Source: Antedon mediterranea
Lineage: Eukaryota; Echinodermata; Crinoidea; Comatulida; Antedonidae
Assembly (NCBI RefSeq): GCF_964355755.1
Contig: NC_092674.1
Location: forward strand, 15,195,001-15,259,000
Reading direction: 5' to 3'
Length of the DNA: 64,000 nucleotides
Shown here: piece after piece, positions 1-64,000 of the stretch
How positions within the stretch are numbered: position 1 is the stretch's first letter
Layout: the number at the start of each line of letters is the position of its first letter
Made by a program: the position numbers and the translations under genes
The notes under the pieces: model-generated
Seen by the model: only the letters and a program-made list of their open reading frames with translations
Databases searched by the model: none
What the model was told of the DNA's origin: nothing

Positions 1-575
1 TAATAACATGGAGTGGAAATGTATGTTTTAACTATGCTTTAATGGGCAACTCTGATATATATTTCATCATTTGCGACCAATTTCCTCTACTGTATAAGCC
101 TTTTTTAACCTAGTTTAAAAAAAATTGAATGGGCTGCTCGTACATAATATATCATATAACGTAAGGGCCAAATTTACAAAGAAATAATAATTTTATTGTT
201 AATGAGTCATCAAATTGGTTGGTATTTGTATTTGTCTACAGTATTGATGCCTCAGAGGAACCTATGGCTGGTGCATTTAGAGGTCGCCTTTGTAACCATG
301 GAGGAAGAAGAGATATCAATGCCAAAATATGAGTGTAATAGACAATAGTGGTGTTCACATCAAACTATGTCGAGATAATTCAAATAGATAATCCAGACGA
401 TGTTTCCATAAGTTTGGATGTGAACGCTAAGTTACGTTGAGAAGAAGGTTTTATCTCGACAATTTTTTTTTATTGCTTCATGGATCTCTCACAACACTTC
501 TTGCGGGCATTTCATTTCACCATTCGTACGTCTAATTTAATCTATTTTAGTATTCTTATTTAAAATTTGATCATA
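1..575. other. AT-rich stretch without recognisable gene
   Basis: Both strands are broken by frequent stops and no domain, RNA gene or terminal repeat was recognised. It lies just upstream of the broken Myb/SANT-like gene and could hold its promoter, but no motif supports this. Confidence 0.5.
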
Positions 576-925
576 ATGTCGGTAAAGCCAAAACACAAGA
601 GACACCTCTGGACTTTTGATCAAGAGAGAGATTTGATAGACATTTGGAAGGAACCTGAAATTGCCGAAAAAGTCGAGGATAAGCTATTTAGCAGAAGGCT
701 AAGCTACACGAACAGATAGCTCAACGAATAAGAGATTTAGGACATACTAGGATAACAGCGGGTGTAGTCATCACTAAATTAAAGAATTTAAGAGCAGAAC
801 ACAAAGGGGAAAAGGTATGACAAACATCAAACATGATGATCCAAAGTCATCAAGTCCACACTACCATGCCTTGAATGAGATACTTGGTGGAAAACCTGAG
901 TGTAAACCACCCGCCGGATTGCTAG
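576..925 (+). pseudogene. Myb/SANT-like (trihelix) DNA-binding domain gene, frameshifted
   Basis: An ATG at 576 opens a basic peptide containing LWTFDQERDLIDIW, which looks like the first helix of a Myb/SANT-like (trihelix) DNA-binding domain. The frame ends at a TAG near 717. Homologous sequence continues in another frame from about 690 (EQIAQRIRDLGHT, KLKNLRAEHK) and shifts again after 815 to PHYHALNEILGGKP, the tyrosine- and leucine-rich end typical of these domains (known from family consensus). At least two frameshifts make it a pseudogene. Such proteins often accompany Harbinger-type transposons or are derived from them. No transposase lies beside it, so its origin is open. Confidence 0.55.
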
Positions 926-1921
926 GACAATCGAATTTTCACCACCGCTGCCCCATTCTTCGCTAGGTCTAGTAGGAAGGCCTAGGCTTGTCAACATTCC
1001 AACCAACCCAAGTACTACTACTATTGCTAAACCTCTAGCCAAAGAATGTCAAGAAAATGGTGCCTATCAATATCATCAATCCAAGGAAAATGACAACCCA
1101 GGCAACAAGACCAGAAGGTAAGCTATTCTAAATTTTGTCTAGGCCTACGCCTAGCTATATAAAAAGGGATGGGAACAGAGCTAAGGGGTTTAAAAATCAG
1201 TGAAGAGGTTATGTATGATTTAATGGTGAAAGAAAACTGCCTTTCAAGGTTATTATTGGAGTGTTTATAAGGTCAGAATGATAAATTAAAAATAAAATCT
1301 GAAATGGATACAACATATCATCAAATAGTTATTGTGTGATAAACAATTGAAGGTACAAATCTAAGTTGAAAAAAACAAAACATTTAAATCTTGAAATTAA
1401 TTATATCTTCATGATAATTACATTCAGACTTCAAGACAGACACTGATATATTACTATCATTGACCAGATAATTGACAAAAGATGTATTTTAGTGTAATTC
1501 ATTTTATGGTATATTTTAGTTTTCTGAATTGACAGTGTTTGGTTTTGGTTATATGCTTGCGATTATTTCAAAATGATACAGAACTATAGGCCTAACGAGC
1601 AAATTGATTTCTATTTTTATACACGGTACATTGTAATTAACAAATCATGTGCAAGAAAAACAGTATATAATATATAAATGCAAACATAATAATACCAGCC
1701 CGATGATAAAGTGATAAAGGAATTAAAAAAAATGTTAAATGAGCTGCTTATTTGAAACTGATGGTATTTGATGACACTAAAAGTGTTATTTTTTAAATAA
1801 TGTAATCTGATATGGCAAACATTTGAGCCATATGGGCCATAAATGCAATTTCGTATTCCATTAATTAAATATGAATTGAAATGTTAAAATCGACGTTAAT
1901 GGTATACAGAAATTGCATTAA
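926..1921. other. Intergenic AT-rich sequence
   Basis: No open frame with domain-like content, no RNA gene and no long tandem repeat was recognised. The right edge abuts the left TTAA of a MITE. Confidence 0.45.
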
Positions 1922-2316
1922 AGACCCCTTCCCTAAAATCTGTATGAACATCATACACTAGTTATATACCTAGCCTGACGTTGTATAGTTGCTGCATTAA
2001 TTTTCTTTCTATTTTTGCCAGACTCTGTTGATACAAATTAGAGACAACCCGGTATTTTTGATGAAAAGTCTTCCATTTGTTTTGGCCTCACGATCGATCG
2101 AAAAGTGGGTGAATTAAAGAAAAACAAAAATATCGATCTGCAATGCATTTTGGGATTTATAGCGGGCCGCTAAAATTACTAGAATCAACCCTTTTTCAAA
2201 TTTTTAACGGTTTAAAGACAAAAAAGTTATCTCAATAGGATCATATAATATTTATTTTTACATTAAATGTAGTTTGTTACCTTAAATTAGATCTAAAAAA
2301 CGTAGGGAATGGGTCT
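1922..2316. mobile_element. MITE with TTAA target site
   Basis: The left end reads AGACCCCTTCCCTA and the right end TAGGGAATGGGTCT, which are inverted copies with one mismatch. Each is flanked outward by TTAA (1918-1921 and 2317-2320), the duplication expected of piggyBac or Kolobok transposases. The 395 bp interior has no coding capacity and includes a GC-richer core near 2150-2175. This is a non-autonomous element; its superfamily rests only on the target site. Confidence 0.65.
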
Positions 2317-2929
2317 TTAACTTAGAAATCTTTCTTTAAAAAAAGAAAAGTGGTATTTTAATTTTATGTTTATGTATTTTGATTAGTTTGTATTAGGTTG
2401 TCCTGCTCTGGTTTAGCACAATCTTTTGATGGTGTATGTACGCAGATGACGATAAAACTTATATAATCTAGATAGAGAAAAACATTTGAGCCATGGTGAA
2501 ATTCTGATTTTGGTATGGATATTGTGGGTTGAAATGAACGTTAAGGGAGATATTTTAAGGGCAGCCGACATGATATTCCAACCTGATATTTTGTCAGTTT
2601 TGGTTTTTTGTTACAGTATGTTCTCATGCACTTCTATGTTTGTTGATCCATGGGTGAGATGAGGTGAAATAAACCATATTTGGGGGTTAAGAGAAAGACC
2701 TACAAAGAAGGGCAGTGCAATTACCTTACAACAATCAATTTGTTCTCTTGCTATTGTTATTGAAATTTCAAAAAGGAAATTAGTGATTTTAGATTATACT
2801 GACATAACCGTAAACATCTAAAAAATGTGAAATGGTCTATGTAGTAGTATGATTTTTAGATCACACACTATTTCCAGAAGATTATTTAGGCAAAAAATAA
2901 AGGATTAGGATAGTTTTTTACTGTTATTA
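2317..2929. other. Sequence without recognised features
   Basis: AT-rich, with stops in all frames. Nothing beyond homopolymer tracts was seen. Confidence 0.4.
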
Positions 2930-4420
2930 AAGAACAAACTAGAAAGTATAGAAAACGCATCATCTTCCTTCAGTTCACATTCATCATGCAGTACACACAA
3001 AATGCTATGCAGTACACAACAAATGCTATGCAGTACACAACAATTGTTATGCAGTTTGATTTGAATTGAAAATAGTAAAATAGTGCTCAAGTTATACCGC
3101 CATTTATTGAAAAAATTAAATATTATCATGTGACGTTTATTAGATAGCTCTATTCAAACTCTGCCCACCGTGTAGGTTGAACGTCCCTATGCCAAAAAAT
3201 AGTTATACTAAACAATAATTCATAGAAGTGAAATTTATTTTTTATTGATCCAATAGATCAAATAGTATGAAATACAAAGTCTGGTACTTACTGCGACATT
3301 TTTTTAAAAGTAGACTGTTGTTCTTGGTTACAATCTGGTCAATACGACCTTGAGAGCTCTGTGTTTGATTGCGACGCTGGTTCCCTGATTGTTTCCTTGA
3401 GTCTGAATGATGTCATTGTGATAATATAAGTTATGTCCATCTTCATCTCTGTTCATTTCTTTTGAACCATTAAGTTTCTTTTTGTAGAATTTGAGTGTCC
3501 CAGTAGTTTCATGTGTGGTTGTATAGCATGGTCTCTGCAATGGCTGATCTTGAATTATGATTATTTCCTTGATCTGGTTTGTATGCCTGTTGTGTCCTTT
3601 TGTACATTCAAATAGTGTTCTATAATTCTTGTTTGACAGTAACATTTCATATATATTTTTCCTTCTCTATTTTATCTTTTGGGTATACCAAACCTGATCT
3701 GATTTGTGGTATGAATTAAGTGTTTTTGTTGGGTTTTTAGTGTTTCTTTTTATTTTTTCGACCATCCCGTGCACATGTCATTTCCAAGTGAGTTTGATTG
3801 CAGTTGATCCAGGCTTGTTATTTCAGCCATTCCATAAAAAAGTTAGCAGTGATCGAACTAGCTGGGCTTCTCTTTTCTATCCCTTTTTTGTGTCTGCATC
3901 AAAAACACTCAGATGACGTATTGACCAGATTATAACCAAGAAGAACAATTTTCTTGCAAACTGAACGTTGCGAAATATTGTATAAATTACCTTACTTTGT
4001 ATTTCATTTCTGTATTTACTAGTACCACATGCTTAGGGCCTTCTTGTTCACTAGTACCACATGCTTAGGGCCTTCTTATTTACTAGTACCACATGCTTAG
4101 GGCCTTCTTGTTTACTAGTACCACATGCTTAGGGCCTTCTTGTTTATTGCTGGCCATCTTATGTACTACCGTAAGTTATACAGTTTGACTACACTTTATT
4201 TTACAGCAATCTAATAAACGTCACATCATGCTTTTTTGATAGGTTGCGGTATAAATTGTATTGTAATTGTGTGTCCTGCATAGTGTGATGTGTACTGCAT
4301 TGCGTTTGGTGTATATATACTGCATGTTGAATGTGAACTGAAGGCAGATGAAGCGTTCCAAAGTAAATGGAGATTTATGCATCGGCTAAATTTTTTGGAA
4401 GACAGCATAACGTCACAACA
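2930..4420. repeat. Large diverged inverted duplication (foldback)
   Basis: The left arm (about 2930-3360) recurs in reverse complement as the right arm (about 3900-4420). Matching landmarks are the string CAGTTCACATTCATCATGCAG near 2971 against its inverse near 4322, GTGACGTTTATTAGAT near 3131 against its inverse at 4210, and GGTCAATACG near 3338 against its inverse near 3915. Identity is imperfect, roughly three quarters by eye. Within the left arm a 22 bp motif (ATGCAGTACACAACAA) is repeated three times. The interior encodes nothing recognised. It may be an old foldback transposon or an inverted duplication of a lost gene. Confidence 0.55.
4018..4145. repeat. Four-copy 32 bp tandem repeat
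   Basis: Four head-to-tail copies of a 32 bp unit beginning ACTAGTACCACATGCTTAGG, differing by single bases. They lie in the right arm of the inverted duplication and are absent from the left arm, so the expansion came after it. Confidence 0.9.
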
Positions 4421-5355
4421 TCTAACATCCCATTTTAATTGTACAAAATGTATAACTGATATACAATGAAACGATTCACCATCCTTCTGATCTGTGCACC
4501 ATTTTCCTTGGTCGCAGCCATGGGTAAACTGATCTTCTTAATAAATATAGCCATAAGGTTATATAAACCTTGTGACTGAGATTCTGAGAATCTTCTCTGG
4601 ACCAGACCATTAGTGGTAAATTATGGTAAAAATGGGAACTGTGAACCAATAAAGAGACCCGAGTAGAAACACCATAGTGTAAAAAAGGCAAAAGGGATGA
4701 GACAATAATACTGGACAAATTATTACAAGAACCAATGGAATCAAAGTATACAGTGATGCTGCCAGAATATTTAAATAACATACAAGTAAAACTCAATGAT
4801 TAATACGAAGCTAGCTGGCAGAAATAACAATAGCAGACGACAGAAATAGGATGGGCCTGAATAAGTTTAGCAAAGAGTCAAGAAGAATGAAGGAAAAATG
4901 TTATGGTTTAGTTGATGTTCAGATCTTGGTGGTGAGATGCAACGGCTCAGGCTATAGGTGGGTCTTAGGTCTAGGGAAACTAGCTGTTACAGAAGTGAAT
5001 CCATACAGTACATCGAAAAAAACATAATACATTAAAACGGAAACCAACAGACACAGCGAGAGGAGTAGTAATGACAGGACTATAATACGGGCAAAAACCA
5101 AGTTGAAAACGTAGGTACACATCAGCACAACATGCAGTGACAACACACAATTCTATACGAAGGGCTATTCTAGTATCAGATTAGTATAAAAAAAAAGAAA
5201 AGTAAAGTTAATCTGATAGTGTGGTATCCGTAACAACTTAGTGTAAGTAAACCATATTGTAAATGTTCATAATCTTCTCAATATAATTTTAAATTTCGCA
5301 TTGAAACAGGTCGATGGAACAGAACACGAAAAAATTTGTAAAATATAATTAAGTT
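4421..5355. other. Sequence without recognised features
   Basis: Several short open frames exist on the minus strand (for example 4476-4796), but their residue composition is not protein-like and no family is recognised. No repeats were noted. Confidence 0.4.
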
Positions 5356-5423
5356 GAAGACAAATTTAATTTCCTTTTAAAATAGCGATGTCTTCAAATT
5401 AAAAGGAAATGAATTTCGTCTTC
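5356..5423. repeat. Imperfect hairpin
   Basis: The arm at 5356-5380 (GAAGACAAATTTAATTTCC...) pairs with 5399-5423 with about two mismatches around an 18 bp loop. It could be part of a decayed MITE; no target duplication was found. Confidence 0.6.
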
Positions 5424-5636
5424 ATATGAATTATCACCTTGGAAAACGTCTGATATTTTAAAATGGATGTACGAGCAAGATTATGTCAAATCTAAGATTG
5501 GCAATCCTGATTTAACAAGAGAATTTAAGCATCTGCCTTTTTACTTTACTCAAATTTAACACATTTTAAATTATATAATTAGGCGTGGATATAATGACCA
5601 TATACGGTCACAGAAAGCTAGGCTCGATTACTCACT

Positions 5637-5762
5637 ACAACATTGGACCTGTCAGCAAAAGCTTTGGTTGCCAATATGAAGCAATACAATGGTAAATTTG
5701 GATGGAATCATTGTCTGGCACCAGGACAGACTCTACGCACTGCACCTCTGCATAGATTTTGA
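5637..5762 (+). pseudogene. EnSpm/CACTA-like transposase scrap
   Basis: A 41-codon open stretch ending in TGA at 5760 reads LDLSAKALVANMKQYNGKFG and, further on, HCLAPGQTLRTAPLH. This matches the Tnp2-like segment of EnSpm/CACTA transposases in which an 'F/D-x-PA-x-A' block is followed by an 'NG-x-x-GC-x-x-C' zinc-ligand block (known family pattern). Here the expected GC is GW. Flanking sequence has no readable continuation. It is a different lineage from the EnSpm-like transposase at 7498. Confidence 0.5.
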
Positions 5763-6099
5763 GGATATATAAAAGAAGGTGTGTTAAATTGGGGACTGAA
5801 GATCACAATGTGGACATAATTTTGTGAGGTTATGTTAAACACTAATCTAAAATCATGCGCCTAAATAATGTAGAAGCTGCAGTTATTGAACATTTTGCAA
5901 TTGTGAAAACTTTGCTTAATGAAAGTAAGACGGTTATGTTTATTCGACACCTTGAACACTAATATTGTTAGACAGGATCAAGATAGTGGTGCTAATGCAT
6001 CCCATATTATATTAGATATATGTTATTATTAGATATATCAGGCAGCCTGAAGACATTATTAGGGCAATAAATATGACAAGTTGGAATTGGAATGCCTGA
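5763..6099. other. Sequence without recognised features
   Basis: No domain was recognised. A stop at 6097 ends the frame just before the LINE tail starts. Confidence 0.4.
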
Positions 6100-7214
6100 T
6101 TTCTCACTACAAGTAAAAGCAATAAATGGGCAAGAAATCTCCTATCGAGAAAACATGTAAGGTGGAAATTGTTGCCTTTGCATTACATCAATCGAATAGG
6201 TAATGGGAATATGTTATTCAGTATGTCATGCATAAATCTCACTAATCAGAAGATCTTTCAAGGTATACCATTATTTTATTTAAAAGTTATTGAGAGCTGT
6301 GTCGAATTTAACAAGGTTGACGTTGAAACTATCAGTAATTATGAACAGATTGTTGAACAATATTTATGGGGAAATAAGAATATTAAAATAAACAACAAGG
6401 CTTTATTTTATAAAAATTGGGTTTCTTCAGGGTTTACAAAAGTGAAACACGTTGTTTCCTTTAATCGTTTATTAAACCCAAGTGAAATAAAGAATAATTT
6501 GGGTATAAAAAGAAATTGGATTAGTGAATACACTACACTTGTTGAGGCAATTCCAAAAATGTGGATAAATGTAATTAAGAAAAACAATAAACAGGTAAAT
6601 AATATGGTTACAAAATGTGACGTAATCGATACAATTTTAGGAACGACCACAAAAGATGCACATTTATACTTTGTCGACAGCATTTTTATTCCTCCTCAAT
6701 GTATACGTAAATGGGAGAATGTCTTTACAATTACAATAAAATGGCCAGAAGTTTGGAAACAAAAAGTATTAAATGAAAAAAACAAAAAATATGCACAATT
6801 TAATTAAATTTTATTCCTACCAATAGTCGATTATATATGTGGAATATTAAGAGTACTAGTAAATGCAATAATTGTGATGCCTTTGACGATGAAAAACACA
6901 TGTTCTTTGAATGTCCAGGTAACAAGAATTTATGGAGAAATATAGATAAATTAAAAAAAAATATTGATGGTAGTAAAAGATCTTTTAAAGAGCTCATTCT
7001 TGGCAGTGGAAATTGTACAAAAAACCAATTATATACCATCGCTACCTATTCTATTTATAAAATAAAAATATATAATGACTGCCGTAGGTTTGATTTAAAT
7101 GTGTTTTATTATATTTATTTTACCATACAATGTAGCATAATCATATTGCATGAATTAATTTCAAATATATTCAGTTTATATTACACAACAAAAGAGAAAA
7201 AAAAAATGTATTAA
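6100..7214 (+). pseudogene. 3' end of an L1/Tx1-like LINE ORF2 (C-terminal domain and zinc knuckle)
   Basis: After a TGA at 6097 the frame is open to 6807 and reads a C-terminal L1/Tx1-type domain, with landmarks IPLFYLKVIESC and NKALFYKNWVSSG, the usual 'I/L-x-N-x-x-x-F/Y-Y-K-x-W' block. Near 6805 the frame shifts, and MWNIKSTSKCNNC...HMFFECPG...LW continues in another frame, giving the CxxC-H-C finger found at the very end of these ORF2 proteins. The endonuclease and reverse transcriptase are missing, as expected of a 5'-truncated insertion. An A-rich 3' end follows at about 7190-7260. The last 65 bp recur at 13165 because the downstream block is duplicated. Confidence 0.75.
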
Positions 7215-7497
7215 AAATAAGTATGTAACAAAAATATGAAATAAATGTGAGTGAAAAATTACAAGTTTAATTGGTAAATATATTTGCATAGGCAATGCTG
7301 CTGACCTGAGAAATCTCTATACATGATCGAATAAATGTCCTAGGTCACGTGCCCAGGAACGAACTATTCAAATATTGTGACTGCAAAATTATGTGTCTGA
7401 TACAACCAATATTATAAAAGATTTACAGTAATTAGATTGTTGAACACATAATGCTTTAATAAATGTTTTCTTTATATAATACTAAATAGGGATTTGA

Positions 7498-9173
7498 ATG
7501 ATATTGACAGACTCAGAAAGTAAATTGGATCCTGAAGATCAATTAGCTGATAAGTTAGTCTACTGGGTAAACAAAAATCAAGTAAAACACAATGCTATGG
7601 TTAAGTGGTTCAAAGTGCTTCAGCAGTCAGGTCACCCTTCTTTACCTGGAACCACTCGCACTTTACTTCAGACAAAAAGACATATTGAGTTATCAGAAAT
7701 ATTTGGCATGCAGTACATTAATTTTGGACTAAAAGAGCAGCTATTATCTTTATTTTATAAGTATCCAAAGCATGTACAAAAGAAAGTACAAACTATTAAA
7801 TTTCTCTTCGATGGAATTCCTCTGCATAAAAGTTTAAACAAATATTTTTGGCCTGTTTTATGTGCGATAATAAACATAGAAATGGTTGTATTCCCAGTAA
7901 TACTGACCTATGGTAATTCAAAGACAACTAGCTTGGAGTTTCTTAAAGAAATAATACAGGATTTAAAATAGTCTGATATCAAATGGGTTTACATTTAAAA
8001 TATCAAATATTGAAAAAACTGTTCCAGTACATGTACAATGCATCGTCTGTGATGCACATGCAAGGGCTTTTGTGAAAGCAGTAAAATCTGACTCCGGCTA
8101 CTACGGCTGTGACAAATGCGACCAAAAGGGTGTTTGGATAGACCCAATAACCTATCAAAATGTCAACAATTTCCAATGCGGAACAATTCTTTTCAAAGTC
8201 AATCCAATGAGGGTCATCATCTTCCTTCTAAAGGAGGGGAAAATCCACTTGCAGCACCATTCTGTGATTTACCCATAGACATAATGGGGTGCTTCCCTGT
8301 TGACTATATGCACTAGTCCTGTTTGGGGGTCATGCGACGACTATTTCATGGACAAAGGGAAATGTGGGAATCAGGATGTCTGCAGCGGAAAGAGAATGTG
8401 TAAGCATAAAACTGGTATCCTTCCAAAAAGCTATTCCTAAATGTTTCGCTCGAAAGCCACATACTCTCCTTGAAGTAGATAGGTGAAAGGCAACAGAATT
8501 TCGACAGTTCCTTTTATACACTGAAAAAATTAGCTTGAAAGGAATTTTAAAGCACAAGTTTTTTTATCACTTTTTCGTTCTGAGCATTGCAACGTGCATT
8601 CTCATTGCATCTACATTAGCCCAAACACATAATGACTATGCTCACCAGTTGATGCTACACTTCAATGAACAGGGCCAAATATTGTATGGAGATAAATTTT
8701 TGGTTTACAATGTTCACAGTACAGTCCATTTGGCAGAGGAGGAAAATTTGGAAGTCTCGATAATTGTTCGGCTTTTACTTTTGAAAACTACCTGCAGCAC
8801 TTGAAAAATTTAGTACGATAATCAGGCAAAAATCTTGTTGTTCAAATAGCCACAGATTACCGAAGATTCAGAAAGATGTCAACCTGTCAAAAAATATCAA
8901 CTTCTATTAGCCAAATAATGGTTTCATCCGACACAACATGTGCAGAGATCGTATCAAAAACATAACATAATGATGGTGATGATGGGGATCAATATCTGTG
9001 TCGCTTATACAAAGAAAGTGAAGCCAAATTTATCTCTCCTTGTGATTCGAGTATGTGATCAAAATACTACAATAAAGATGGTCTCAGAAACACAATTTAA
9101 AAAACAGGCCATAAAAATCACATTTCCAGACAAAAGGGAAGCTGTGTTAATGACTATTTTGCACAAATTTTAA
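7498..9173 (+). pseudogene. EnSpm/CACTA-like (Tnp2-type) transposase, copy A, degenerate
   Basis: The first open segment (7498-7971) contains SGHPSLPGTTRTLLQT and FDGIPLHKSLNKYFWPVL, the conserved N-terminal blocks of a transposase family common in aquatic animals and resembling plant Tnp2. In another frame follow CDAHARAFVKAVKSDSGYYG and CDKCDQKG (zinc ligands), then FPVDYMH with a stop where a leucine is usual, and CLGVMRRLF. Further on come ARKPHTLLEVDR, a TGA replacing the expected Trp, then KATEFRQFLLYT and YNVHSTVHLAEE, the usual C-terminal blocks. Frameshifts and stops make it inactive. Homologous text ends at 9173. The assignment to EnSpm is from block order; the transposase nature is firm, the superfamily less so. 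Confidence 0.7.
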
Positions 9174-9561
9174 CACGAAATAACAATGCGTACGTCAAAA
9201 CCAATGTTAATTGTTAATGCTTCATAGACAAGAATACTTATTAACATGGTACGAGATAATTACAGATACTGTATTACTGTATTACTGTTAATAAGTAAAG
9301 TTACCGAAACAAATGAAATTATATTTATTTTTTTATCTTCAGTCAACAATCAAGCACTAACAAACATTATTTTAAAAAATATGAATTCGTTTCTTTTACA
9401 CAGATGCTGAAATTTGTTGTTATTTCTTACGACAAAGAAGCCGTTGATATTGTCTCGTAAGAATGGCTTCTGGAAAAGGACAATGTATGTATAACTGTGT
9501 ATAAATCTATTAAAATGCTTTACAGTTTCTTTTTAAACAATTTGTTTCGAAATATTTTCAG
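9174..9561. other. Spacer between EnSpm-like transposase and next exon
   Basis: AT-rich. It contains the single TTAA (CTTATTAACATGG, near 9240) that is the empty counterpart of the MITE insertion in copy B. An ATG at 9463 followed by a possible GTATGT donor might be a first exon, but its phase does not fit the exon at 9562. Confidence 0.5.
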
Positions 9562-10330
9562 AAATTTTACTGCTACTGGCCTAGGCAAAACGTTGGGTTT
9601 AAAGTAAAGAGGCACGAACAACTTAATACTGATAACTGGTCATTGTACGAAGTGAGGATTGTAAAATATGCTGGTACGCCAACTTAATTTTCAAGTATGA
9701 AATAACAACACGGTTAATGGGACAAAAATGCTTCTTGTTTTAAAATTTTAAACATAATGTTTGCAACTTGTAATTGTGCTCACTGTTTATAAACGTGAAA
9801 TTATTTGGGCATTTCGTAGTATACAAACGTTATCAATCATGATCTTAAAGCTGTTAATAAATTATACTACTCCACACAGTCATATGAGAAAGTGAAAGAA
9901 TATCACGACCTAGCAAAATGTGATTCGGTCGTCGAAAGCACTTCCGAAGAAGAGGTGGGGAAACGGAAGAAAGCTGCACCCAAAGAATTCACTGATGAGT
10001 ATCAGGCCGAAAATGAGGGCGAGTACCAGTTATACAAACTTTTTTATATATCAAGGTCTTGTTTGATTTGTGCAAAGTGAGTGAGAATGGCATACGTAGA
10101 TATTACAAAGTGTATGGACTTCTTTACAAATGATCATTTTTATATCCTTTTTTAAAAAAATATTTTGATCTACTGTTGTGTTTGTTACTTTCAGATGGTT
10201 CTTCAGACGATGGAATGGCAATGCAAGTTAAAAAACAAGCAAGAACACAACCAAAGACTGGTATACCCGTCCTTGCAAGGCCTCCAGAGTTCATCAAGTA
10301 CAATTCGAGGAATGAAACCGTCAATGGAAG
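9562..10330 (+). pseudogene. Degenerate spliced gene next to the EnSpm-like transposase (product unknown)
   Basis: Three exon-like segments with splice signals are visible. 9562-9673, after TTTTCAG and before GTACGC, reads KFYCYWPRQNVGF and SLYEVRIVKYAG. About 9882-10027, after CCACACAG, reads SYEKVKEYHDLAKCD and an acidic/basic stretch. About 10195-10329, after CTTTCAG and before GTAGGT, reads a lysine-rich peptide. The YWP and W-x-x-Y-x-V-R-I-x-K blocks recall N-termini of BEN-domain-type proteins that accompany some animal DNA transposons, but no BEN domain is visible. Phase between the first two segments does not match, so it is broken or misjoined. It may be a second gene of the EnSpm-like element. 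Confidence 0.4.
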
Positions 10331-10836
10331 TAGGTGTAATCACTCATCCATTATTCTTGTAACCTTATTACACACCGATGACAGTAAGTGTAGTGTTTGG
10401 CCAATTACGCATCACATGTTAATTTACCTAACAAAAAAGTGATATCTAATGTTGATAAAAACGCGCTCTAATGCATGTTTAGCTCTCTGTAAACATTTTG
10501 AGATCTGTAACTGTTCTACTACGCGTCTAAAGTTTTAATGGCCTAGATTCCTGGCCTAGCATTTGTCATTGATATACGATGGTTAACTTGAATAAAAGTA
10601 TAGGCGTGTTATAAAATATTTTAATGAAAAATTGACTGCATTATTTTTAACTCGGCTACGTCTCATTTATTTTGATATTAATATTAAATTATGAATAGGC
10701 CTAATAAAAGTAATTGCATAGACCGACAGACTGAATTAATTAAATAAGTTTCAGTACCGTATCAGAAATAAAAAAAAGTTACACTAGACTTTCGCTATTG
10801 CTAACTTATTTATGTTAAATGACATTCATTTTAGAT
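10331..10836. other. Spacer without recognised gene
   Basis: AT-rich sequence present only in copy A of the duplicated block. A possible acceptor (CATTTTAG) lies just before the pogo segment. Confidence 0.4.
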
Positions 10837-12037
10837 ATGGCTCCACCAAGAATAGCAGAAACACCAAAGCTTAAGAGACGTCCCAAATTACGGTGTTGGC
10901 TTGCAGTAACGCCGATGGATTTTATGTCTCTCCTATGATGGTTTTCCCAGGGCAACGGTTTATTTATAACCCATTGTTGGGAGCACTGGAAGGAAGTTTT
11001 CTTGGAAGGACTCATAATGGGTGGATGGACCAAGAGGTTTTCTTTGAGTTTTGAGTTTTCTGAAGCTGGCCATTCCATGCACATGAATTTGGTAACATGC
11101 AAGTTTTGCCAAGATATTTTAACTTTATTGTTTTCCCAGTTAATGTATACATATTATTCAACCCCTTGATTTATCATTTTTTTCTTCTTTGAAGTCATTT
11201 GTTACAAAAATTTCAATTCAGCAATCCGGGAGAAGCTGTCACCAAACAAACATTTTCTAGAGTCTTTGCCCCTGCATGGATGGTGTCCGCTACGAAGAAG
11301 ATTGCGGTTTCCGGAAGGCTGGATTATTCCCTTTTCTGTAGCAATAGAAAAGAAGAAGTTCAAAAGTTTTCTTAAGGCAGATGGATGAAGATGTTGCAGC
11401 TGTAGGTGGTTTCCATTGAGCATGCCAATGATAAGCACGCCGTCATGCCATCCACCACAGTCTCAATCCCAACAAAGTCCACTAAAGAAACCCAATCAGA
11501 AAAGGATGATGCCCTTTCAACTTGCAAACAAGTTCTGTTCTTAAAAAGCAAAAGCTGTTGTTTGAATGCCGCTACGCCAACGGGTATGATTGCGAAAACA
11601 ACAAGTACCAAAAATAAAAGGTTCTAAAAAACGCAGAAATCAAGTCGTATTTTAAATCTATTACCGGTGAAGCAGTCCCTCTACAAAAATCCGATGAGGA
11701 AGGACCAATCCAATGTCAGGCAGAAAAAGTATTTAGAGACCACATAAGTTACCCCACAAAAGAATTAAAGGCCAAAGTGATGCCCAAGGTGCTATCCGGC
11801 GCGCAATTTATTGCGTTCGCGGAGGCTGAAAGCCAAAAAGAAATAAAAGGACACATCTGCAAAAGCAAGACAAATCAAAATCAACAGCGACATTTTAAGT
11901 GGTTCCAAAAAGACATTTGACGACAACGATGACTGCCTTTGGATTGGATTCGAATGTGGACGGTGGTTTCATTGCCTTGTTAGGTGTTGTGGTCACGACT
12001 GCGACGACATGACGGAGGACAGGGTGAGAAATTAATG
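10837..12037 (+). pseudogene. Pogo-like DDE transposase fragment with C-terminal finger, copy A
   Basis: One frame reads TSQITVLACSNADGFYVSPM, then MVFPGQRF and THNGWMDQEVFFEF, the central DDE_1 block of pogo/Tigger-like transposases (known consensus: ITVL-x-C-x-x-A-x-G ... NGWM). After a gap, about 11226-11335 reads VTKQTFSRVFAPAW and, one frame over, GFRKAGLFPF, the signature that closes the DDE_1 domain. Near 11925 a C-rich tail, DDNDDCLWIGFECGRWFH, looks like half of a PHD-type finger, common at the C-terminus of this family. The DNA-binding N-terminus and the first catalytic Asp are absent, and several frameshifts are present. Confidence 0.65.
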
Positions 12038-12801
12038 GTCGCCCTTCTACATTCACGCGTATTGTGTGTTGACGTTTTACACGTCTTACACCATCGCTGT
12101 GAGTTACTTTGTTTGCTTCTGTAACAGTCTTTTGCTTAATGTCCAGGCTTTTTACATTCGTAGCAGATTAGTTGTTTAATTGGATGAGTTTTCATGACGG
12201 AGTCGTTAACGTTGGTACTCACCATTTTGCTGGCCTTTAAATTCTCTTCATAATTTTTGAGAGGTGTCTTAAATTCTGATAATGTTGGCTGATTTTCTTT
12301 TTGTGTTATCACTGTGTTTAGCGTATCATACTCTTCTGGTAGTCCTTTCAGTACCATTGACATTAGCAGTGAGTCACTGAGAACTTACCCTGCTGTTTTT
12401 AACGACACTCCAATCGTTTCTGCTCGAATTACATAATCGGTGGTAGTCTCAATTGCTTTCATCGTCTAAGAACATAATTGTGAGTACATTGTTATTACTC
12501 TCGGTTTTCCTCTACCTAGGTAATGTTCACGAAGGATCGTTAGCGCTTTACGCCCATCATCTTTAGCATCACGAATAATCAGTGATAGCGACCTGTCATC
12601 TAGACATTGAACAAGCTCCGCAAAAGCATTTGCATTCTTGTTTGCATCAGGAGGATTTTCATCTCCTGGATTTATTACACCATGCAACTTCTGTAGACGC
12701 ATATATCCTAAGAACTTAACTTCCCAGAGTTCATACTGGGACTCATCGCCGTTGAATAATATTCTTCTGGGCTCATAACCTGTTAGATTATGAGTAGCCA
12801 T
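12038..12801 (-). pseudogene. Ty1/copia gag fragment
   Basis: On the minus strand an ATG at 12801 opens MATHNLTGYEPRRILFNG and LWEVKFLGYMR (the small N-terminal gag domain), then ALTILREHYLGRGKPR. After a frameshift near 12470 it continues with MSMVLKGLPEEYDTLNTV (UBN2-type gag core). Two CCHC zinc knuckles follow: CYECKKPGH with the final C four residues on, and CKTCKTSTHNTREC (C-x2-C-x4-H-x4-C). The protein would bind and package element RNA. Protease, integrase and reverse transcriptase are missing because the sequence stops at the junction with copy A. Frameshifts make it inactive. Confidence 0.8.
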
Positions 12802-12855
12802 AATCTCGACTTGGAAGCAAACAACAACGGATAAAAATAAGATATAACTCAACAG

Positions 12856-13164
12856 TGTTACATGAGAACTTGAACTAACAGTTTATTCAGAACTTGTATT
12901 ATATTATATATGTACAGTACAATGAAATGTGATTGGTCAGTTAATAACCAGAAAAGAGGTGGGGCATTCCACCTATCATAGTACATCAAGTACTTATACA
13001 CCTGTCAGTGTCATTAATAAAGGTGCTAAATCAGATGTGTTTAGTATAGCTTGACAACTGACCTCCACTAGGGTATAATTATTGACTGGTTCCCAGACTA
13101 AAGACTGGTATCACTGATAACTTAATGGACTTATTATAATTAGATGAGAGCCTATACTTCAACA
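12856..13164 (-). repeat. 5' LTR of the truncated copia element
   Basis: Read on the minus strand, this 309 bp segment begins TGTTGAAGTATAGG and ends CATGTAACA, giving the TG...CA termini of an LTR. It lies 54 bp before the gag ATG, where a 5' LTR belongs. Its outer edge coincides exactly with the first base of duplicated block copy B. No second LTR was found. Confidence 0.7.
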
Positions 13165-13516
13165 ATGAATTAATTTAAAATATATTCAGTTTATATTACA
13201 CAACAAAAGAGAACAAAAAAAGAAATGTATTTATTAAAAATAAGTATGTAACAAAAATATGAAATAAATGCGAGTGAAAAATATGACAAGTTTAATTGGT
13301 AAATATATTTGCATAGACAATGCTGCTGACCTGAGAAATCTCTATACATGATCGAATAAATGTCCTAGGTCACGTGCCCAGGAACGAACTATTCAAATAT
13401 TGTGACTACAAAATTATGTGTCTGATACAACCAATATTATAAAAGATTTACAGTAATTAGATTGTTGAACACATAATGCTTTAATAAATTTTTTCTTTAT
13501 ATAATAGGGATTTGAA

Positions 13517-15068
13517 TGATATTGACAGAGATATGTTAGTAATATCAGACTAAGAAAGTAAATTGGATCCTGAAGATCAATTAGCTGATTAGTCTACTGG
13601 GTAAACAAAAATCAACTAAAACACAATGCTATGGTTAAGTTGTTCAAAGTGCTTCAGCAGTCAGGTCACCCTTCTTTACCTGGAACCACTCGCACTTTAC
13701 TTCAGACAAAAAGACATTGAGTTATCAGAAATATTTGGCATGCAGTACATTAATTTTGGACTAAGTATCCAAAGCATGTACAAAAGAAAGTACAAACTAT
13801 TAAATTTCTCTTCGATGGAATTCTTCTGCATAAAAGTTCAAACAAATATTTTTGGCCTGTTTTATGTGCAATAATAAACATAGAAATTGTTGTATTCCCA
13901 GTAATACTGACCTATGGTAATTCAAAGACAACTAGCTTGGAGTTTCTTAAAGAAATAATACCGGATTTAAAATAGTCTGATATCAAATGGGTTTACATTT
14001 AAAATATCAAATATTGAAAAAAACTGTTCCAGTACATGTACAATGCATCATCTATGATGCACATGCAAGGGCTTTTGTGAAAGCAGTAAAATCCGACTCC
14101 GGCTACTACGGCTGTGACAAATGCGACCAAAAGGGTGTTTGGATAGACCCAATAACCTATCAAAATGTAAACAATTTCCAATGCGGAACAGATTCTTTTC
14201 AAAGTCAATCCAATGAGGGTCATCATCTTCCTTCCTCATGCGACGACTATTTCATGGACAAAGGGAAATGTGGGAATCAGGATGTCTGCAGCGGAAAGAG
14301 AATGTGTAAGCATAAAACTGGTATCCTTCCAAAAAGCTATTCCTAAATGTTTCGCTCGAAAGCCACATACTCTCCTTGAAGTAGATAGGTGAAAGGCAAC
14401 AGAATTTCGACAGTTCCTTTTATACACTGAAAAAATTAGCTTGAAAGGAATTTTAAAGCACAAGTTTTTTTATCACTTTTTCGTTCTGAGCATTGCAACG
14501 TGCATTCTCATTGCATCTACATTAGCCCAAACACATAATGACTATGCTCACCAGTTGATGCTACACTTCAATGAACAGGGCCAAATATTGTGGAGATAAA
14601 TTTTTGGTTTACAATGTTCACAGTACAGTCCATTTGGCAGAGGAGGAAAATTTGGAAGTCTCGATAATTGTTCGGCTTTTACTTTTGAAAACTACCTGCA
14701 GCACTTGAAAAATTTAGTACGATAATCAGGCAAAAATCTTGTTGTTCAAATAGCCACAGATTACCGAAGATTCAGAAAGATGTCAACCTGTCAAAAAATA
14801 TCAACTTCTATTAGCCAAATAATGGTTTCATCCGACACAACATGTGCAGAGATCGTATCAAAAACAAAACATAATGATGGTGATCAATATCTGTGTCGCT
14901 TATACAAAGAAAGTGAAGCCAAATTTATCTCTCCTTGTGATTCGAGTATGTGATCAAAATACTACAATAAAGATGGTCTCAGAAACACAATTTAAAAAAC
15001 AGGCCATAAAAATCACATTTCCAGACAAAAGGGAAGCTGTGTTAATGACTATTTTGCACAAATTTTAA
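13517..15068 (+). pseudogene. EnSpm/CACTA-like transposase, copy B, more degenerate
   Basis: It shares the blocks of copy A: SGHPSLPGTTRTL as broken frames near 13660, then AFVKAVKSDSGYYG, KPHTLLEVDR followed by the same TGA, KATEFRQFLLYT and VHSTVHLAEE. The shared TGA shows that this stop predates the duplication. Copy B has further lost the piece equal to about 8232-8328 of copy A, which held the FPVDYMH block, and about 20 bp near 13765. It cannot encode a transposase. Confidence 0.7.
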
Positions 15069-15139
15069 CACGAAATAACAATGCGTACGTCAAAACCAAT
15101 GTTAATTGTTAATGCTTCATAGACAAGAATACTTATTAA

Positions 15140-15744
15140 CACGTTCACTGCCACGGCGTATTTATACGTCAAAAATTGCGTGTCGCTACTTGCCAAGACG
15201 TAATACTACGTCAAAATCGTAGCACTTTTGTATTGTATGTAGAATCGCTGGCAGTGGTGATTGGAACAGGAATTATCGCATGGCAGTTTATGAATGATGT
15301 ACGTAAACGATAATCTAAAAATAAATGTCATATGTTTGTTTGTGTTTATTCCCTCATGCATTGAATATGGTTGATACGATGGCGCCCTCACACTCAATAT
15401 AATCATCTCAAACATGTCATAAATTGCGCTAATAGTAAATAAAAATAATAAAGGATGAAATGATTCAGTGTGGTTTACTGTTTTTATCTCTCGATGATAG
15501 GTTTGACCGATTTTAGCGCGGAAAATCCCCGACGTATATTTACGTTCCTGGCAAAGTCAATAAAATTGTTGGACCATTGCCAGTGACGTATTTATACGTC
15601 TCAACGGTTTTTCCCGCCATCGTATTTTGAATGACATCATGATAGTCTGTGACCAGATGTTACACTTTCAAACTGTAATTTAATATGTAAACGGGACTTG
15701 GCACTGGGACAGAAATTACGGAAAATGCCTTGGCAGTCAATGTG
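15140..15744. mobile_element. PiggyBac-like MITE, long copy, with TTAA duplication
   Basis: 605 bp flanked by TTAA at 15136-15139 and 15745-15748. The ends are inverted repeats: CACGTTCACTGCCACGG on the left and CACATTGACTGCCAAGG on the right strand, with three mismatches in 17. Copy A of the duplicated block has one TTAA and no insert at this position, so insertion into TTAA is shown directly. The interior repeats GACGTATTTATACGTC-like palindromes and encodes no transposase. Confidence 0.9.
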
Positions 15745-16028
15745 TTAACATGGTACGAGATAATTACAGATACTGTATTACTGTTAATAAGTAAAGTAAC
15801 CGAAACAAATGAAATTATATTTATTTTTTTATCTTCAGTCAACAATCAAGCACTAACAAACATTATTTAAAAAAATATGAATTCGTTTCTCTTACACGAC
15901 AAAGAAGCCGTCGATATTGTCTCGTAAAAATGGCTTCTGGAAAAGGACAATGTATGTATAACTGTGTATAGATCTATTAAAATGCTTTACAGTTTCTTTT
16001 TAAACAATTTGTTTCAAAATATTTTCAG

Positions 16029-16128
16029 AAATTTTACTGCTACTGGCCTAGGCAAAACGTAAATAGGCACGAACAACTTAATACTGATAACTGGTCATTG
16101 TACGAAGTGAGGATTGTAAAATATGCTG
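16029..16128 (+). pseudogene. Remnant exon of the middle gene, copy B
   Basis: Counterpart of 9562-9673, with the same TTTTCAG acceptor and GGTACG donor but an in-frame 12 bp deletion after the CYWPRQNV-type block. The two following exons lie in the stretch deleted from copy B. Confidence 0.4.
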
Positions 16129-16212
16129 GTACGTCAACTTAATTTTCAAGTATGAAATAACAACACGGTTAATGGGACAAAAATGCTTCTTTTTTTAAAA
16201 TTTTAAACATAG

Positions 16213-17442
16213 ATATAGCTCCACCAAGAATAGCAGAAACACCAAAGCTTAAGAGACGTCCCAAATTACGGTGTTGGCTTGCAGTAACGCCGATGGATTT
16301 TATGTCTCTCCTATGATGGTTTTCCCAGGGCAACGGTTTATTTATAACCCATTGTTGGGAGCACTGGAAGGAAGTTTTCTTGGAAGGACTCATAATGGGT
16401 GGATGGACCAAGAGGTTTTCTTTGAGTTTTGAGTTTTATGAAGCTGGCCATTCCATGCACATGAATTTGGTAACATGCAAGTTTTGCCAAGATATTTTAA
16501 CTTAATTGTTTTCCCAGTTAATGTATTCATATTATTCAACCCCTTGATTTATCATTTTTTTCTTCTTTGAAGTCATTTGTTACAAAAGTTTCAATTCAGC
16601 AATCCGGGAGAAGCTGTCACCAAACAAACATTTTCTAGAGTCTTTGCCCCTGCATGGATGGTGTCCGCTACGAAGAAGATTGCGGTTTCCGGAAGGCTGG
16701 ATTATTCTTTTTTCTGTAGCAATAGAAAAGAAGAAGTTCAAAAGTTTTCTTAAGGCAGATGGATGAAGATGTTGCAGCTGTAGGTGGTTTCCATTGAGCA
16801 CGCCAATGATAAGCACGCCGTCATGCCATCCACCACAGTCTCAATCCCAACAAAGTCCACTAAAGAAACCCAATCCGAAAAGGATGATGCCCTTTCAACT
16901 TGCAAACAAGTTCTGTTCTTAAAAAGCAAAAGCTGTTGTTTGAATGCCGCTACGCCAACGGGTATGATTACGAAAACAACGAGTACCAAAAATAAAAGGT
17001 TCTAAAAAACTCAGAAATCAAGTCGTATTTTAAATCTATTACCGGTGAAGCAGTCCCTCTACAAAAATCCGAGGAGAAAGGACCAATCCAATGTCAGGCA
17101 GAAAAAGTATTTAGAGACCACATAAGTTACCTCACAAAAGAATTAAAGGCCAAAGCGATGCCCAAGGTGCTATCCGGCGCGTAATTTATTGCGTTCGCTG
17201 AGGAAAAGGCAAACAAAAGGGCAGAAGAGGATGCAGCAAAAAAAGAAATAAAAGGACACAGCTGCAAAAGCAAGACAAATCAAAATCAACAGCGACATTT
17301 TAAGTGGTTTCAAAAAGACATTTGACGACAACGATGACTGCCTTTGGATTGGATTCGAATGTGGACGGTGGTTTCATTGCCTTGTTAGGTGTTGTGGTCA
17401 CGACTGCGACGACATGACGGAGGACAGGGTGAGAAATTAATG
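16213..17442 (+). pseudogene. Pogo-like DDE transposase fragment, copy B
   Basis: Nearly the same as the copy A fragment: DDE_1 centre (ITVLACSNADGFYVSP, NGWMDQEVFFEF), the closing GFRKAG block and the C-rich tail. It has its own differences, including 27-30 extra bases near 17205. It directly follows the shortened spacer because the intervening kilobase is lost. Confidence 0.65.
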
Positions 17443-17487
17443 TTGCTAAGGGCGCCTATGATATTTGTAGAAATAAAATGTCTTTAA

Positions 17488-17800
17488 CACGTTCACTGCC
17501 ACGGCGTATTTATACGTCAAAAATTGCGTGTCGCTACTTGCCAAGACATAATACTACGTCAAAATCGTAGCACTTTTGTATTGTATGTAGATCGCTGGCA
17601 GTGGTGACTGGAACAGGAATTATCGCATGGCAGTTTATGAATGATGTACGTAAACGATAATCTAAAAATAAATGTCATATGTTTGTTTGTGTTTATTCCC
17701 TCATGCATTGAATATGGCGCCCTCACACTCAATATAATCATCTCAAACGGGACTTGGCACTGGGACAGAAATTACGGAAAATGCCTTGGCAGTCAATGTG
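17488..17800. mobile_element. PiggyBac-like MITE, internally deleted copy
   Basis: 313 bp flanked by TTAA on both sides (17484-17487, 17801-17804). It has the same left end, right end and left half as the element at 15140, but about 290 bp of the interior is missing. It is the same family inserted independently 45 bp beyond duplicated block B. Confidence 0.9.
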
Positions 17801-17804
17801 TTAA

Positions 17805-18235
17805 AAGTACTCATTTTTTAAACCAAATAAATATGAATGTATTTTGAGAATATGTGTTTTGTATTTTGTTCTTATTTCCTACCATTATTTCACGAATTGA
17901 TCCCTTTAAATTAATAACTAATTCAATAGCGACGAATCGAAAGAAGGAGGAGCAAAGATAACTTATGAAAGAATCTATGAAACATCTTAATATCTTACCA
18001 ATGTCGAGAAAATCCGACAATCGAAAACGTCATCCAACCACCAATGTCGAGAAAATCCGACATCTAGAATGACCTCATTCAAATGAGATTTTCACAAACT
18101 TCCAGTTCACCGAGAATGATGGGATAGTTTGGGTTAGCACGAGCAGAAGTTTCTCTTTGGAATTATCGAATAATCTAATTGTTCGTTATTTCAAAATCTT
18201 CTTTTATTTGCTTGATAAAACTGCAATCGAATTTC
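17805..18235. other. Spacer with a short duplicated string
   Basis: No gene recognised. The string CCAATGTCGAGAAAATCCGA occurs twice (near 18000 and 18043). Confidence 0.5.
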
Positions 18236-19182
18236 TCCATCTTATTCGTCGGCACTGACAGTCCCGCTCTACCAGCAATAGACAGTTTTTCTGTTAGCTG
18301 ACTCACAAATTCTTCCGGCATTAACTGCCTCACTCTTTCAATTCATGCTCTGCCTTTTTCTTGTTTACTTCTGGCCAGTCATATTTACTCAGCCTTTTGC
18401 TTTTGCAATGAGCCTTCTGCATTCTTTCATCATTCAGCAGTTATAGTTACACCCGCCGTTTACCCGAGCATACGACACTGAGAACAGTCGCACTCCAATT
18501 TGACCAGCAATCGATTTTGTTCTAGTTTCTCCGTCAGCAGCTGCACGAACTCGTCCGGCATTAACTGCCTAACTCTTCCAATTGCACCGTCGTCATCATT
18601 TTGCCGAAGTCGCTTAGAAATGCTCTGGCACCACCACTCCGCTTGCCATCACTGCTTCTTGGACAAAGTCTACTGCCTGCCTCTTCTGATTTTTAGCATA
18701 GCCTTTTTTCAGAGTCATAGTTACTCCCGACATTTACCCGAGCTACGTACTTTACATGATATGGCAGAAAATGCAGTCTATTTCTTACAATAACCATCTT
18801 GATTACTGAAAATCAAGCGAGCTTTTGCCCTTTTGCTCTACGTGAGGTCCTCGCCTTAGGACACCTGCATTACCATTTGACAGATGTACCGTCCAACAAT
18901 CAATTTCAATCATTTATTCGCAATCAATGTACCATTTTGATCACCTTGATTTTGTTCTAATTTCTCCGTCAGCAGCCGCACGAACTCGTCCGGCATTAAT
19001 TGCCTAACTCTTCCAATTGCATCGTCATCGTCATTTTGAAAATCAAGCGAGCTTTTGCCCTTTTGCTCTACGTGAGGTCCTCGCCTTAGGACACCTGCAT
19101 TACCATTTGACAGATGTACCGTCCAACAATCAATTTCAATCATTTATTCGCAATTAATGTACCATTTTGATCACCTTGATTT
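18236..19182 (-). repeat. Direct repeats encoding a short peptide module (minus strand)
   Basis: Read on the minus strand, three copies of a segment encode variants of RVRQLMPDEFVRLLTEKLEQ (around 18240-18345, 18516-18603 and 18951-19036). A separate 146 bp segment is present as near-identical copies at 18807-18952 and 19037-19182, so the last part is a 230 bp tandem duplication. The copy at 18910-19143 is open for 77 codons. The peptide is helical and charged; I do not recognise it. It may be a gag-like or host protein segment amplified in a repeat. Confidence 0.55.
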
Positions 19183-19372
19183 CAATTTTGCTGCCTTCGG
19201 GAATGCCTGTTGTCCCTCCCGGGTACTGTGTTCTTTTCTTTTTTTTTTTTGGCTTAACATTTAAACAATTATTTTAGGATTTGGTGATTCTGAAATCGAG
19301 ACAGTTATTGAACACTATCGTAGCGTTTTGATGTCCGCAGGTGTCAATGATAACACATTTTCAGTTGGTTAC

Positions 19373-19690
19373 AAGTCATAGTCATAGTCATATATACTTT
19401 ATTGTCCATTTAAAAAACAGAAATGTGATTTGAAAACTGGCAAAATACAAAAATATAAAATACAATTTACAAAAACACACACAAAAAGTTAAGAGGCTAA
19501 AAATTGTTAAAATTAGATAAAAATTATCGGTTACAATTACATTTTACCTTTGTACTCTGGAGTTATATAAGTGTATAGCATTAGGTACAAACGAGCACCT
19601 AAACCGTTTTGTTTTGGTATTAAGTGCACGTAGTCTTATGCCAGAATTCATGAGAGCAAATTGTTTGTGAAGAGGATGTGTTGAAGAAAT
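19373..19690 (-). pseudogene. 3' end of a CR1/L2-like LINE with (ATGACT)n tail
   Basis: On the minus strand the sequence encodes NTKTKRFRCSFVPNAIHLYN, the closing peptide of many CR1/L2-type ORF2 proteins, followed by an AT-rich 3' UTR and GACTATGACTATGACT at its end. Only the last few dozen codons remain. Confidence 0.55.
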
Positions 19691-19754
19691 TGAGAATAAG
19701 TGGACATTACTCAAGAGTATCATTTATGATGAGAGGCAAGTACATTTTTTGTGT

Positions 19755-20225
19755 GATATGCTATTGTGCTATTGAAGTCTAAGGGTTAAGTGTTACTGCT
19801 ATAGCTCGAAAAGCAGTTGTGGTTGCTACTGATATGCTATTATGCTATTGAAGTCTGAGGGTTAAGTGTTACTGCTATAGCAGCTATTTCTGCTATAGCT
19901 CGAAAAGCAGTTGTGTTGCTACTGATATGCTATTATGCTATTGAAGTCTGAGGGTTAAGTGTTACTGCTATAGCAGCTATTTCTGCTATAGCTCGAAAAG
20001 CAGTTGTGGTTGCTATTGATATGCTATTGTGCTATTGAAGTCTGAGGGTTAAGTGTTACTGCTATAGCAGCTATTTTTGCTATAGCTCGAAAAGCAGTTG
20101 TGGTTGCTACTGATATGCTATTGTGCTATTGAAGTCTGAGGGTTAAGTGTTACTGCTATAGCAGCTATAGCTCGAAAAGCAGTTGTGGTTGCTATTGATA
20201 TGCCATTGTGCTATTGAATTCTAAT
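19755..20225. repeat. Satellite of about 94 bp, six copies
   Basis: Units starting GATATGCTATT at 19755, 19831, 19924, 20018, 20112 and 20197 have spacings of 76, 93, 94, 94 and 85 bp. The shorter spacings reflect loss of the palindromic GCTATAGCAGCTAT part. No coding meaning is evident. Confidence 0.85.
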
Positions 20226-20880
20226 AAAGGCCTGTTTTTACTACGACGATAACTATAATGATACACGATATAACAAAATTGCTTACCGTAAGTTAAAGTC
20301 AATAGAACCTTTAAATTTAAATTGTTGCAATATTGTTGTTTTAATCTACCAAGCAAACTGAATTTCCATTTTTATGGACAAATTAAATTTCTTGAATCTT
20401 GAATCTTTAACACTAGGTCGATAACTATACGATTCTATCATGTACGATAAAAAATAGTATACATACCACTTGCATGAGCAATATTTTATTGGGACGCGAA
20501 CGATAAAAATATTTCAACTATAGCAGCTATAGCTCGAAAAGCAGTTGTGGTTGCTATTGATATGCCATTGTGCTATTGAATTCTAATAAAGGCCTGTTTT
20601 TACTACGACGATAACTATAATGATACACGATATAACAAAATTGCTTACCGTAAGTTAAAGTCAATAGAACCTTTAAATTTAAATTGTTGCAATATTGTTG
20701 TTTTAATCTACCAAGCAAACTGAATTTCCATTTTTATGGACAAATTAAATTTCTTGAATCTTGAATCTTTAACACTAGGTCGATAACTATACGATTCTAT
20801 CATGTACGATAAAAAATAGTATACATACCACTTGCATGAGCAATATTTTATTGGGACGCGAACGATAAAAATATTTCAAC
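20157..20880. repeat. Perfect 362 bp tandem duplication
   Basis: 20157-20518 and 20519-20880 appear identical base for base. The unit starts in the satellite (GCAGCTATAGCTCG) and ends TAAAAATATTTCAAC. It includes GGCCTGTTTTTACTACGACG and several CGATAAC/ATACGAT motifs like Harbinger-type termini, and it lies just upstream of a MADF exon. Confidence 0.9.
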
Positions 20881-20943
20881 CAATCAGAGAGCTTTATTTA
20901 TGGCAAGGAAAAAAAATCGAATGGATATCGAAAGTCGATCGCG

Positions 20944-21092
20944 ATGGAGTCATCCATGAGCCTAGATGAAACGTTAATCCTCCTTGTACAAGGAAATAAG
21001 GTGCTATACAACAAATCAGATGTGAATTACAAAAATGTAATTAAAACAAAAAGATATATGGAATGCAATTGGAGTAGAGATTGGTTTAACAG
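20944..21092 (+). pseudogene. MADF-domain exon, frameshifted
   Basis: An ATG at 20944 opens SLDETLILLVQGNKVLYNKS and DVNYKNVIKTK, the first half of a MADF domain (acidic start, 'LI-x-LV', 'LY-x-x-x-x-x-x-Y-K'). One extra A near 21045 shifts the frame; the other frame then continues DIWNAIGVEIGLTG, the next MADF helix, up to a GTAGGC donor at 21093. MADF/Myb proteins are the second protein of Harbinger transposons. The upstream terminal-like repeats fit that origin, which is inference. Confidence 0.5.
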
Positions 21093-22112
21093 GTAGGCAT
21101 AACATAATTTTTTCCATTGGGATTGGCCATTTGATCATCTATAAACAAGTTCCTGCATATACGATTTGTATACGACTTTTTGCAAACAGCACGTTGGTAG
21201 CTAAACTTTGTTACTTGAAGTCAATATAAAGTATAATTACAAACAAGTTTGAACATAAGCCTCTTATGTTTTATTACAAGATACTACCTGTAAATTCACC
21301 GTACTATAAATAGAAATTCAGCAAGCGCTAAATTTCGTTCTTTTTTTTACTGCAAATACTTAATATATAAAATTGCGTGGGCTTACCCAGCAATATTGGA
21401 TTACACAAATTGTTTCAGTCGTGGATATAAAAGCTAAATAATTATACATTGACCCTTCAATCATAATAGGATTACAGAATTCCTTGTTGTTAGCCGCTAG
21501 CTGGTATGTCGTCACATTATTCAATAGAAAACTGGTTCATACGCGTTTGACGCGCAAAAACGATTGTGAGCTATAATTATTGGTTTATAAATATATAAGA
21601 TATTGTTTGTAGGTTTTTTATGACGCACTGTATATGGGGATACGATTCGTATACGGCATTTTTATCATGAATAAACAACTTTTCCCTTCGTATGATAAAC
21701 GTATACGATGCCAACTCTTTGTGAAGCAACAGAGTGGAAATAATGTAAACAGTAAAATCGTATACGATCCGTATATGTTTTCAACGTATACGGATCGTAT
21801 CTTGCTTTTTTGCAAAGGGTATCGACCAAAACTAAATAGAAACTAGAATTTAATTTGTCACTTTGACAAATTATAATTTTATTGACATTAATATTTTTTA
21901 AACATGCACGTACATTAACATACAATCGGAAAATGTTGATGTATGCCATCCTATTATACGCTTTTATATAACACCTATATAAATTCCTGTCATTTGATTG
22001 GACGAATGTGGGTCACATGGCGTGCAATAGTACGCACTATTCAACGATCGTTAAATAGTACTTTTTGAAACATTTTTGTGTACGAAAAAAAAACGTCTAG
22101 ATGTTATATAAA
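21093..22112. other. Non-coding stretch with GTATACGA palindromes
   Basis: No gene recognised. Strings such as CGATTTGTATACG (near 21158), CGATTCGTATACG (21641), CGTATACGATCCGTATA (near 21759) and CGTATACGGATCGTAT (near 21785) form short inverted pairs, suggesting a decayed foldback element. Confidence 0.5.
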
Positions 22113-22274
22113 ACAAATAATGAATGTTTTGTATTCGTGTAATGGTACAAATAATGGCACTTGGTGAATGATGAAAGGTTATATCAACTCGGCTTTGCCT
22201 CGTTGATATAACCTTTCATCATTCACCTCGTGCCATTATTTGTACCATTGCACTCATAAACATTCATTATTTGT
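22113..22274. repeat. Long near-perfect hairpin (foldback MITE)
   Basis: Arms 22113-22188 and 22202-22274 are inverted copies with few mismatches around a 13 bp loop (TCGGCTTTGCCTC). The inner 45 bp of each arm are almost perfect. Outward sequence loses similarity quickly and no clear target duplication was found. Confidence 0.85.
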
Positions 22275-22339
22275 ATAATAGTGCTGAGTTGTGCCTATTA
22301 TTTAGTACAGTATATACTGTATATCTATGTACACTGTAG

Positions 22340-23010
22340 CATAGGTGAAATTACGGGACACACATCATGTTCTAATTTTTTGGTATGATGGAATTATCAA
22401 AATAAACTCGAAGATGACAATTTCGAAAGATAATGAATTGAGCAAATAAATATAAGAATTGGAAGGAAATTTGGCACGTAGAAGCGCTTTACGCGCTCTT
22501 TGAAATTTGTATAACTTTGACGAAAAAGATGAAAAAACTACTTTTTAACTTCAACTGGCCATATGTTAACGTCACAACATCCGATAGGTATGAATTCATA
22601 TCTACAATTCATTAGCTTTCATAATAAATTATAATCCCCAAGGTAACCTTCAATTCTGAAGAGCTGTAAGATATTCAAATTTACGGCGAAGGTGAAATTA
22701 CATGACCTATGTTATTCAAGTTTTTACGCGTGATGATGTCATCAAAATAAAAGTAGTGGCAAGTCATGAGAAAGTCAATTAATTGAGCAATCACATACTG
22801 AAAATTGAGCGAAAATCGGGCACAAAATAACAGAGATGCGTTCTATTGAATGTGATAAAATATGACGAAAGAGAAAAAAAACTTTTAAATTCAAGTGGCC
22901 ATTTGATGACGTCACAACATTTTGTACGTAAAATGTGTACATGAATTCATATCTACGACTCAATGGCTTCCAGAATAAGTTTAACAAAATGGGGGTCATC
23001 GTGCATTCTG
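22340..23010. repeat. Two diverged units of about 330-350 bp
   Basis: Landmarks recur in order: AGGTGAAATTAC (22342 and 22688), ATCAAAATAAA, TTGAGCAA, TTCAA-TGGCCAT, GACGTCACAACAT/AACGTCACAACAT and ATGAATTCATATCTAC (22588 and 22942). The units are diverged, so this is an old tandem duplication of a non-coding repeat. Confidence 0.6.
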
Positions 23011-24592
23011 AAGAATTATTTTCATTTTAAAAATACCTTATTTTTCACAATTTTCAGCACTTTGATGCAGTTATTTTGCGCATTTTGTCATTTTTAACCT
23101 GCTCGTATAGCGTTATTTTAAGTCGGAACTGACTCGAATTTGGTGAATGCACTAAGGATGGTGAGTAGAATGCGATTTGTAAAAAAGAATAATATTTTTT
23201 ATGCTTTTTAAGTACTGCGCGCGCAAAATATTTTTTTTGCGCAGTAATTTTTTGAATCACGCAAATGGCCTAATTCATGCTTTAAATTGGTCAAAACTTA
23301 ATTTTGAGCTTTTTCAATTTGTAACGCGCATGACCCTACATGCGCGCGTGTTTTTATTTGCTAATATTTTTACCCTTGATCTGAAGTTTACGTGTAGTGA
23401 ATTTCATTAATATGTGATAATGAATTATGGAGATATGATTGATAAGGCGTCATGTCCAAATGTTTTAAAACTGACAAAGCGCGTTAATCGCGTTTTCTTT
23501 TGTTTTAGCGTTAGCTTGAAAATTCTAAAATTGTCAGACCGTTTGGAAAATGGACAATATGCATAGCTTGTAATAGTTCCGCCCACTAACATGCTTGACT
23601 GATTTCTACGAATCGTTTAACGTTGTTGCGAATCGCTTCGTGAACGTCGTTTAACGATGAGTCATCACAAACAGGCCCAAACAATTCGTTTCAGTTTGCC
23701 TTTTAATTAAGAGAGTTTGTAGCTGAATTGTATTCCGGGGGTGCCGATCTCAAACATCATTCTAAAATGTTTATAAGTTCGTAACCTCAATAAATAATTT
23801 AATATTAATAATAAACAGGGGCCTGGAATGTTTTTTAGTCGCTTTCTTTTACATAGCCGACTGAAAATATCATTAGGAAGTTCATACGATGAACAAAGCA
23901 CCTGAGACAATAGCAACACGATGTGCCACGCCACCGGTGAACTATTCACATCTCACTTCTAAATGCATTAGCGAACGTCTACAGTAGCCGATCGATAAAA
24001 AAAAAAGTCTTCTAAAAATAGCAGCAGCGAATGCTCGGCCGACCGTCGGTGTTCGCGCGCTCATAGATTGCAGGCCGATAACATAAGAAAAGGTAAACAA
24101 GTACCTAGATGTTGGTCACGCGATATCCTCTTTCTCCTCCTGTTCACAGCGCTCACATGTTTTTACTTCAAATTCTGCCGGTCAGTAATCTTATTTAGAT
24201 CGTTGAAAAGATGACTGATCATTAATTTAATTCATTTAATGTTTGATTCTATTTTGTGCTTTATTTTATTTGGTTTATCTTTATAAATTTGATTTATTTT
24301 AATTTAATTTTTATTGTTATATATGTCTCGTCATATTGTAATTTTCAGCTTCGGCTGGATGGACCACCCTCGTAAAATATTCTTGAAAATAAATATATAA
24401 ATCATTGGCTATTTTTCCGTTGCACCAAAACTATGGTAGAAGAAAGCCTTAGAAGAAAGCCTAGAACATGCGCCATTTGTATAACTCTCGATTATGCCTT
24501 TTAACTGTCACTCGATTCTAATTTCTTTAAAAAAACTGCCTCATAAATGTCAAAATAAAGGTATTAATTATTATAATTTATAGTTATTTGTT
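23011..24592. other. Non-coding stretch without recognised gene
   Basis: It contains a GC-richer patch (about 23960-24190) with CCGACCGTCGG- and GCGCGC-type strings, and the repeated motif CGTTTAACG around 23615-23660. These may be edges of DNA transposons, but no paired ends were found. Confidence 0.4.
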
Positions 24593-24770
24593 GGAATTAA
24601 GTTTGACAAACACTAATCTTGGAAACTCCACATTGATGATGTTTGTGAAAAAGTTAGAAAAAGATTTCTGTTTAAGTTAAAGCATTTTGTTGCTAGAGAT
24701 TCATAATTACACTTTATATAACTCATTTATATTTCCTATTTTAACGTATGGAATTGAGGTTTGGGCAGGC
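24593..24770 (+). pseudogene. LINE reverse-transcriptase C-terminal fragment
   Basis: One frame reads GIKFDK, then SWKLHIDDVCEKVRKR. After a frameshift it continues YNSFIFPILTYGIEVWAGT, the 'Y-N-S-x-x-x-P-x-L-x-Y-G-x-x-x-W' block just downstream of the palm in CR1/Jockey/RTE-type LINEs. It is a short scrap without ends. Confidence 0.65.
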
Positions 24771-24913
24771 ACATGTTATTTGTTGGCAATAAAAAAAGTT
24801 TTTAAAAGTTAAGTTTGTATACGAGTGTAGTTTTCTTTGGTGTACTATTTCCAAATATAAGCTTATTAAAGTTGAAGTTTAACTGGCAATTTTTAAATTT
24901 TTCATTATCCAGA

Positions 24914-25260
24914 GAGTTTCAATCAATCAATCAAAATCAAAATTTATTTCCAAAATGGTGGCATCACACAAAAAAGCAAAAGCTTGTGTCAGGGACGCCA
25001 AAACAAAAGCAAACAGGACATATATACAAGACACAGAAATGAAAATAACAATAAAACGTAATTCAGTTTTGTAAGCTGTTTTTTGGAAAAGGTTCACGCA
25101 TTCTGGTTTCATATTGCATTATACATAATTTTAAAAGGGCGTTACTAAAGACATTTTCAAACATTCGAAATAGTTTAAGGCCGCAAAAATGTTGGCCTTT
25201 ACAGTAAGAGAGAAAAGGTATGAACAAATAATATACAGTACACCAGTGCTGGAGGAACAA
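24914..25260 (-). mobile_element. Probable LINE/SINE 3' end (minus strand)
   Basis: Read on the minus strand the sequence ends in AAATTTTGATTTTGATTGATTGATTG, the kind of short-repeat tail left by CR1/L2-type LINEs or their SINEs. Upstream 60-odd codons are open but not recognised. Confidence 0.4.
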
Positions 25261-26514
25261 ATTAACCCAAATGGCTTCAAGCTAGTTCCTCCAGGAAAAA
25301 TGTTTAAAAAAATATAATGTATATTTATATGTAATTATATAATTAAACATTGTATGCAAATAAATAAAATAAATTAGGAAAAGAAAAAGTAAGCTGCATG
25401 CACATACTAGGACACAAGACAAAAACAAGGAAAAAAGATACAAAGTTAATGAATGTTTGCTGTTATGAAAATCAAATTGGGAGAACAATTTCAATACACG
25501 CAAAAACATTTAACGCGCAGTGCGCACGCAAAAATCTCTGCACTCATGGCAATTTTGTAAACTCTTATTTCATCGAAAATAAATTTTAAAAATTTTAAGC
25601 GCTCGTACGCATGCGTTACATGCGCTACGCACCTAATTGTATTGCCATATGATGATTTATGCCCTGAAATTTATGAGTACCAAATTTTATTTAATTGTGA
25701 TTCATGGTTGTGAAGATATGATTACAAACGTGATTTCGTTAAATCGTGCGTAGACCGCATAATTTTTTATTGCGAACCGTGAAAACATAACCACATCGAT
25801 TCCTGGCCATAAGGAATATACTGTGAAAAATTGACTTAGCTAGATAAAACTGATATCAAGAAAGGTCATATACAAGTTAGTGTTTACCGACCAACCAACC
25901 GATCGACATAGTGCACGCGACTAAAAATCATGGCGGGTGAACCCCATTGCATGTGCACAAGGCGTACAGAGAATCTTAACAGGCTGTCGCCAGTTGAACT
26001 AGGTATCATGTCTATTTAATGCCCAGGATATGCCTACAGTATTCCTATTATTATTAAAACCTTGGTCCTGCTTATATGCCTATTAGATCGATTTTTGCTT
26101 TGCAATTAATGGAATATATCTTCATGCCTTATTTATCCCGCTCGTCTGTGTAAGTTGGCATTTAATAGGCTAGGAAGCCTCTTTTTAGTATAAACATTAT
26201 TCTTAAGCAACAAACAAGTTATATAATTTAATTTTTTAGTGACATTTTCGATGAGGCACCTGCTGAATTACCTGACTCACTGATGATGATCAAAATGTGC
26301 CTGTACCGAATTTGATCAGTGTAATATTGGACTCATCATTAATTCCACAATGACTCCTGACTAGGTTTAGACAATAATTTAAGAGATGAGTGAAGTCTAT
26401 TTGATATTTTGATCAGTTTTTCCTTAGTTCAATCAACAAACAAACTTTAATTTTTTTCCTCTTTGGTTGTTACAAATATAAATTGCATTATTTTATTTTT
26501 CAAAAATTTTATAG
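25261..26514. other. Non-coding stretch
   Basis: No gene recognised. ACCGACCAACCAACCGATCG near 25888 resembles ends of some MITEs. The last 50 bp form a polypyrimidine acceptor for the next exon. Confidence 0.4.
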
Positions 26515-26657
26515 CATTTTTCCCTCAACTAGCAAAAGCAGATTCGTTGTTGGAAAAGTATCTTTTGGCGCCTCAGAGGAGAATTTCGACATACATGTCT
26601 TCTATGTCTCAAAACGAGATTATTAACATAATAGGATTTAAACAAATCAGAGAAGAG
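26515..26657 (+). pseudogene. hAT-like (DUF4371-type) transposase exon
   Basis: Bounded by TTTTATAG and by GTATGT, the exon reads ADSLLEKYLLAP and, after a few residues, STYMSSMSQNEIINIIG. This resembles the 'D-x-x-L-x-x-x-L ... Y-x-S-x-x-x-Q-N-E-x-I-x-I-I' block of ZMYM-like hAT transposases (family knowledge). No partner exon was found, and a minus-strand LINE scrap follows 35 bp later. Confidence 0.45.
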
Positions 26658-26692
26658 GTATGTTTAGAAAAACTTATAGCTGAAACTCATAG

Positions 26693-27070
26693 CTATTTAC
26701 AATTACTTGTGGAAGGATGAAATAAATGGGCAAGAAGAGACTCAGATCCTGATCTCAGAGGTTGAACAAGTTCAGAAATGAACTTAGATGAAGAATTATG
26801 AAGAGCTTTGAAAACAAATAGCAGGATCTCTTGAAGGTAATTCTTTGTGTTACCAGAAGCACTAAGCAAAGGTGTGATATGTTGCCTTATGGGGCTTTGA
26901 ACGACCAATCGGGCAGCTGTGTTCTGGACTCCCTGAATTTTAGAAATATTCTTTGCTGGTAAGCTATAAAGTAATGGTAAACAGTCTAGCCTTAATTGAT
27001 GTAACAAAGGCGTGAACAAGAATCTCAGTTGATTAACCATAATTCGTATATAGATTGTTTCAATTTTCAT
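26693..27070 (-). pseudogene. CR1/Rex-like LINE reverse-transcriptase C-terminal fragment
   Basis: 125 open codons on the minus strand include RLDCLPLLYSLPAK, KIQGVQNTAARLV, REH/RQHITPLL and ILLFVFKALHNSSSKFISEL. These are the successive blocks that follow the reverse-transcriptase domain in CR1/Rex-type LINEs. A short internal deletion joins HITPLL to YLQEILLF. Neither end of the element is present. Confidence 0.75.
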
Positions 27071-27213
27071 TGTTAGTTGTTTTAAACTATTTATTGGTCA
27101 ACACTTTTTTAACAGTGGCACACACTGTCGTTAGTGGTGCAACCAAAATAAAACAAATGAGCAAAATATTGTAAGAAAACAAAACAAATGGAAAAAAATA
27201 TATATACTAATAA

Positions 27214-27293
27214 TGGTTAGGGCATCTGCATATCAAGCAGGCGGTCCGAGTTCGAGTCTCGGTCGGTCAGAGTTCGAGTCTCGGTTGGGGCAA
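27214..27293 (+). repeat. tRNA-derived sequence with doubled T-arm
   Basis: TGGTTAGGGCAT fits a polymerase III A box, CTGC-ATATCAA-GCAG an anticodon stem-loop with ATC in the anticodon position, and GAGTTCGAGTCTC a B box and T-arm. The T-arm occurs twice in tandem, and no 5' acceptor strand pairs with the end. So this is a tRNA pseudogene or the head of a SINE rather than a working tRNA. Confidence 0.55.
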
Positions 27294-27441
27294 CTTTTTC
27301 TTATTCTCACAGATTTCCTCATCTTTATAGTTTCAAATTAATTAACTAAATTTCAGTATATCACCGGGTGGTTTTGAATTAATGTTCATTGCCTAATGTG
27401 TTTATATACAAATAAAGTTATACAACAACAACTATAAAACA

Positions 27442-27579
27442 TGGAAACTGAATTCATTTGATGTACGAAAAGAAATATTGTTATCTTACTATAATTCCAT
27501 TATTCTCGGTTTATACAGCTATTGTTTGGTTTGCTGGGGTGGAAACATGTCACAAGGTGGTAGGGACAGACTACAAAGG
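27442..27579 (+). pseudogene. LINE reverse-transcriptase scrap that seeds the 54 bp array
   Basis: In the frame starting at 27442 the peptide includes KLNSFDVRKEILLSYYNS, LYSYCLVCWGGN and MSQGGRDRLQRLV. This fits the post-palm region of RTE/CR1-like LINEs ('V-C-W-G-G-N ... R-L-x-R-L-V'). Beyond this point the sequence is taken over by copies of its own last 54 bp. Confidence 0.65.
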
Positions 27580-28443
27580 TTGGTTTGCTGGGGTGGAAAC
27601 ATGTCACAAGGTGATAGGGACAGACTACAAAGGTTGGTTTGCTGGGGTGGAAACATGTCACAAGGTGATAGGGACAGACTACAAAGGTTGGTTTGCTGGG
27701 GTGGAAACATGTCACAAGGTGGTAGGGACAGACTACAAAGGTTGGTTAGCTGGGATGGAAACATGTCACAAGGTGATAGGGACAGACTACAAAGGTTGGT
27801 TTGCTGGGGTGGAAACATGTCACAAGGTGGTAGGGACAGACTACAAAGGTTGGTTAGCTGGGGTGGAAACATGTCACAAGGTGATAGGGACAGACTACAA
27901 AGGTTGGTTTGCTGGGGTGGAAACATGTCACAAGGTGATAGGGACAGACTACAAAGGTTGGTTTGCTGGGGTGGAAACATGTCACAAGGTGGTAGGGACA
28001 GACTACAAAGGTTGGTTTGCTGGGGTGGAAACATGTCACAAGGTGATAGGGACAGACTACAAAGGTTGGTTTGCTGGGGTGGAAACATGTCACAAGGTGG
28101 TAGGGACAGACTACAAAGGTTGGTTAGCTGGGGTGGAAACATGTCACAAGGTGGTAGGGACAGACTACAAAGGTTGGTTAGCTGGGGTGGAAACATGTCA
28201 CAAGGTGGTAGGGACAGACTACAAAGGTTGGTTAGCTGGGGTGGAAACATGTCACAAGGTGATAGGGACAGACTACAAAGGTTGGTTTGCTGGGGTGGAA
28301 ACATGTCACAAGGTGGTAGGGACAGACTACAAAGGTTGGTTTGCTGGGGTGGAAACATGTCACAAGGTGATAGGGACAGACTACAAAGGTTGGTTTGCTG
28401 GGGTGGAAACATGTCACAAGGTGGTAGGGACAGACTACAAAGG
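27526..28443. repeat. Minisatellite, 17 x 54 bp
   Basis: Exactly seventeen 54 bp units beginning TTGGTTTGCTGGGGTGGAAA. Variation is limited to a few sites: TTTGCT/TTAGCT, GGTGGT/GGTGAT and one GGGGTGG/GGGATGG. Because 54 is a multiple of three and no unit has a stop in two forward frames and one reverse frame, long open frames of about 320-340 codons arise as by-products. In one of them the unit reads CWGGNMSQGDRDRLQRLV, identical in kind to the LINE scrap just upstream. Confidence 0.97.
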
Positions 28444-28473
28444 TTGGTTTGAATTGCCTTATTTAACAACATA

Positions 28474-31400
28474 ATGGCTCTATTTAGTTGTTTGATGACA
28501 TTACTCTGCACACTATTTCTGAGATCAATCATATTTCAACCAGGTTCATTTGATTGTCTGGTTCGTCAACTCAGCTATCATAACGAAAATGTTCACTATA
28601 ACATCCGTGTCGGTGAGTCATGTTCTCTTTTTTTGCATACATGTGCTAGCATTAATAACACCACAAGAAAACGATATATAAGTAGGCCTGTGAGATATTA
28701 CGCCAATCATTATTCGACTTTTAACCTATGTTTGTTGGTTAGTGGCGACATTCATCCTCACCCAGGCCCAGAGCTGATGCATAGGAACAAGAGCCAGCAT
28801 ATTGGAAACGGTAATAGTACGAAGAATACATGTGAATCATGCGCTAAAACGACGAGACGCAATCAAAAATGTCTGATTTGCTGTGAATGTCATCACATAT
28901 TTCATATCAAGTGCATACCTATGAGCAGCGATAGTTATGTGTTTTATCAAGATAATCCATGGGCGTGTAACATCTGCTCCCTACCACAACTATCGGACTC
29001 ATTTTTTTACAACTCATTTATCAACAATAGTATATTGTCACTTGCATCCAGCAATACATCAACTGATTCTTCCATCTTTGAAACTAACCTTATTCAAGTT
29101 GCTTTATTTAACGCCAGAAGTGTGGTGAATAAGATCGAAGAATTCCATGCGCGTATCGCAATTGATGAATTGGACATCTTGATTGTCACAGAAACGTGGC
29201 TGGACTCCTCTATTGATAGTACGGAACTGTTTCCAGACTCATTCGTTGTGTACAGAAAAGACCGTTCAAGACACGGTGGTGGTGTTCTGTTAGCTTTGAA
29301 GAACGCATTTAAATCCTCTATTGTTGACTTTCCTACTAACATTGAGGTCAAAATTATTGAAATAACTGTAAATAACAATTTTAACGTTTTAATATGTGCT
29401 GTTTATAGGCCACCGAGTTCAAATGACGATTGGCTCAATCAATTCCACGATGTCGTTGATTTTATCCTATCTATTTTACATAAGTACTGTGGTATAATTT
29501 TAACTGGTGATTTTAATTATGATTACGGTGTTGATAGTCCCTTAGTTTATAAGAAATTTAAAGAAATTATTGCTCCACTTGATACTATACAATTTGTTGA
29601 TTTTTTTACTCGTGTATCTAACACCAAAAGTAGCATTATTGATCTGGTCTTGTGCAATAACCCTGACATTGTATGTAATTTCAGAAGTCATCCCGGTCTC
29701 AGTACAAGTGACCACCTTGGGGTTTATTTTAATATTAACGCTAGATGCAGTAAAGTTAAACCTGTAGATAGATATTATTATCAATATAGTAAATGTGACC
29801 ATGACGATCTTTTTACAACGTTGGGGGCGGTTCCTTGGGGACTGTGCCTGGAACAATCAAACTGTGAGGAAATGTGGGAAAATTTTAAAGACCTCTTTCT
29901 CGCCACTATCAACGATTGTATCCCTAAAGTCAAAAGTAAAAAAAGAAACAGGCCAGCTTGGATAACTCAAGAAATGGTTATCATGGCTCGTAAAAAGAAA
30001 CGAATGCTAAAAGAGGCTTATCGTCATCCTCACAACCCAAGTAAGATGGACAAATATAGAAAGTTTAGTAATAAATTAAAAAACCTAACAAAAAAAGCTC
30101 ATTTACAATATATTAGGAAATTAAGTGCCGCCTGTGTAAATGGTGACTCCAAACGTTTTTTTAGTTATGTTAAGACAAGGCGTAAGACTGGACAAGTCAA
30201 AAACTTTGTTTTTAACGGTATACCCTTGGTTTCCGATATTGATGCGGTAAATGCATTTTCCACATTCTTTGCGTCAAACTTTAACGAACCTAATCGTAAT
30301 TTCAATGTTAACCATGAGATCTGTAATTGTGTTCACCCAGATATTGTTCCCTTAATAACATTAATATTACTGAAAAAACTATTTTCGAGGCTCTATTGTC
30401 ATTGAAACCCAACAAATCCCCTGGACCAGACGGGATTACACCTAAAATGTTATCCATGTCAGCTCCAATTATTGCCCCAGTGTTATGCAAAATGTTTAAC
30501 AAGTTCGTAACGGATGGCTTTGTACCAAAAGATTGGAAACTCGCGAATGTCACTCCTATTTTTAAGTCAGGTAATCGGAACGATGTTAATAATTATCGAC
30601 CCATATCGCTATGTTCTATTATAGGTAAGGTTTTTGAACGTATTATAGCAGATAACATCCTTTTTCATCTTCAATTTTTTGGATTTATAAGTCCCACGCA
30701 ACACGGGTTTTATCCAGGTAGATCGTGTATTACACAGGCCTCAGCGTTATATCATGATTGGTCACAAACAATGGATGTTAGACAACCTCCTGTAATTGAT
30801 GCAATATTCCTTGATTGGGAGAAGGCCTTTGACCGTGTTCCCCATGATTTAGTAATCAAGAAACTGCACAACATGGGAGTATGTGGATCTCTCCTAAAGT
30901 GTCTTCACTCCTTTCTCATGACAGATTCCAACGTGTTGTTCTTAATAAGGAGCATTCTGATTGGGATAGAGTGGGCTCGGGTGTTCCTCAGGGATCCGTG
31001 TTAGGCCCGCTTCTATTTAATCTCTTTGTTTATGACCTACCTCTAAATACCTCTTCTGTTATGAAGCAGTATGCAGACGATACAGTAATTTATAAACCTG
31101 TATTCAGTCGTCATGATGCACTTACCTTACAACAGGATCTTTGTAAAATTTCCAAATGGTGTGAGGATAATAAAATGAAATTAAATGCAAAGAAGTGTAA
31201 AGTCATGCACATAACTAGGAAACGTAATTATATCCCTCGTTTTATTTTTACAATCGAATCCAATCCCCTTGAAGCTGTTAATTCACATAAATATCTTGGT
31301 ATTAACTTCTCACGTGATTTAACATGGTCTGCTCACGTTAATGATGTATCGATGAAATCTATGAGAATGCTTGGGTTTATCAAACGGTTTGTAGGTTTCA

Positions 31401-31876
31401 ATGACACCGAAATTTTACTACGACTTTTTAATGCACTATGTCGACCTGTTATTGAATATGGTGCTCCTGTGTGGGATCCACATCAAAAACAACATAATAT
31501 AGCTATTAAGAAGTCATTAAGACGGGTTACTAAATTGTGTGTTGAAGGCGATTTCACTGACAGGCTTAAGATTCTAAATTTACCAGATATGGTTCAAAGA
31601 ATGAAATTTCATAGTATAATTTTTGTAGTTAAGTGTTTGCATAATTTAATTGATTTTGATATATTTGAATACCTTACAATTAATTCTCGGTATCCAGAGT
31701 CCCTCACCTTTAAACACATGTATGCTAGAACTAATGCATTTAAATACTCCCTGTTTGTTAATTTCCCTCGAATATGGGAATGTATCCCGCATGAAGTTCG
31801 TAACAAAGTCCTGTTTAACTTTGGGGGGTTTAGAAGGGATTTGAAAAAATGTATTACTGATATCGAATTCATCTAG
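28474..31876 (+). pseudogene. LINE-A ORF2 (CR1/Jockey-type): 2A-like motif, PHD finger, endonuclease, reverse transcriptase; two frameshifts
   Basis: The protein would copy its own RNA at a nicked genomic site. From the ATG at 28474: hydrophobic N-terminus; SGDIHPHPGP at residues 90-99, a 2A-like motif with His in place of the usual Asn; a PHD-type finger from residue 120 (C-x2-C, C-x2-C, H-x2-C, W-x-C-x2-C); an APE-type endonuclease from residue 209 (LFNARS, TETWLD, VYRPPSS, GDFNYD, TSDHLGV). The frame shifts near 30345 to the reverse transcriptase (NKSPGPDG, NYRPISL, FLDWEKAFDRVPHD) and again near 30915 (GVPQGSVLGPLLF, YADD at 31070-31081). It then runs through the C-terminal region to a TAG at 31874. 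It is otherwise nearly complete, so the loss of function may be recent. The clade within CR1/Jockey is uncertain. Confidence 0.88.
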
Positions 31877-32097
31877 ACTATCACTGTGTTTTTATGTCTA
31901 TTGCGTTTTTCGTACTATTAGTTGGGAAAGCCACTCGACAGTGCAGTTCTTTTGAATTGATCCACTTTTGGTTACCCGCAGGTGCTGATAGTACTTTTGT
32001 TCTGTTTTGTTGAATGATGCCGTACCTTGTTTATGATTTTTGTATGTTACCTGGAAATTGAATAAAATAAAATAAAAAAAAAAAAATAAAAAAAATA
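31877..32097 (+). mobile_element. 3' UTR and A-rich tail of LINE-A
   Basis: About 180 bp of non-coding sequence ends in an AATAAAATAAAATAAAA-type A-rich tail (32058-32097), the normal 3' end of a LINE insertion. The gypsy-like sequence starts directly after the tail. Confidence 0.75.
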
Positions 32098-32109
32098 GAA
32101 CTTGGTCGT

Positions 32110-33571
32110 TTGTTGCAACAGCTAAGAAAAAATTTAAAACAAGCAGATGCTAAATTGGAGACGTTCATTAATCCTACCAAGCTACGAGATATTGTTAAGA
32201 TCAGTAATTCAGATGTTCTTGCAAACATTGAAGAGAAAGTTGGTCATTTATCTCGTGATCGTAAGGTTGAAATTGTTAGTTTGATATTTGGAAATCTGCA
32301 GTTGTTTTCGGATGTTCCAGGTCGAACGAACTTAGTGGAGCATGATGTTAAGACAGCTGATTGTTCACCAATAAAACAAAATCCATATAGAGCAAATCCG
32401 TTCAAGATGAAGATATTACAAAATGAGATTGATTACATGATTAAGAATGATATAATCGAGCCTAGTTGCAGTGCTTGGAGTTCTCCATGTATATTAGTTC
32501 CGAAACCAGATAAATCGTATCGTTTTTGTACTGATTATCGGAAGGTTAATGCTAAATCTACTACAGATTCATATCCCATACCGAGGATAGACGACTGTAT
32601 TGATCGTGTGGGTAGTGCTAAGTTTGTCAGTAAATTTGATCTTCTAAAGGGTTACTGGCAAATTCCTTTAACCGAGCGAGCGAAAGAAGTGTCAGCTTTT
32701 GTAACTCCCATGGGTCTTTATCAGTATAAAGTCATGCCTTTTGGTTTAAAGAATGCACCAGCCACGTTCCAGAGATTGGTTAATGGTATAATTTCAGGGT
32801 TGGAGGGCTGTGAAGCTTATATAGACGATTTGGTTGTTTATAGTGATACATGGGATGTCCATGTGCAGAGAATTAAGGCATTGTTTGAAAGGTTGACAGC
32901 TGCAAAGTTGACAGTAAATTTGGTGAAAAGCGAGTTTTCCTGTGCAGAAATTGTGTTCTTAGGTCATAAAGTTGGTTGCGGAAAAGTGAAACCATTAAGT
33001 GCTAAGATTAAGGCAGTCTGTGATTTCCCAGTTCCAAAGAGTAAGCAGGAGTTAATGCGGTTCCTGGGAATGGCTGGGTTTTATCGACGTTTTTGCAGAA
33101 GTTTCTCAACGCTTGTAGCTCCATTAACGAATCTGCTGAAAAAGAATGCGAGCTTTGTGTGGTTGGAGGAATGCAATAATGCGTTCATTAAAGTTAAAGC
33201 GATGTTATCAAACGAACCGGTGTTGATGGCTCCACAATTTGATAAACAGTTCTCGTTAATGATTGATGCCAGTGATGTTGGTTCTGGTGCTATGTTGACG
33301 CAAACAGACGAGAACGGTGTTGACAAGCCTGTGTGTTTCTACTCCAGAAAATTCAACCTGCATGAGAAACGTTATTGAAGTGTATCTTGGATCTACTCCG
33401 TTTCCAATTATAGTTTGGACTGACCACAACCCATTAACGTTCTTGGCAAGAATGAAGGACAAGAATCAACGCCTGTTGAGATGGAGCTTAGCAGTTCAAG
33501 AAATTAATCTGGAAATTCATCATATCAGAGGAAAAGACAATGTTGTAGCTGACGCTTTGTCAAGAGTTTAG
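32110..33571 (+). pseudogene. Ty3/gypsy (Gmr1-like) reverse transcriptase-RNase H fragment, unit 1
   Basis: The open frame 32110-33378 carries the reverse transcriptase, with landmarks LFSDVPGRT, YRFCTDYRKVN, FDLLKGYWQIP, MPFGLKNAPATF, YIDD (32818-32829) and RFLGMAGFYRRF. The RNase H start follows (LMIDASDVGSGA, CFYSRKFNLHEKRY) and then a stop. A deletion removes the next RNase H piece; EVYLGSTPFPIIVWTDHNPL and DNVVADALSRV continue in another frame to 33571. The first 28 codons (32110-32193, QQLRKNLKQADAKLE) are not in units 2 and 3 and I do not recognise them. Gag, protease and integrase are absent. Confidence 0.9.
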
Positions 33572-34060
33572 ATAAAACATGCACGAAATGATTTTAAAAG
33601 TTTTGTTGATTTTAAAAGTGTTTATTTAATTATAATATGTTAGTTGTGATAGAGTGATGCATTAATGGCATACACGGATTTAAAGTAATTATAACTTGTG
33701 AAATTTTAAAGAAGCAGTTGAAGTAAATTCATATCAACGACCTGTTAAAATAACTACTGTATAAGAAAAGATTTAAGATGTTATAGTAAACAGTTATAAG
33801 TTTAATCATATCAAACTTTCTTTAAGTGGGGGTGTGTGATGGGTTTGTCACACGGAAGTGAGCCCTCTAGAGTAAAAGAGGGAGATGAATAAAGATGGAC
33901 GACAACTACAACGTGTTTTGTTATGTTCTTATTGTTGGTTTCAGTTAAATATTAAGATTGTAAAGAAAGGATGCTATATGAGCATGAGGTAAGTGTGCCT
34001 TAAAGTGAAAGATACAAATATGGTAATACAAACGTTGAAATGAATAAAGATATATATACA
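33572..34060 (+). repeat. Gypsy 3' region and LTR-like end, unit 1
   Basis: About 250 bp of AT-rich sequence leads to a polypurine-like tract, AAGTGGGGGTG (33824-33834). TGTGATGGGTTTGTCACACGG then starts at 33835, as expected for the beginning of a 3' LTR. AATAAAG near 33889 may be its polyadenylation signal. The right end could not be fixed; a T-run at about 34075 lies beyond it. Confidence 0.55.
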
Positions 34061-34140
34061 GAATTGATCTAGCGTTTTTTTTTTTTTTTTAAACTCATTA
34101 AGTATGAAAAAATTGCGTTTTTGTTTGTCCTTTTTGTAAG

Positions 34141-34354
34141 CCTACGCCCCGCCCACATTGTTTTTTCTGAATTTCGGACATTACGTCATTATGACATCGT
34201 GACGTCATTCTTGTACACTCGTTCTACTTCCGGGACTGCACACGTGTGAACCGCGATGCTGTTTTGGTATTCTTTTTCATTGCGATCCTTTCATCAACTG
34301 ATACATAATTCAATAGCCTAAAATATTTTCGATTAATTCTGGTCTTTATTCAAC
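34141..34354 (+). promoter_or_regulatory. Putative promoter of the THAP transposase, unit 1
   Basis: Upstream of the ATG lie a GC box (CGCCCCGCCC, 34146-34155), a second half-site ATTACGTCATTATGAC and a full cAMP-response/ATF palindrome TGACGTCA at 34200-34207, 150 bp before the start codon. Unit 3 lacks the GC box region. The role is inferred from position and motif only. Confidence 0.4.
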
Positions 34355-37300
34355 ATGCGCTGTGTGGCGTATGGTTGCAGCAAAACCCATGCTGATGGGG
34401 TAAGTTTTCACGTGTTTCCGAAGGAGGTAAAATTGCGGAGGGAATGGACTTAAACCAGAAAGGATTGGAAGCCTAGTAAATACTCGGCGTTATGTAGCGA
34501 CCATTTTGAACTCGAATGCTTCGAAGAGAAGGCCCGGTTTGGGAGTGAGCTCGGCGTAAGTGGCAAAATAAACAAACGGTTAAAGCCAAATATGAAGCCA
34601 ACGATATTTGTGAAGCCTAAAAGTAAAACATCAAGTCAAAGTGTTAAAAAAAACAAAGATCTACCGCCTATGAAAAAAGGGAGCACAACAGGGTAAGTCA
34701 ATTATTGTAGGCCTTTCTTCTATTGTTTTCGCCCCGTTCGGCGTTCGTAATTTTATTTTATTCTAATAAACAAGTCACATGACTGACTACATCAATCATT
34801 CCCATCTTAAAATATTATTACTACATTATTCAAGCCTTAGCTTTACTTGACTTGACTAAATTACTAGTACTACTCACTCAGGCGAAAACTGTATTATTTA
34901 ATTATTGTTGAAATTTAGTGGTGATTGTATTTGCCCATGGAGTTATAAAGCTAATTTTATAACTCCATGATTTGCCTAAGCCTACATAATTCTATAATTG
35001 TTGGTTGGTTTTCTAGGTTCTTCAATCAATACTCATTAATTCCCTCTATGGACAAGAGTGAAAGTTGCGAAACAGACAACGAAGTGCCGGTGATGATGGA
35101 TATGCAACTTACAGCTGAAAAAGAAACACAAGTAAGTCCTTTTTCCAAACACAATTTGGAAATTTCATTTGAGAAATAACTATTTTGAATTAAAATTGAA
35201 TTGAAATTATTTTTAGTTTCATTCTGGTCACATTATTATTTTAAAATTTCTTGAGAATGTACAAATTTAATATTGAATATTATACAGTACTAATAATCTG
35301 TATTTTCTTTTAGACAACCGAACTAACGGTAGTACACTGTGCCTGTTGTAGTCATGCCAAACCAAAGATAAAATTGAAGAATTCAAGCTTTCAATGGGGA
35401 CGTCCTAAAATGATGGATAAAGGTTTGTACAACACCAGATATTTTATAAAATACCAGAATAAAAAAAAATGTTTTATAATAATTATAATTATTTCTATTT
35501 AATTGGAAATAGTCAGTCAAGGACATTATCCATACAGAATAAAACACAAGATGATTTCTATTGGGCTGTCAAGTAAAGCAATCAAACTATACAGCAACCA
35601 ATTATAAATACCCTATATTCAACTAACATGCCTGTTCTATGTATTTTAAATATAGGAAATCAGATATTTCCTGTGGAAGAAGTGAGACAACTGCCTGAGA
35701 AACAAACGAACATAGAGCCAGATTCAGATTTTAATGAAGAGACGGACGGTGAGGAAGACGAAAGTGATGCTGAACCCTGTTATGATGACGAAAAGCAAGA
35801 TCCTGATTACATTCCTTGTGATGATGATGAGGATGCTGACGATATTGAAATAAATGCATAAGTAATTTTCATATTACATATTATCTTGATTAAATGTTTT
35901 TATTTTTTAAAATTCTGTTGTAATACTGCTACTGTATATAAATTTAAAAAAGGCCCTCTGTTCATTTTTTTAGTACACCACCTGATGTATACAGAGGACG
36001 CAAGTACCTGGTATGTGAAAATGAATTGCTGGCCGCTTTTAATACTTGCGTAATGTGCGGTCATCCATCAACAAGCAGGATTGCATCAACAATTGGGACA
36101 TTTTGTCGGGTGAAGCAGGAATGCATCAATTGTGATTTCCAACGAATATGGAGTAGTCAACCATTCATAAAGAATGTGCCAGCTGGCAATTTACTGCTCT
36201 CGGCTGCAATTTTGATGTCCGGGAGTTCTGTAACCAAGAGCTTGCGCCTTTTTAGTCACCTAAAGATGGTAGCCATTTGTAGGAAAACTTTCAACGAGCA
36301 TCAAAAGATGTATTTACTGCCAAGTATCCGACAAGTCTGGAGGAACCACCAAGAGAAGGCAATTACCAATTTGAAGGAAGATGAGAGCGTTGTTTTGGGA
36401 GGAGACGGTAGGGCAGATTCTCCAGGGCACTCTGCCAAATATGGCAGCTACACTATGATGGACCTGAAGCTAAATAAAATTATAGAGATACAAATTGTTC
36501 AGGTACTTTCTCATTACATAATAGCTGTATACAAAGATACTAACCTACAAATTTTTCCCTTTGAAACCAAATAATTACTTTAAACTATTTTTTATTAAAT
36601 AAGCATATTTATTCTATTACAGTCGAATGAAGTTGGTAGTAGCTATCATATGGAAAAGGAAGGGCTGATATGGGCAGTCAATTTCTTAAAAGAAAATAAC
36701 ATAGCAATATCAACCTTGGTGACGGACCGGCATTGCCAAATAAAAAAATGGGTGCGGGAAAACCTACCAGATACAAAACACAAGTTTGACCTCTGGCATA
36801 TTGCAAAAGGTAAATACATTTCAATTAAATTGTTTTTCAAAAAAGCACAACTTTAATTTAATTATTCAATTTTGTTAAATTATTTATTTTATTTTATTAG
36901 GGGTTTCAAAGAAGCTTGAGGCAGTGGCAAAGCTGATTAGTGGTAAAGATGTTAAGCCATGGATCCACAGCATAAGCAACCACATGTACTGGTGTGCAAC
37001 TTCAACTGTGGATGGTGATGGCAAAATGATGCTTGCAAAGTGGAAATCAGTGGGGCAGCATATCCAAAATATACACACGGGCCATAGCGATGTGTTTAAA
37101 GAGTGTGAGCATGGCGAACTTCAGGGAAGAGAGCGAAAGAAGAAATGGATGACGACAGGTAAATTCATGACAATAATTAAACATAATTCTATTAAATAAT
37201 AGACTATCAATTGTTGAACTGTTTTTAGGCTACAAATATCTGAATAGAATAGTCACCTAATATTACAACTACCTAATCAATTACCTTACTTTTTACTGTA

Positions 37301-38160
37301 CAGGTAGCGCAGCCCTACTTAAAACATTGGACGTCATAAACAATCCTCGGCTATGCAAAGATATTGTTATGATGAGCGAGAAGTACCAAACTTCAAGACT
37401 CGAGGCTTTCCACTCAACCTTAAACCACTTCGCACCGAAGATGACGCATTTTTCATATTGGGGCCAGACATGCAGGCAAGTACTTCACAAATGTTCAAAA
37501 CTTAGATAGTTAACAACAGTGACAAATTAATAAAATAAATAAGAACATAAGCCAAATTTTAAAGAAATGATATTTTTAGTCATTGAAGAGTTTGTGTGTA
37601 AACTTTAAAAAAAAAATTGTAAATAATGATTGATATTAATAACAATTAACTGATTACTGTATTATCTCAACAGAACATTTCTTGCAGGACTGCATTATAA
37701 TGAAAATTCCGATAGAGAACAAGCAATCACTGCAGAAGGAAAAGAACGCTTTTGTGTTGCCTTCCCAAAGTTCAAACATGGTGGATACAGTGTCAAAAAA
37801 GTGTACAAAGATCCAACGTATGGTGAGTTTTAAGCAAACACATTAAAAGAAAGTCAGATCCCAAAATAGAACAAATGTATAAATTTATTACTTAACACCA
37901 ACATACTATACATAACATTCAGTGTTTTGATTTGAGTAGTTTCTTAATATGTACATAATTGTTTCACAGACTATGTTGATGAAATCATCCATCTGGTCAG
38001 ACAAGAAAACCCCCCAAAGAGAAAACTTGGCGGTTACACCAGGGAAGGAGTTGAAATAGCAGTAAGGCGTATAAAAAATGGTGAATTGTCAGTGAGGTCG
38101 GCCATCAAACTGTATAAAATTCCGAAATCTACGCTATCGGACAAAGGAAGACCCCTGTAA
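34355..38160 (+). pseudogene. THAP-domain DDE transposase (Kolobok-like), unit 1, broken
   Basis: The ten-exon structure of unit 2 is present (exons 34355-34692, 35017-35131, 35314-35422, 35656-35857, 35974-36502, 36623-36809, 36901-37158, 37304-37475, 37674-37822, 37970-38160), but a 12 bp deletion in exon 1 creates TAA at 34451-34453 inside the THAP domain. The exon 4 GC-type donor is also changed (GCGCAAGT to GCATAAGT), which adds a stop. Unlike units 2 and 3 it keeps His two residues after the presumed catalytic Glu (LEAFHS). Its exon 1 A-run is 8 rather than 9, which would match the reading phase of exon 2. Confidence 0.85.
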
Positions 38161-38701
38161 TATCAAAACAGGGACCAAACCCATGGCTAACTGTCGCAGA
38201 AGAAAATAAAATTGTCGAATGGTTGAAGGGCATGGATAGGGTATGGCCGCACTCACTATAAGCTAAAAAATCATAAAGAGTGATGGCCGGGACACCCCTT
38301 TTAAAAACAACATGCCGGGATGGCAATGGCAACGCAACTTCATAAAACGCCACCCCGACCTGGTTGTGAGACTTCCAGAGTCCCTAGGAGTGGTGAGGGC
38401 TGGGGTCTCAAAAGAAAAGCTAGCGGGGTGGTTCGAAGAATGTCAACGTTTCATAGCAAAGGAAAAGATACAAGAAGCGTTTGCGGATCCGTCCTGTCTG
38501 AATAACTTTGATGAAACGGGCTTCCCTCTGGGTGTCAAGAACAAACGAGTGCTTGCGGCCAAGGATGCAAAGGATGTCTTTCAGCAGACATTGTTAACAC
38601 GTCACCAAATAACAGTAGTAGGTGGCTGCAACGCTGCTGGGTCCTTTATACCACCCATAATTATATTTCCGGGAATACAATCCACTAAAAGAATATCATA
38701 G
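38020..38701 (+). pseudogene. Pogo-like transposase N-terminal half, unit 1
   Basis: It begins with the pipsqueak-type helix-turn-helix (KLGGYTREGVEIAVRRIKNG, KIPKSTLSD) in frame with the THAP transposase exon 10. After a frameshift it continues PNPWLTVAEENKIVEWL. After further breaks, 38312-38701 is open: WQWQRNFIKRHPDLVVR (CENP-B-type DNA-binding part), NFDETGFPLGVKNKRV (first catalytic Asp of DDE_1) and RHQITVVGGCNAAGSFIPP. It ends at TAG 38699, before the second catalytic Asp. Confidence 0.75.
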
Positions 38702-38823
38702 AGCCAAAAAAAACGCGATACAATATATAAAATAGAGGGCGTCCGAATACGGAAACACACCTGTCCGAGTACATATACCAAATACTTTTTTTAAATAGAT
38801 ATTTATAACATCGAAGAATATTT

Positions 38824-38938
38824 AAAAGATTCTATAATTATTTTTTACGAGGTAAGTTACCTATAAAAATCAACTATCAATCAACTATATCTTCATCTAT
38901 TAATGTCAACGCTGGTATACCTCAAGGATCTAACCTTG
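38824..38938 (+). pseudogene. LINE-C reverse-transcriptase fragment truncated at unit joint, unit 1
   Basis: KRFYNYFLRGKLPIKINYQS and INVNAGIPQGSNL form the first part of the reverse-transcriptase palm region of LINE-C. It breaks off at 38938 in favour of gypsy sequence. The 120 bp between the pogo stop and this point are not recognised. Confidence 0.75.
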
Positions 38939-40567
38939 TGTTAGTTATGTTGCCTCTTCCCAGTCAACCATTATCTGCAAGATTTGCTGGTCCTTACAAA
39001 GTACTAAAAAGAGTAGGAGAAGTTGACTATGTGTTAGATACTCCAGATAGGCGTAAGAATAAGCGACTGTGTCATATAAACATGTTGAAACCATACACAG
39101 CGAGAAATAATAGTGATACCTGTACGTCAACACCAGTTGCGTGTGCTGTTGAAGAGAATTCTGAAGAGTTTGGCGATCCTGATACATGTGTTAAGATCAG
39201 TAATTCAGATGTTCTTGCAAACATTGAAGAGAAAGTTGGTCATTTATCTCGTGATCGTAAGGTTGAAATTGTTAGTTTGATATTTGGAAATCTGCAGTTG
39301 TTTTCGGATGTTCCAGGTCGAACGAACTTAGTGGAGCATGATGTTAAGACAGCTGATTGTTCACCAATAAAACAAAATCCATATAGAGCAAATCCGTTCA
39401 AGATGAAGATATTACAAAATGAGATTGATTACATGATTAAGAATGATATAATCGAGCCTAGTTGCAGTGCTTGGAGTTCTCCATGTATATTAGTTCCGAA
39501 GCCAGATAAATCGAATCGTTTTTGTACTGATTATCGGAAGGTTAATGCTAAATCTACTACAGATTCATATCCCATACCGAGGATAGACGACTGTATTGAT
39601 CGTGTGGGTAGTGCTAAGTTTGTCAGTAAATTTGATCTTCTAAAGGGTTACTGGCAAATTCCTTTAACCGAGCGAGCGAAAGAAGTGTCAGCTTTTGTAA
39701 CTCCCATGGGTCTTTATCAGTATAAAGTCATGCCTTTTGGTTTAAAGAATGCACCAGCCACGTTCCAGAGATTGGTTAATGGTATAATTTCAGGGTTGGA
39801 GGGCTGTGAAGCTTATATAGACGATTTGGTTGTTTATAGTGATACATGGGATGTCCATGTGCAGAGAATTAAGGCATTGTTTGAAAGGTTGACAGCTGCA
39901 AAGTTGACAGTAAATTTGGTGAAAAGCGAGTTTTCCTGTGCAGAAATTGTGTTCTTAGGTTATAAAGTTGGTTGCGGAAAAGTGAAACCATTAAGTGCTA
40001 AGATTAAGGCAGTCTGTGATTTTCCAGTTCCAAAGAGTAAGCAGGAGTTAATGCGGTTCCTGGGAATGGCTGGGTTTTATCGACGTTTTTGAAGAAGTTT
40101 CTCAACGCTTGTAGCTCCATTAACGAATCTGCTGAAAAAGAATGCGAGCTTTGTGTGGTTGGAGGAATGCAATAATGCGTTCATTAAAGTTAAAGCGATG
40201 TTATCAAACGAACCGGTGTTGATGGCTCCACAATTTGATAAACAGTTCTCGTTAATGATTGATGCCAGTGATGTTGGTTCTGGTGCTGTGTTGACGCAAA
40301 CAGACGAGAACGGTGTTGACAAGCCTGTGTGTTTCTACTCCAGAAAATTCAACCTGCATGAGAAACGTTATTGAAGTGTATCTTGGATCTACTCCGTTTC
40401 CAATTATAGTTTGGACTGACCACAACCCATTAACGTTCTTGGCAAGAATGAAGGACAAGAATCAACGCCTGTTGAGATGGAGCTTAGCAGTTCAAGAAAT
40501 GAATCTGGAAATTCATCATATCAGAGGAAAAGACAATGTTGTAGCTGACGCTTTGTCAAGAGTTTAG
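38939..40567 (+). pseudogene. Ty3/gypsy (Gmr1-like) GPY/F-reverse transcriptase-RNase H fragment, unit 2
   Basis: The frame starts at the unit joint with VLVMLPLPSQPLSARFAGPY and KKRLCHINMLKPY-type residues (here KNKRLCHINMLKPY), the GPY/F end of an integrase, and runs without a stop into the reverse transcriptase. Integrase before reverse transcriptase is the order of Gmr1-type gypsy elements. TGA at 40090-40092 (TGC in the other units) cuts the connection region after GMAGFYRRF. YIDD lies at 39814-39825. In the template motif Tyr is replaced (SNRFCTDYRK). The same RNase H deletion as in units 1 and 3 follows at 40373. Confidence 0.9.
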
Positions 40568-41056
40568 ATAAAACATGCACGAAATGATTTTAAAAGTTTT
40601 GTTGATTTTAAAAGTGTTTATTTAATTATAATATGTTAGTTGTGATAGAGTGATGCATTAATGGCATACACGGATTTAAAGTAATTATAACTTGTGAAAT
40701 TTTAAAGAAGCAGTTGAAGTAAATTCATATCAACGACCTGTTAAAATAACTACTGTATAAGAAAAGATTTAAGATGTTATAGTAAACAGTTATAAGTTTA
40801 ATCATATCAAACTTTCTTTAAGTGGGGGTGTGTGATGGGTTTGTCACACGGAAGTGAGCCCTCTAGAGTAAAAGAGGGAGATGAATAAAGATGGACGACA
40901 ACTACAACGTGTTTTGTTATGTTCTTATTGTTGGTTTCAGTTAAATATTAAGATTGTAAAGAAAGGATGCTATATGAGCATGAGGTAAGTGTGCCTTAAA
41001 GTGAAAGATACAAATATGGTAATACAAACGTTGAAATGAATAAAGATATATATACA
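40568..41056 (+). repeat. Gypsy 3' region and LTR-like end, unit 2
   Basis: As in unit 1: polypurine-like tract then TGTGATGGG starting at 40831. The T-run after it is interrupted by GG (TTTTTTGGTTTTTT) in this unit. Confidence 0.55.
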
Positions 41057-41136
41057 GAATTGATCTAGCGTTTTTTGGTTTTTTTTAAACTCATTAAGTA
41101 TGAAAAAATTGCGTTTTTGTTTGTCCTTTTTGTAAG

Positions 41137-41350
41137 CCTACGCCCCACCCACATTGTTTTTTCTGAATTTCGGACATTACGTCATTATGACATCGTGACG
41201 TCATTCTTGTACACTCGTTCTACTTCCGGGACTGCACACGTGTGAACCGCGATGCTGTTTTGGTATTCTTTTTCATTGCGATCCTTTCATCAACTGATAC
41301 ATAATTCAATAGCCTAAAATATTTTCGATTAATTCTGGTCTTTATTCAAA
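41137..41350 (+). promoter_or_regulatory. Putative promoter of the THAP transposase, unit 2
   Basis: TGACGTCA at 41196-41203, about 150 bp before the ATG. The GC box is altered (CGCCCCACCC). Confidence 0.4.
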
Positions 41351-44300
41351 ATGCGCTGTGTGGCGTATGGTTGCAGCAAAACCCATGCTGATGGGGTAAG
41401 TTTTCACGTGTTTCCGAAGGAGGTAAAATTGCGGTGGGAATGGACTTTAGCTACCCAAAAAACCAGAAAGGATTTGAAGCCTAGTAAATACTCGGCGTTA
41501 TGTAGCGACCATTTTGAACTCGAATGCTTCGAAGAGAAGGCCCGGTTTGGGAGTGAGCTCGGCGTAAGTGGCAAAATAAACAAACGGTTAAAGCCAAATA
41601 TGAAGCCAACGATATTTGTGAAGCCTAAAAGTAAAACATCAAGTCAAAGTGTTAAAAAAAAACGAAGATCTACCGCCTATGAAAAAAGGGAGCACAACAG
41701 GGTAAGTCAATTATTGTAGGCCTTTCTTCTATTGTTTTCGCCCCGTTCGGCGTTCGTAATTTTATTTTATTCTAATAAACAAGTCACATGACTGACTACA
41801 TCAATCATTCCCATCTTAAAATATTATTACTACATTATTCAAGCCTTAGCTTTACTTGACTTGACTAAATTACTAGTACTACTCACTCAGGCGAAAACTG
41901 TATTATTTAATTATTGTTGAAATTTAGTGGTGATTGTATTTGCCCATGGAGTTATAAAGCTAATTTTATAACTCCATGATTTGCCTAAGCCTACATAATT
42001 CTATAATTGTTGGTTGGTTTTCTAGGTTCTTCAATCAATACTCATTAATTCCCTCTATGGACAAGAGTGAAAGTTGCGAAACAGACAACGAAGTGCCGGT
42101 GATGATGGATATGCAACTTACAGCTGAAAAAGAAACACAAGTAAGTCCTTTTTCCAAACACAATTTGGAAATTTCATTTGAGAAATAACTATTTTGAATT
42201 AAAATTGAATTGAAATTATTTTTAGTTTCATTCTGGTCACATTATTATTTTAAAATTTCTTGAGAATGTACAAATTTAATATTGAATATTATACAGTACT
42301 AATAATCTGTATTTTCTTTTAGACAACCGAACTAACGGTAGTACACTGTGCCTGTTGTAGTCATGCCAAACCAAAGATAAAATTGAAGAATTCAAGCTTT
42401 CAATGGGGACGTCCTAAAATGATGGATAAAGGTTTGTACAACACCAGATATTTTATAAAATACCAGAATAAAAAAAAATGTTTTATAATAATTATAATTA
42501 TTTCTATTTAATTGGAAATAGTCAATCAAGGACATTATCCATACAGAATAAAACACAAGATGATTTCTATTGGGCTGTCAAGTAAAGCAATCAAACTATA
42601 CAGCAACCAATTATAAATACCCTATATTCAACTAACATGCCTGTTCTATGTATTTTAAATATAGGAAATCAGATATTTCCTGTGGAAGAAGTGAGACAAC
42701 TGCCTGAGAAACAAACGAACATAGAGCCAGATTCAGATTTTAATGAAGAGACGGACAGTGAGGAAGACGAAAGTGATGCTGAACCCTGTTATGATGACGA
42801 AAAGCAAGATCCTGATTACATTCCTTGTGATGATGATGAGGATGCTGACAATATTGAAATAAATGCGCAAGTAATTTTCATATTACATATTATCTTGATT
42901 AAATGTTTTTATTTTTTAAAATTCTGTTGTAATACTGCTACTGTATATAAATTAAAAAAAGGCCCTCTGTTCATTTTTTTAGTACACCACCTGATGTATA
43001 CAGAGGACGCAAGTACCTGGTATGTGAAAATGAATTGCTGGCCGCTTTTAATACTTGCGTAATGTGCGGTCATCCATCAACAAGCAGGATTGCATCAACA
43101 ATTGGGACATTTTGTCGGGTGAAGCAGGAATGCATCAATTGTGATTTCCAACGAATATGGAGTAGTCAACCATTCATAAAGAATGTGCCAGCTGGCAATT
43201 TACTGCTCTCGGCTGCAATTTTGATGTCCGGGAGTTCTGTAACCAAGAGCTTGCGCCTTTTTAGTCACCTAAAGATGGTAGCCATTTGTAGGAAAACTTT
43301 CAACGAGCATCAAAAGATGTATTTACTGCCAAGTATCCGACAAGTCTGGAGGAACCACCAAGAGAAGGCAATTACCAATTTGAAGGAAGATGAGAGCGTT
43401 GTTTTGGGAGGAGACGGTAGGGCAGATTCTCCAGGGCACTCTGCCAAATATGGCAGCTACACTATGATGGACCTGAAGCTAAATAAAATTATAGAGATAC
43501 AAATTGTTCAGGTACTTTCTCATTACATAATAGCTGTATACAAAGATACTAACCTACAAATTTTTCCCTTTGAAACCAAATAATTACTTTAAACTATTTT
43601 TTATTAAATAAGCATATTTATTCTATTACAGTCGAATGAAGTTGGTAGTAGCTATCATATGGAAAAGGAAGGGCTGATATGGGCAGTCAATTTCTTAAAA
43701 GAAAATAACATAGCAATATCAACCTTGGTGACGGACCGGCATTGCCAAATAAAAAAATGGGTGCGGGAAAACCTACCAGATACAAAACACAAGTTTGACC
43801 TCTGGCATATTGCAAAAGGTAAATACATTTCAATTAAATTGTTTTTCAAAAAAGCACAACTTTAATTTAATTATTCAATTTTGTTAAATTATTTATTTTA
43901 TTTTATTAGGGGTTTCAAAGAAGCTTGAGGCAGTGGCAAAGCTGATTAGTGGTAAAGATGTTAAGCCATGGATCCACAGCATAAGCAACCACATGTACTG
44001 GTGTGCAACTTCAACTGTGGATGGTGATGGCAAAATGATGCTTGCAAAGTGGAAATCAGTGGGGCAGCATATCCAAAATATACACACGGGCCATAGCGAT
44101 GTGTTTAAAGAGTGTGAGCATGGCGAACTTCAGGGAAGAGAGCGAAAGAAGAAATGGATGACGACAGGTAAATTCATGACAATAATTAAACATAATTCTA
44201 TTAAATAATAGACTATCAATTGTTGAACTGTTTTTAGGCTACAAATATCTGAATAGAATAGTCACCTAATATTACAACTACCTAATCAATTACCTTACTT

Positions 44301-45169
44301 TTTACTGTACAGGTAGCGCAGCCCTACTTAAAACATTGGACGTCATAAACAATCCTCGGCTATGCAAAGATTTTGTTATGATGAGCGAGAAGTACCAAAC
44401 TTCAAGACTCGAGGCTTTCTACTCAACCTTAAACCACTTCGCACCGAAGATGACGCATTTTTCATATTGGGGCCAGACATGCAGGCAAGTACTTCACAAA
44501 TGTTCAAAACTTAGATAGTTAACGACAGTGACAAATTAATAAAATAAATAAAAACATAAGCCAAATTTTAAAGAAATGATATTTTTAGTCATTGAAGAGT
44601 TTGTGTGTAAACTTTAAAAAAAAAATTGTAAATAATGATTGATATTAATAACAATTAACTGATTACTGTATGATCTCAACAGAACATTTCTTGCAGGACT
44701 GCATTATAATGAAAATTCTGATAGAGAACAAGCAATCACTGCAGAAGGAAAAGAACGCTTTTGTGTTGCCTTCCCAAAGTTCAAACATGGTGGATACAGT
44801 GTCAAAAAAGTGTACAAAGATCCAACGTATGGTGAGTTTTAAGCAAACACATTAAAAGAAAGTCAGATCCCAAAATAGAACAAATGTATAAATTTATTAC
44901 TTAACACCAACATACTATACATAACATTCAGTGTTTTGATTTGAGTAGTTTCTTAATATGTACATAATTGTTTCACAGACTATGTTGATGAAATCATCCA
45001 TCTGGTCAGACAAGAAAACCCCCCAAAGAGAAAACTTGGCGGTTACACCAGGGAAGGAGTTGAAATAGCAGTAAGGCGTATAAAAAATGGTGAATTGTCA
45101 GTGAGGTCGGCCATCAAACTGTATCAAATTCCGAAATCTACGCTATCGGACAAAGGAAGACCCCTGTAA
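41351..45169 (+). CDS. THAP-domain DDE transposase (Kolobok-like), ten exons, fused C-terminally to a pipsqueak HTH, unit 2
   Basis: Exons: 41351-41701, 42026-42140, 42323-42431, 42665-42866, 42983-43511, 43632-43818, 43910-44167, 44313-44484, 44683-44831, 44979-45169. Exon 1 is a THAP finger (C3, C8, C51, H54, closing KPTIF at 85-89). Exons 2-4 are acidic. Exon 5 has a C-rich part (CVMCGHPS, CRVKQECINC) and GGDGRADSPGHSAKYGSYT, exon 6 VTDRHCQIKKW and exon 8 SRLEAF, which supply a plausible D, D, E triad. Introns 4 and 8 use GC-AG (GCAAGT donors); the other splice phases agree except exon 1 to 2, where the 9-A run leaves phase 0 but phase 2 is needed. The enzyme would cut and rejoin element DNA in the nucleus. 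The Kolobok assignment rests on THAP plus block pattern; no element ends were found. Exon 10 runs in frame into pogo HTH sequence. LEAFYS has Tyr where unit 1 has His. Confidence 0.8.
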
Positions 45170-45710
45170 TATCAAAACAGGGACCAAACCCATGGCTAAC
45201 TGTCGCAGAAGAAAATAAAATTGTCGAATGGTTGAAGGGCATGGATAGGGTATGGCCGCACTCACTATAAGCTAAAAAATCATAAAGAGTGATGGCCGGG
45301 ACACCCCTTTTAAAAACAACATGCCGGGATGGCAATGGCAACGCAACTTCATAAAACGCCACCCCGACCTGGTTGTGAGACTTCCAGAGTCCCTAGGAGT
45401 GGTGAGGGCTGGGGTCTCAAAAGAAAAGCTAGCGGGGTGGTTCGAAGAATGTCAACGTTTCATAGCAAAGGAAAAGATACAAGAAGCGTTTGCGGATCCG
45501 TCCTGTCTGAATAACTTTGATGAAACGGGCTTCCCTCTGGGTGTCAAGAACAAACGAGTGCTTGCGGCCAAGGATGCAAAGGATGTCTTTCAGCAGACAT
45601 TGTTAACACGTCACCAAATAACAGTAGTAGGTGGCTGCAACGCTGCTGGGTCCTTTATACCACCCATAATTATATTTCCGGGAATACAATCCACTAAAAG
45701 AATATCATAG
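45029..45710 (+). pseudogene. Pogo-like transposase N-terminal half, unit 2
   Basis: Same as unit 1: pipsqueak-type HTH shared with exon 10 of the THAP gene, frameshift at GRPL, stop-interrupted middle, then an open 45321-45710 with the CENP-B-type part and first catalytic Asp (NFDETGF), ending in TAG. The HTH reads LYQIPKS rather than LYKIPKS. Confidence 0.75.
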
Positions 45711-45832
45711 AGCCAAAAAAAACGCGATACAATATATAAAATAGAGGGCGTCCGAATACGGAAACACACCTGTCCGAGTACATATACCAAATACTTTTTT
45801 TAAATAGATATTTATAACATCGAAGAATATTT

Positions 45833-45947
45833 AAAAGATTCTATAATTATTTTTTACGAGGTAAGTTACCTATAAAAATCAACTATCAATCAACTATATC
45901 TTCATCTATTAATGTCAACGCTGGTATACCTCAAGGATCCAACCTTG
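45833..45947 (+). pseudogene. LINE-C reverse-transcriptase fragment truncated at unit joint, unit 2
   Basis: Same fragment and same breakpoint as in unit 1 (…GIPQGSNL, then gypsy), with GGATCC instead of GGATCT just before the joint, as in unit 3. Confidence 0.75.
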
Positions 45948-47576
45948 TGTTAGTTATGTTGCCTCTTCCCAGTCAACCATTATCTGCAAGATTTGCTGGT
46001 CCTTACAAAGTACTAAAAAGAGTAGGAGAAGTTGACTATGTGTTAGATACTCCAGATAGGCGTAAGAAGAAGCGACTGTGTCATATAAACATGTTGAAAC
46101 CATACACAGCGAGAAATAATAGTGATACCTGTACGTCAACACCAGTTGCGTGTGCTGTTGAAGAGAATTCTGAAGAGTTTGGCGATCCTGATACATGTGT
46201 TAAGATCAGTAATTCAGATGTTCTTGCAAACATTGAAGAGAAAGTTGGTCATTTATCTCGTGATCGTAAGGTTGAAATTGTTAGTTTGATATTTGGAAAT
46301 CTGCAGTTGTTTTCGGATGTTCCAGGTCGAACGAACTTAGTGGAGCATGATGTTAAGACAGCTGATTGTTCACCAATAAAACAAAATCCATATAGAGCAA
46401 ATCCGTTCAAGATGAAGATATTACAAAATGAGATTGATTACATGATTAAGAATGATATAATCGAGCCTAGTTGCAGTGCTTGGAGTTCTCCATGTATATT
46501 AGTTCCGAAGCCAGATAAATCGTATCGTTTTTGTACTGATTATCGGAAGGTTAATGCTAAATCTACTACAGATTCATATCCCATACCGAGGATAGACGAC
46601 TGTATTGATCGTGTGGGTAGTGCTAAGTTTGTCAGTAAATTTGATCTTCTAAAGGGTTACTGGCAAATTCCTTTAACCGAGCGAGCGAAAGAAGTGTCAG
46701 CTTTTGTAACTCCCATGGGTCTTTATCAGTATAAAGTCATGCCATTTGGTTTAAAGAATGCACCAGCCACGTTCCAGAGATTGGTTAATGGTATAATTTC
46801 AGGGTTGGAGGGCTGTGAAGCTTATATAGACGATTTGGTTGTTTATAGTGATACATGGGATGTCCATGTGCAGAGAATTAAGGCATTGTTTGAAAGGTTG
46901 ACAGCTGCAAAGTTGACAGTAAATTTGGTGAAAAGCGAGTTTTCCTGTGCAGAAATTGTGTTCTTAGGTCATAAAGTTGGTTGCGGAAAAGTGAAACCAT
47001 TAAGTGCTAAGATTAAGGCAGTCTGTGATTTCCCAGTTCCAAAGAGTAAGCAGGAGTTAATGCGGTTCCTGGGAATGGCTGGGTTTTATCGACGTTTTTG
47101 CAGAAGTTTCTCAACGCTTGTAGCTCCATTAACGAATCTGCTGAAAAAGAATGCGAGCTTTGTGTGGTTGGAGGAATGCAATAATGCGTTCATTAAAGTT
47201 AAAGCGATGTTATCAAACGAACCGGTGTTGATGGCTCCACAATTTGATAAACAGTTCTCGTTAATGATTGATGCCAGTGATGTTGGTTCTGGTGCTGTGT
47301 TGACGCAAACAGACGAGAACGGTGTTGACAAGCCTGTGTGTTTCTACTCCAGAAAATTCAACCTGCATGAGAAACGTTATTGAAGTGTATCTTGGATCTA
47401 CTCCGTTTCCAATTATAGTTTGGACTGACCACAACCCATTAACGTTCTTGGCAAGAATGAAGGACAAGAATCAACGCCTGTTGAGATGGAGCTTAGCAGT
47501 TCAAGAAATGAATTTGGAAATTCATCATATCAGAGGAAAAGACAATGTTGTAGCTGACGCTTTGTCAAGAGTTTAG
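45948..47576 (+). pseudogene. Ty3/gypsy (Gmr1-like) GPY/F-reverse transcriptase-RNase H fragment, unit 3
   Basis: The best preserved of the three: one open frame of 478 codons from 45947 to 47383 covers GPY/F (LSARFAGPYKVLKRVG, LCHINMLKPY), linker, reverse transcriptase (YRFCTDYRKVN, YIDD at 46823-46834) and connection, up to the RNase H start (MIDASDVGSGAVL). The shared deletion then stops it at TGA 47381. The RNase H remainder (VWTDHNPLTFLARM, NVVADALSRV) is in another frame. The integrase catalytic core and gag are absent, so the fragment cannot transpose alone. Confidence 0.9.
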
Positions 47577-48065
47577 ATAAAACATGCACGAAATGATTTT
47601 AAAAGTTTTGTTGATTTTAAGTGTGTTTATTTAATTATAATATGTTAGTTGTGATAGAGTGATGCATTAATGGCATACACGGATTTAAAGTAATTATAAC
47701 TTGTGAAATTTTAAAGAAGCAGTTGAAGTAAATTCATATCAACGACCTGTTAAAATAACTACTGTATAAGAAAAGATTTAAGATGTTATAGTAAACAGTT
47801 ATAAGTTTAATCATATCAAACTTTCTTTAAGTGGGGGTGTGTGATGGGTTTGTCACACGGAAGTGAGCCCTCTAGAGTAAAAGAGGGAGATGAATAAAGA
47901 TGGACGACAACTACAACGTGTTTTTTTATGTTCTTATTGTTGGTTTCAGTTAAATATTAAGATTGTAAAGAAAGGATGCTATATGAGCATGAGGTAAGTG
48001 TGCCTTAAAGTGAAAGATACAAATATGGTAATACAAACGTTGAAATGAATAAAGATATATATACA
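47577..48065 (+). repeat. Gypsy 3' region and LTR-like end, unit 3
   Basis: Polypurine-like tract then TGTGATGGG starting at 47840, as in the other units. The T-run after it is 16 long. Confidence 0.55.
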
Positions 48066-48145
48066 GAATTGATCTAGCGTTTTTTTTTTTTTTTTAAACT
48101 CATTAAGTATGAAAAAATTGCGTTTTTGTTTGTCCTTTTTGTAAG

Positions 48146-48348
48146 CCTACATTGTTTTTTCTGAATTTCGGACATTACGTCATTATGACATCGTGACGTC
48201 ATTCTTGTACACTCGTTCTACTTCCGGGACTGCACACGTGTGAACCGCGATGCTGGTTTGGTATTCTTTTTCATTGCGATCCTTTCATCAACCGATACAT
48301 AATTCAATAGCCTAAAATATTTTCGATTAATTCTGGTCTTTATTCAAC
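48146..48348 (+). promoter_or_regulatory. Putative promoter of the THAP transposase, unit 3
   Basis: TGACGTCA at 48194-48201. An 11 bp deletion (GCCCCACCCAC) removes the GC-box-like stretch present in units 1 and 2. Confidence 0.4.
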
Positions 48349-51300
48349 ATGCGCTGTGTGGCGTATGGTTGCAGCAAAACCCATGCTGATGGGGTAAGTT
48401 TTCACGTGTTTCCGAAGGAGGTAAAATTGCGGAGGGAATGGACTTTAGCTACCCAAAAAACCAGAAAGGATTGGAAGCCTAGTAAATACTCGGCGTTATG
48501 TAGCGACCATTTTGAACTCGAATGCTTCGAAGAGAAGGCCCGGTTTGGGAGTGAGCTCGGCGTAAGTGGCAAAATAAACAAACGGTTAAAGCCAAATATG
48601 AAGCCAACGATATTTGTGAAGCCTAAAAGTAAAACATCAAGTCAAAGTGTTAAAAAAAAACGAAGATCTACCGCCTATGAAAAAAGGGAGCACAACAGGG
48701 TAAGTCAATTATTGTAGGCCTTTCTTCTATTGTTTTCGCCCCGTTCGGCGTTCGTAATTTTATTTTATTCTAATAAACAAGTCACATGACTGACTACATC
48801 AATCATTCCCATCTTAAAATATTATTACTACATTATTCAAGCCTTAGCTTTACTTGACTTGACTAAATTACTAGTACTACTCACTCAGGCGAAAACTGTA
48901 TTATTTAATTATTGTTGAAATTTAGTGGTGATTGTATTTGCCCATGGAGTTATAAAGCTAATTTTATAACTCCATGATTTGCCTAAGCCTACATAATTCT
49001 ATAATTGTTGGTTGGTTTTCTAGGTTCTTCAATCAATACTCATTAATTCCCTCTATGGACAAGAGTGAAAGTTGCGAAACAGACAACGAAGTGCCGGTGA
49101 TGATGGATATGCAACTTACAGCTGAAAAAGAAACACAAGTAAGTCCTTTTTCCAAACACAATTTGGAAATTTCATTTGAGAAATAACTATTTTGAATTAA
49201 AATTGAATTGAAATTATTTTTAGTTTCATTCTGGTCACATTATTATTTTAAAATTTCTTGAGAATGTACAAATTTAATATTGAATATTATACAGTACTAA
49301 TAATCTGTATTTTCTTTTAGACAACCGAACTAACGGTAGTACACTGTGCCTGTTGTAGTCATGCCAAACCAAAGATAAAATTGAAGAATTCAAGCTTTCA
49401 ATGGGGACGTCCTAAAATGATGGATAAAGGTTTGTACAACACCAGATATTTTATAAAATACCAGAATAAAAAAAAATGTTTTATAATAATTATAATTATT
49501 TCTATTTAATTGGAAATAGTCAATCAAGGACATTATCCATACAGAATAAAACACAAGATGATTTCTATTGGGCTGTCAAGTAAAGCAATCAAACTATACA
49601 GCAACCAATTATAAATACCCTATATTCAACTAACATGCCTGTTCTATGTATTTTAAATATAGGAAATCAGATATTTCCTGTGGAAGAAGTGAGACAACTG
49701 CCTGAGAAACAAACGAACATAGAGCCAGATTCAGATTTTAATGAAGAGACGGACAGTGAGGAAGACGAAAGTGATGCTGAACCCTGTTATGATGACGAAA
49801 AGCAAGATCCTGATTACATTCCTTGTGATGATGATGAGGATGCTGACAATATTGAAATAAATGCGCAAGTAATTTTCATATTACATATTATCTTGATTAA
49901 ATGTTTTTATTTTTTAAAATTCTGTTGTAATACTGCTACTGTATATAAATTAAAAAAAGGCCCTCTGTTCATTTTTTTAGTACACCACCTGATGTATACA
50001 GAGGACGCAAGTACCTGGTATGTGAAAATGAATTGCTGGCCGCTTTTAATACTTGCGTAATGTGCGGTCATCCATCAACAAGCAGGATTGCATCAACAAT
50101 TGGGACATTTTGTCGGGTGAAGCAGGAATGCATCAATTGTGATTTCCAACGAATATGGAGTAGTCAACCATTCATAAAGAATGTGCCAGCTGGCAATTTA
50201 CTGCTCTCGGCTGCAATTTTGATGTCCGGGAGTTCTGTAACCAAGAGCTTGCGCCTTTTTAGTCACCTAAAGATGGTAGCCATTTGTAGGAAAACTTTCA
50301 ACGAGCATCAAAAGATGTATTTACTGCCAAGTATCCGACAAGTCTGGAGGAACCACCAAGAGAAGGCAATTACCAATTTGAAGGAAGATGAGAGCGTTGT
50401 TTTGGGAGGAGACGGTAGGGCAGATTCTCCAGGGCACTCTGCCAAATATGGCAGCTACACTATGATGGACCTGAAGCTAAATAAAATTATAGAGATACAA
50501 ATTGTTCAGGTACTTTCTCATTACATAATAGCTGTATACAAAGATACTAACCTACAAATTTTTCCCTTTGAAACCAAATAATTACTTTAAACTATTTTTT
50601 ATTAAATAAGCATATTTATTCTATTACAGTCGAATGAAGTTGGTAGTAGCTATCATATGGAAAAGGAAGGGCTGATATGGGCAGTCAATTTCTTAAAAGA
50701 AAATAACATAGCAATATCAACCTTGGTGACGGACCGGCATTGCCAAATAAAAAAATGGGTGCGGGAAAACCTACCAGATACAAAACACAAGTTTGACCTC
50801 TGGCATATTGCAAAAGGTAAATACATTTCAATTAAATTGTTTTTCAAAAAAGCACAACTTTAATTTAATTATTCAATTTTGTTAAATTATTTATTTTATT
50901 TTATTAGGGGTTTCAAAGAAGCTTGAGGCAGTGGCAAAGCTGATTAGTGGTAAAGATGTTAAGCCATGGATCCACAGCATAAGCAACCACATGTACTGGT
51001 GTGCAACTTCAACTGTGGATGGTGATGGCAAAATGATGCTTGCAAAGTGGAAATCAGTGGGGCAGCATATCCAAAATATACACACGGGCCATAGCGATGT
51101 GTTTAAAGAGTGTGAGCATGGCGAACTTCAGGGAAGAGAGCGAAAGAAGAAATGGATGACGACAGGTAAATTCATGACAATAATTAAACATAATTCTATT
51201 AAATAATAGACTATCAATTGTTGAACTGTTTTTAGGCTACAAATATCTGAATAGAATAGTCACCTAATATTACAACTACCTAATCAATTACCTTACTTTT

Positions 51301-52167
51301 TACTGTACAGGTAGCGCAGCCCTACTTAAAACATTGGACGTCATAAACAATCCTCGGCTATGCAAAGATTTTGTTATGATGAGCGAGAAGTACCAAACTT
51401 CAAGACTCGAGGCTTTCTACTCAACCTTAAACCACTTCGCACCGAAGATGACGCATTTTTCATATTGGGGCCAGACATGCAGGCAAGTACTTCACAAATG
51501 TTCAAAACTTAGATAGTTAACGACAGTGACAAATTAATAAAATAAATAAAAACATAAGCCAAATTTTAAAGAAATGATATTTTTAGTCATTGAAGAGTTT
51601 GTGTGTAAACTTTAAAAAAAAAATTGTAAATAATGATTGATATTAATAACAATTAACTGATTACTGTATGATCTCAACAGAACATTTCTTGCAGGACTGC
51701 ATTATAATGAAAATTCCGATAGAGAACAAGCAATCACTGCAGAAGGAAAAGAACGCTTTTGTGTTGCCTTCCCAAAGTTCAAACATGGTGGATACAGTGT
51801 CAAAAAAGTGTACAAAGATCCAACGTATGGTGAGTTTTAAGCAAACACATTAAAAGAAAGTCAGATCCCAAAATAGAACAAATGTATAAATTTATTACTT
51901 AACACCAACATACTATACATAACATTCAGTGTTTTGATTTGAGTAGTTTCTTAATATGTACATAATTGTTTCACAGACTATGTTGATGAAATCATCCATC
52001 TGGTCAGACAAGAAAACCCCCCAAAGAGAAAACTTGGCGGTTACACCAGGGAAGGAGTTGAAATAGCAGTAAGGCGTATAAAAAATGGTGAATTGTCAGT
52101 GAGGTCGGCCATCAAACTGTATCAAATTCCGAAATCTACGCTATCGGACAAAGGAAGACCCCTGTAA
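48349..52167 (+). CDS. THAP-domain DDE transposase (Kolobok-like) with pipsqueak HTH fusion, unit 3
   Basis: Exons: 48349-48699, 49024-49138, 49321-49429, 49663-49864, 49981-50509, 50630-50816, 50908-51165, 51311-51482, 51681-51829, 51977-52167. Domain order and splice sites match unit 2, including both GC-AG introns and the doubtful exon 1 to 2 phase (9-A run). Differences from unit 2 are few: REW and KDWKPSK in the THAP domain where unit 2 has WEW and KDLKPSK, and PIENKQ-encoding bases in exon 9. It keeps Tyr after the presumed catalytic Glu. About 750 codons if spliced as shown. Whether it is expressed or active cannot be told from sequence. Confidence 0.8.
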
Positions 52168-52708
52168 TATCAAAACAGGGACCAAACCCATGGCTAACTG
52201 TCGCAGAAGAAAATAAAATTGTCGAATGGTTGAAGGGCATGGATAGGGTATGGCCGCACTCACTATAAGCTAAAAAATCATAAAGAGTGATGGCCGGGAC
52301 ACCCCTTTTAAAAACAACATGCCGGGATGGCAATGGCAACGCAACTTCATAAAACGCCACCCCGACCTGGTTGTGAGACTTCCAGAGTCCCTAGGAGTGG
52401 TGAGGGCTGGGGTCTCAAAAGAAAAGCTAGCGGGGTGGTTCGAAGAATGTCAACGTTTCATAGCAAAGGAAAAGATACAAGAAGCGTTTGCGGATCCGTC
52501 CTGTCTGAATAACTTTGATGAAACGGGCTTCCCTCTGGGTGTCAAGAACAAACGAGTGCTTGCGGCCAAGGATGCAAAGGATGTCTTTCAGCAGACATTG
52601 TTAACACGTCACCAAATAACAGTAGTAGGTGGCTGCAACGCTGCTGGGTCCTTTATACCACCCATAATTATATTTCCGGGAATACAATCCACTAAAAGAA
52701 TATCATAG
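52027..52708 (+). pseudogene. Pogo-like transposase N-terminal half, unit 3
   Basis: Identical in structure to the unit 2 fragment, with the open part at 52319-52708. It ends at the same TAG, so the loss of the C-terminal DDE half predates the tandem duplication. Confidence 0.75.
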
Positions 52709-52830
52709 AGCCAAAAAAAACGCGATACAATATATAAAATAGAGGGCGTCCGAATACGGAAACACACCTGTCCGAGTACATATACCAAATACTTTTTTTA
52801 AATAGATATTTATAACATCGAAGAATATTT

Positions 52831-53841
52831 AAAAGATTCTATAATTATTTTTTACGAGGTAAGTTACCTATAAAAATCAACTATCAATCAACTATATCTT
52901 CATCTATTAATGTCAACGCTGGTATACCTCAAGGATCCAACCTTGGGCCACTGTTATTCTCCATATACATAAATGATCTCCCCAATTGTTTATCGTACTC
53001 TTCAATGGATATGTTTGCTGATGATACCATAATTTACAATTCTAGCGATAAGGTAGACGATATTGTAACCAATCTTAATTTTGACTTGGATAAAATCTCC
53101 ACTTGGCTTCTAGCTAATAGTCTTGCGCTCAATACTAAAAAAACTGAAGTGATGGTAATTGGAACGCCACAAAGGCTTTCTTTACTCGGGCCTATAAATG
53201 TTTCTATTAGCAACTTACCTATCAAACAGGTTACCCAACATAAGCATCTTGGCATCATTCTTGACCATCATCTTACTTTTATTCCGCACGTTGATAAGTT
53301 GTGCAACAAATTAAGTTCCTCTATCTCCATCCTCGCCCGAACTCGAAAATTTGTCCACCAAGCTACATCTCTTATGTTATACAATGCTCTTGTCTTACCT
53401 CATATTGACTATTGTTGTTCTCTCTGGGGCTCACGAGCACCACTCGTTGCTAAAGTCCAGAAACTTCAAAATAGAGCTAAAAGAGTTATCTTGAAAGTTC
53501 ACCCTCATACCCCATCCCACCTTATTGATAACACCATTTCTATCTCATCCGTTTCTCAACGTTATCAGTTTCAACTTGGTTGTCTCGCCTATCGGGCTTC
53601 CATCAATACCGTTCCGGATTACATCAGTCGCATGTTAACCAGGACTCAGCCCGGAGGTCGACCTACTACCAGATCCATCTCTAATTGTAATTATTTTATT
53701 CCTCGACCTTCTTTAGAGATCTTTAAACAATGTTTCAGTTATAAAGCGCCTATGTATTTTAATATGATTCCTAAAATCATTCGACAATCTGAAAATGTTA
53801 TTTCCTTTAAACGTGAACTTAAACAATTTATTTCCAGTTAA
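52831..53841 (+). pseudogene. LINE-C reverse-transcriptase C-terminal half, intact 3' flank of the array
   Basis: Here the sequence truncated in units 1 and 2 continues: GIPQGSNLGPLLFSIYINDL, MFADDTIIYNSS (53011 on), then NTKKTEVMVIG, KHLGIILDHHLTFIPHVDKL, LVLPHIDYCCSLWGS and KLQNRAKRVIL, the successive post-palm blocks of CR1/Jockey-type LINEs. It is open from 53005 to the TAA at 53841. Endonuclease and the front of the reverse transcriptase are missing, as in a 5'-truncated insertion. Confidence 0.85.
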
Positions 53842-53853
53842 TATTGTTCGTAC

Positions 53854-53857
<4 letters not shown>

Positions 53858-53926
<69 letters not shown>
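53858..53926. repeat. (TA)n microsatellite
   Basis: About 69 bp of uninterrupted TA repeat in the 3' UTR of LINE-C. Confidence 0.97.
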
Positions 53927-53929
<3 letters not shown>

Positions 53930-54118
53930 TTTCTGTCAACGATTTTAACTTTTATATGAATTTTATATAATCATTGTCAATTTTTAAGCCTTTAATATAT
54001 TTTATGTCATTTTAATATTTAATATTTTATGTGTTGTACTGTATGTTTGTTTTATCGAGGGCCCTGAATGATCAGTTCTATTAGGAACTGGATAGGCTAC
54101 CCTCAGTAAATATGGTAA

Positions 54119-54149
<31 letters not shown>

Positions 54150-54150
54150 A
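53927..54150 (+). mobile_element. 3' UTR and (AAAT)n tail of LINE-C
   Basis: GGGCCCTGAATGATCAG and GGCTACCCTCAGTAAA precede eight AAAT repeats (54118-54150). The simple-repeat tail marks the insertion end. Confidence 0.8.
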
Positions 54151-54224
54151 AAATTGAATACATTTCCAACCAAATAAGTTTTTAATACCAAATTTTAATT
54201 TGTTCTTTTATTTCTGATGTAGGA

Positions 54225-54530
54225 AAAAAGTGTGGTACATCAGAACCTTAAAAAAGGAGTAAAGTTAATCTTCGGCCAAAATCAACAGTAACAGATGAGC
54301 AAATCTTGGAAAAATGTCTACTTTCTGATGTATTGGCAACAATAAAAAGAAATCCCTTGTTTGCGGACTCTGAGAATGAGAAAAGGCTGAGTGACTTTAT
54401 TGAACGTGTAGTGAAAACAACTGAGGAAGATAATGCAAGGCTAAGCAAGTTTTTAATAGACCTCTGTACTAAAATTATCAAGGTAATTGAAGACAAAAAT
54501 TGGCAGAGTCGAGTGATGTTTTGGGATTAG
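54225..54530 (+). other. Exon-like segment of unknown origin
   Basis: After TCTGATGTAG the sequence reads KKCGTSEP, a TAA, then STVTDEQILEKCLLSDVLAT and ENEKRLSDFIERVVKTTEED, helical and charged, open to 54530. A possible donor (AAG-GTAATT) lies at 54482. I do not recognise the family. It resembles one coding exon of a transposon or host protein with an early stop. Confidence 0.35.
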
Positions 54531-55057
54531 AAATTTAAAAACTGAATTATGATAAATTGAAGCTGTCATGGAAATTGATTCTTCAGCAAGAGTGTTCGCT
54601 GAAGAATGTGTCTTTAATAAATTTCGTCTACGGACAGTTGATAACGGAACTGTACAAAATAATCCTACCTTAAGTATGAAGTGCAGCTAACAACAGTGCA
54701 GTTTAATTTTTAAGCTTGTTTGAGGGTTTTTTGTTTTTTGTGATGCGCTTTGTTAAAAGAGCCATAAAAATCAAATAATAAAAAAAAATAATGGACATGG
54801 ACATTATGTCTTTTTTAAGTGTCTATTGTCTAGGTGTTTGTCTTTGAAAAAAAATCGTAAATTGAACGTCATGCTGAACGGACGTGTCTAATCGTAGCTC
54901 CGGGTTTATCACTAAGCTACTTCATTTCACTTGATTGTTCACTGATACAACAATAATTTACTCTGCTTTACATTGTTTCTCTACCTGTGCTATATATTTC
55001 TGAATATCTACTCTTGTTTTTTGTACGTTTTTAATCATTTGAGAAGCTAGCCCAGCT
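54531..55057. other. Spacer and possible 5' UTR of LINE-B
   Basis: No gene recognised. The last 150-200 bp before 55058 may be the LINE-B 5' UTR, but its start cannot be fixed. Confidence 0.4.
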
Positions 55058-55827
55058 ATGCCGAAAACAACTAAAGCGAATAAGGACCAATCACCTTACA
55101 CCAGCACAAAGGAAAATAGCGCAAATTCCAACCTTGATAGGAAGAATGCGGATAATGGCGGCCTAGCTGACGGTGAATTGGCGGACATAATACTCACTCA
55201 AATACAAAGTTTTTTCGATGATAATTCGGATATGATGTCTAACATTGCTACTAAGGTTACTACAATGATTAAAACACAACTGGCTGCAGATTTAACTGAG
55301 CAAATAGTCAAGGCCACAATTGATAGCCTAAATTCAAAACTTAACGATCAAAGTGATCGTATAAAAACACTAGAAGAAAAAATTCAGAAAATGGAGGATG
55401 ACATGACGAATCTGAACAATATTCCAGACGGAACTGCTTAATTTTATATGGCGTTCCCGAGCAAACAAACGAAAACACCGATAATAAGGTAATTGACATT
55501 ATTTCTAATAAACTATCTGTTACTGTACATCCTAAGGACATTGATAGAAGCCATAGGCTCGGTCCAGTACGCAATAAAAACCCAAGAGGTATTATAATCA
55601 AATTTAGTAACTATAACAAACGATACGAGGAATATAGAGCCAAGAAGTACCTACAGAACTCAAGATTGTACATTCACGAAAACTTGACAATAAAACGCTC
55701 TGGCCTTTTGAAGTAGGTCAAGCGCATGTTCAGTACAAACATTAAGGCAACGTGGACCCAGGATGGTAGGATACATGTTTTATCGAATTTGGACAAAAAA
55801 GTCTTGATTTTTAAACAATCAGTGTAG
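55058..55827 (+). pseudogene. LINE-B ORF1 protein gene (coiled coil and nucleic-acid-binding part)
   Basis: An ATG at 55058 opens a charged protein with a predicted coiled coil (DSLNSKLNDQSDRIKTLEEK, residues about 90-125). One frameshift near 55435 moves to LILYGVPEQ, KDIDRSHRLGPVR, PRGIIIKFSNY and YIHENLTIKRSGLLK, the RRM/C-terminal pattern of LINE ORF1 proteins, with a TAG at about 55714. It then continues to WTQDGRIHVLS and stops at 55827. Such proteins coat element RNA. ORF2 follows about 190 bp downstream on the same strand. Confidence 0.75.
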
Positions 55828-56177
55828 ATCAATCATATTTAATATCATTCGTTTATTTGTAGCTTAGTGTATCTCAAATTTTTTAACTTTTTAAGAACTT
55901 TTTTTAAAAATCTTTTTGAACTTTTTAGAACTTTTTTACTCCATTTAGTTAGTTGTTGTAGTATATATTTTTATATTTTTTTAACAAACTGTCTTGTTTT
56001 TAAATCATTTTTAACGTTTATGATAACGTAATTGACCAGGTCTGCTCTGCCTATGATGCAAACATTAATAATACGTATATTGCACCTAATGAAATCCATA
56101 CATTAGATACATTTAGTAATGACGCTTTTTCTTTGCTACATTTAAATTCCCGAAGTCTGCCTCTTCATTTTGATGAA

Positions 56178-58964
56178 ATATCAACCCTCTTATCTTACTC
56201 TGGACACAAATATCATCCCTATTATCTTACTCTGGACACAAATATCATCCCTATTATCTTACTCTGGACACAAATATCAACCCTCTTATCTTACTCTGGA
56301 CACAAATATCATCCCTATTATCTTACTCTGGACACAAATATCAACCCTCTTATCTTACTCTGGACACAAATATCAACCCTATTATCTTACTCTGGACACA
56401 AATATCATCCCTATTATCTTACTCTGGACACAAATATCATCCCTATTATCTTACTCTGGACACAAATATCAACCCTATTATCTTACTCTGGACACAAATA
56501 TCATCCCTATTATCTTACTCTGGACACAAATATCAACCCTCTTATCTTACTCTGGACACAAATATCAACCCTATTATCTTACTCTGGACACAAATATCAT
56601 CCCTATTATCTTACTCTGGACACAAATATCAACCCTATTATCTTACTCTGGACACAAATATCAACCCTATTATCTTACTCTGGACACAAATATCATCCCT
56701 ATTATCTTACTCTGGACACAAATATCAACCCTATTATCTTACTCTGGACACAAATATCATCCCTCTTATCTTACTCTGGACACAAATATCAACCCTATTA
56801 TCTTACTCTGGACACAAATATCATCCCTATTATCTTACTCTGGACACAAATATCAACCCTCTTATCTTACTCTGGACACAAATATCAACCCTCTTATCTT
56901 ACTCTGGACACAAATATCAACCCTCTTATCTTACTCTGGACACAAATATCAACCCTCTTATCTTACTCTGGACACAAATATCAACCCTCTTATCTTACTC
57001 TGGACACAAATATCAACCCTATTATCTTACTCTGGACACAAATATCAACCCTCTTATCTTACTCTGGACAACACAAATATCAACCCTCTTATCTTACTCT
57101 GGACACAAATATCAACCCTCTTATCTTACTCTGGACACAAATATCAACCCTATTATCTTACTCTGGACACAAATATCAACCCTCTTATCTTACTCTGGAC
57201 ACAAATATCAACCCTATTATCTTACTCTGGACACAAATATCAACCCTATTATCTTACTCTGGACACAAATATCAACCCTCTTATCTTACTCTGGACACAA
57301 ATATCAACCCTATTATCTTACTCTGGACACAAATATCAACCCTATTATCTTACTCTGGACACAAATATCAACCCTATTATCTTACTCTGGACACAAATAT
57401 CAACCCTATTATCTTACTCTGGACACAAATATCAACCCTATTATCTTACTCTGGACACAAATATCATCCCTATTATCTTACTCTGGACACAAATATCATC
57501 CCTCTTATCTTACTCTGGACACAAATATCAACCCTCTTATCTTACTCTGGACACAAATATCAACCCTCTTATCTTACTCTGGACACAAATATCAACCCTC
57601 TTATCTTACTCTGGACACAAATATCAACCCTCTTATCTTACTCTGGACACAAATATCAACCCTCTTATCTTACTCTGGACACAAATATCAACCCTCTTAT
57701 CTTACTCTGGACACAAATATCAACCCTCTTATCTTACTCTGGACACAAATATCAACCCTCTTATCTTACTCTGGACACAAATATCAACCCTCTTATCTTA
57801 CTCTGGACACAAATATCAACCCTCTTATCTTACTCTGGACACAAATATCAACCCTATTATCTTACTCTGGACACAAATATCAACCCTCTTATCTTACTCT
57901 GGACACAAATATCAACCCTCTTATCTTACTCTGGACACAAATATCAACCCTATTATCTTACTCTGGACACAAATATCAACCCTCTTATCTTACTCTGGAC
58001 ACAAATATCAACCCTATTATCTTACTCTGGACACAAATATCAACCCTCTTATCTTACTCTGGACACAAATATCAACCCTCTTATCTTACTCTGGACACAA
58101 ATATCAACCCTCTTATCTTACTCTGGACACAAATATCAACCCTATTATCTTACTCTGGACACAAATATCAACCCTCTTATCTTACTCTGGACACAAATAT
58201 CAACCCTATTATCTTACTCTGGACACAAATATCAACCCTATTATCTTACTCTGGACACAAATATCAACCCTCTTATCTTACTCTGGACACAAATATCAAC
58301 CCTATTATCTTACTCTGGACACAAATATCAACCCTCTTATCTTACTCTGGACACAAATATCAACCCTATTATCTTACTCTGGACACAAATATCAACCCTA
58401 TTATCTTACTCTGGACACAAATATCAACCCTATTATCTTACTCTGGACACAAATATCAACCCTATTATCTTACTCTGGACACAAATATCAACCCTATTAT
58501 CTTACTCTGGACACAAATATCATCCCTATTATCTTACTCTGGACACAAATATCATCCCTCTTATCTTACTCTGGACACAAATATCAACCCTCTTATCTTA
58601 CTCTGGACACAAATATCAACCCTCTTATCTTACTCTGGACACAAATATCAACCCTCTTATCTTACTCTGGACACAAATATCAACCCTCTTATCTTACTCT
58701 GGACACAAATATCAACCCTCTTATCTTACTCTGGACACAAATATCAACCCTATTATCTTACTCTGGACACAAATATCAACCCTATTATCTTACTCTGGAC
58801 ACAAATATCAACCCTTTTATCTTACTCTGGACACAAATATCAACCCTCTTATCTTACTCTGGACACAAATATCAACCCTATTATCTTACTCTGGACACAA
58901 ATATCAACCCTATTATCTTACTCTGGACACAAATATCAACCCTATTATCTTACTCTGGACACAA
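56178..58964. repeat. Minisatellite, 87 x 32 bp, inside the LINE-B endonuclease
   Basis: 2787 bp equals 87 units of 32 bp (ATATCAACCCTCTTATCTTA...) plus 3 bp; the extra ACA is in the unit near 57069. The unit is the LINE-B coding sequence for ISTLLSYSGHK. The array enters and leaves the gene at that same stretch. Variation is mostly CAACCCT/CATCCCT and CTCTTATC/CTATTATC. No unit contains a stop in any forward frame, so all three frames stay open for 900 codons or more. Confidence 0.97.
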
Positions 58965-59852
58965 ATTTAGTATTCTAGGATTCACAGAAACATGGATTAA
59001 GGATAAAACCTATATTGATCATCTTAAACTTGATGGTTATAATATGATAAACAAAAACAGAGAAGGTAGAGAGGGAGGTGGAGTCAATCTATATGTTAAA
59101 GAAAGTTTAAATTTCAAATCACGACCTGACTTGACTATAGATGATAATATATCCGACTCGCTCTTCATTGAAATTTCCCAAAAAACTAAAAATATTATTG
59201 TTGGTATTATTTACCGCCCTCCTAGCTCTCCGATTTCCGATTTCCGATTTTACTGATAATCTTGAAAAGGTCCTCCATGCAGTTAAGGAAAATAAACACT
59301 GCTTTATTCTAGGCGATTTCAATATTGATATTAGTAAAAATAAAGCTAATACCAAAACATGTATTGATACCATTGAATCTTCCTCTTACTTTCCATTAAT
59401 AAACAATCCAACTGTAACTGAAACAACTGCAACACTTATAGATAATATTTTAACTAATTATAGAAATCTGAATCCTGAACCATTACAATCTGGTATTATT
59501 ACATCTGAAATAACTGACCATTATACCATTTATATTATTTTGAATTATCTCAATATGCCCTTACATAACACGGCATCATCTACAAAAATTAAAATCATTA
59601 ATCAAACTACAATTAATGATCTTATTACTAAAATTGTGCAAATTAATTGGAATCCACTTTACAATTCAAATGACACTAATATATAGTTATATGTTTATTA
59701 AAGAAATACAAGATGCGATTGAACAAACTAAAATTCCATCTAAAACACCTAAACCAAGAAAAAAATCATATAAAAAAACCATGGATTACTAGAGGTATTC
59801 TTAAGTCAATCAATAAAAAAAATGTATTATATAAAAAACATTTAAAAATGTA

Positions 59853-60351
59853 TTGTCCCTTGAAACACAAAAAATAAAAAAAAAAATATTCTAATTTTAA
59901 ATTGGTCATATCAAAGTAATATTAAAGATATTCACTTTAAGTCGAAAATTCGAGCCAAAAACAACAGTTTACGTAATTAACAGGTAAATTAATTAGATTA
60001 CATTTCGTCTGAGAAATCGTCGCAAGCGAAAGTAAACAAAGATTTCAAACCATGAGTATGCATTATGCATGATGCTAATTAGGATTGTTTACAACTTATC
60101 ACGGTTGAGAAGGTGTTTTCACACAGATCGCGAGGAAGTTTTATGATTATCCATACAGAGTAGCCAAACAAGTGCATTGCATTATGGGATATGTTTTGAT
60201 TGAAAACTTTGACTGGAAGTCAAAGTTATTTTTTGAACAAAAAAACATCTGTATTTTGCTTAAATTATTTTTTTTTGGACTAATTTTTTGTGAAAGTTAA
60301 TAACTATTATGATACTTCAAAATTTTTTTTTGGAATTAGTCAAAGGGACAA
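59853..60351. mobile_element. MITE in the LINE-B linker, TA target site
   Basis: 499 bp with inverted ends TTGTCCCTTGAAAC and, on the other strand, TTGTCCCTTTGAC, flanked by TA on each side (59851-59852, 60352-60353). The LINE-B reading resumes right after it. The interior is non-coding, AT-rich and contains the palindromic ATGCATTATGCAT. TA target duplication suggests a Tc1/mariner-type mobiliser; that is inference. Confidence 0.75.
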
Positions 60352-62177
60352 TACATCTTTAAAATCCCCAACACAATTAAATATATCAAAATTTAAGAAA
60401 TATAGAAATATGCTTACTAATCTAATCAGAATTAGTAAACGTAATTATTATTCTCGTATTTTATTTAATGCTTCTAATGACGCAAAGCAGACTTGGTCAA
60501 TTATTAATGTCAATGTGCTCGGCAGAAAGAAACATGTTACTGTCTTACCCGACTCTGAAGGTCATAACAAAGTAGATATTGTCAATAATATTAATAAACA
60601 CTTCAATGAAGTAGGAGAAAATCTTGCCAAAAACATTGTCTTGCCTGTAAATAAAAACTACAAGCAATACCTTAATGGCAATTTTCCAAATTCAATTTAT
60701 TTTAAGCCCACTGATAATTTAGAAATTATTTCTATTGTTAATAAAATGAAACCATCTAACTCTGAAGGCATTGATGAAATTAGCAGTAAATTACTTAAAT
60801 ATATTATTCCATATGTAGCGTCACCTTATCATACATCTTTAATTTATCACTTGAAAGTGGTGTTGTACCTGAGCTAAGCAAAATAGCAAGGATATTTCCT
60901 CTATTTAAGTCTGGTGATAAAAACATGTTTAATAATTATCGTCCAATATCCATTTTACCTGCTCTATCAAAAATCTTAGAGCGTATTGTTTATAACCGTT
61001 TGTATTCCTTTTTAGATAAATTTGCTATCATCCACAAAGAACAATATGGGTTTCTTAAAAACAGTTCAACCTTTATGGCTATACTTAATCTTATTGAAAA
61101 AGTACAAGCTGCCTTAGATAGAGGAGATACTGCTATTGGAATATTTATTGACCTGAGTAAGGCCTTCAATACGATTGACCATTCGATTTTATTATGGAAA
61201 CTTGAATACTATGGTATTAGGGGGTCTGCACTATCTTGGTTTAAAAACTATATATGGAAGAAGGCAATATACAGTCATTAATGGAATTTCTTCTGAACAC
61301 ACAACTAATAATTATGGAATACCCCAAGGAAGTATTCTTGGGCCATTATTATTTATCATATATATAAATGATATTTTTATTTCTTCAAATATTTTAAACA
61401 TGACTTTATTCGCTGACGATACAAATCTGTTCTTATCAAACCCCAATTTGAATACACTTATTGATATTGTTAATTCTGAACTTATTAAAATTGATAAATG
61501 GCTTAGGTGTAATAAACTTTCTCTTAACTGTGATAAGACTAGATATATAATTTTTAGAACTAAAAGAAGTAAAATTAATGTTAATAATATATCCATTAAA
61601 ATTGCTGATAAATCTATATCCCAAACAAATTACTATAAGTTTTTAGGAGTCTTCGTTGACGAATTTGTTAATTTTAAAACTCATATTGATCTCACCACTT
61701 CAAAAATATCTAAATATGTTAGTTTACTTTTCAAAATTCGTCACTACCTTCCTTTAAGTGCACTCCTTTCAATCTATAAGTCACTTATGCAACCTCTTAT
61801 CAGCTTTTGTAACATTATTTGGTTTAATTCATATGCTTCTTATACTGATAAACTTGTTAAACTCCAGAAAAAAGCGATACGAGCTATAACTTAATTGGTC
61901 TGATTATCGTGCACCAACAAGTCCTCTCTTCCACATACATAATGTATTAAAAATTGACGATATTCATAATTACCAAATTGGCATTTTTATGTTCCGAATA
62001 TTGAATAATCCTGATTTACGATTTTTAAACCTTAAAAATTTTACTGATGGTAATGGTCATAAGTACAATACTAGAGGAAAATGTAAACTTCGACCTCCTC
62101 TTCGAAGACTAGTTTCTACAAGTCATAGTATTGCTGTTTCGGGTCCTCATGTCTGGAACAACTTAGATATGACTTAA

Positions 62178-62490
62178 AAATGCAAAAGCCATCAATGTTT
62201 TTAAAAAATTGTATAAGTTGAATCTAATTAATAAGTACAAATCTTAATTTCTGCCGATGTCATTGTTATTTTATTTTTATATGTTAATATATTGTATATA
62301 TCTTTTTATAGTTTTAGCTGTTAGTTTTTTTAGGTCTTCAACCTTGTACAAGCTTTTAGCTTTTGTTGTTGATCCTTTTCATCTTTTATGCATTTTATCT
62401 TTGACATGTTTTATGATTTTTATGTTTTTTTGATGAATAAAATGAATGAAATGAAATGAAAAATGATGTAGCGCATTCCTAGGTGCTAAC
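62178..62490 (+). mobile_element. 3' UTR and (ATGAA)n tail of LINE-B
   Basis: T-rich non-coding sequence ends in AATAAAATGAATGAAATGAAATGAAA (62436-62464), a short-repeat tail like those of other CR1/Jockey-type LINEs. Confidence 0.7.
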
Positions 62491-62702
62491 AACACCCCAA
62501 CGTTTATCTGTATATCTTCTAAGATTTGATTGACTTCAATAAACACAATAGTCTTTTATTATTCAGAAAAACCACGCACGATTTTCTTTTCTACAGTACG
62601 CTCTTCTCCCTTATTACTTATGAGTATTTCTTTACAATTTTGAAAAGTAATGATACAAAAATCTTAATATTTAATTTTCTCCTCCTGGGGACTACCGTAT
62701 AT

Positions 62703-62773
62703 TTCGGTGTATAAGTCGCACTTTTGACACAAAAACTTGACCTCTAAATTAAGGGTGCGTCTTATACACCGAA
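62703..62773. repeat. Hairpin with transposon-end-like arms
   Basis: Arms of 19 bp (TTCGGTGTATAAGTCGCAC at 62703-62721 and its inverse at 62755-62773) differ at one position. CCGTATATTTCGGTGTATAAGTCGC resembles a terminal motif common to DNA transposons in many animals. It may be the end of an element that includes the next exon. Confidence 0.7.
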
Positions 62774-63224
62774 CATAAATGCCTCACCACACAGATTGTA
62801 CATATCGACACCTCGTTGGCTAGGCCTGGGCTTTTTAAGATAAGGCCTAGTACTAAGAGTAGGCCTAGCTACAGTGTACTAACGTAACGGCAACCTGCTT
62901 CTGCCTAGTTTGTAAGGCATTTTAGCGTGATGTTATACTAAATATGATGAAAAGATTTGTTCATTATGGAGCTGTTTTAGGCGCTCCGATAAAATTTCAT
63001 TTGTAAACGTTTACGATTGGAATAACAGTAGTTATACGGCCGACCGCCGTACTCCCAGCTCGAGCGAGCCCTTCTTGGCGGCCACATGGTGTACAGTATT
63101 CGACTAGTATATTCTCCAGTTGATTATAGCATGGACCTAGCGTACACACTTCTCTGATACATAGATACCAATCGAATCTAAATCGAAGAGATTATACTTA
63201 TCTCTTCCTATATTATTATATTAG
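62774..63224. other. Spacer without recognised gene
   Basis: It includes several AGGCCTAG-type strings. A polypyrimidine stretch and TATTAG at its end form a possible acceptor. Confidence 0.4.
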
Positions 63225-63449
63225 GTAAAGCTATGGTTGGGCATATGCCGGACAGCTTGGGGAAAATATTTATCTCCGCTGGTGAGAGATGGTACGATCT
63301 CAAAGATGACTGGGAAAATCACAGAAGGAGCAAGGGGAGCACTAGAAGGATTTTGGTACCAAGGAGGGGGTGTAGAGATCCCATGTCAATATTTTGTGTT
63401 TGGGAAGAAGGAAGACAAAGGAGTAGTTAGAGAAAAACTAAAAAATTAA
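63225..63449 (+). pseudogene. HIRAN-like domain exon, frameshifted
   Basis: After ATATTAG the frame reads AMVGHMPDSLGK; about ten codons later the homologous reading moves to another frame with LSPLVRDGTISKMTGKITEG, WYQGGGVEIPCQYFVFG and a stop at 63447-63449. The 'VG-H-x-P', 'G-x-I-x-x-x-x-T-G' and 'GG-x-E-x-P-C-x-Y-x-F' blocks match HIRAN-type domains, which occur in some transposon-encoded proteins as well as in helicases. One frameshift near 63255 suggests a pseudogene. Nothing upstream supplies a catalytic domain. Confidence 0.45.
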
Positions 63450-64000
63450 TTGTTCTTATAATATAATCTAATAATACATTATCTTTTTGTTATAATAAAT
63501 TGAATGTGATAAAAGTAGGTAATGAAAGCGTACAGAGGGGTAAACTATTTATCTGTTGTGATCATTATGCAAACTTGTGTATTATTGTCATTTATTATTT
63601 GCGTTTAGTTAAAACTTTTGATCTTTGGGTTTTTCAAATATCAACTACTATAATGAAATCGTTTTTGGCAGGTTTTACCCAACAATAAATAAAAGTAATG
63701 TAAACTGATTGTTTGTTCACTGTTCAGGTTTAAACATGGTCTTGTTCCGTTACCAGGTAATTTTTGGCTGCGGAAACACAAAATCTCTCTAATACCAATT
63801 TCAATAATTTCATAGTAACATCTTTGCGCTACCGCATCACAACCTCTGATTTCATTGACAAAATTCTATTGTTCTAAAGGTAAAGGTCACCAACCGTTTC
63901 GAAAAGATCGAAACAAAACTTAAATTCGGTTGATGTCAAGCTCGACCAATTTTTATCATGCAGAGCATGTATAAAGGGTGTTTACAAGGTAAGATGCACA
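63450..64000. other. Sequence without recognised features
   Basis: AT-rich to the window edge, with no domain, RNA gene or repeat noticed. Confidence 0.4.

Follow-up and report, generated by a model that had tools for sequence, protein, structure and literature searches.

How does a long tandem array come to lie within the coding sequence of a retrotransposon? This question is raised by a locus of Antedon mediterranea, which we analysed in a window of 64,000 nucleotides (C5:15195001-15259000; the window is this whole stretch) and against the full assembly, scanned as 354 Mb in 18 contigs. At window positions 56176-58966, TRF delimited a tract of period 32 with 87.1 copies, 97% matches and a score of 5156. 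It is thus a head-to-tail array of highly identical units within the 10-100 bp range of minisatellites. The length of 87 x 32 + 3 given by the first-pass annotation proved exact, 56178-58964 spanning 2,787 bp. If each unit is read on the + strand as AAAT followed by 28 bp, the first one begins at 56176, and the periodic tract closes with an extra AAAT at 58963-58966, after which LINE sequence (TTAGTATTC) resumes. A search for RNA families returned none at gathering score within the window.

Parsing of the array by script resolved 87 head-to-tail units of low diversity. The commonest type, ATCAACCCTCTT, accounted for 38 units, followed by ATCAACCCTATT (33 units, the last one clipped by the slice used for the parse), ATCATCCCTATT (11 units) and ATCATCCCTCTT (3 units). 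These four types, distinguished by just two variable sites (A/T and C/A), make up 85 of the 87 units. Of the remaining two, one carries a private T (ATCAACCCTTTT), and the other, the sole unit with a 3-bp insertion, represents a further private mutation (GGACAACACAAAT; 57044-57078, + strand, limits taken from the gap between adjacent pattern matches).

The element hosting the array is a LINE, with an endonuclease followed by a reverse transcriptase domain, which, from the style of its motifs, may belong to the CR1/L2/Jockey group. The 5′ part of its ORF2, with the start of the endonuclease, occupies 56004-56175 (+ strand) in a frame open from 56004, and the endonuclease continues past the array (FSILGFTETW..., 58967-59256, + strand) in a different frame. 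The array breaks the endonuclease reading frame between HLNSRSLPLHFDE upstream and FSILGFTETW downstream. Relative to a one-unit state the net gain is 86 x 32 + 3 = 2,755 bp, that is 1 mod 3, which places the two endonuclease halves in different open frames (56004-58970 and 56146-59256). The endonuclease fragment alone gave a weak, below cut-off match to PF03372 (E 0.047), and the two endonuclease pieces of the window returned no Pfam match when searched; a relative, L034, passes the cut-offs for PF03372, PF14529 and RVT_1. Further downstream, a reverse transcriptase fragment (61157-61894, + strand) matched RVT_1 with an E of 5.1e-12, in a frame differing from that of the preceding reverse transcriptase part. 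Upstream, an ORF1-like open stretch of 127 aa (55058-55441, + strand), with four Pfam matches each under its cut-off, probably belongs to the same LINE.

The closest copy of this LINE lies on the minus strand at C2:27015505-27016479, and the window element is 91% identical to it across 55962-56211. Comparison of the window element with this C2 copy gave 48 differences over 2,232 aligned bases (2.15%), the array, the inserted stretch, gaps and one 34-bp HSP being left out of the count. The inserted stretch, extra in the window element at about 59848-60357, corresponds to a MITE-like insertion (59841-60363) whose terminal inverted repeats measure 21 nt and which is not in the C2 copy. With the frame shift caused by the array, the MITE-like insertion and additional frame changes within the reverse transcriptase, the array-bearing LINE copy is dead.

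Other repeats were observed in the neighbourhood. Just upstream of the array-bearing LINE, a unit of ~7.0 kb occurs in three tandem copies (32193-52945) that are 99.3-99.5% identical; this triplication is recent. The unit contains LTR-element-like pieces, recognised by eye, and its third copy is overlapped by a LINE-type RVT_1 stretch (52816-53841). Tandem repeats of 94 bp and 362 bp, the latter as two copies with 100% matches, occupy 19754-20880.

The first-pass annotation had held that the unit consists of the LINE's own codons, amplified in place, and had named as its refutation the occurrence of the array as a dispersed satellite with no relation to the LINE. The C2 copy provided direct evidence on the first point. 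It carries exactly one unit at the site of the array, within LINE sequence that is continuous on both sides, and this unit matches, base for base, the second most frequent unit of the array. We then scanned the 354 Mb for the unit pattern, allowing up to 3 mismatches and using the reversed pattern as control. Matches numbered 86 on C5, all within the array, and one on C2, against none with the reversed control; the 87th array unit was missed because of its 3-bp insertion. Whereas a dispersed satellite should form arrays at many loci, the assembly holds one array and one single unit.

Relatives of the element led to the same picture. In a protein search with the endonuclease fragment, for which 150 of 1,218 candidates were scored, 146 of the 150 covered the unit site in places of at most 351 bases and up to 114 residues (read from the table by eye), evidence that is weaker than the pattern scan, an array-bearing copy being reportable only in part by such a search. 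Relatives covering the site within so few bases have no space for an array. The other scored rows were the window copy itself and three rows that start past the unit start and are uninformative on the unit. Furthermore, TRF found no array at the site in twelve relatives (L027-L038). We considered whether a satellite or minisatellite family could have been hit by insertion of the LINE, or could itself have inserted into it. Nothing in the data spoke for such a family, and the single unit of C2 within uninterrupted endonuclease sequence, the similar protein sequence of relatives running across the unit site and the failure of the genome scan to find the unit beyond the array and the C2 copy all speak against it. 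Withheld or missing stretches aside, the pattern scan rules out a dispersed satellite for this assembly, and an origin from such a family is extremely improbable. We conclude that the unit is LINE coding sequence that grew into an array at its own site, at a single locus in this assembly.

What could have set off the first duplication? In the C2 copy, AAAT stands on either side of the unit at a spacing of 32 bp, and the same words frame the array in the window (left word 56176-56179, right word 58963-58966, both + strand), the left one belonging to the 4-bp direct repeat around the lone unit of C2. At the C2 locus, 3.2% of 3,602 breakpoints tested for a 32-bp period have at least 4 bp of identity, and a chance level of 3% makes the 4-bp words a weak indication. 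For the model of Haber and Louis (1998), the sections consulted of PMC6947457 give flanking direct repeats of 5-10 bp, so that the 4-bp AAAT repeat falls short of that range. In human, according to the portion consulted of another study, only about 6% of the tandem repeats derived from transposons have a beginning that established mechanisms explain (PMC3389668). The 32-bp piece of endonuclease coding sequence between the two AAAT words would have undergone a single duplication, with slippage during replication or unequal exchange between these words as the most likely cause.

Had the 2,787 bp accumulated the changes that fall to a single lineage in the LINE divergence, they should carry ~30 substitutions. 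This is an upper-end figure, since some of the 2.15% may have arisen before the window copy inserted. Observed were a single private substitution, the private 3-bp insertion and two columns with two states shared among units. This deficit suggests that the array grew late or that it undergoes homogenisation; an old array kept uniform by gene conversion could appear young. The order of the unit types provided a further clue. A string of 14 unit types occurs twice, from units 34 and 67. None of 500 shuffles of the array contained a repeat of this length (longest 11), and one of 400 first-order Markov strings did (longest 15). The block signal is nonetheless modest, because only two columns vary.

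Exchange between units was also considered in the light of the two variable sites, of which all four combinations are present among the units. Two of the three TC-type units lie between a TA-type unit and an AC-type run, the pattern expected from exchange, but both are within the repeated block and count as one case only, and the third does not fit. Runs at site 1 numbered 21 against a mean of 24.5, and those at site 2 numbered 37 against a mean of 45.5 (229 of 5,000 shuffles were as low); both deviations are weak. Taken with the repeated 14-unit block, the scarcity of private mutations suggests recent or continuing growth by several units at a time, and multi-unit exchange is a likely though unproven route. 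The array may also vary in length between individuals, as the first-pass annotation proposed, a trait that not every definition of a minisatellite demands.

An alternative is that the array was born when the LINE itself was copied, its polymerase slipping on the template during reverse transcription or integration, instead of by later replication slippage or recombination. Two LINE fragments on C2 have to be described in this context, L003 (2192-2345, C2:19.71 Mb) and L006 (1387-1501, C2:23.93 Mb). Both carry a stretch foreign to the LINE, 94% identical between them over 94 aligned bases and found at those two places only. Next to it their homology to the array-bearing LINE begins, within a few bases of the AAAT/TTAG junction that marks the end of the array. 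This junction may accordingly be a switch point, and a birth during copying would agree with the array being present in the window copy only, as judged by the genome pattern scan. However, the mutation load is below that expected of an array as old as the LINE copy, the 14-unit block is repeated within the array, and L003 and L006 may share one ancestral event, which would reduce their coincidence with the site to a single observation. We regard birth at reverse transcription or integration as unlikely. We are instead rather confident that a minisatellite confined to one locus arose within one dead LINE copy, by slippage or unequal exchange at the AAAT words, and that it is functionless. The slippage, the succession of events and the neutrality of the array are what we infer; inactivity of the LINE copy, present from the start or acquired later, would explain why the array was tolerated.

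The first-pass annotation had pointed out that all forward frames are open despite a period not divisible by three, and the list of open reading frames confirmed this: the three forward frames are open throughout the 2.8 kb of the array, while on the reverse strand the unit is interrupted by stops in every frame. Such openness could be taken as the mark of a repetitive protein under selection, with at most about 1,036 residues. However, among 20,000 shuffled units 15.7% were stop-free in all three forward circular frames, as were 580 of 7,969 32-mers drawn from the reading frames of four closely related LINE copies. Open forward frames are therefore unremarkable, being expected in 7-16% of comparable units, and they are common to all units because they were inherited from one founder. 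Openness is a property of the founder unit, 32 bp is no whole number of codons, and the host LINE copy is itself broken; we therefore do not prefer the reading as a selected protein, for which we see hardly any chance. As far as the evidence goes, nothing specific can be assigned to the array as a function. The stop-free unit calls for caution in annotation, since a gene finder could call from it an accidental repetitive protein with as many as 1,036 residues.

The window holds a second array of LINE origin. At 27526-28451, 17 in-frame units of 54 bp (18 codons) derive from the coding tail of another LINE. This unit was detected at five places: as a single unit on C4 (C4:242470-242528), two units on C11 (C11:18546388-18546501), 14 units in two blocks on C3 (C3:14416201-14418031), the 17 units on C5, and about 25 units on C7 (C7:14621076-14622423; about 25 by TRF, 24 by core motif). 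Similarly to the 32-bp array, this repeat has a LINE coding unit, high identity and a known one-unit copy (C4). In contrast, its 18-codon unit keeps the frame, and it stems from a different LINE and a different part of the gene. It also occupies four loci with partly shared variants, and so has moved or recurred. TTTGC/TTAGC variants are common to the C3, C5 and C7 arrays and two other variants to C5 and C7, and this partial sharing points to common descent of the 54-bp arrays over independent growth. The C5 array is flanked by matching LINE on its left side for only 83 bp.

Further arrays were seen near copies of the LINE carrying the 54-bp unit, namely a 65-bp x 10.5 array in L042 (1757-2435, C4:0.24 Mb) and a 17-bp x 30 array in L041 (3187-3700, C11:18.55 Mb). 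Two other candidates were discarded. A 49 bp x 6.7 array in L037 (669-995, C2:34.85 Mb), considered as a third LINE-internal array, ends at most 3 bp from where the LINE sequence it has in common with sister copies begins, and hence lies outside the LINE. An 86-bp duplication in L036 (1140-1307) lies outside the stretch aligned with the LINE flank of L037 (1391-1500). A broader reading, which we put forward only tentatively and consider rather doubtful, is that LINE coding segments are recurrent nurseries of minisatellites, the 32-bp array having remained where it was born and the 54-bp array having spread with its low-copy LINE to four loci. If true, the protein-coding tail of that LINE would be a mobile VNTR of 2, 14, 17 or about 25 units.

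Expansion of a repeat inside a retrotransposon gene had been called unusual by the first-pass annotation. With the second LINE-derived array in the window, this is too strong, and minisatellites and satellites derived from transposable elements, LINE ORF2 included, are already covered in the consulted parts of published work (PMC6947457, PMC9659126, PMC3389668). As these sources describe them, transposon-derived minisatellites of the Haber-Louis type resemble the array in their 10-100 bp unit taken from the element, their short bounding direct repeat and their growth in place (PMC6947457, PMC3389668). The array differs from them in its bounding word of 4 bp against 5-10 bp, its source in LINE endonuclease coding sequence, its 87 copies and its period, which is not a multiple of three. 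The LINE ORF2-related satellite DNAs listed in the sections seen of PMC9659126, PROsat of Phodopus, Pvc20 of a seal and HinfI/CR1 of chicken, likewise represent a LINE coding part turned into a tandem repeat, but they are named satellite DNAs of their species, whereas the 32-bp array is one locus of 2.8 kb.

Taken together, these results establish the 32-bp array as a clear case of a known route of tandem-repeat birth. A single genome contains the grown array together with a one-unit copy and its bounding words, so that this minisatellite birth is well documented, and the 32-bp and 54-bp arrays suggest that LINE coding sequence may serve as a system for studying how arrays are born.
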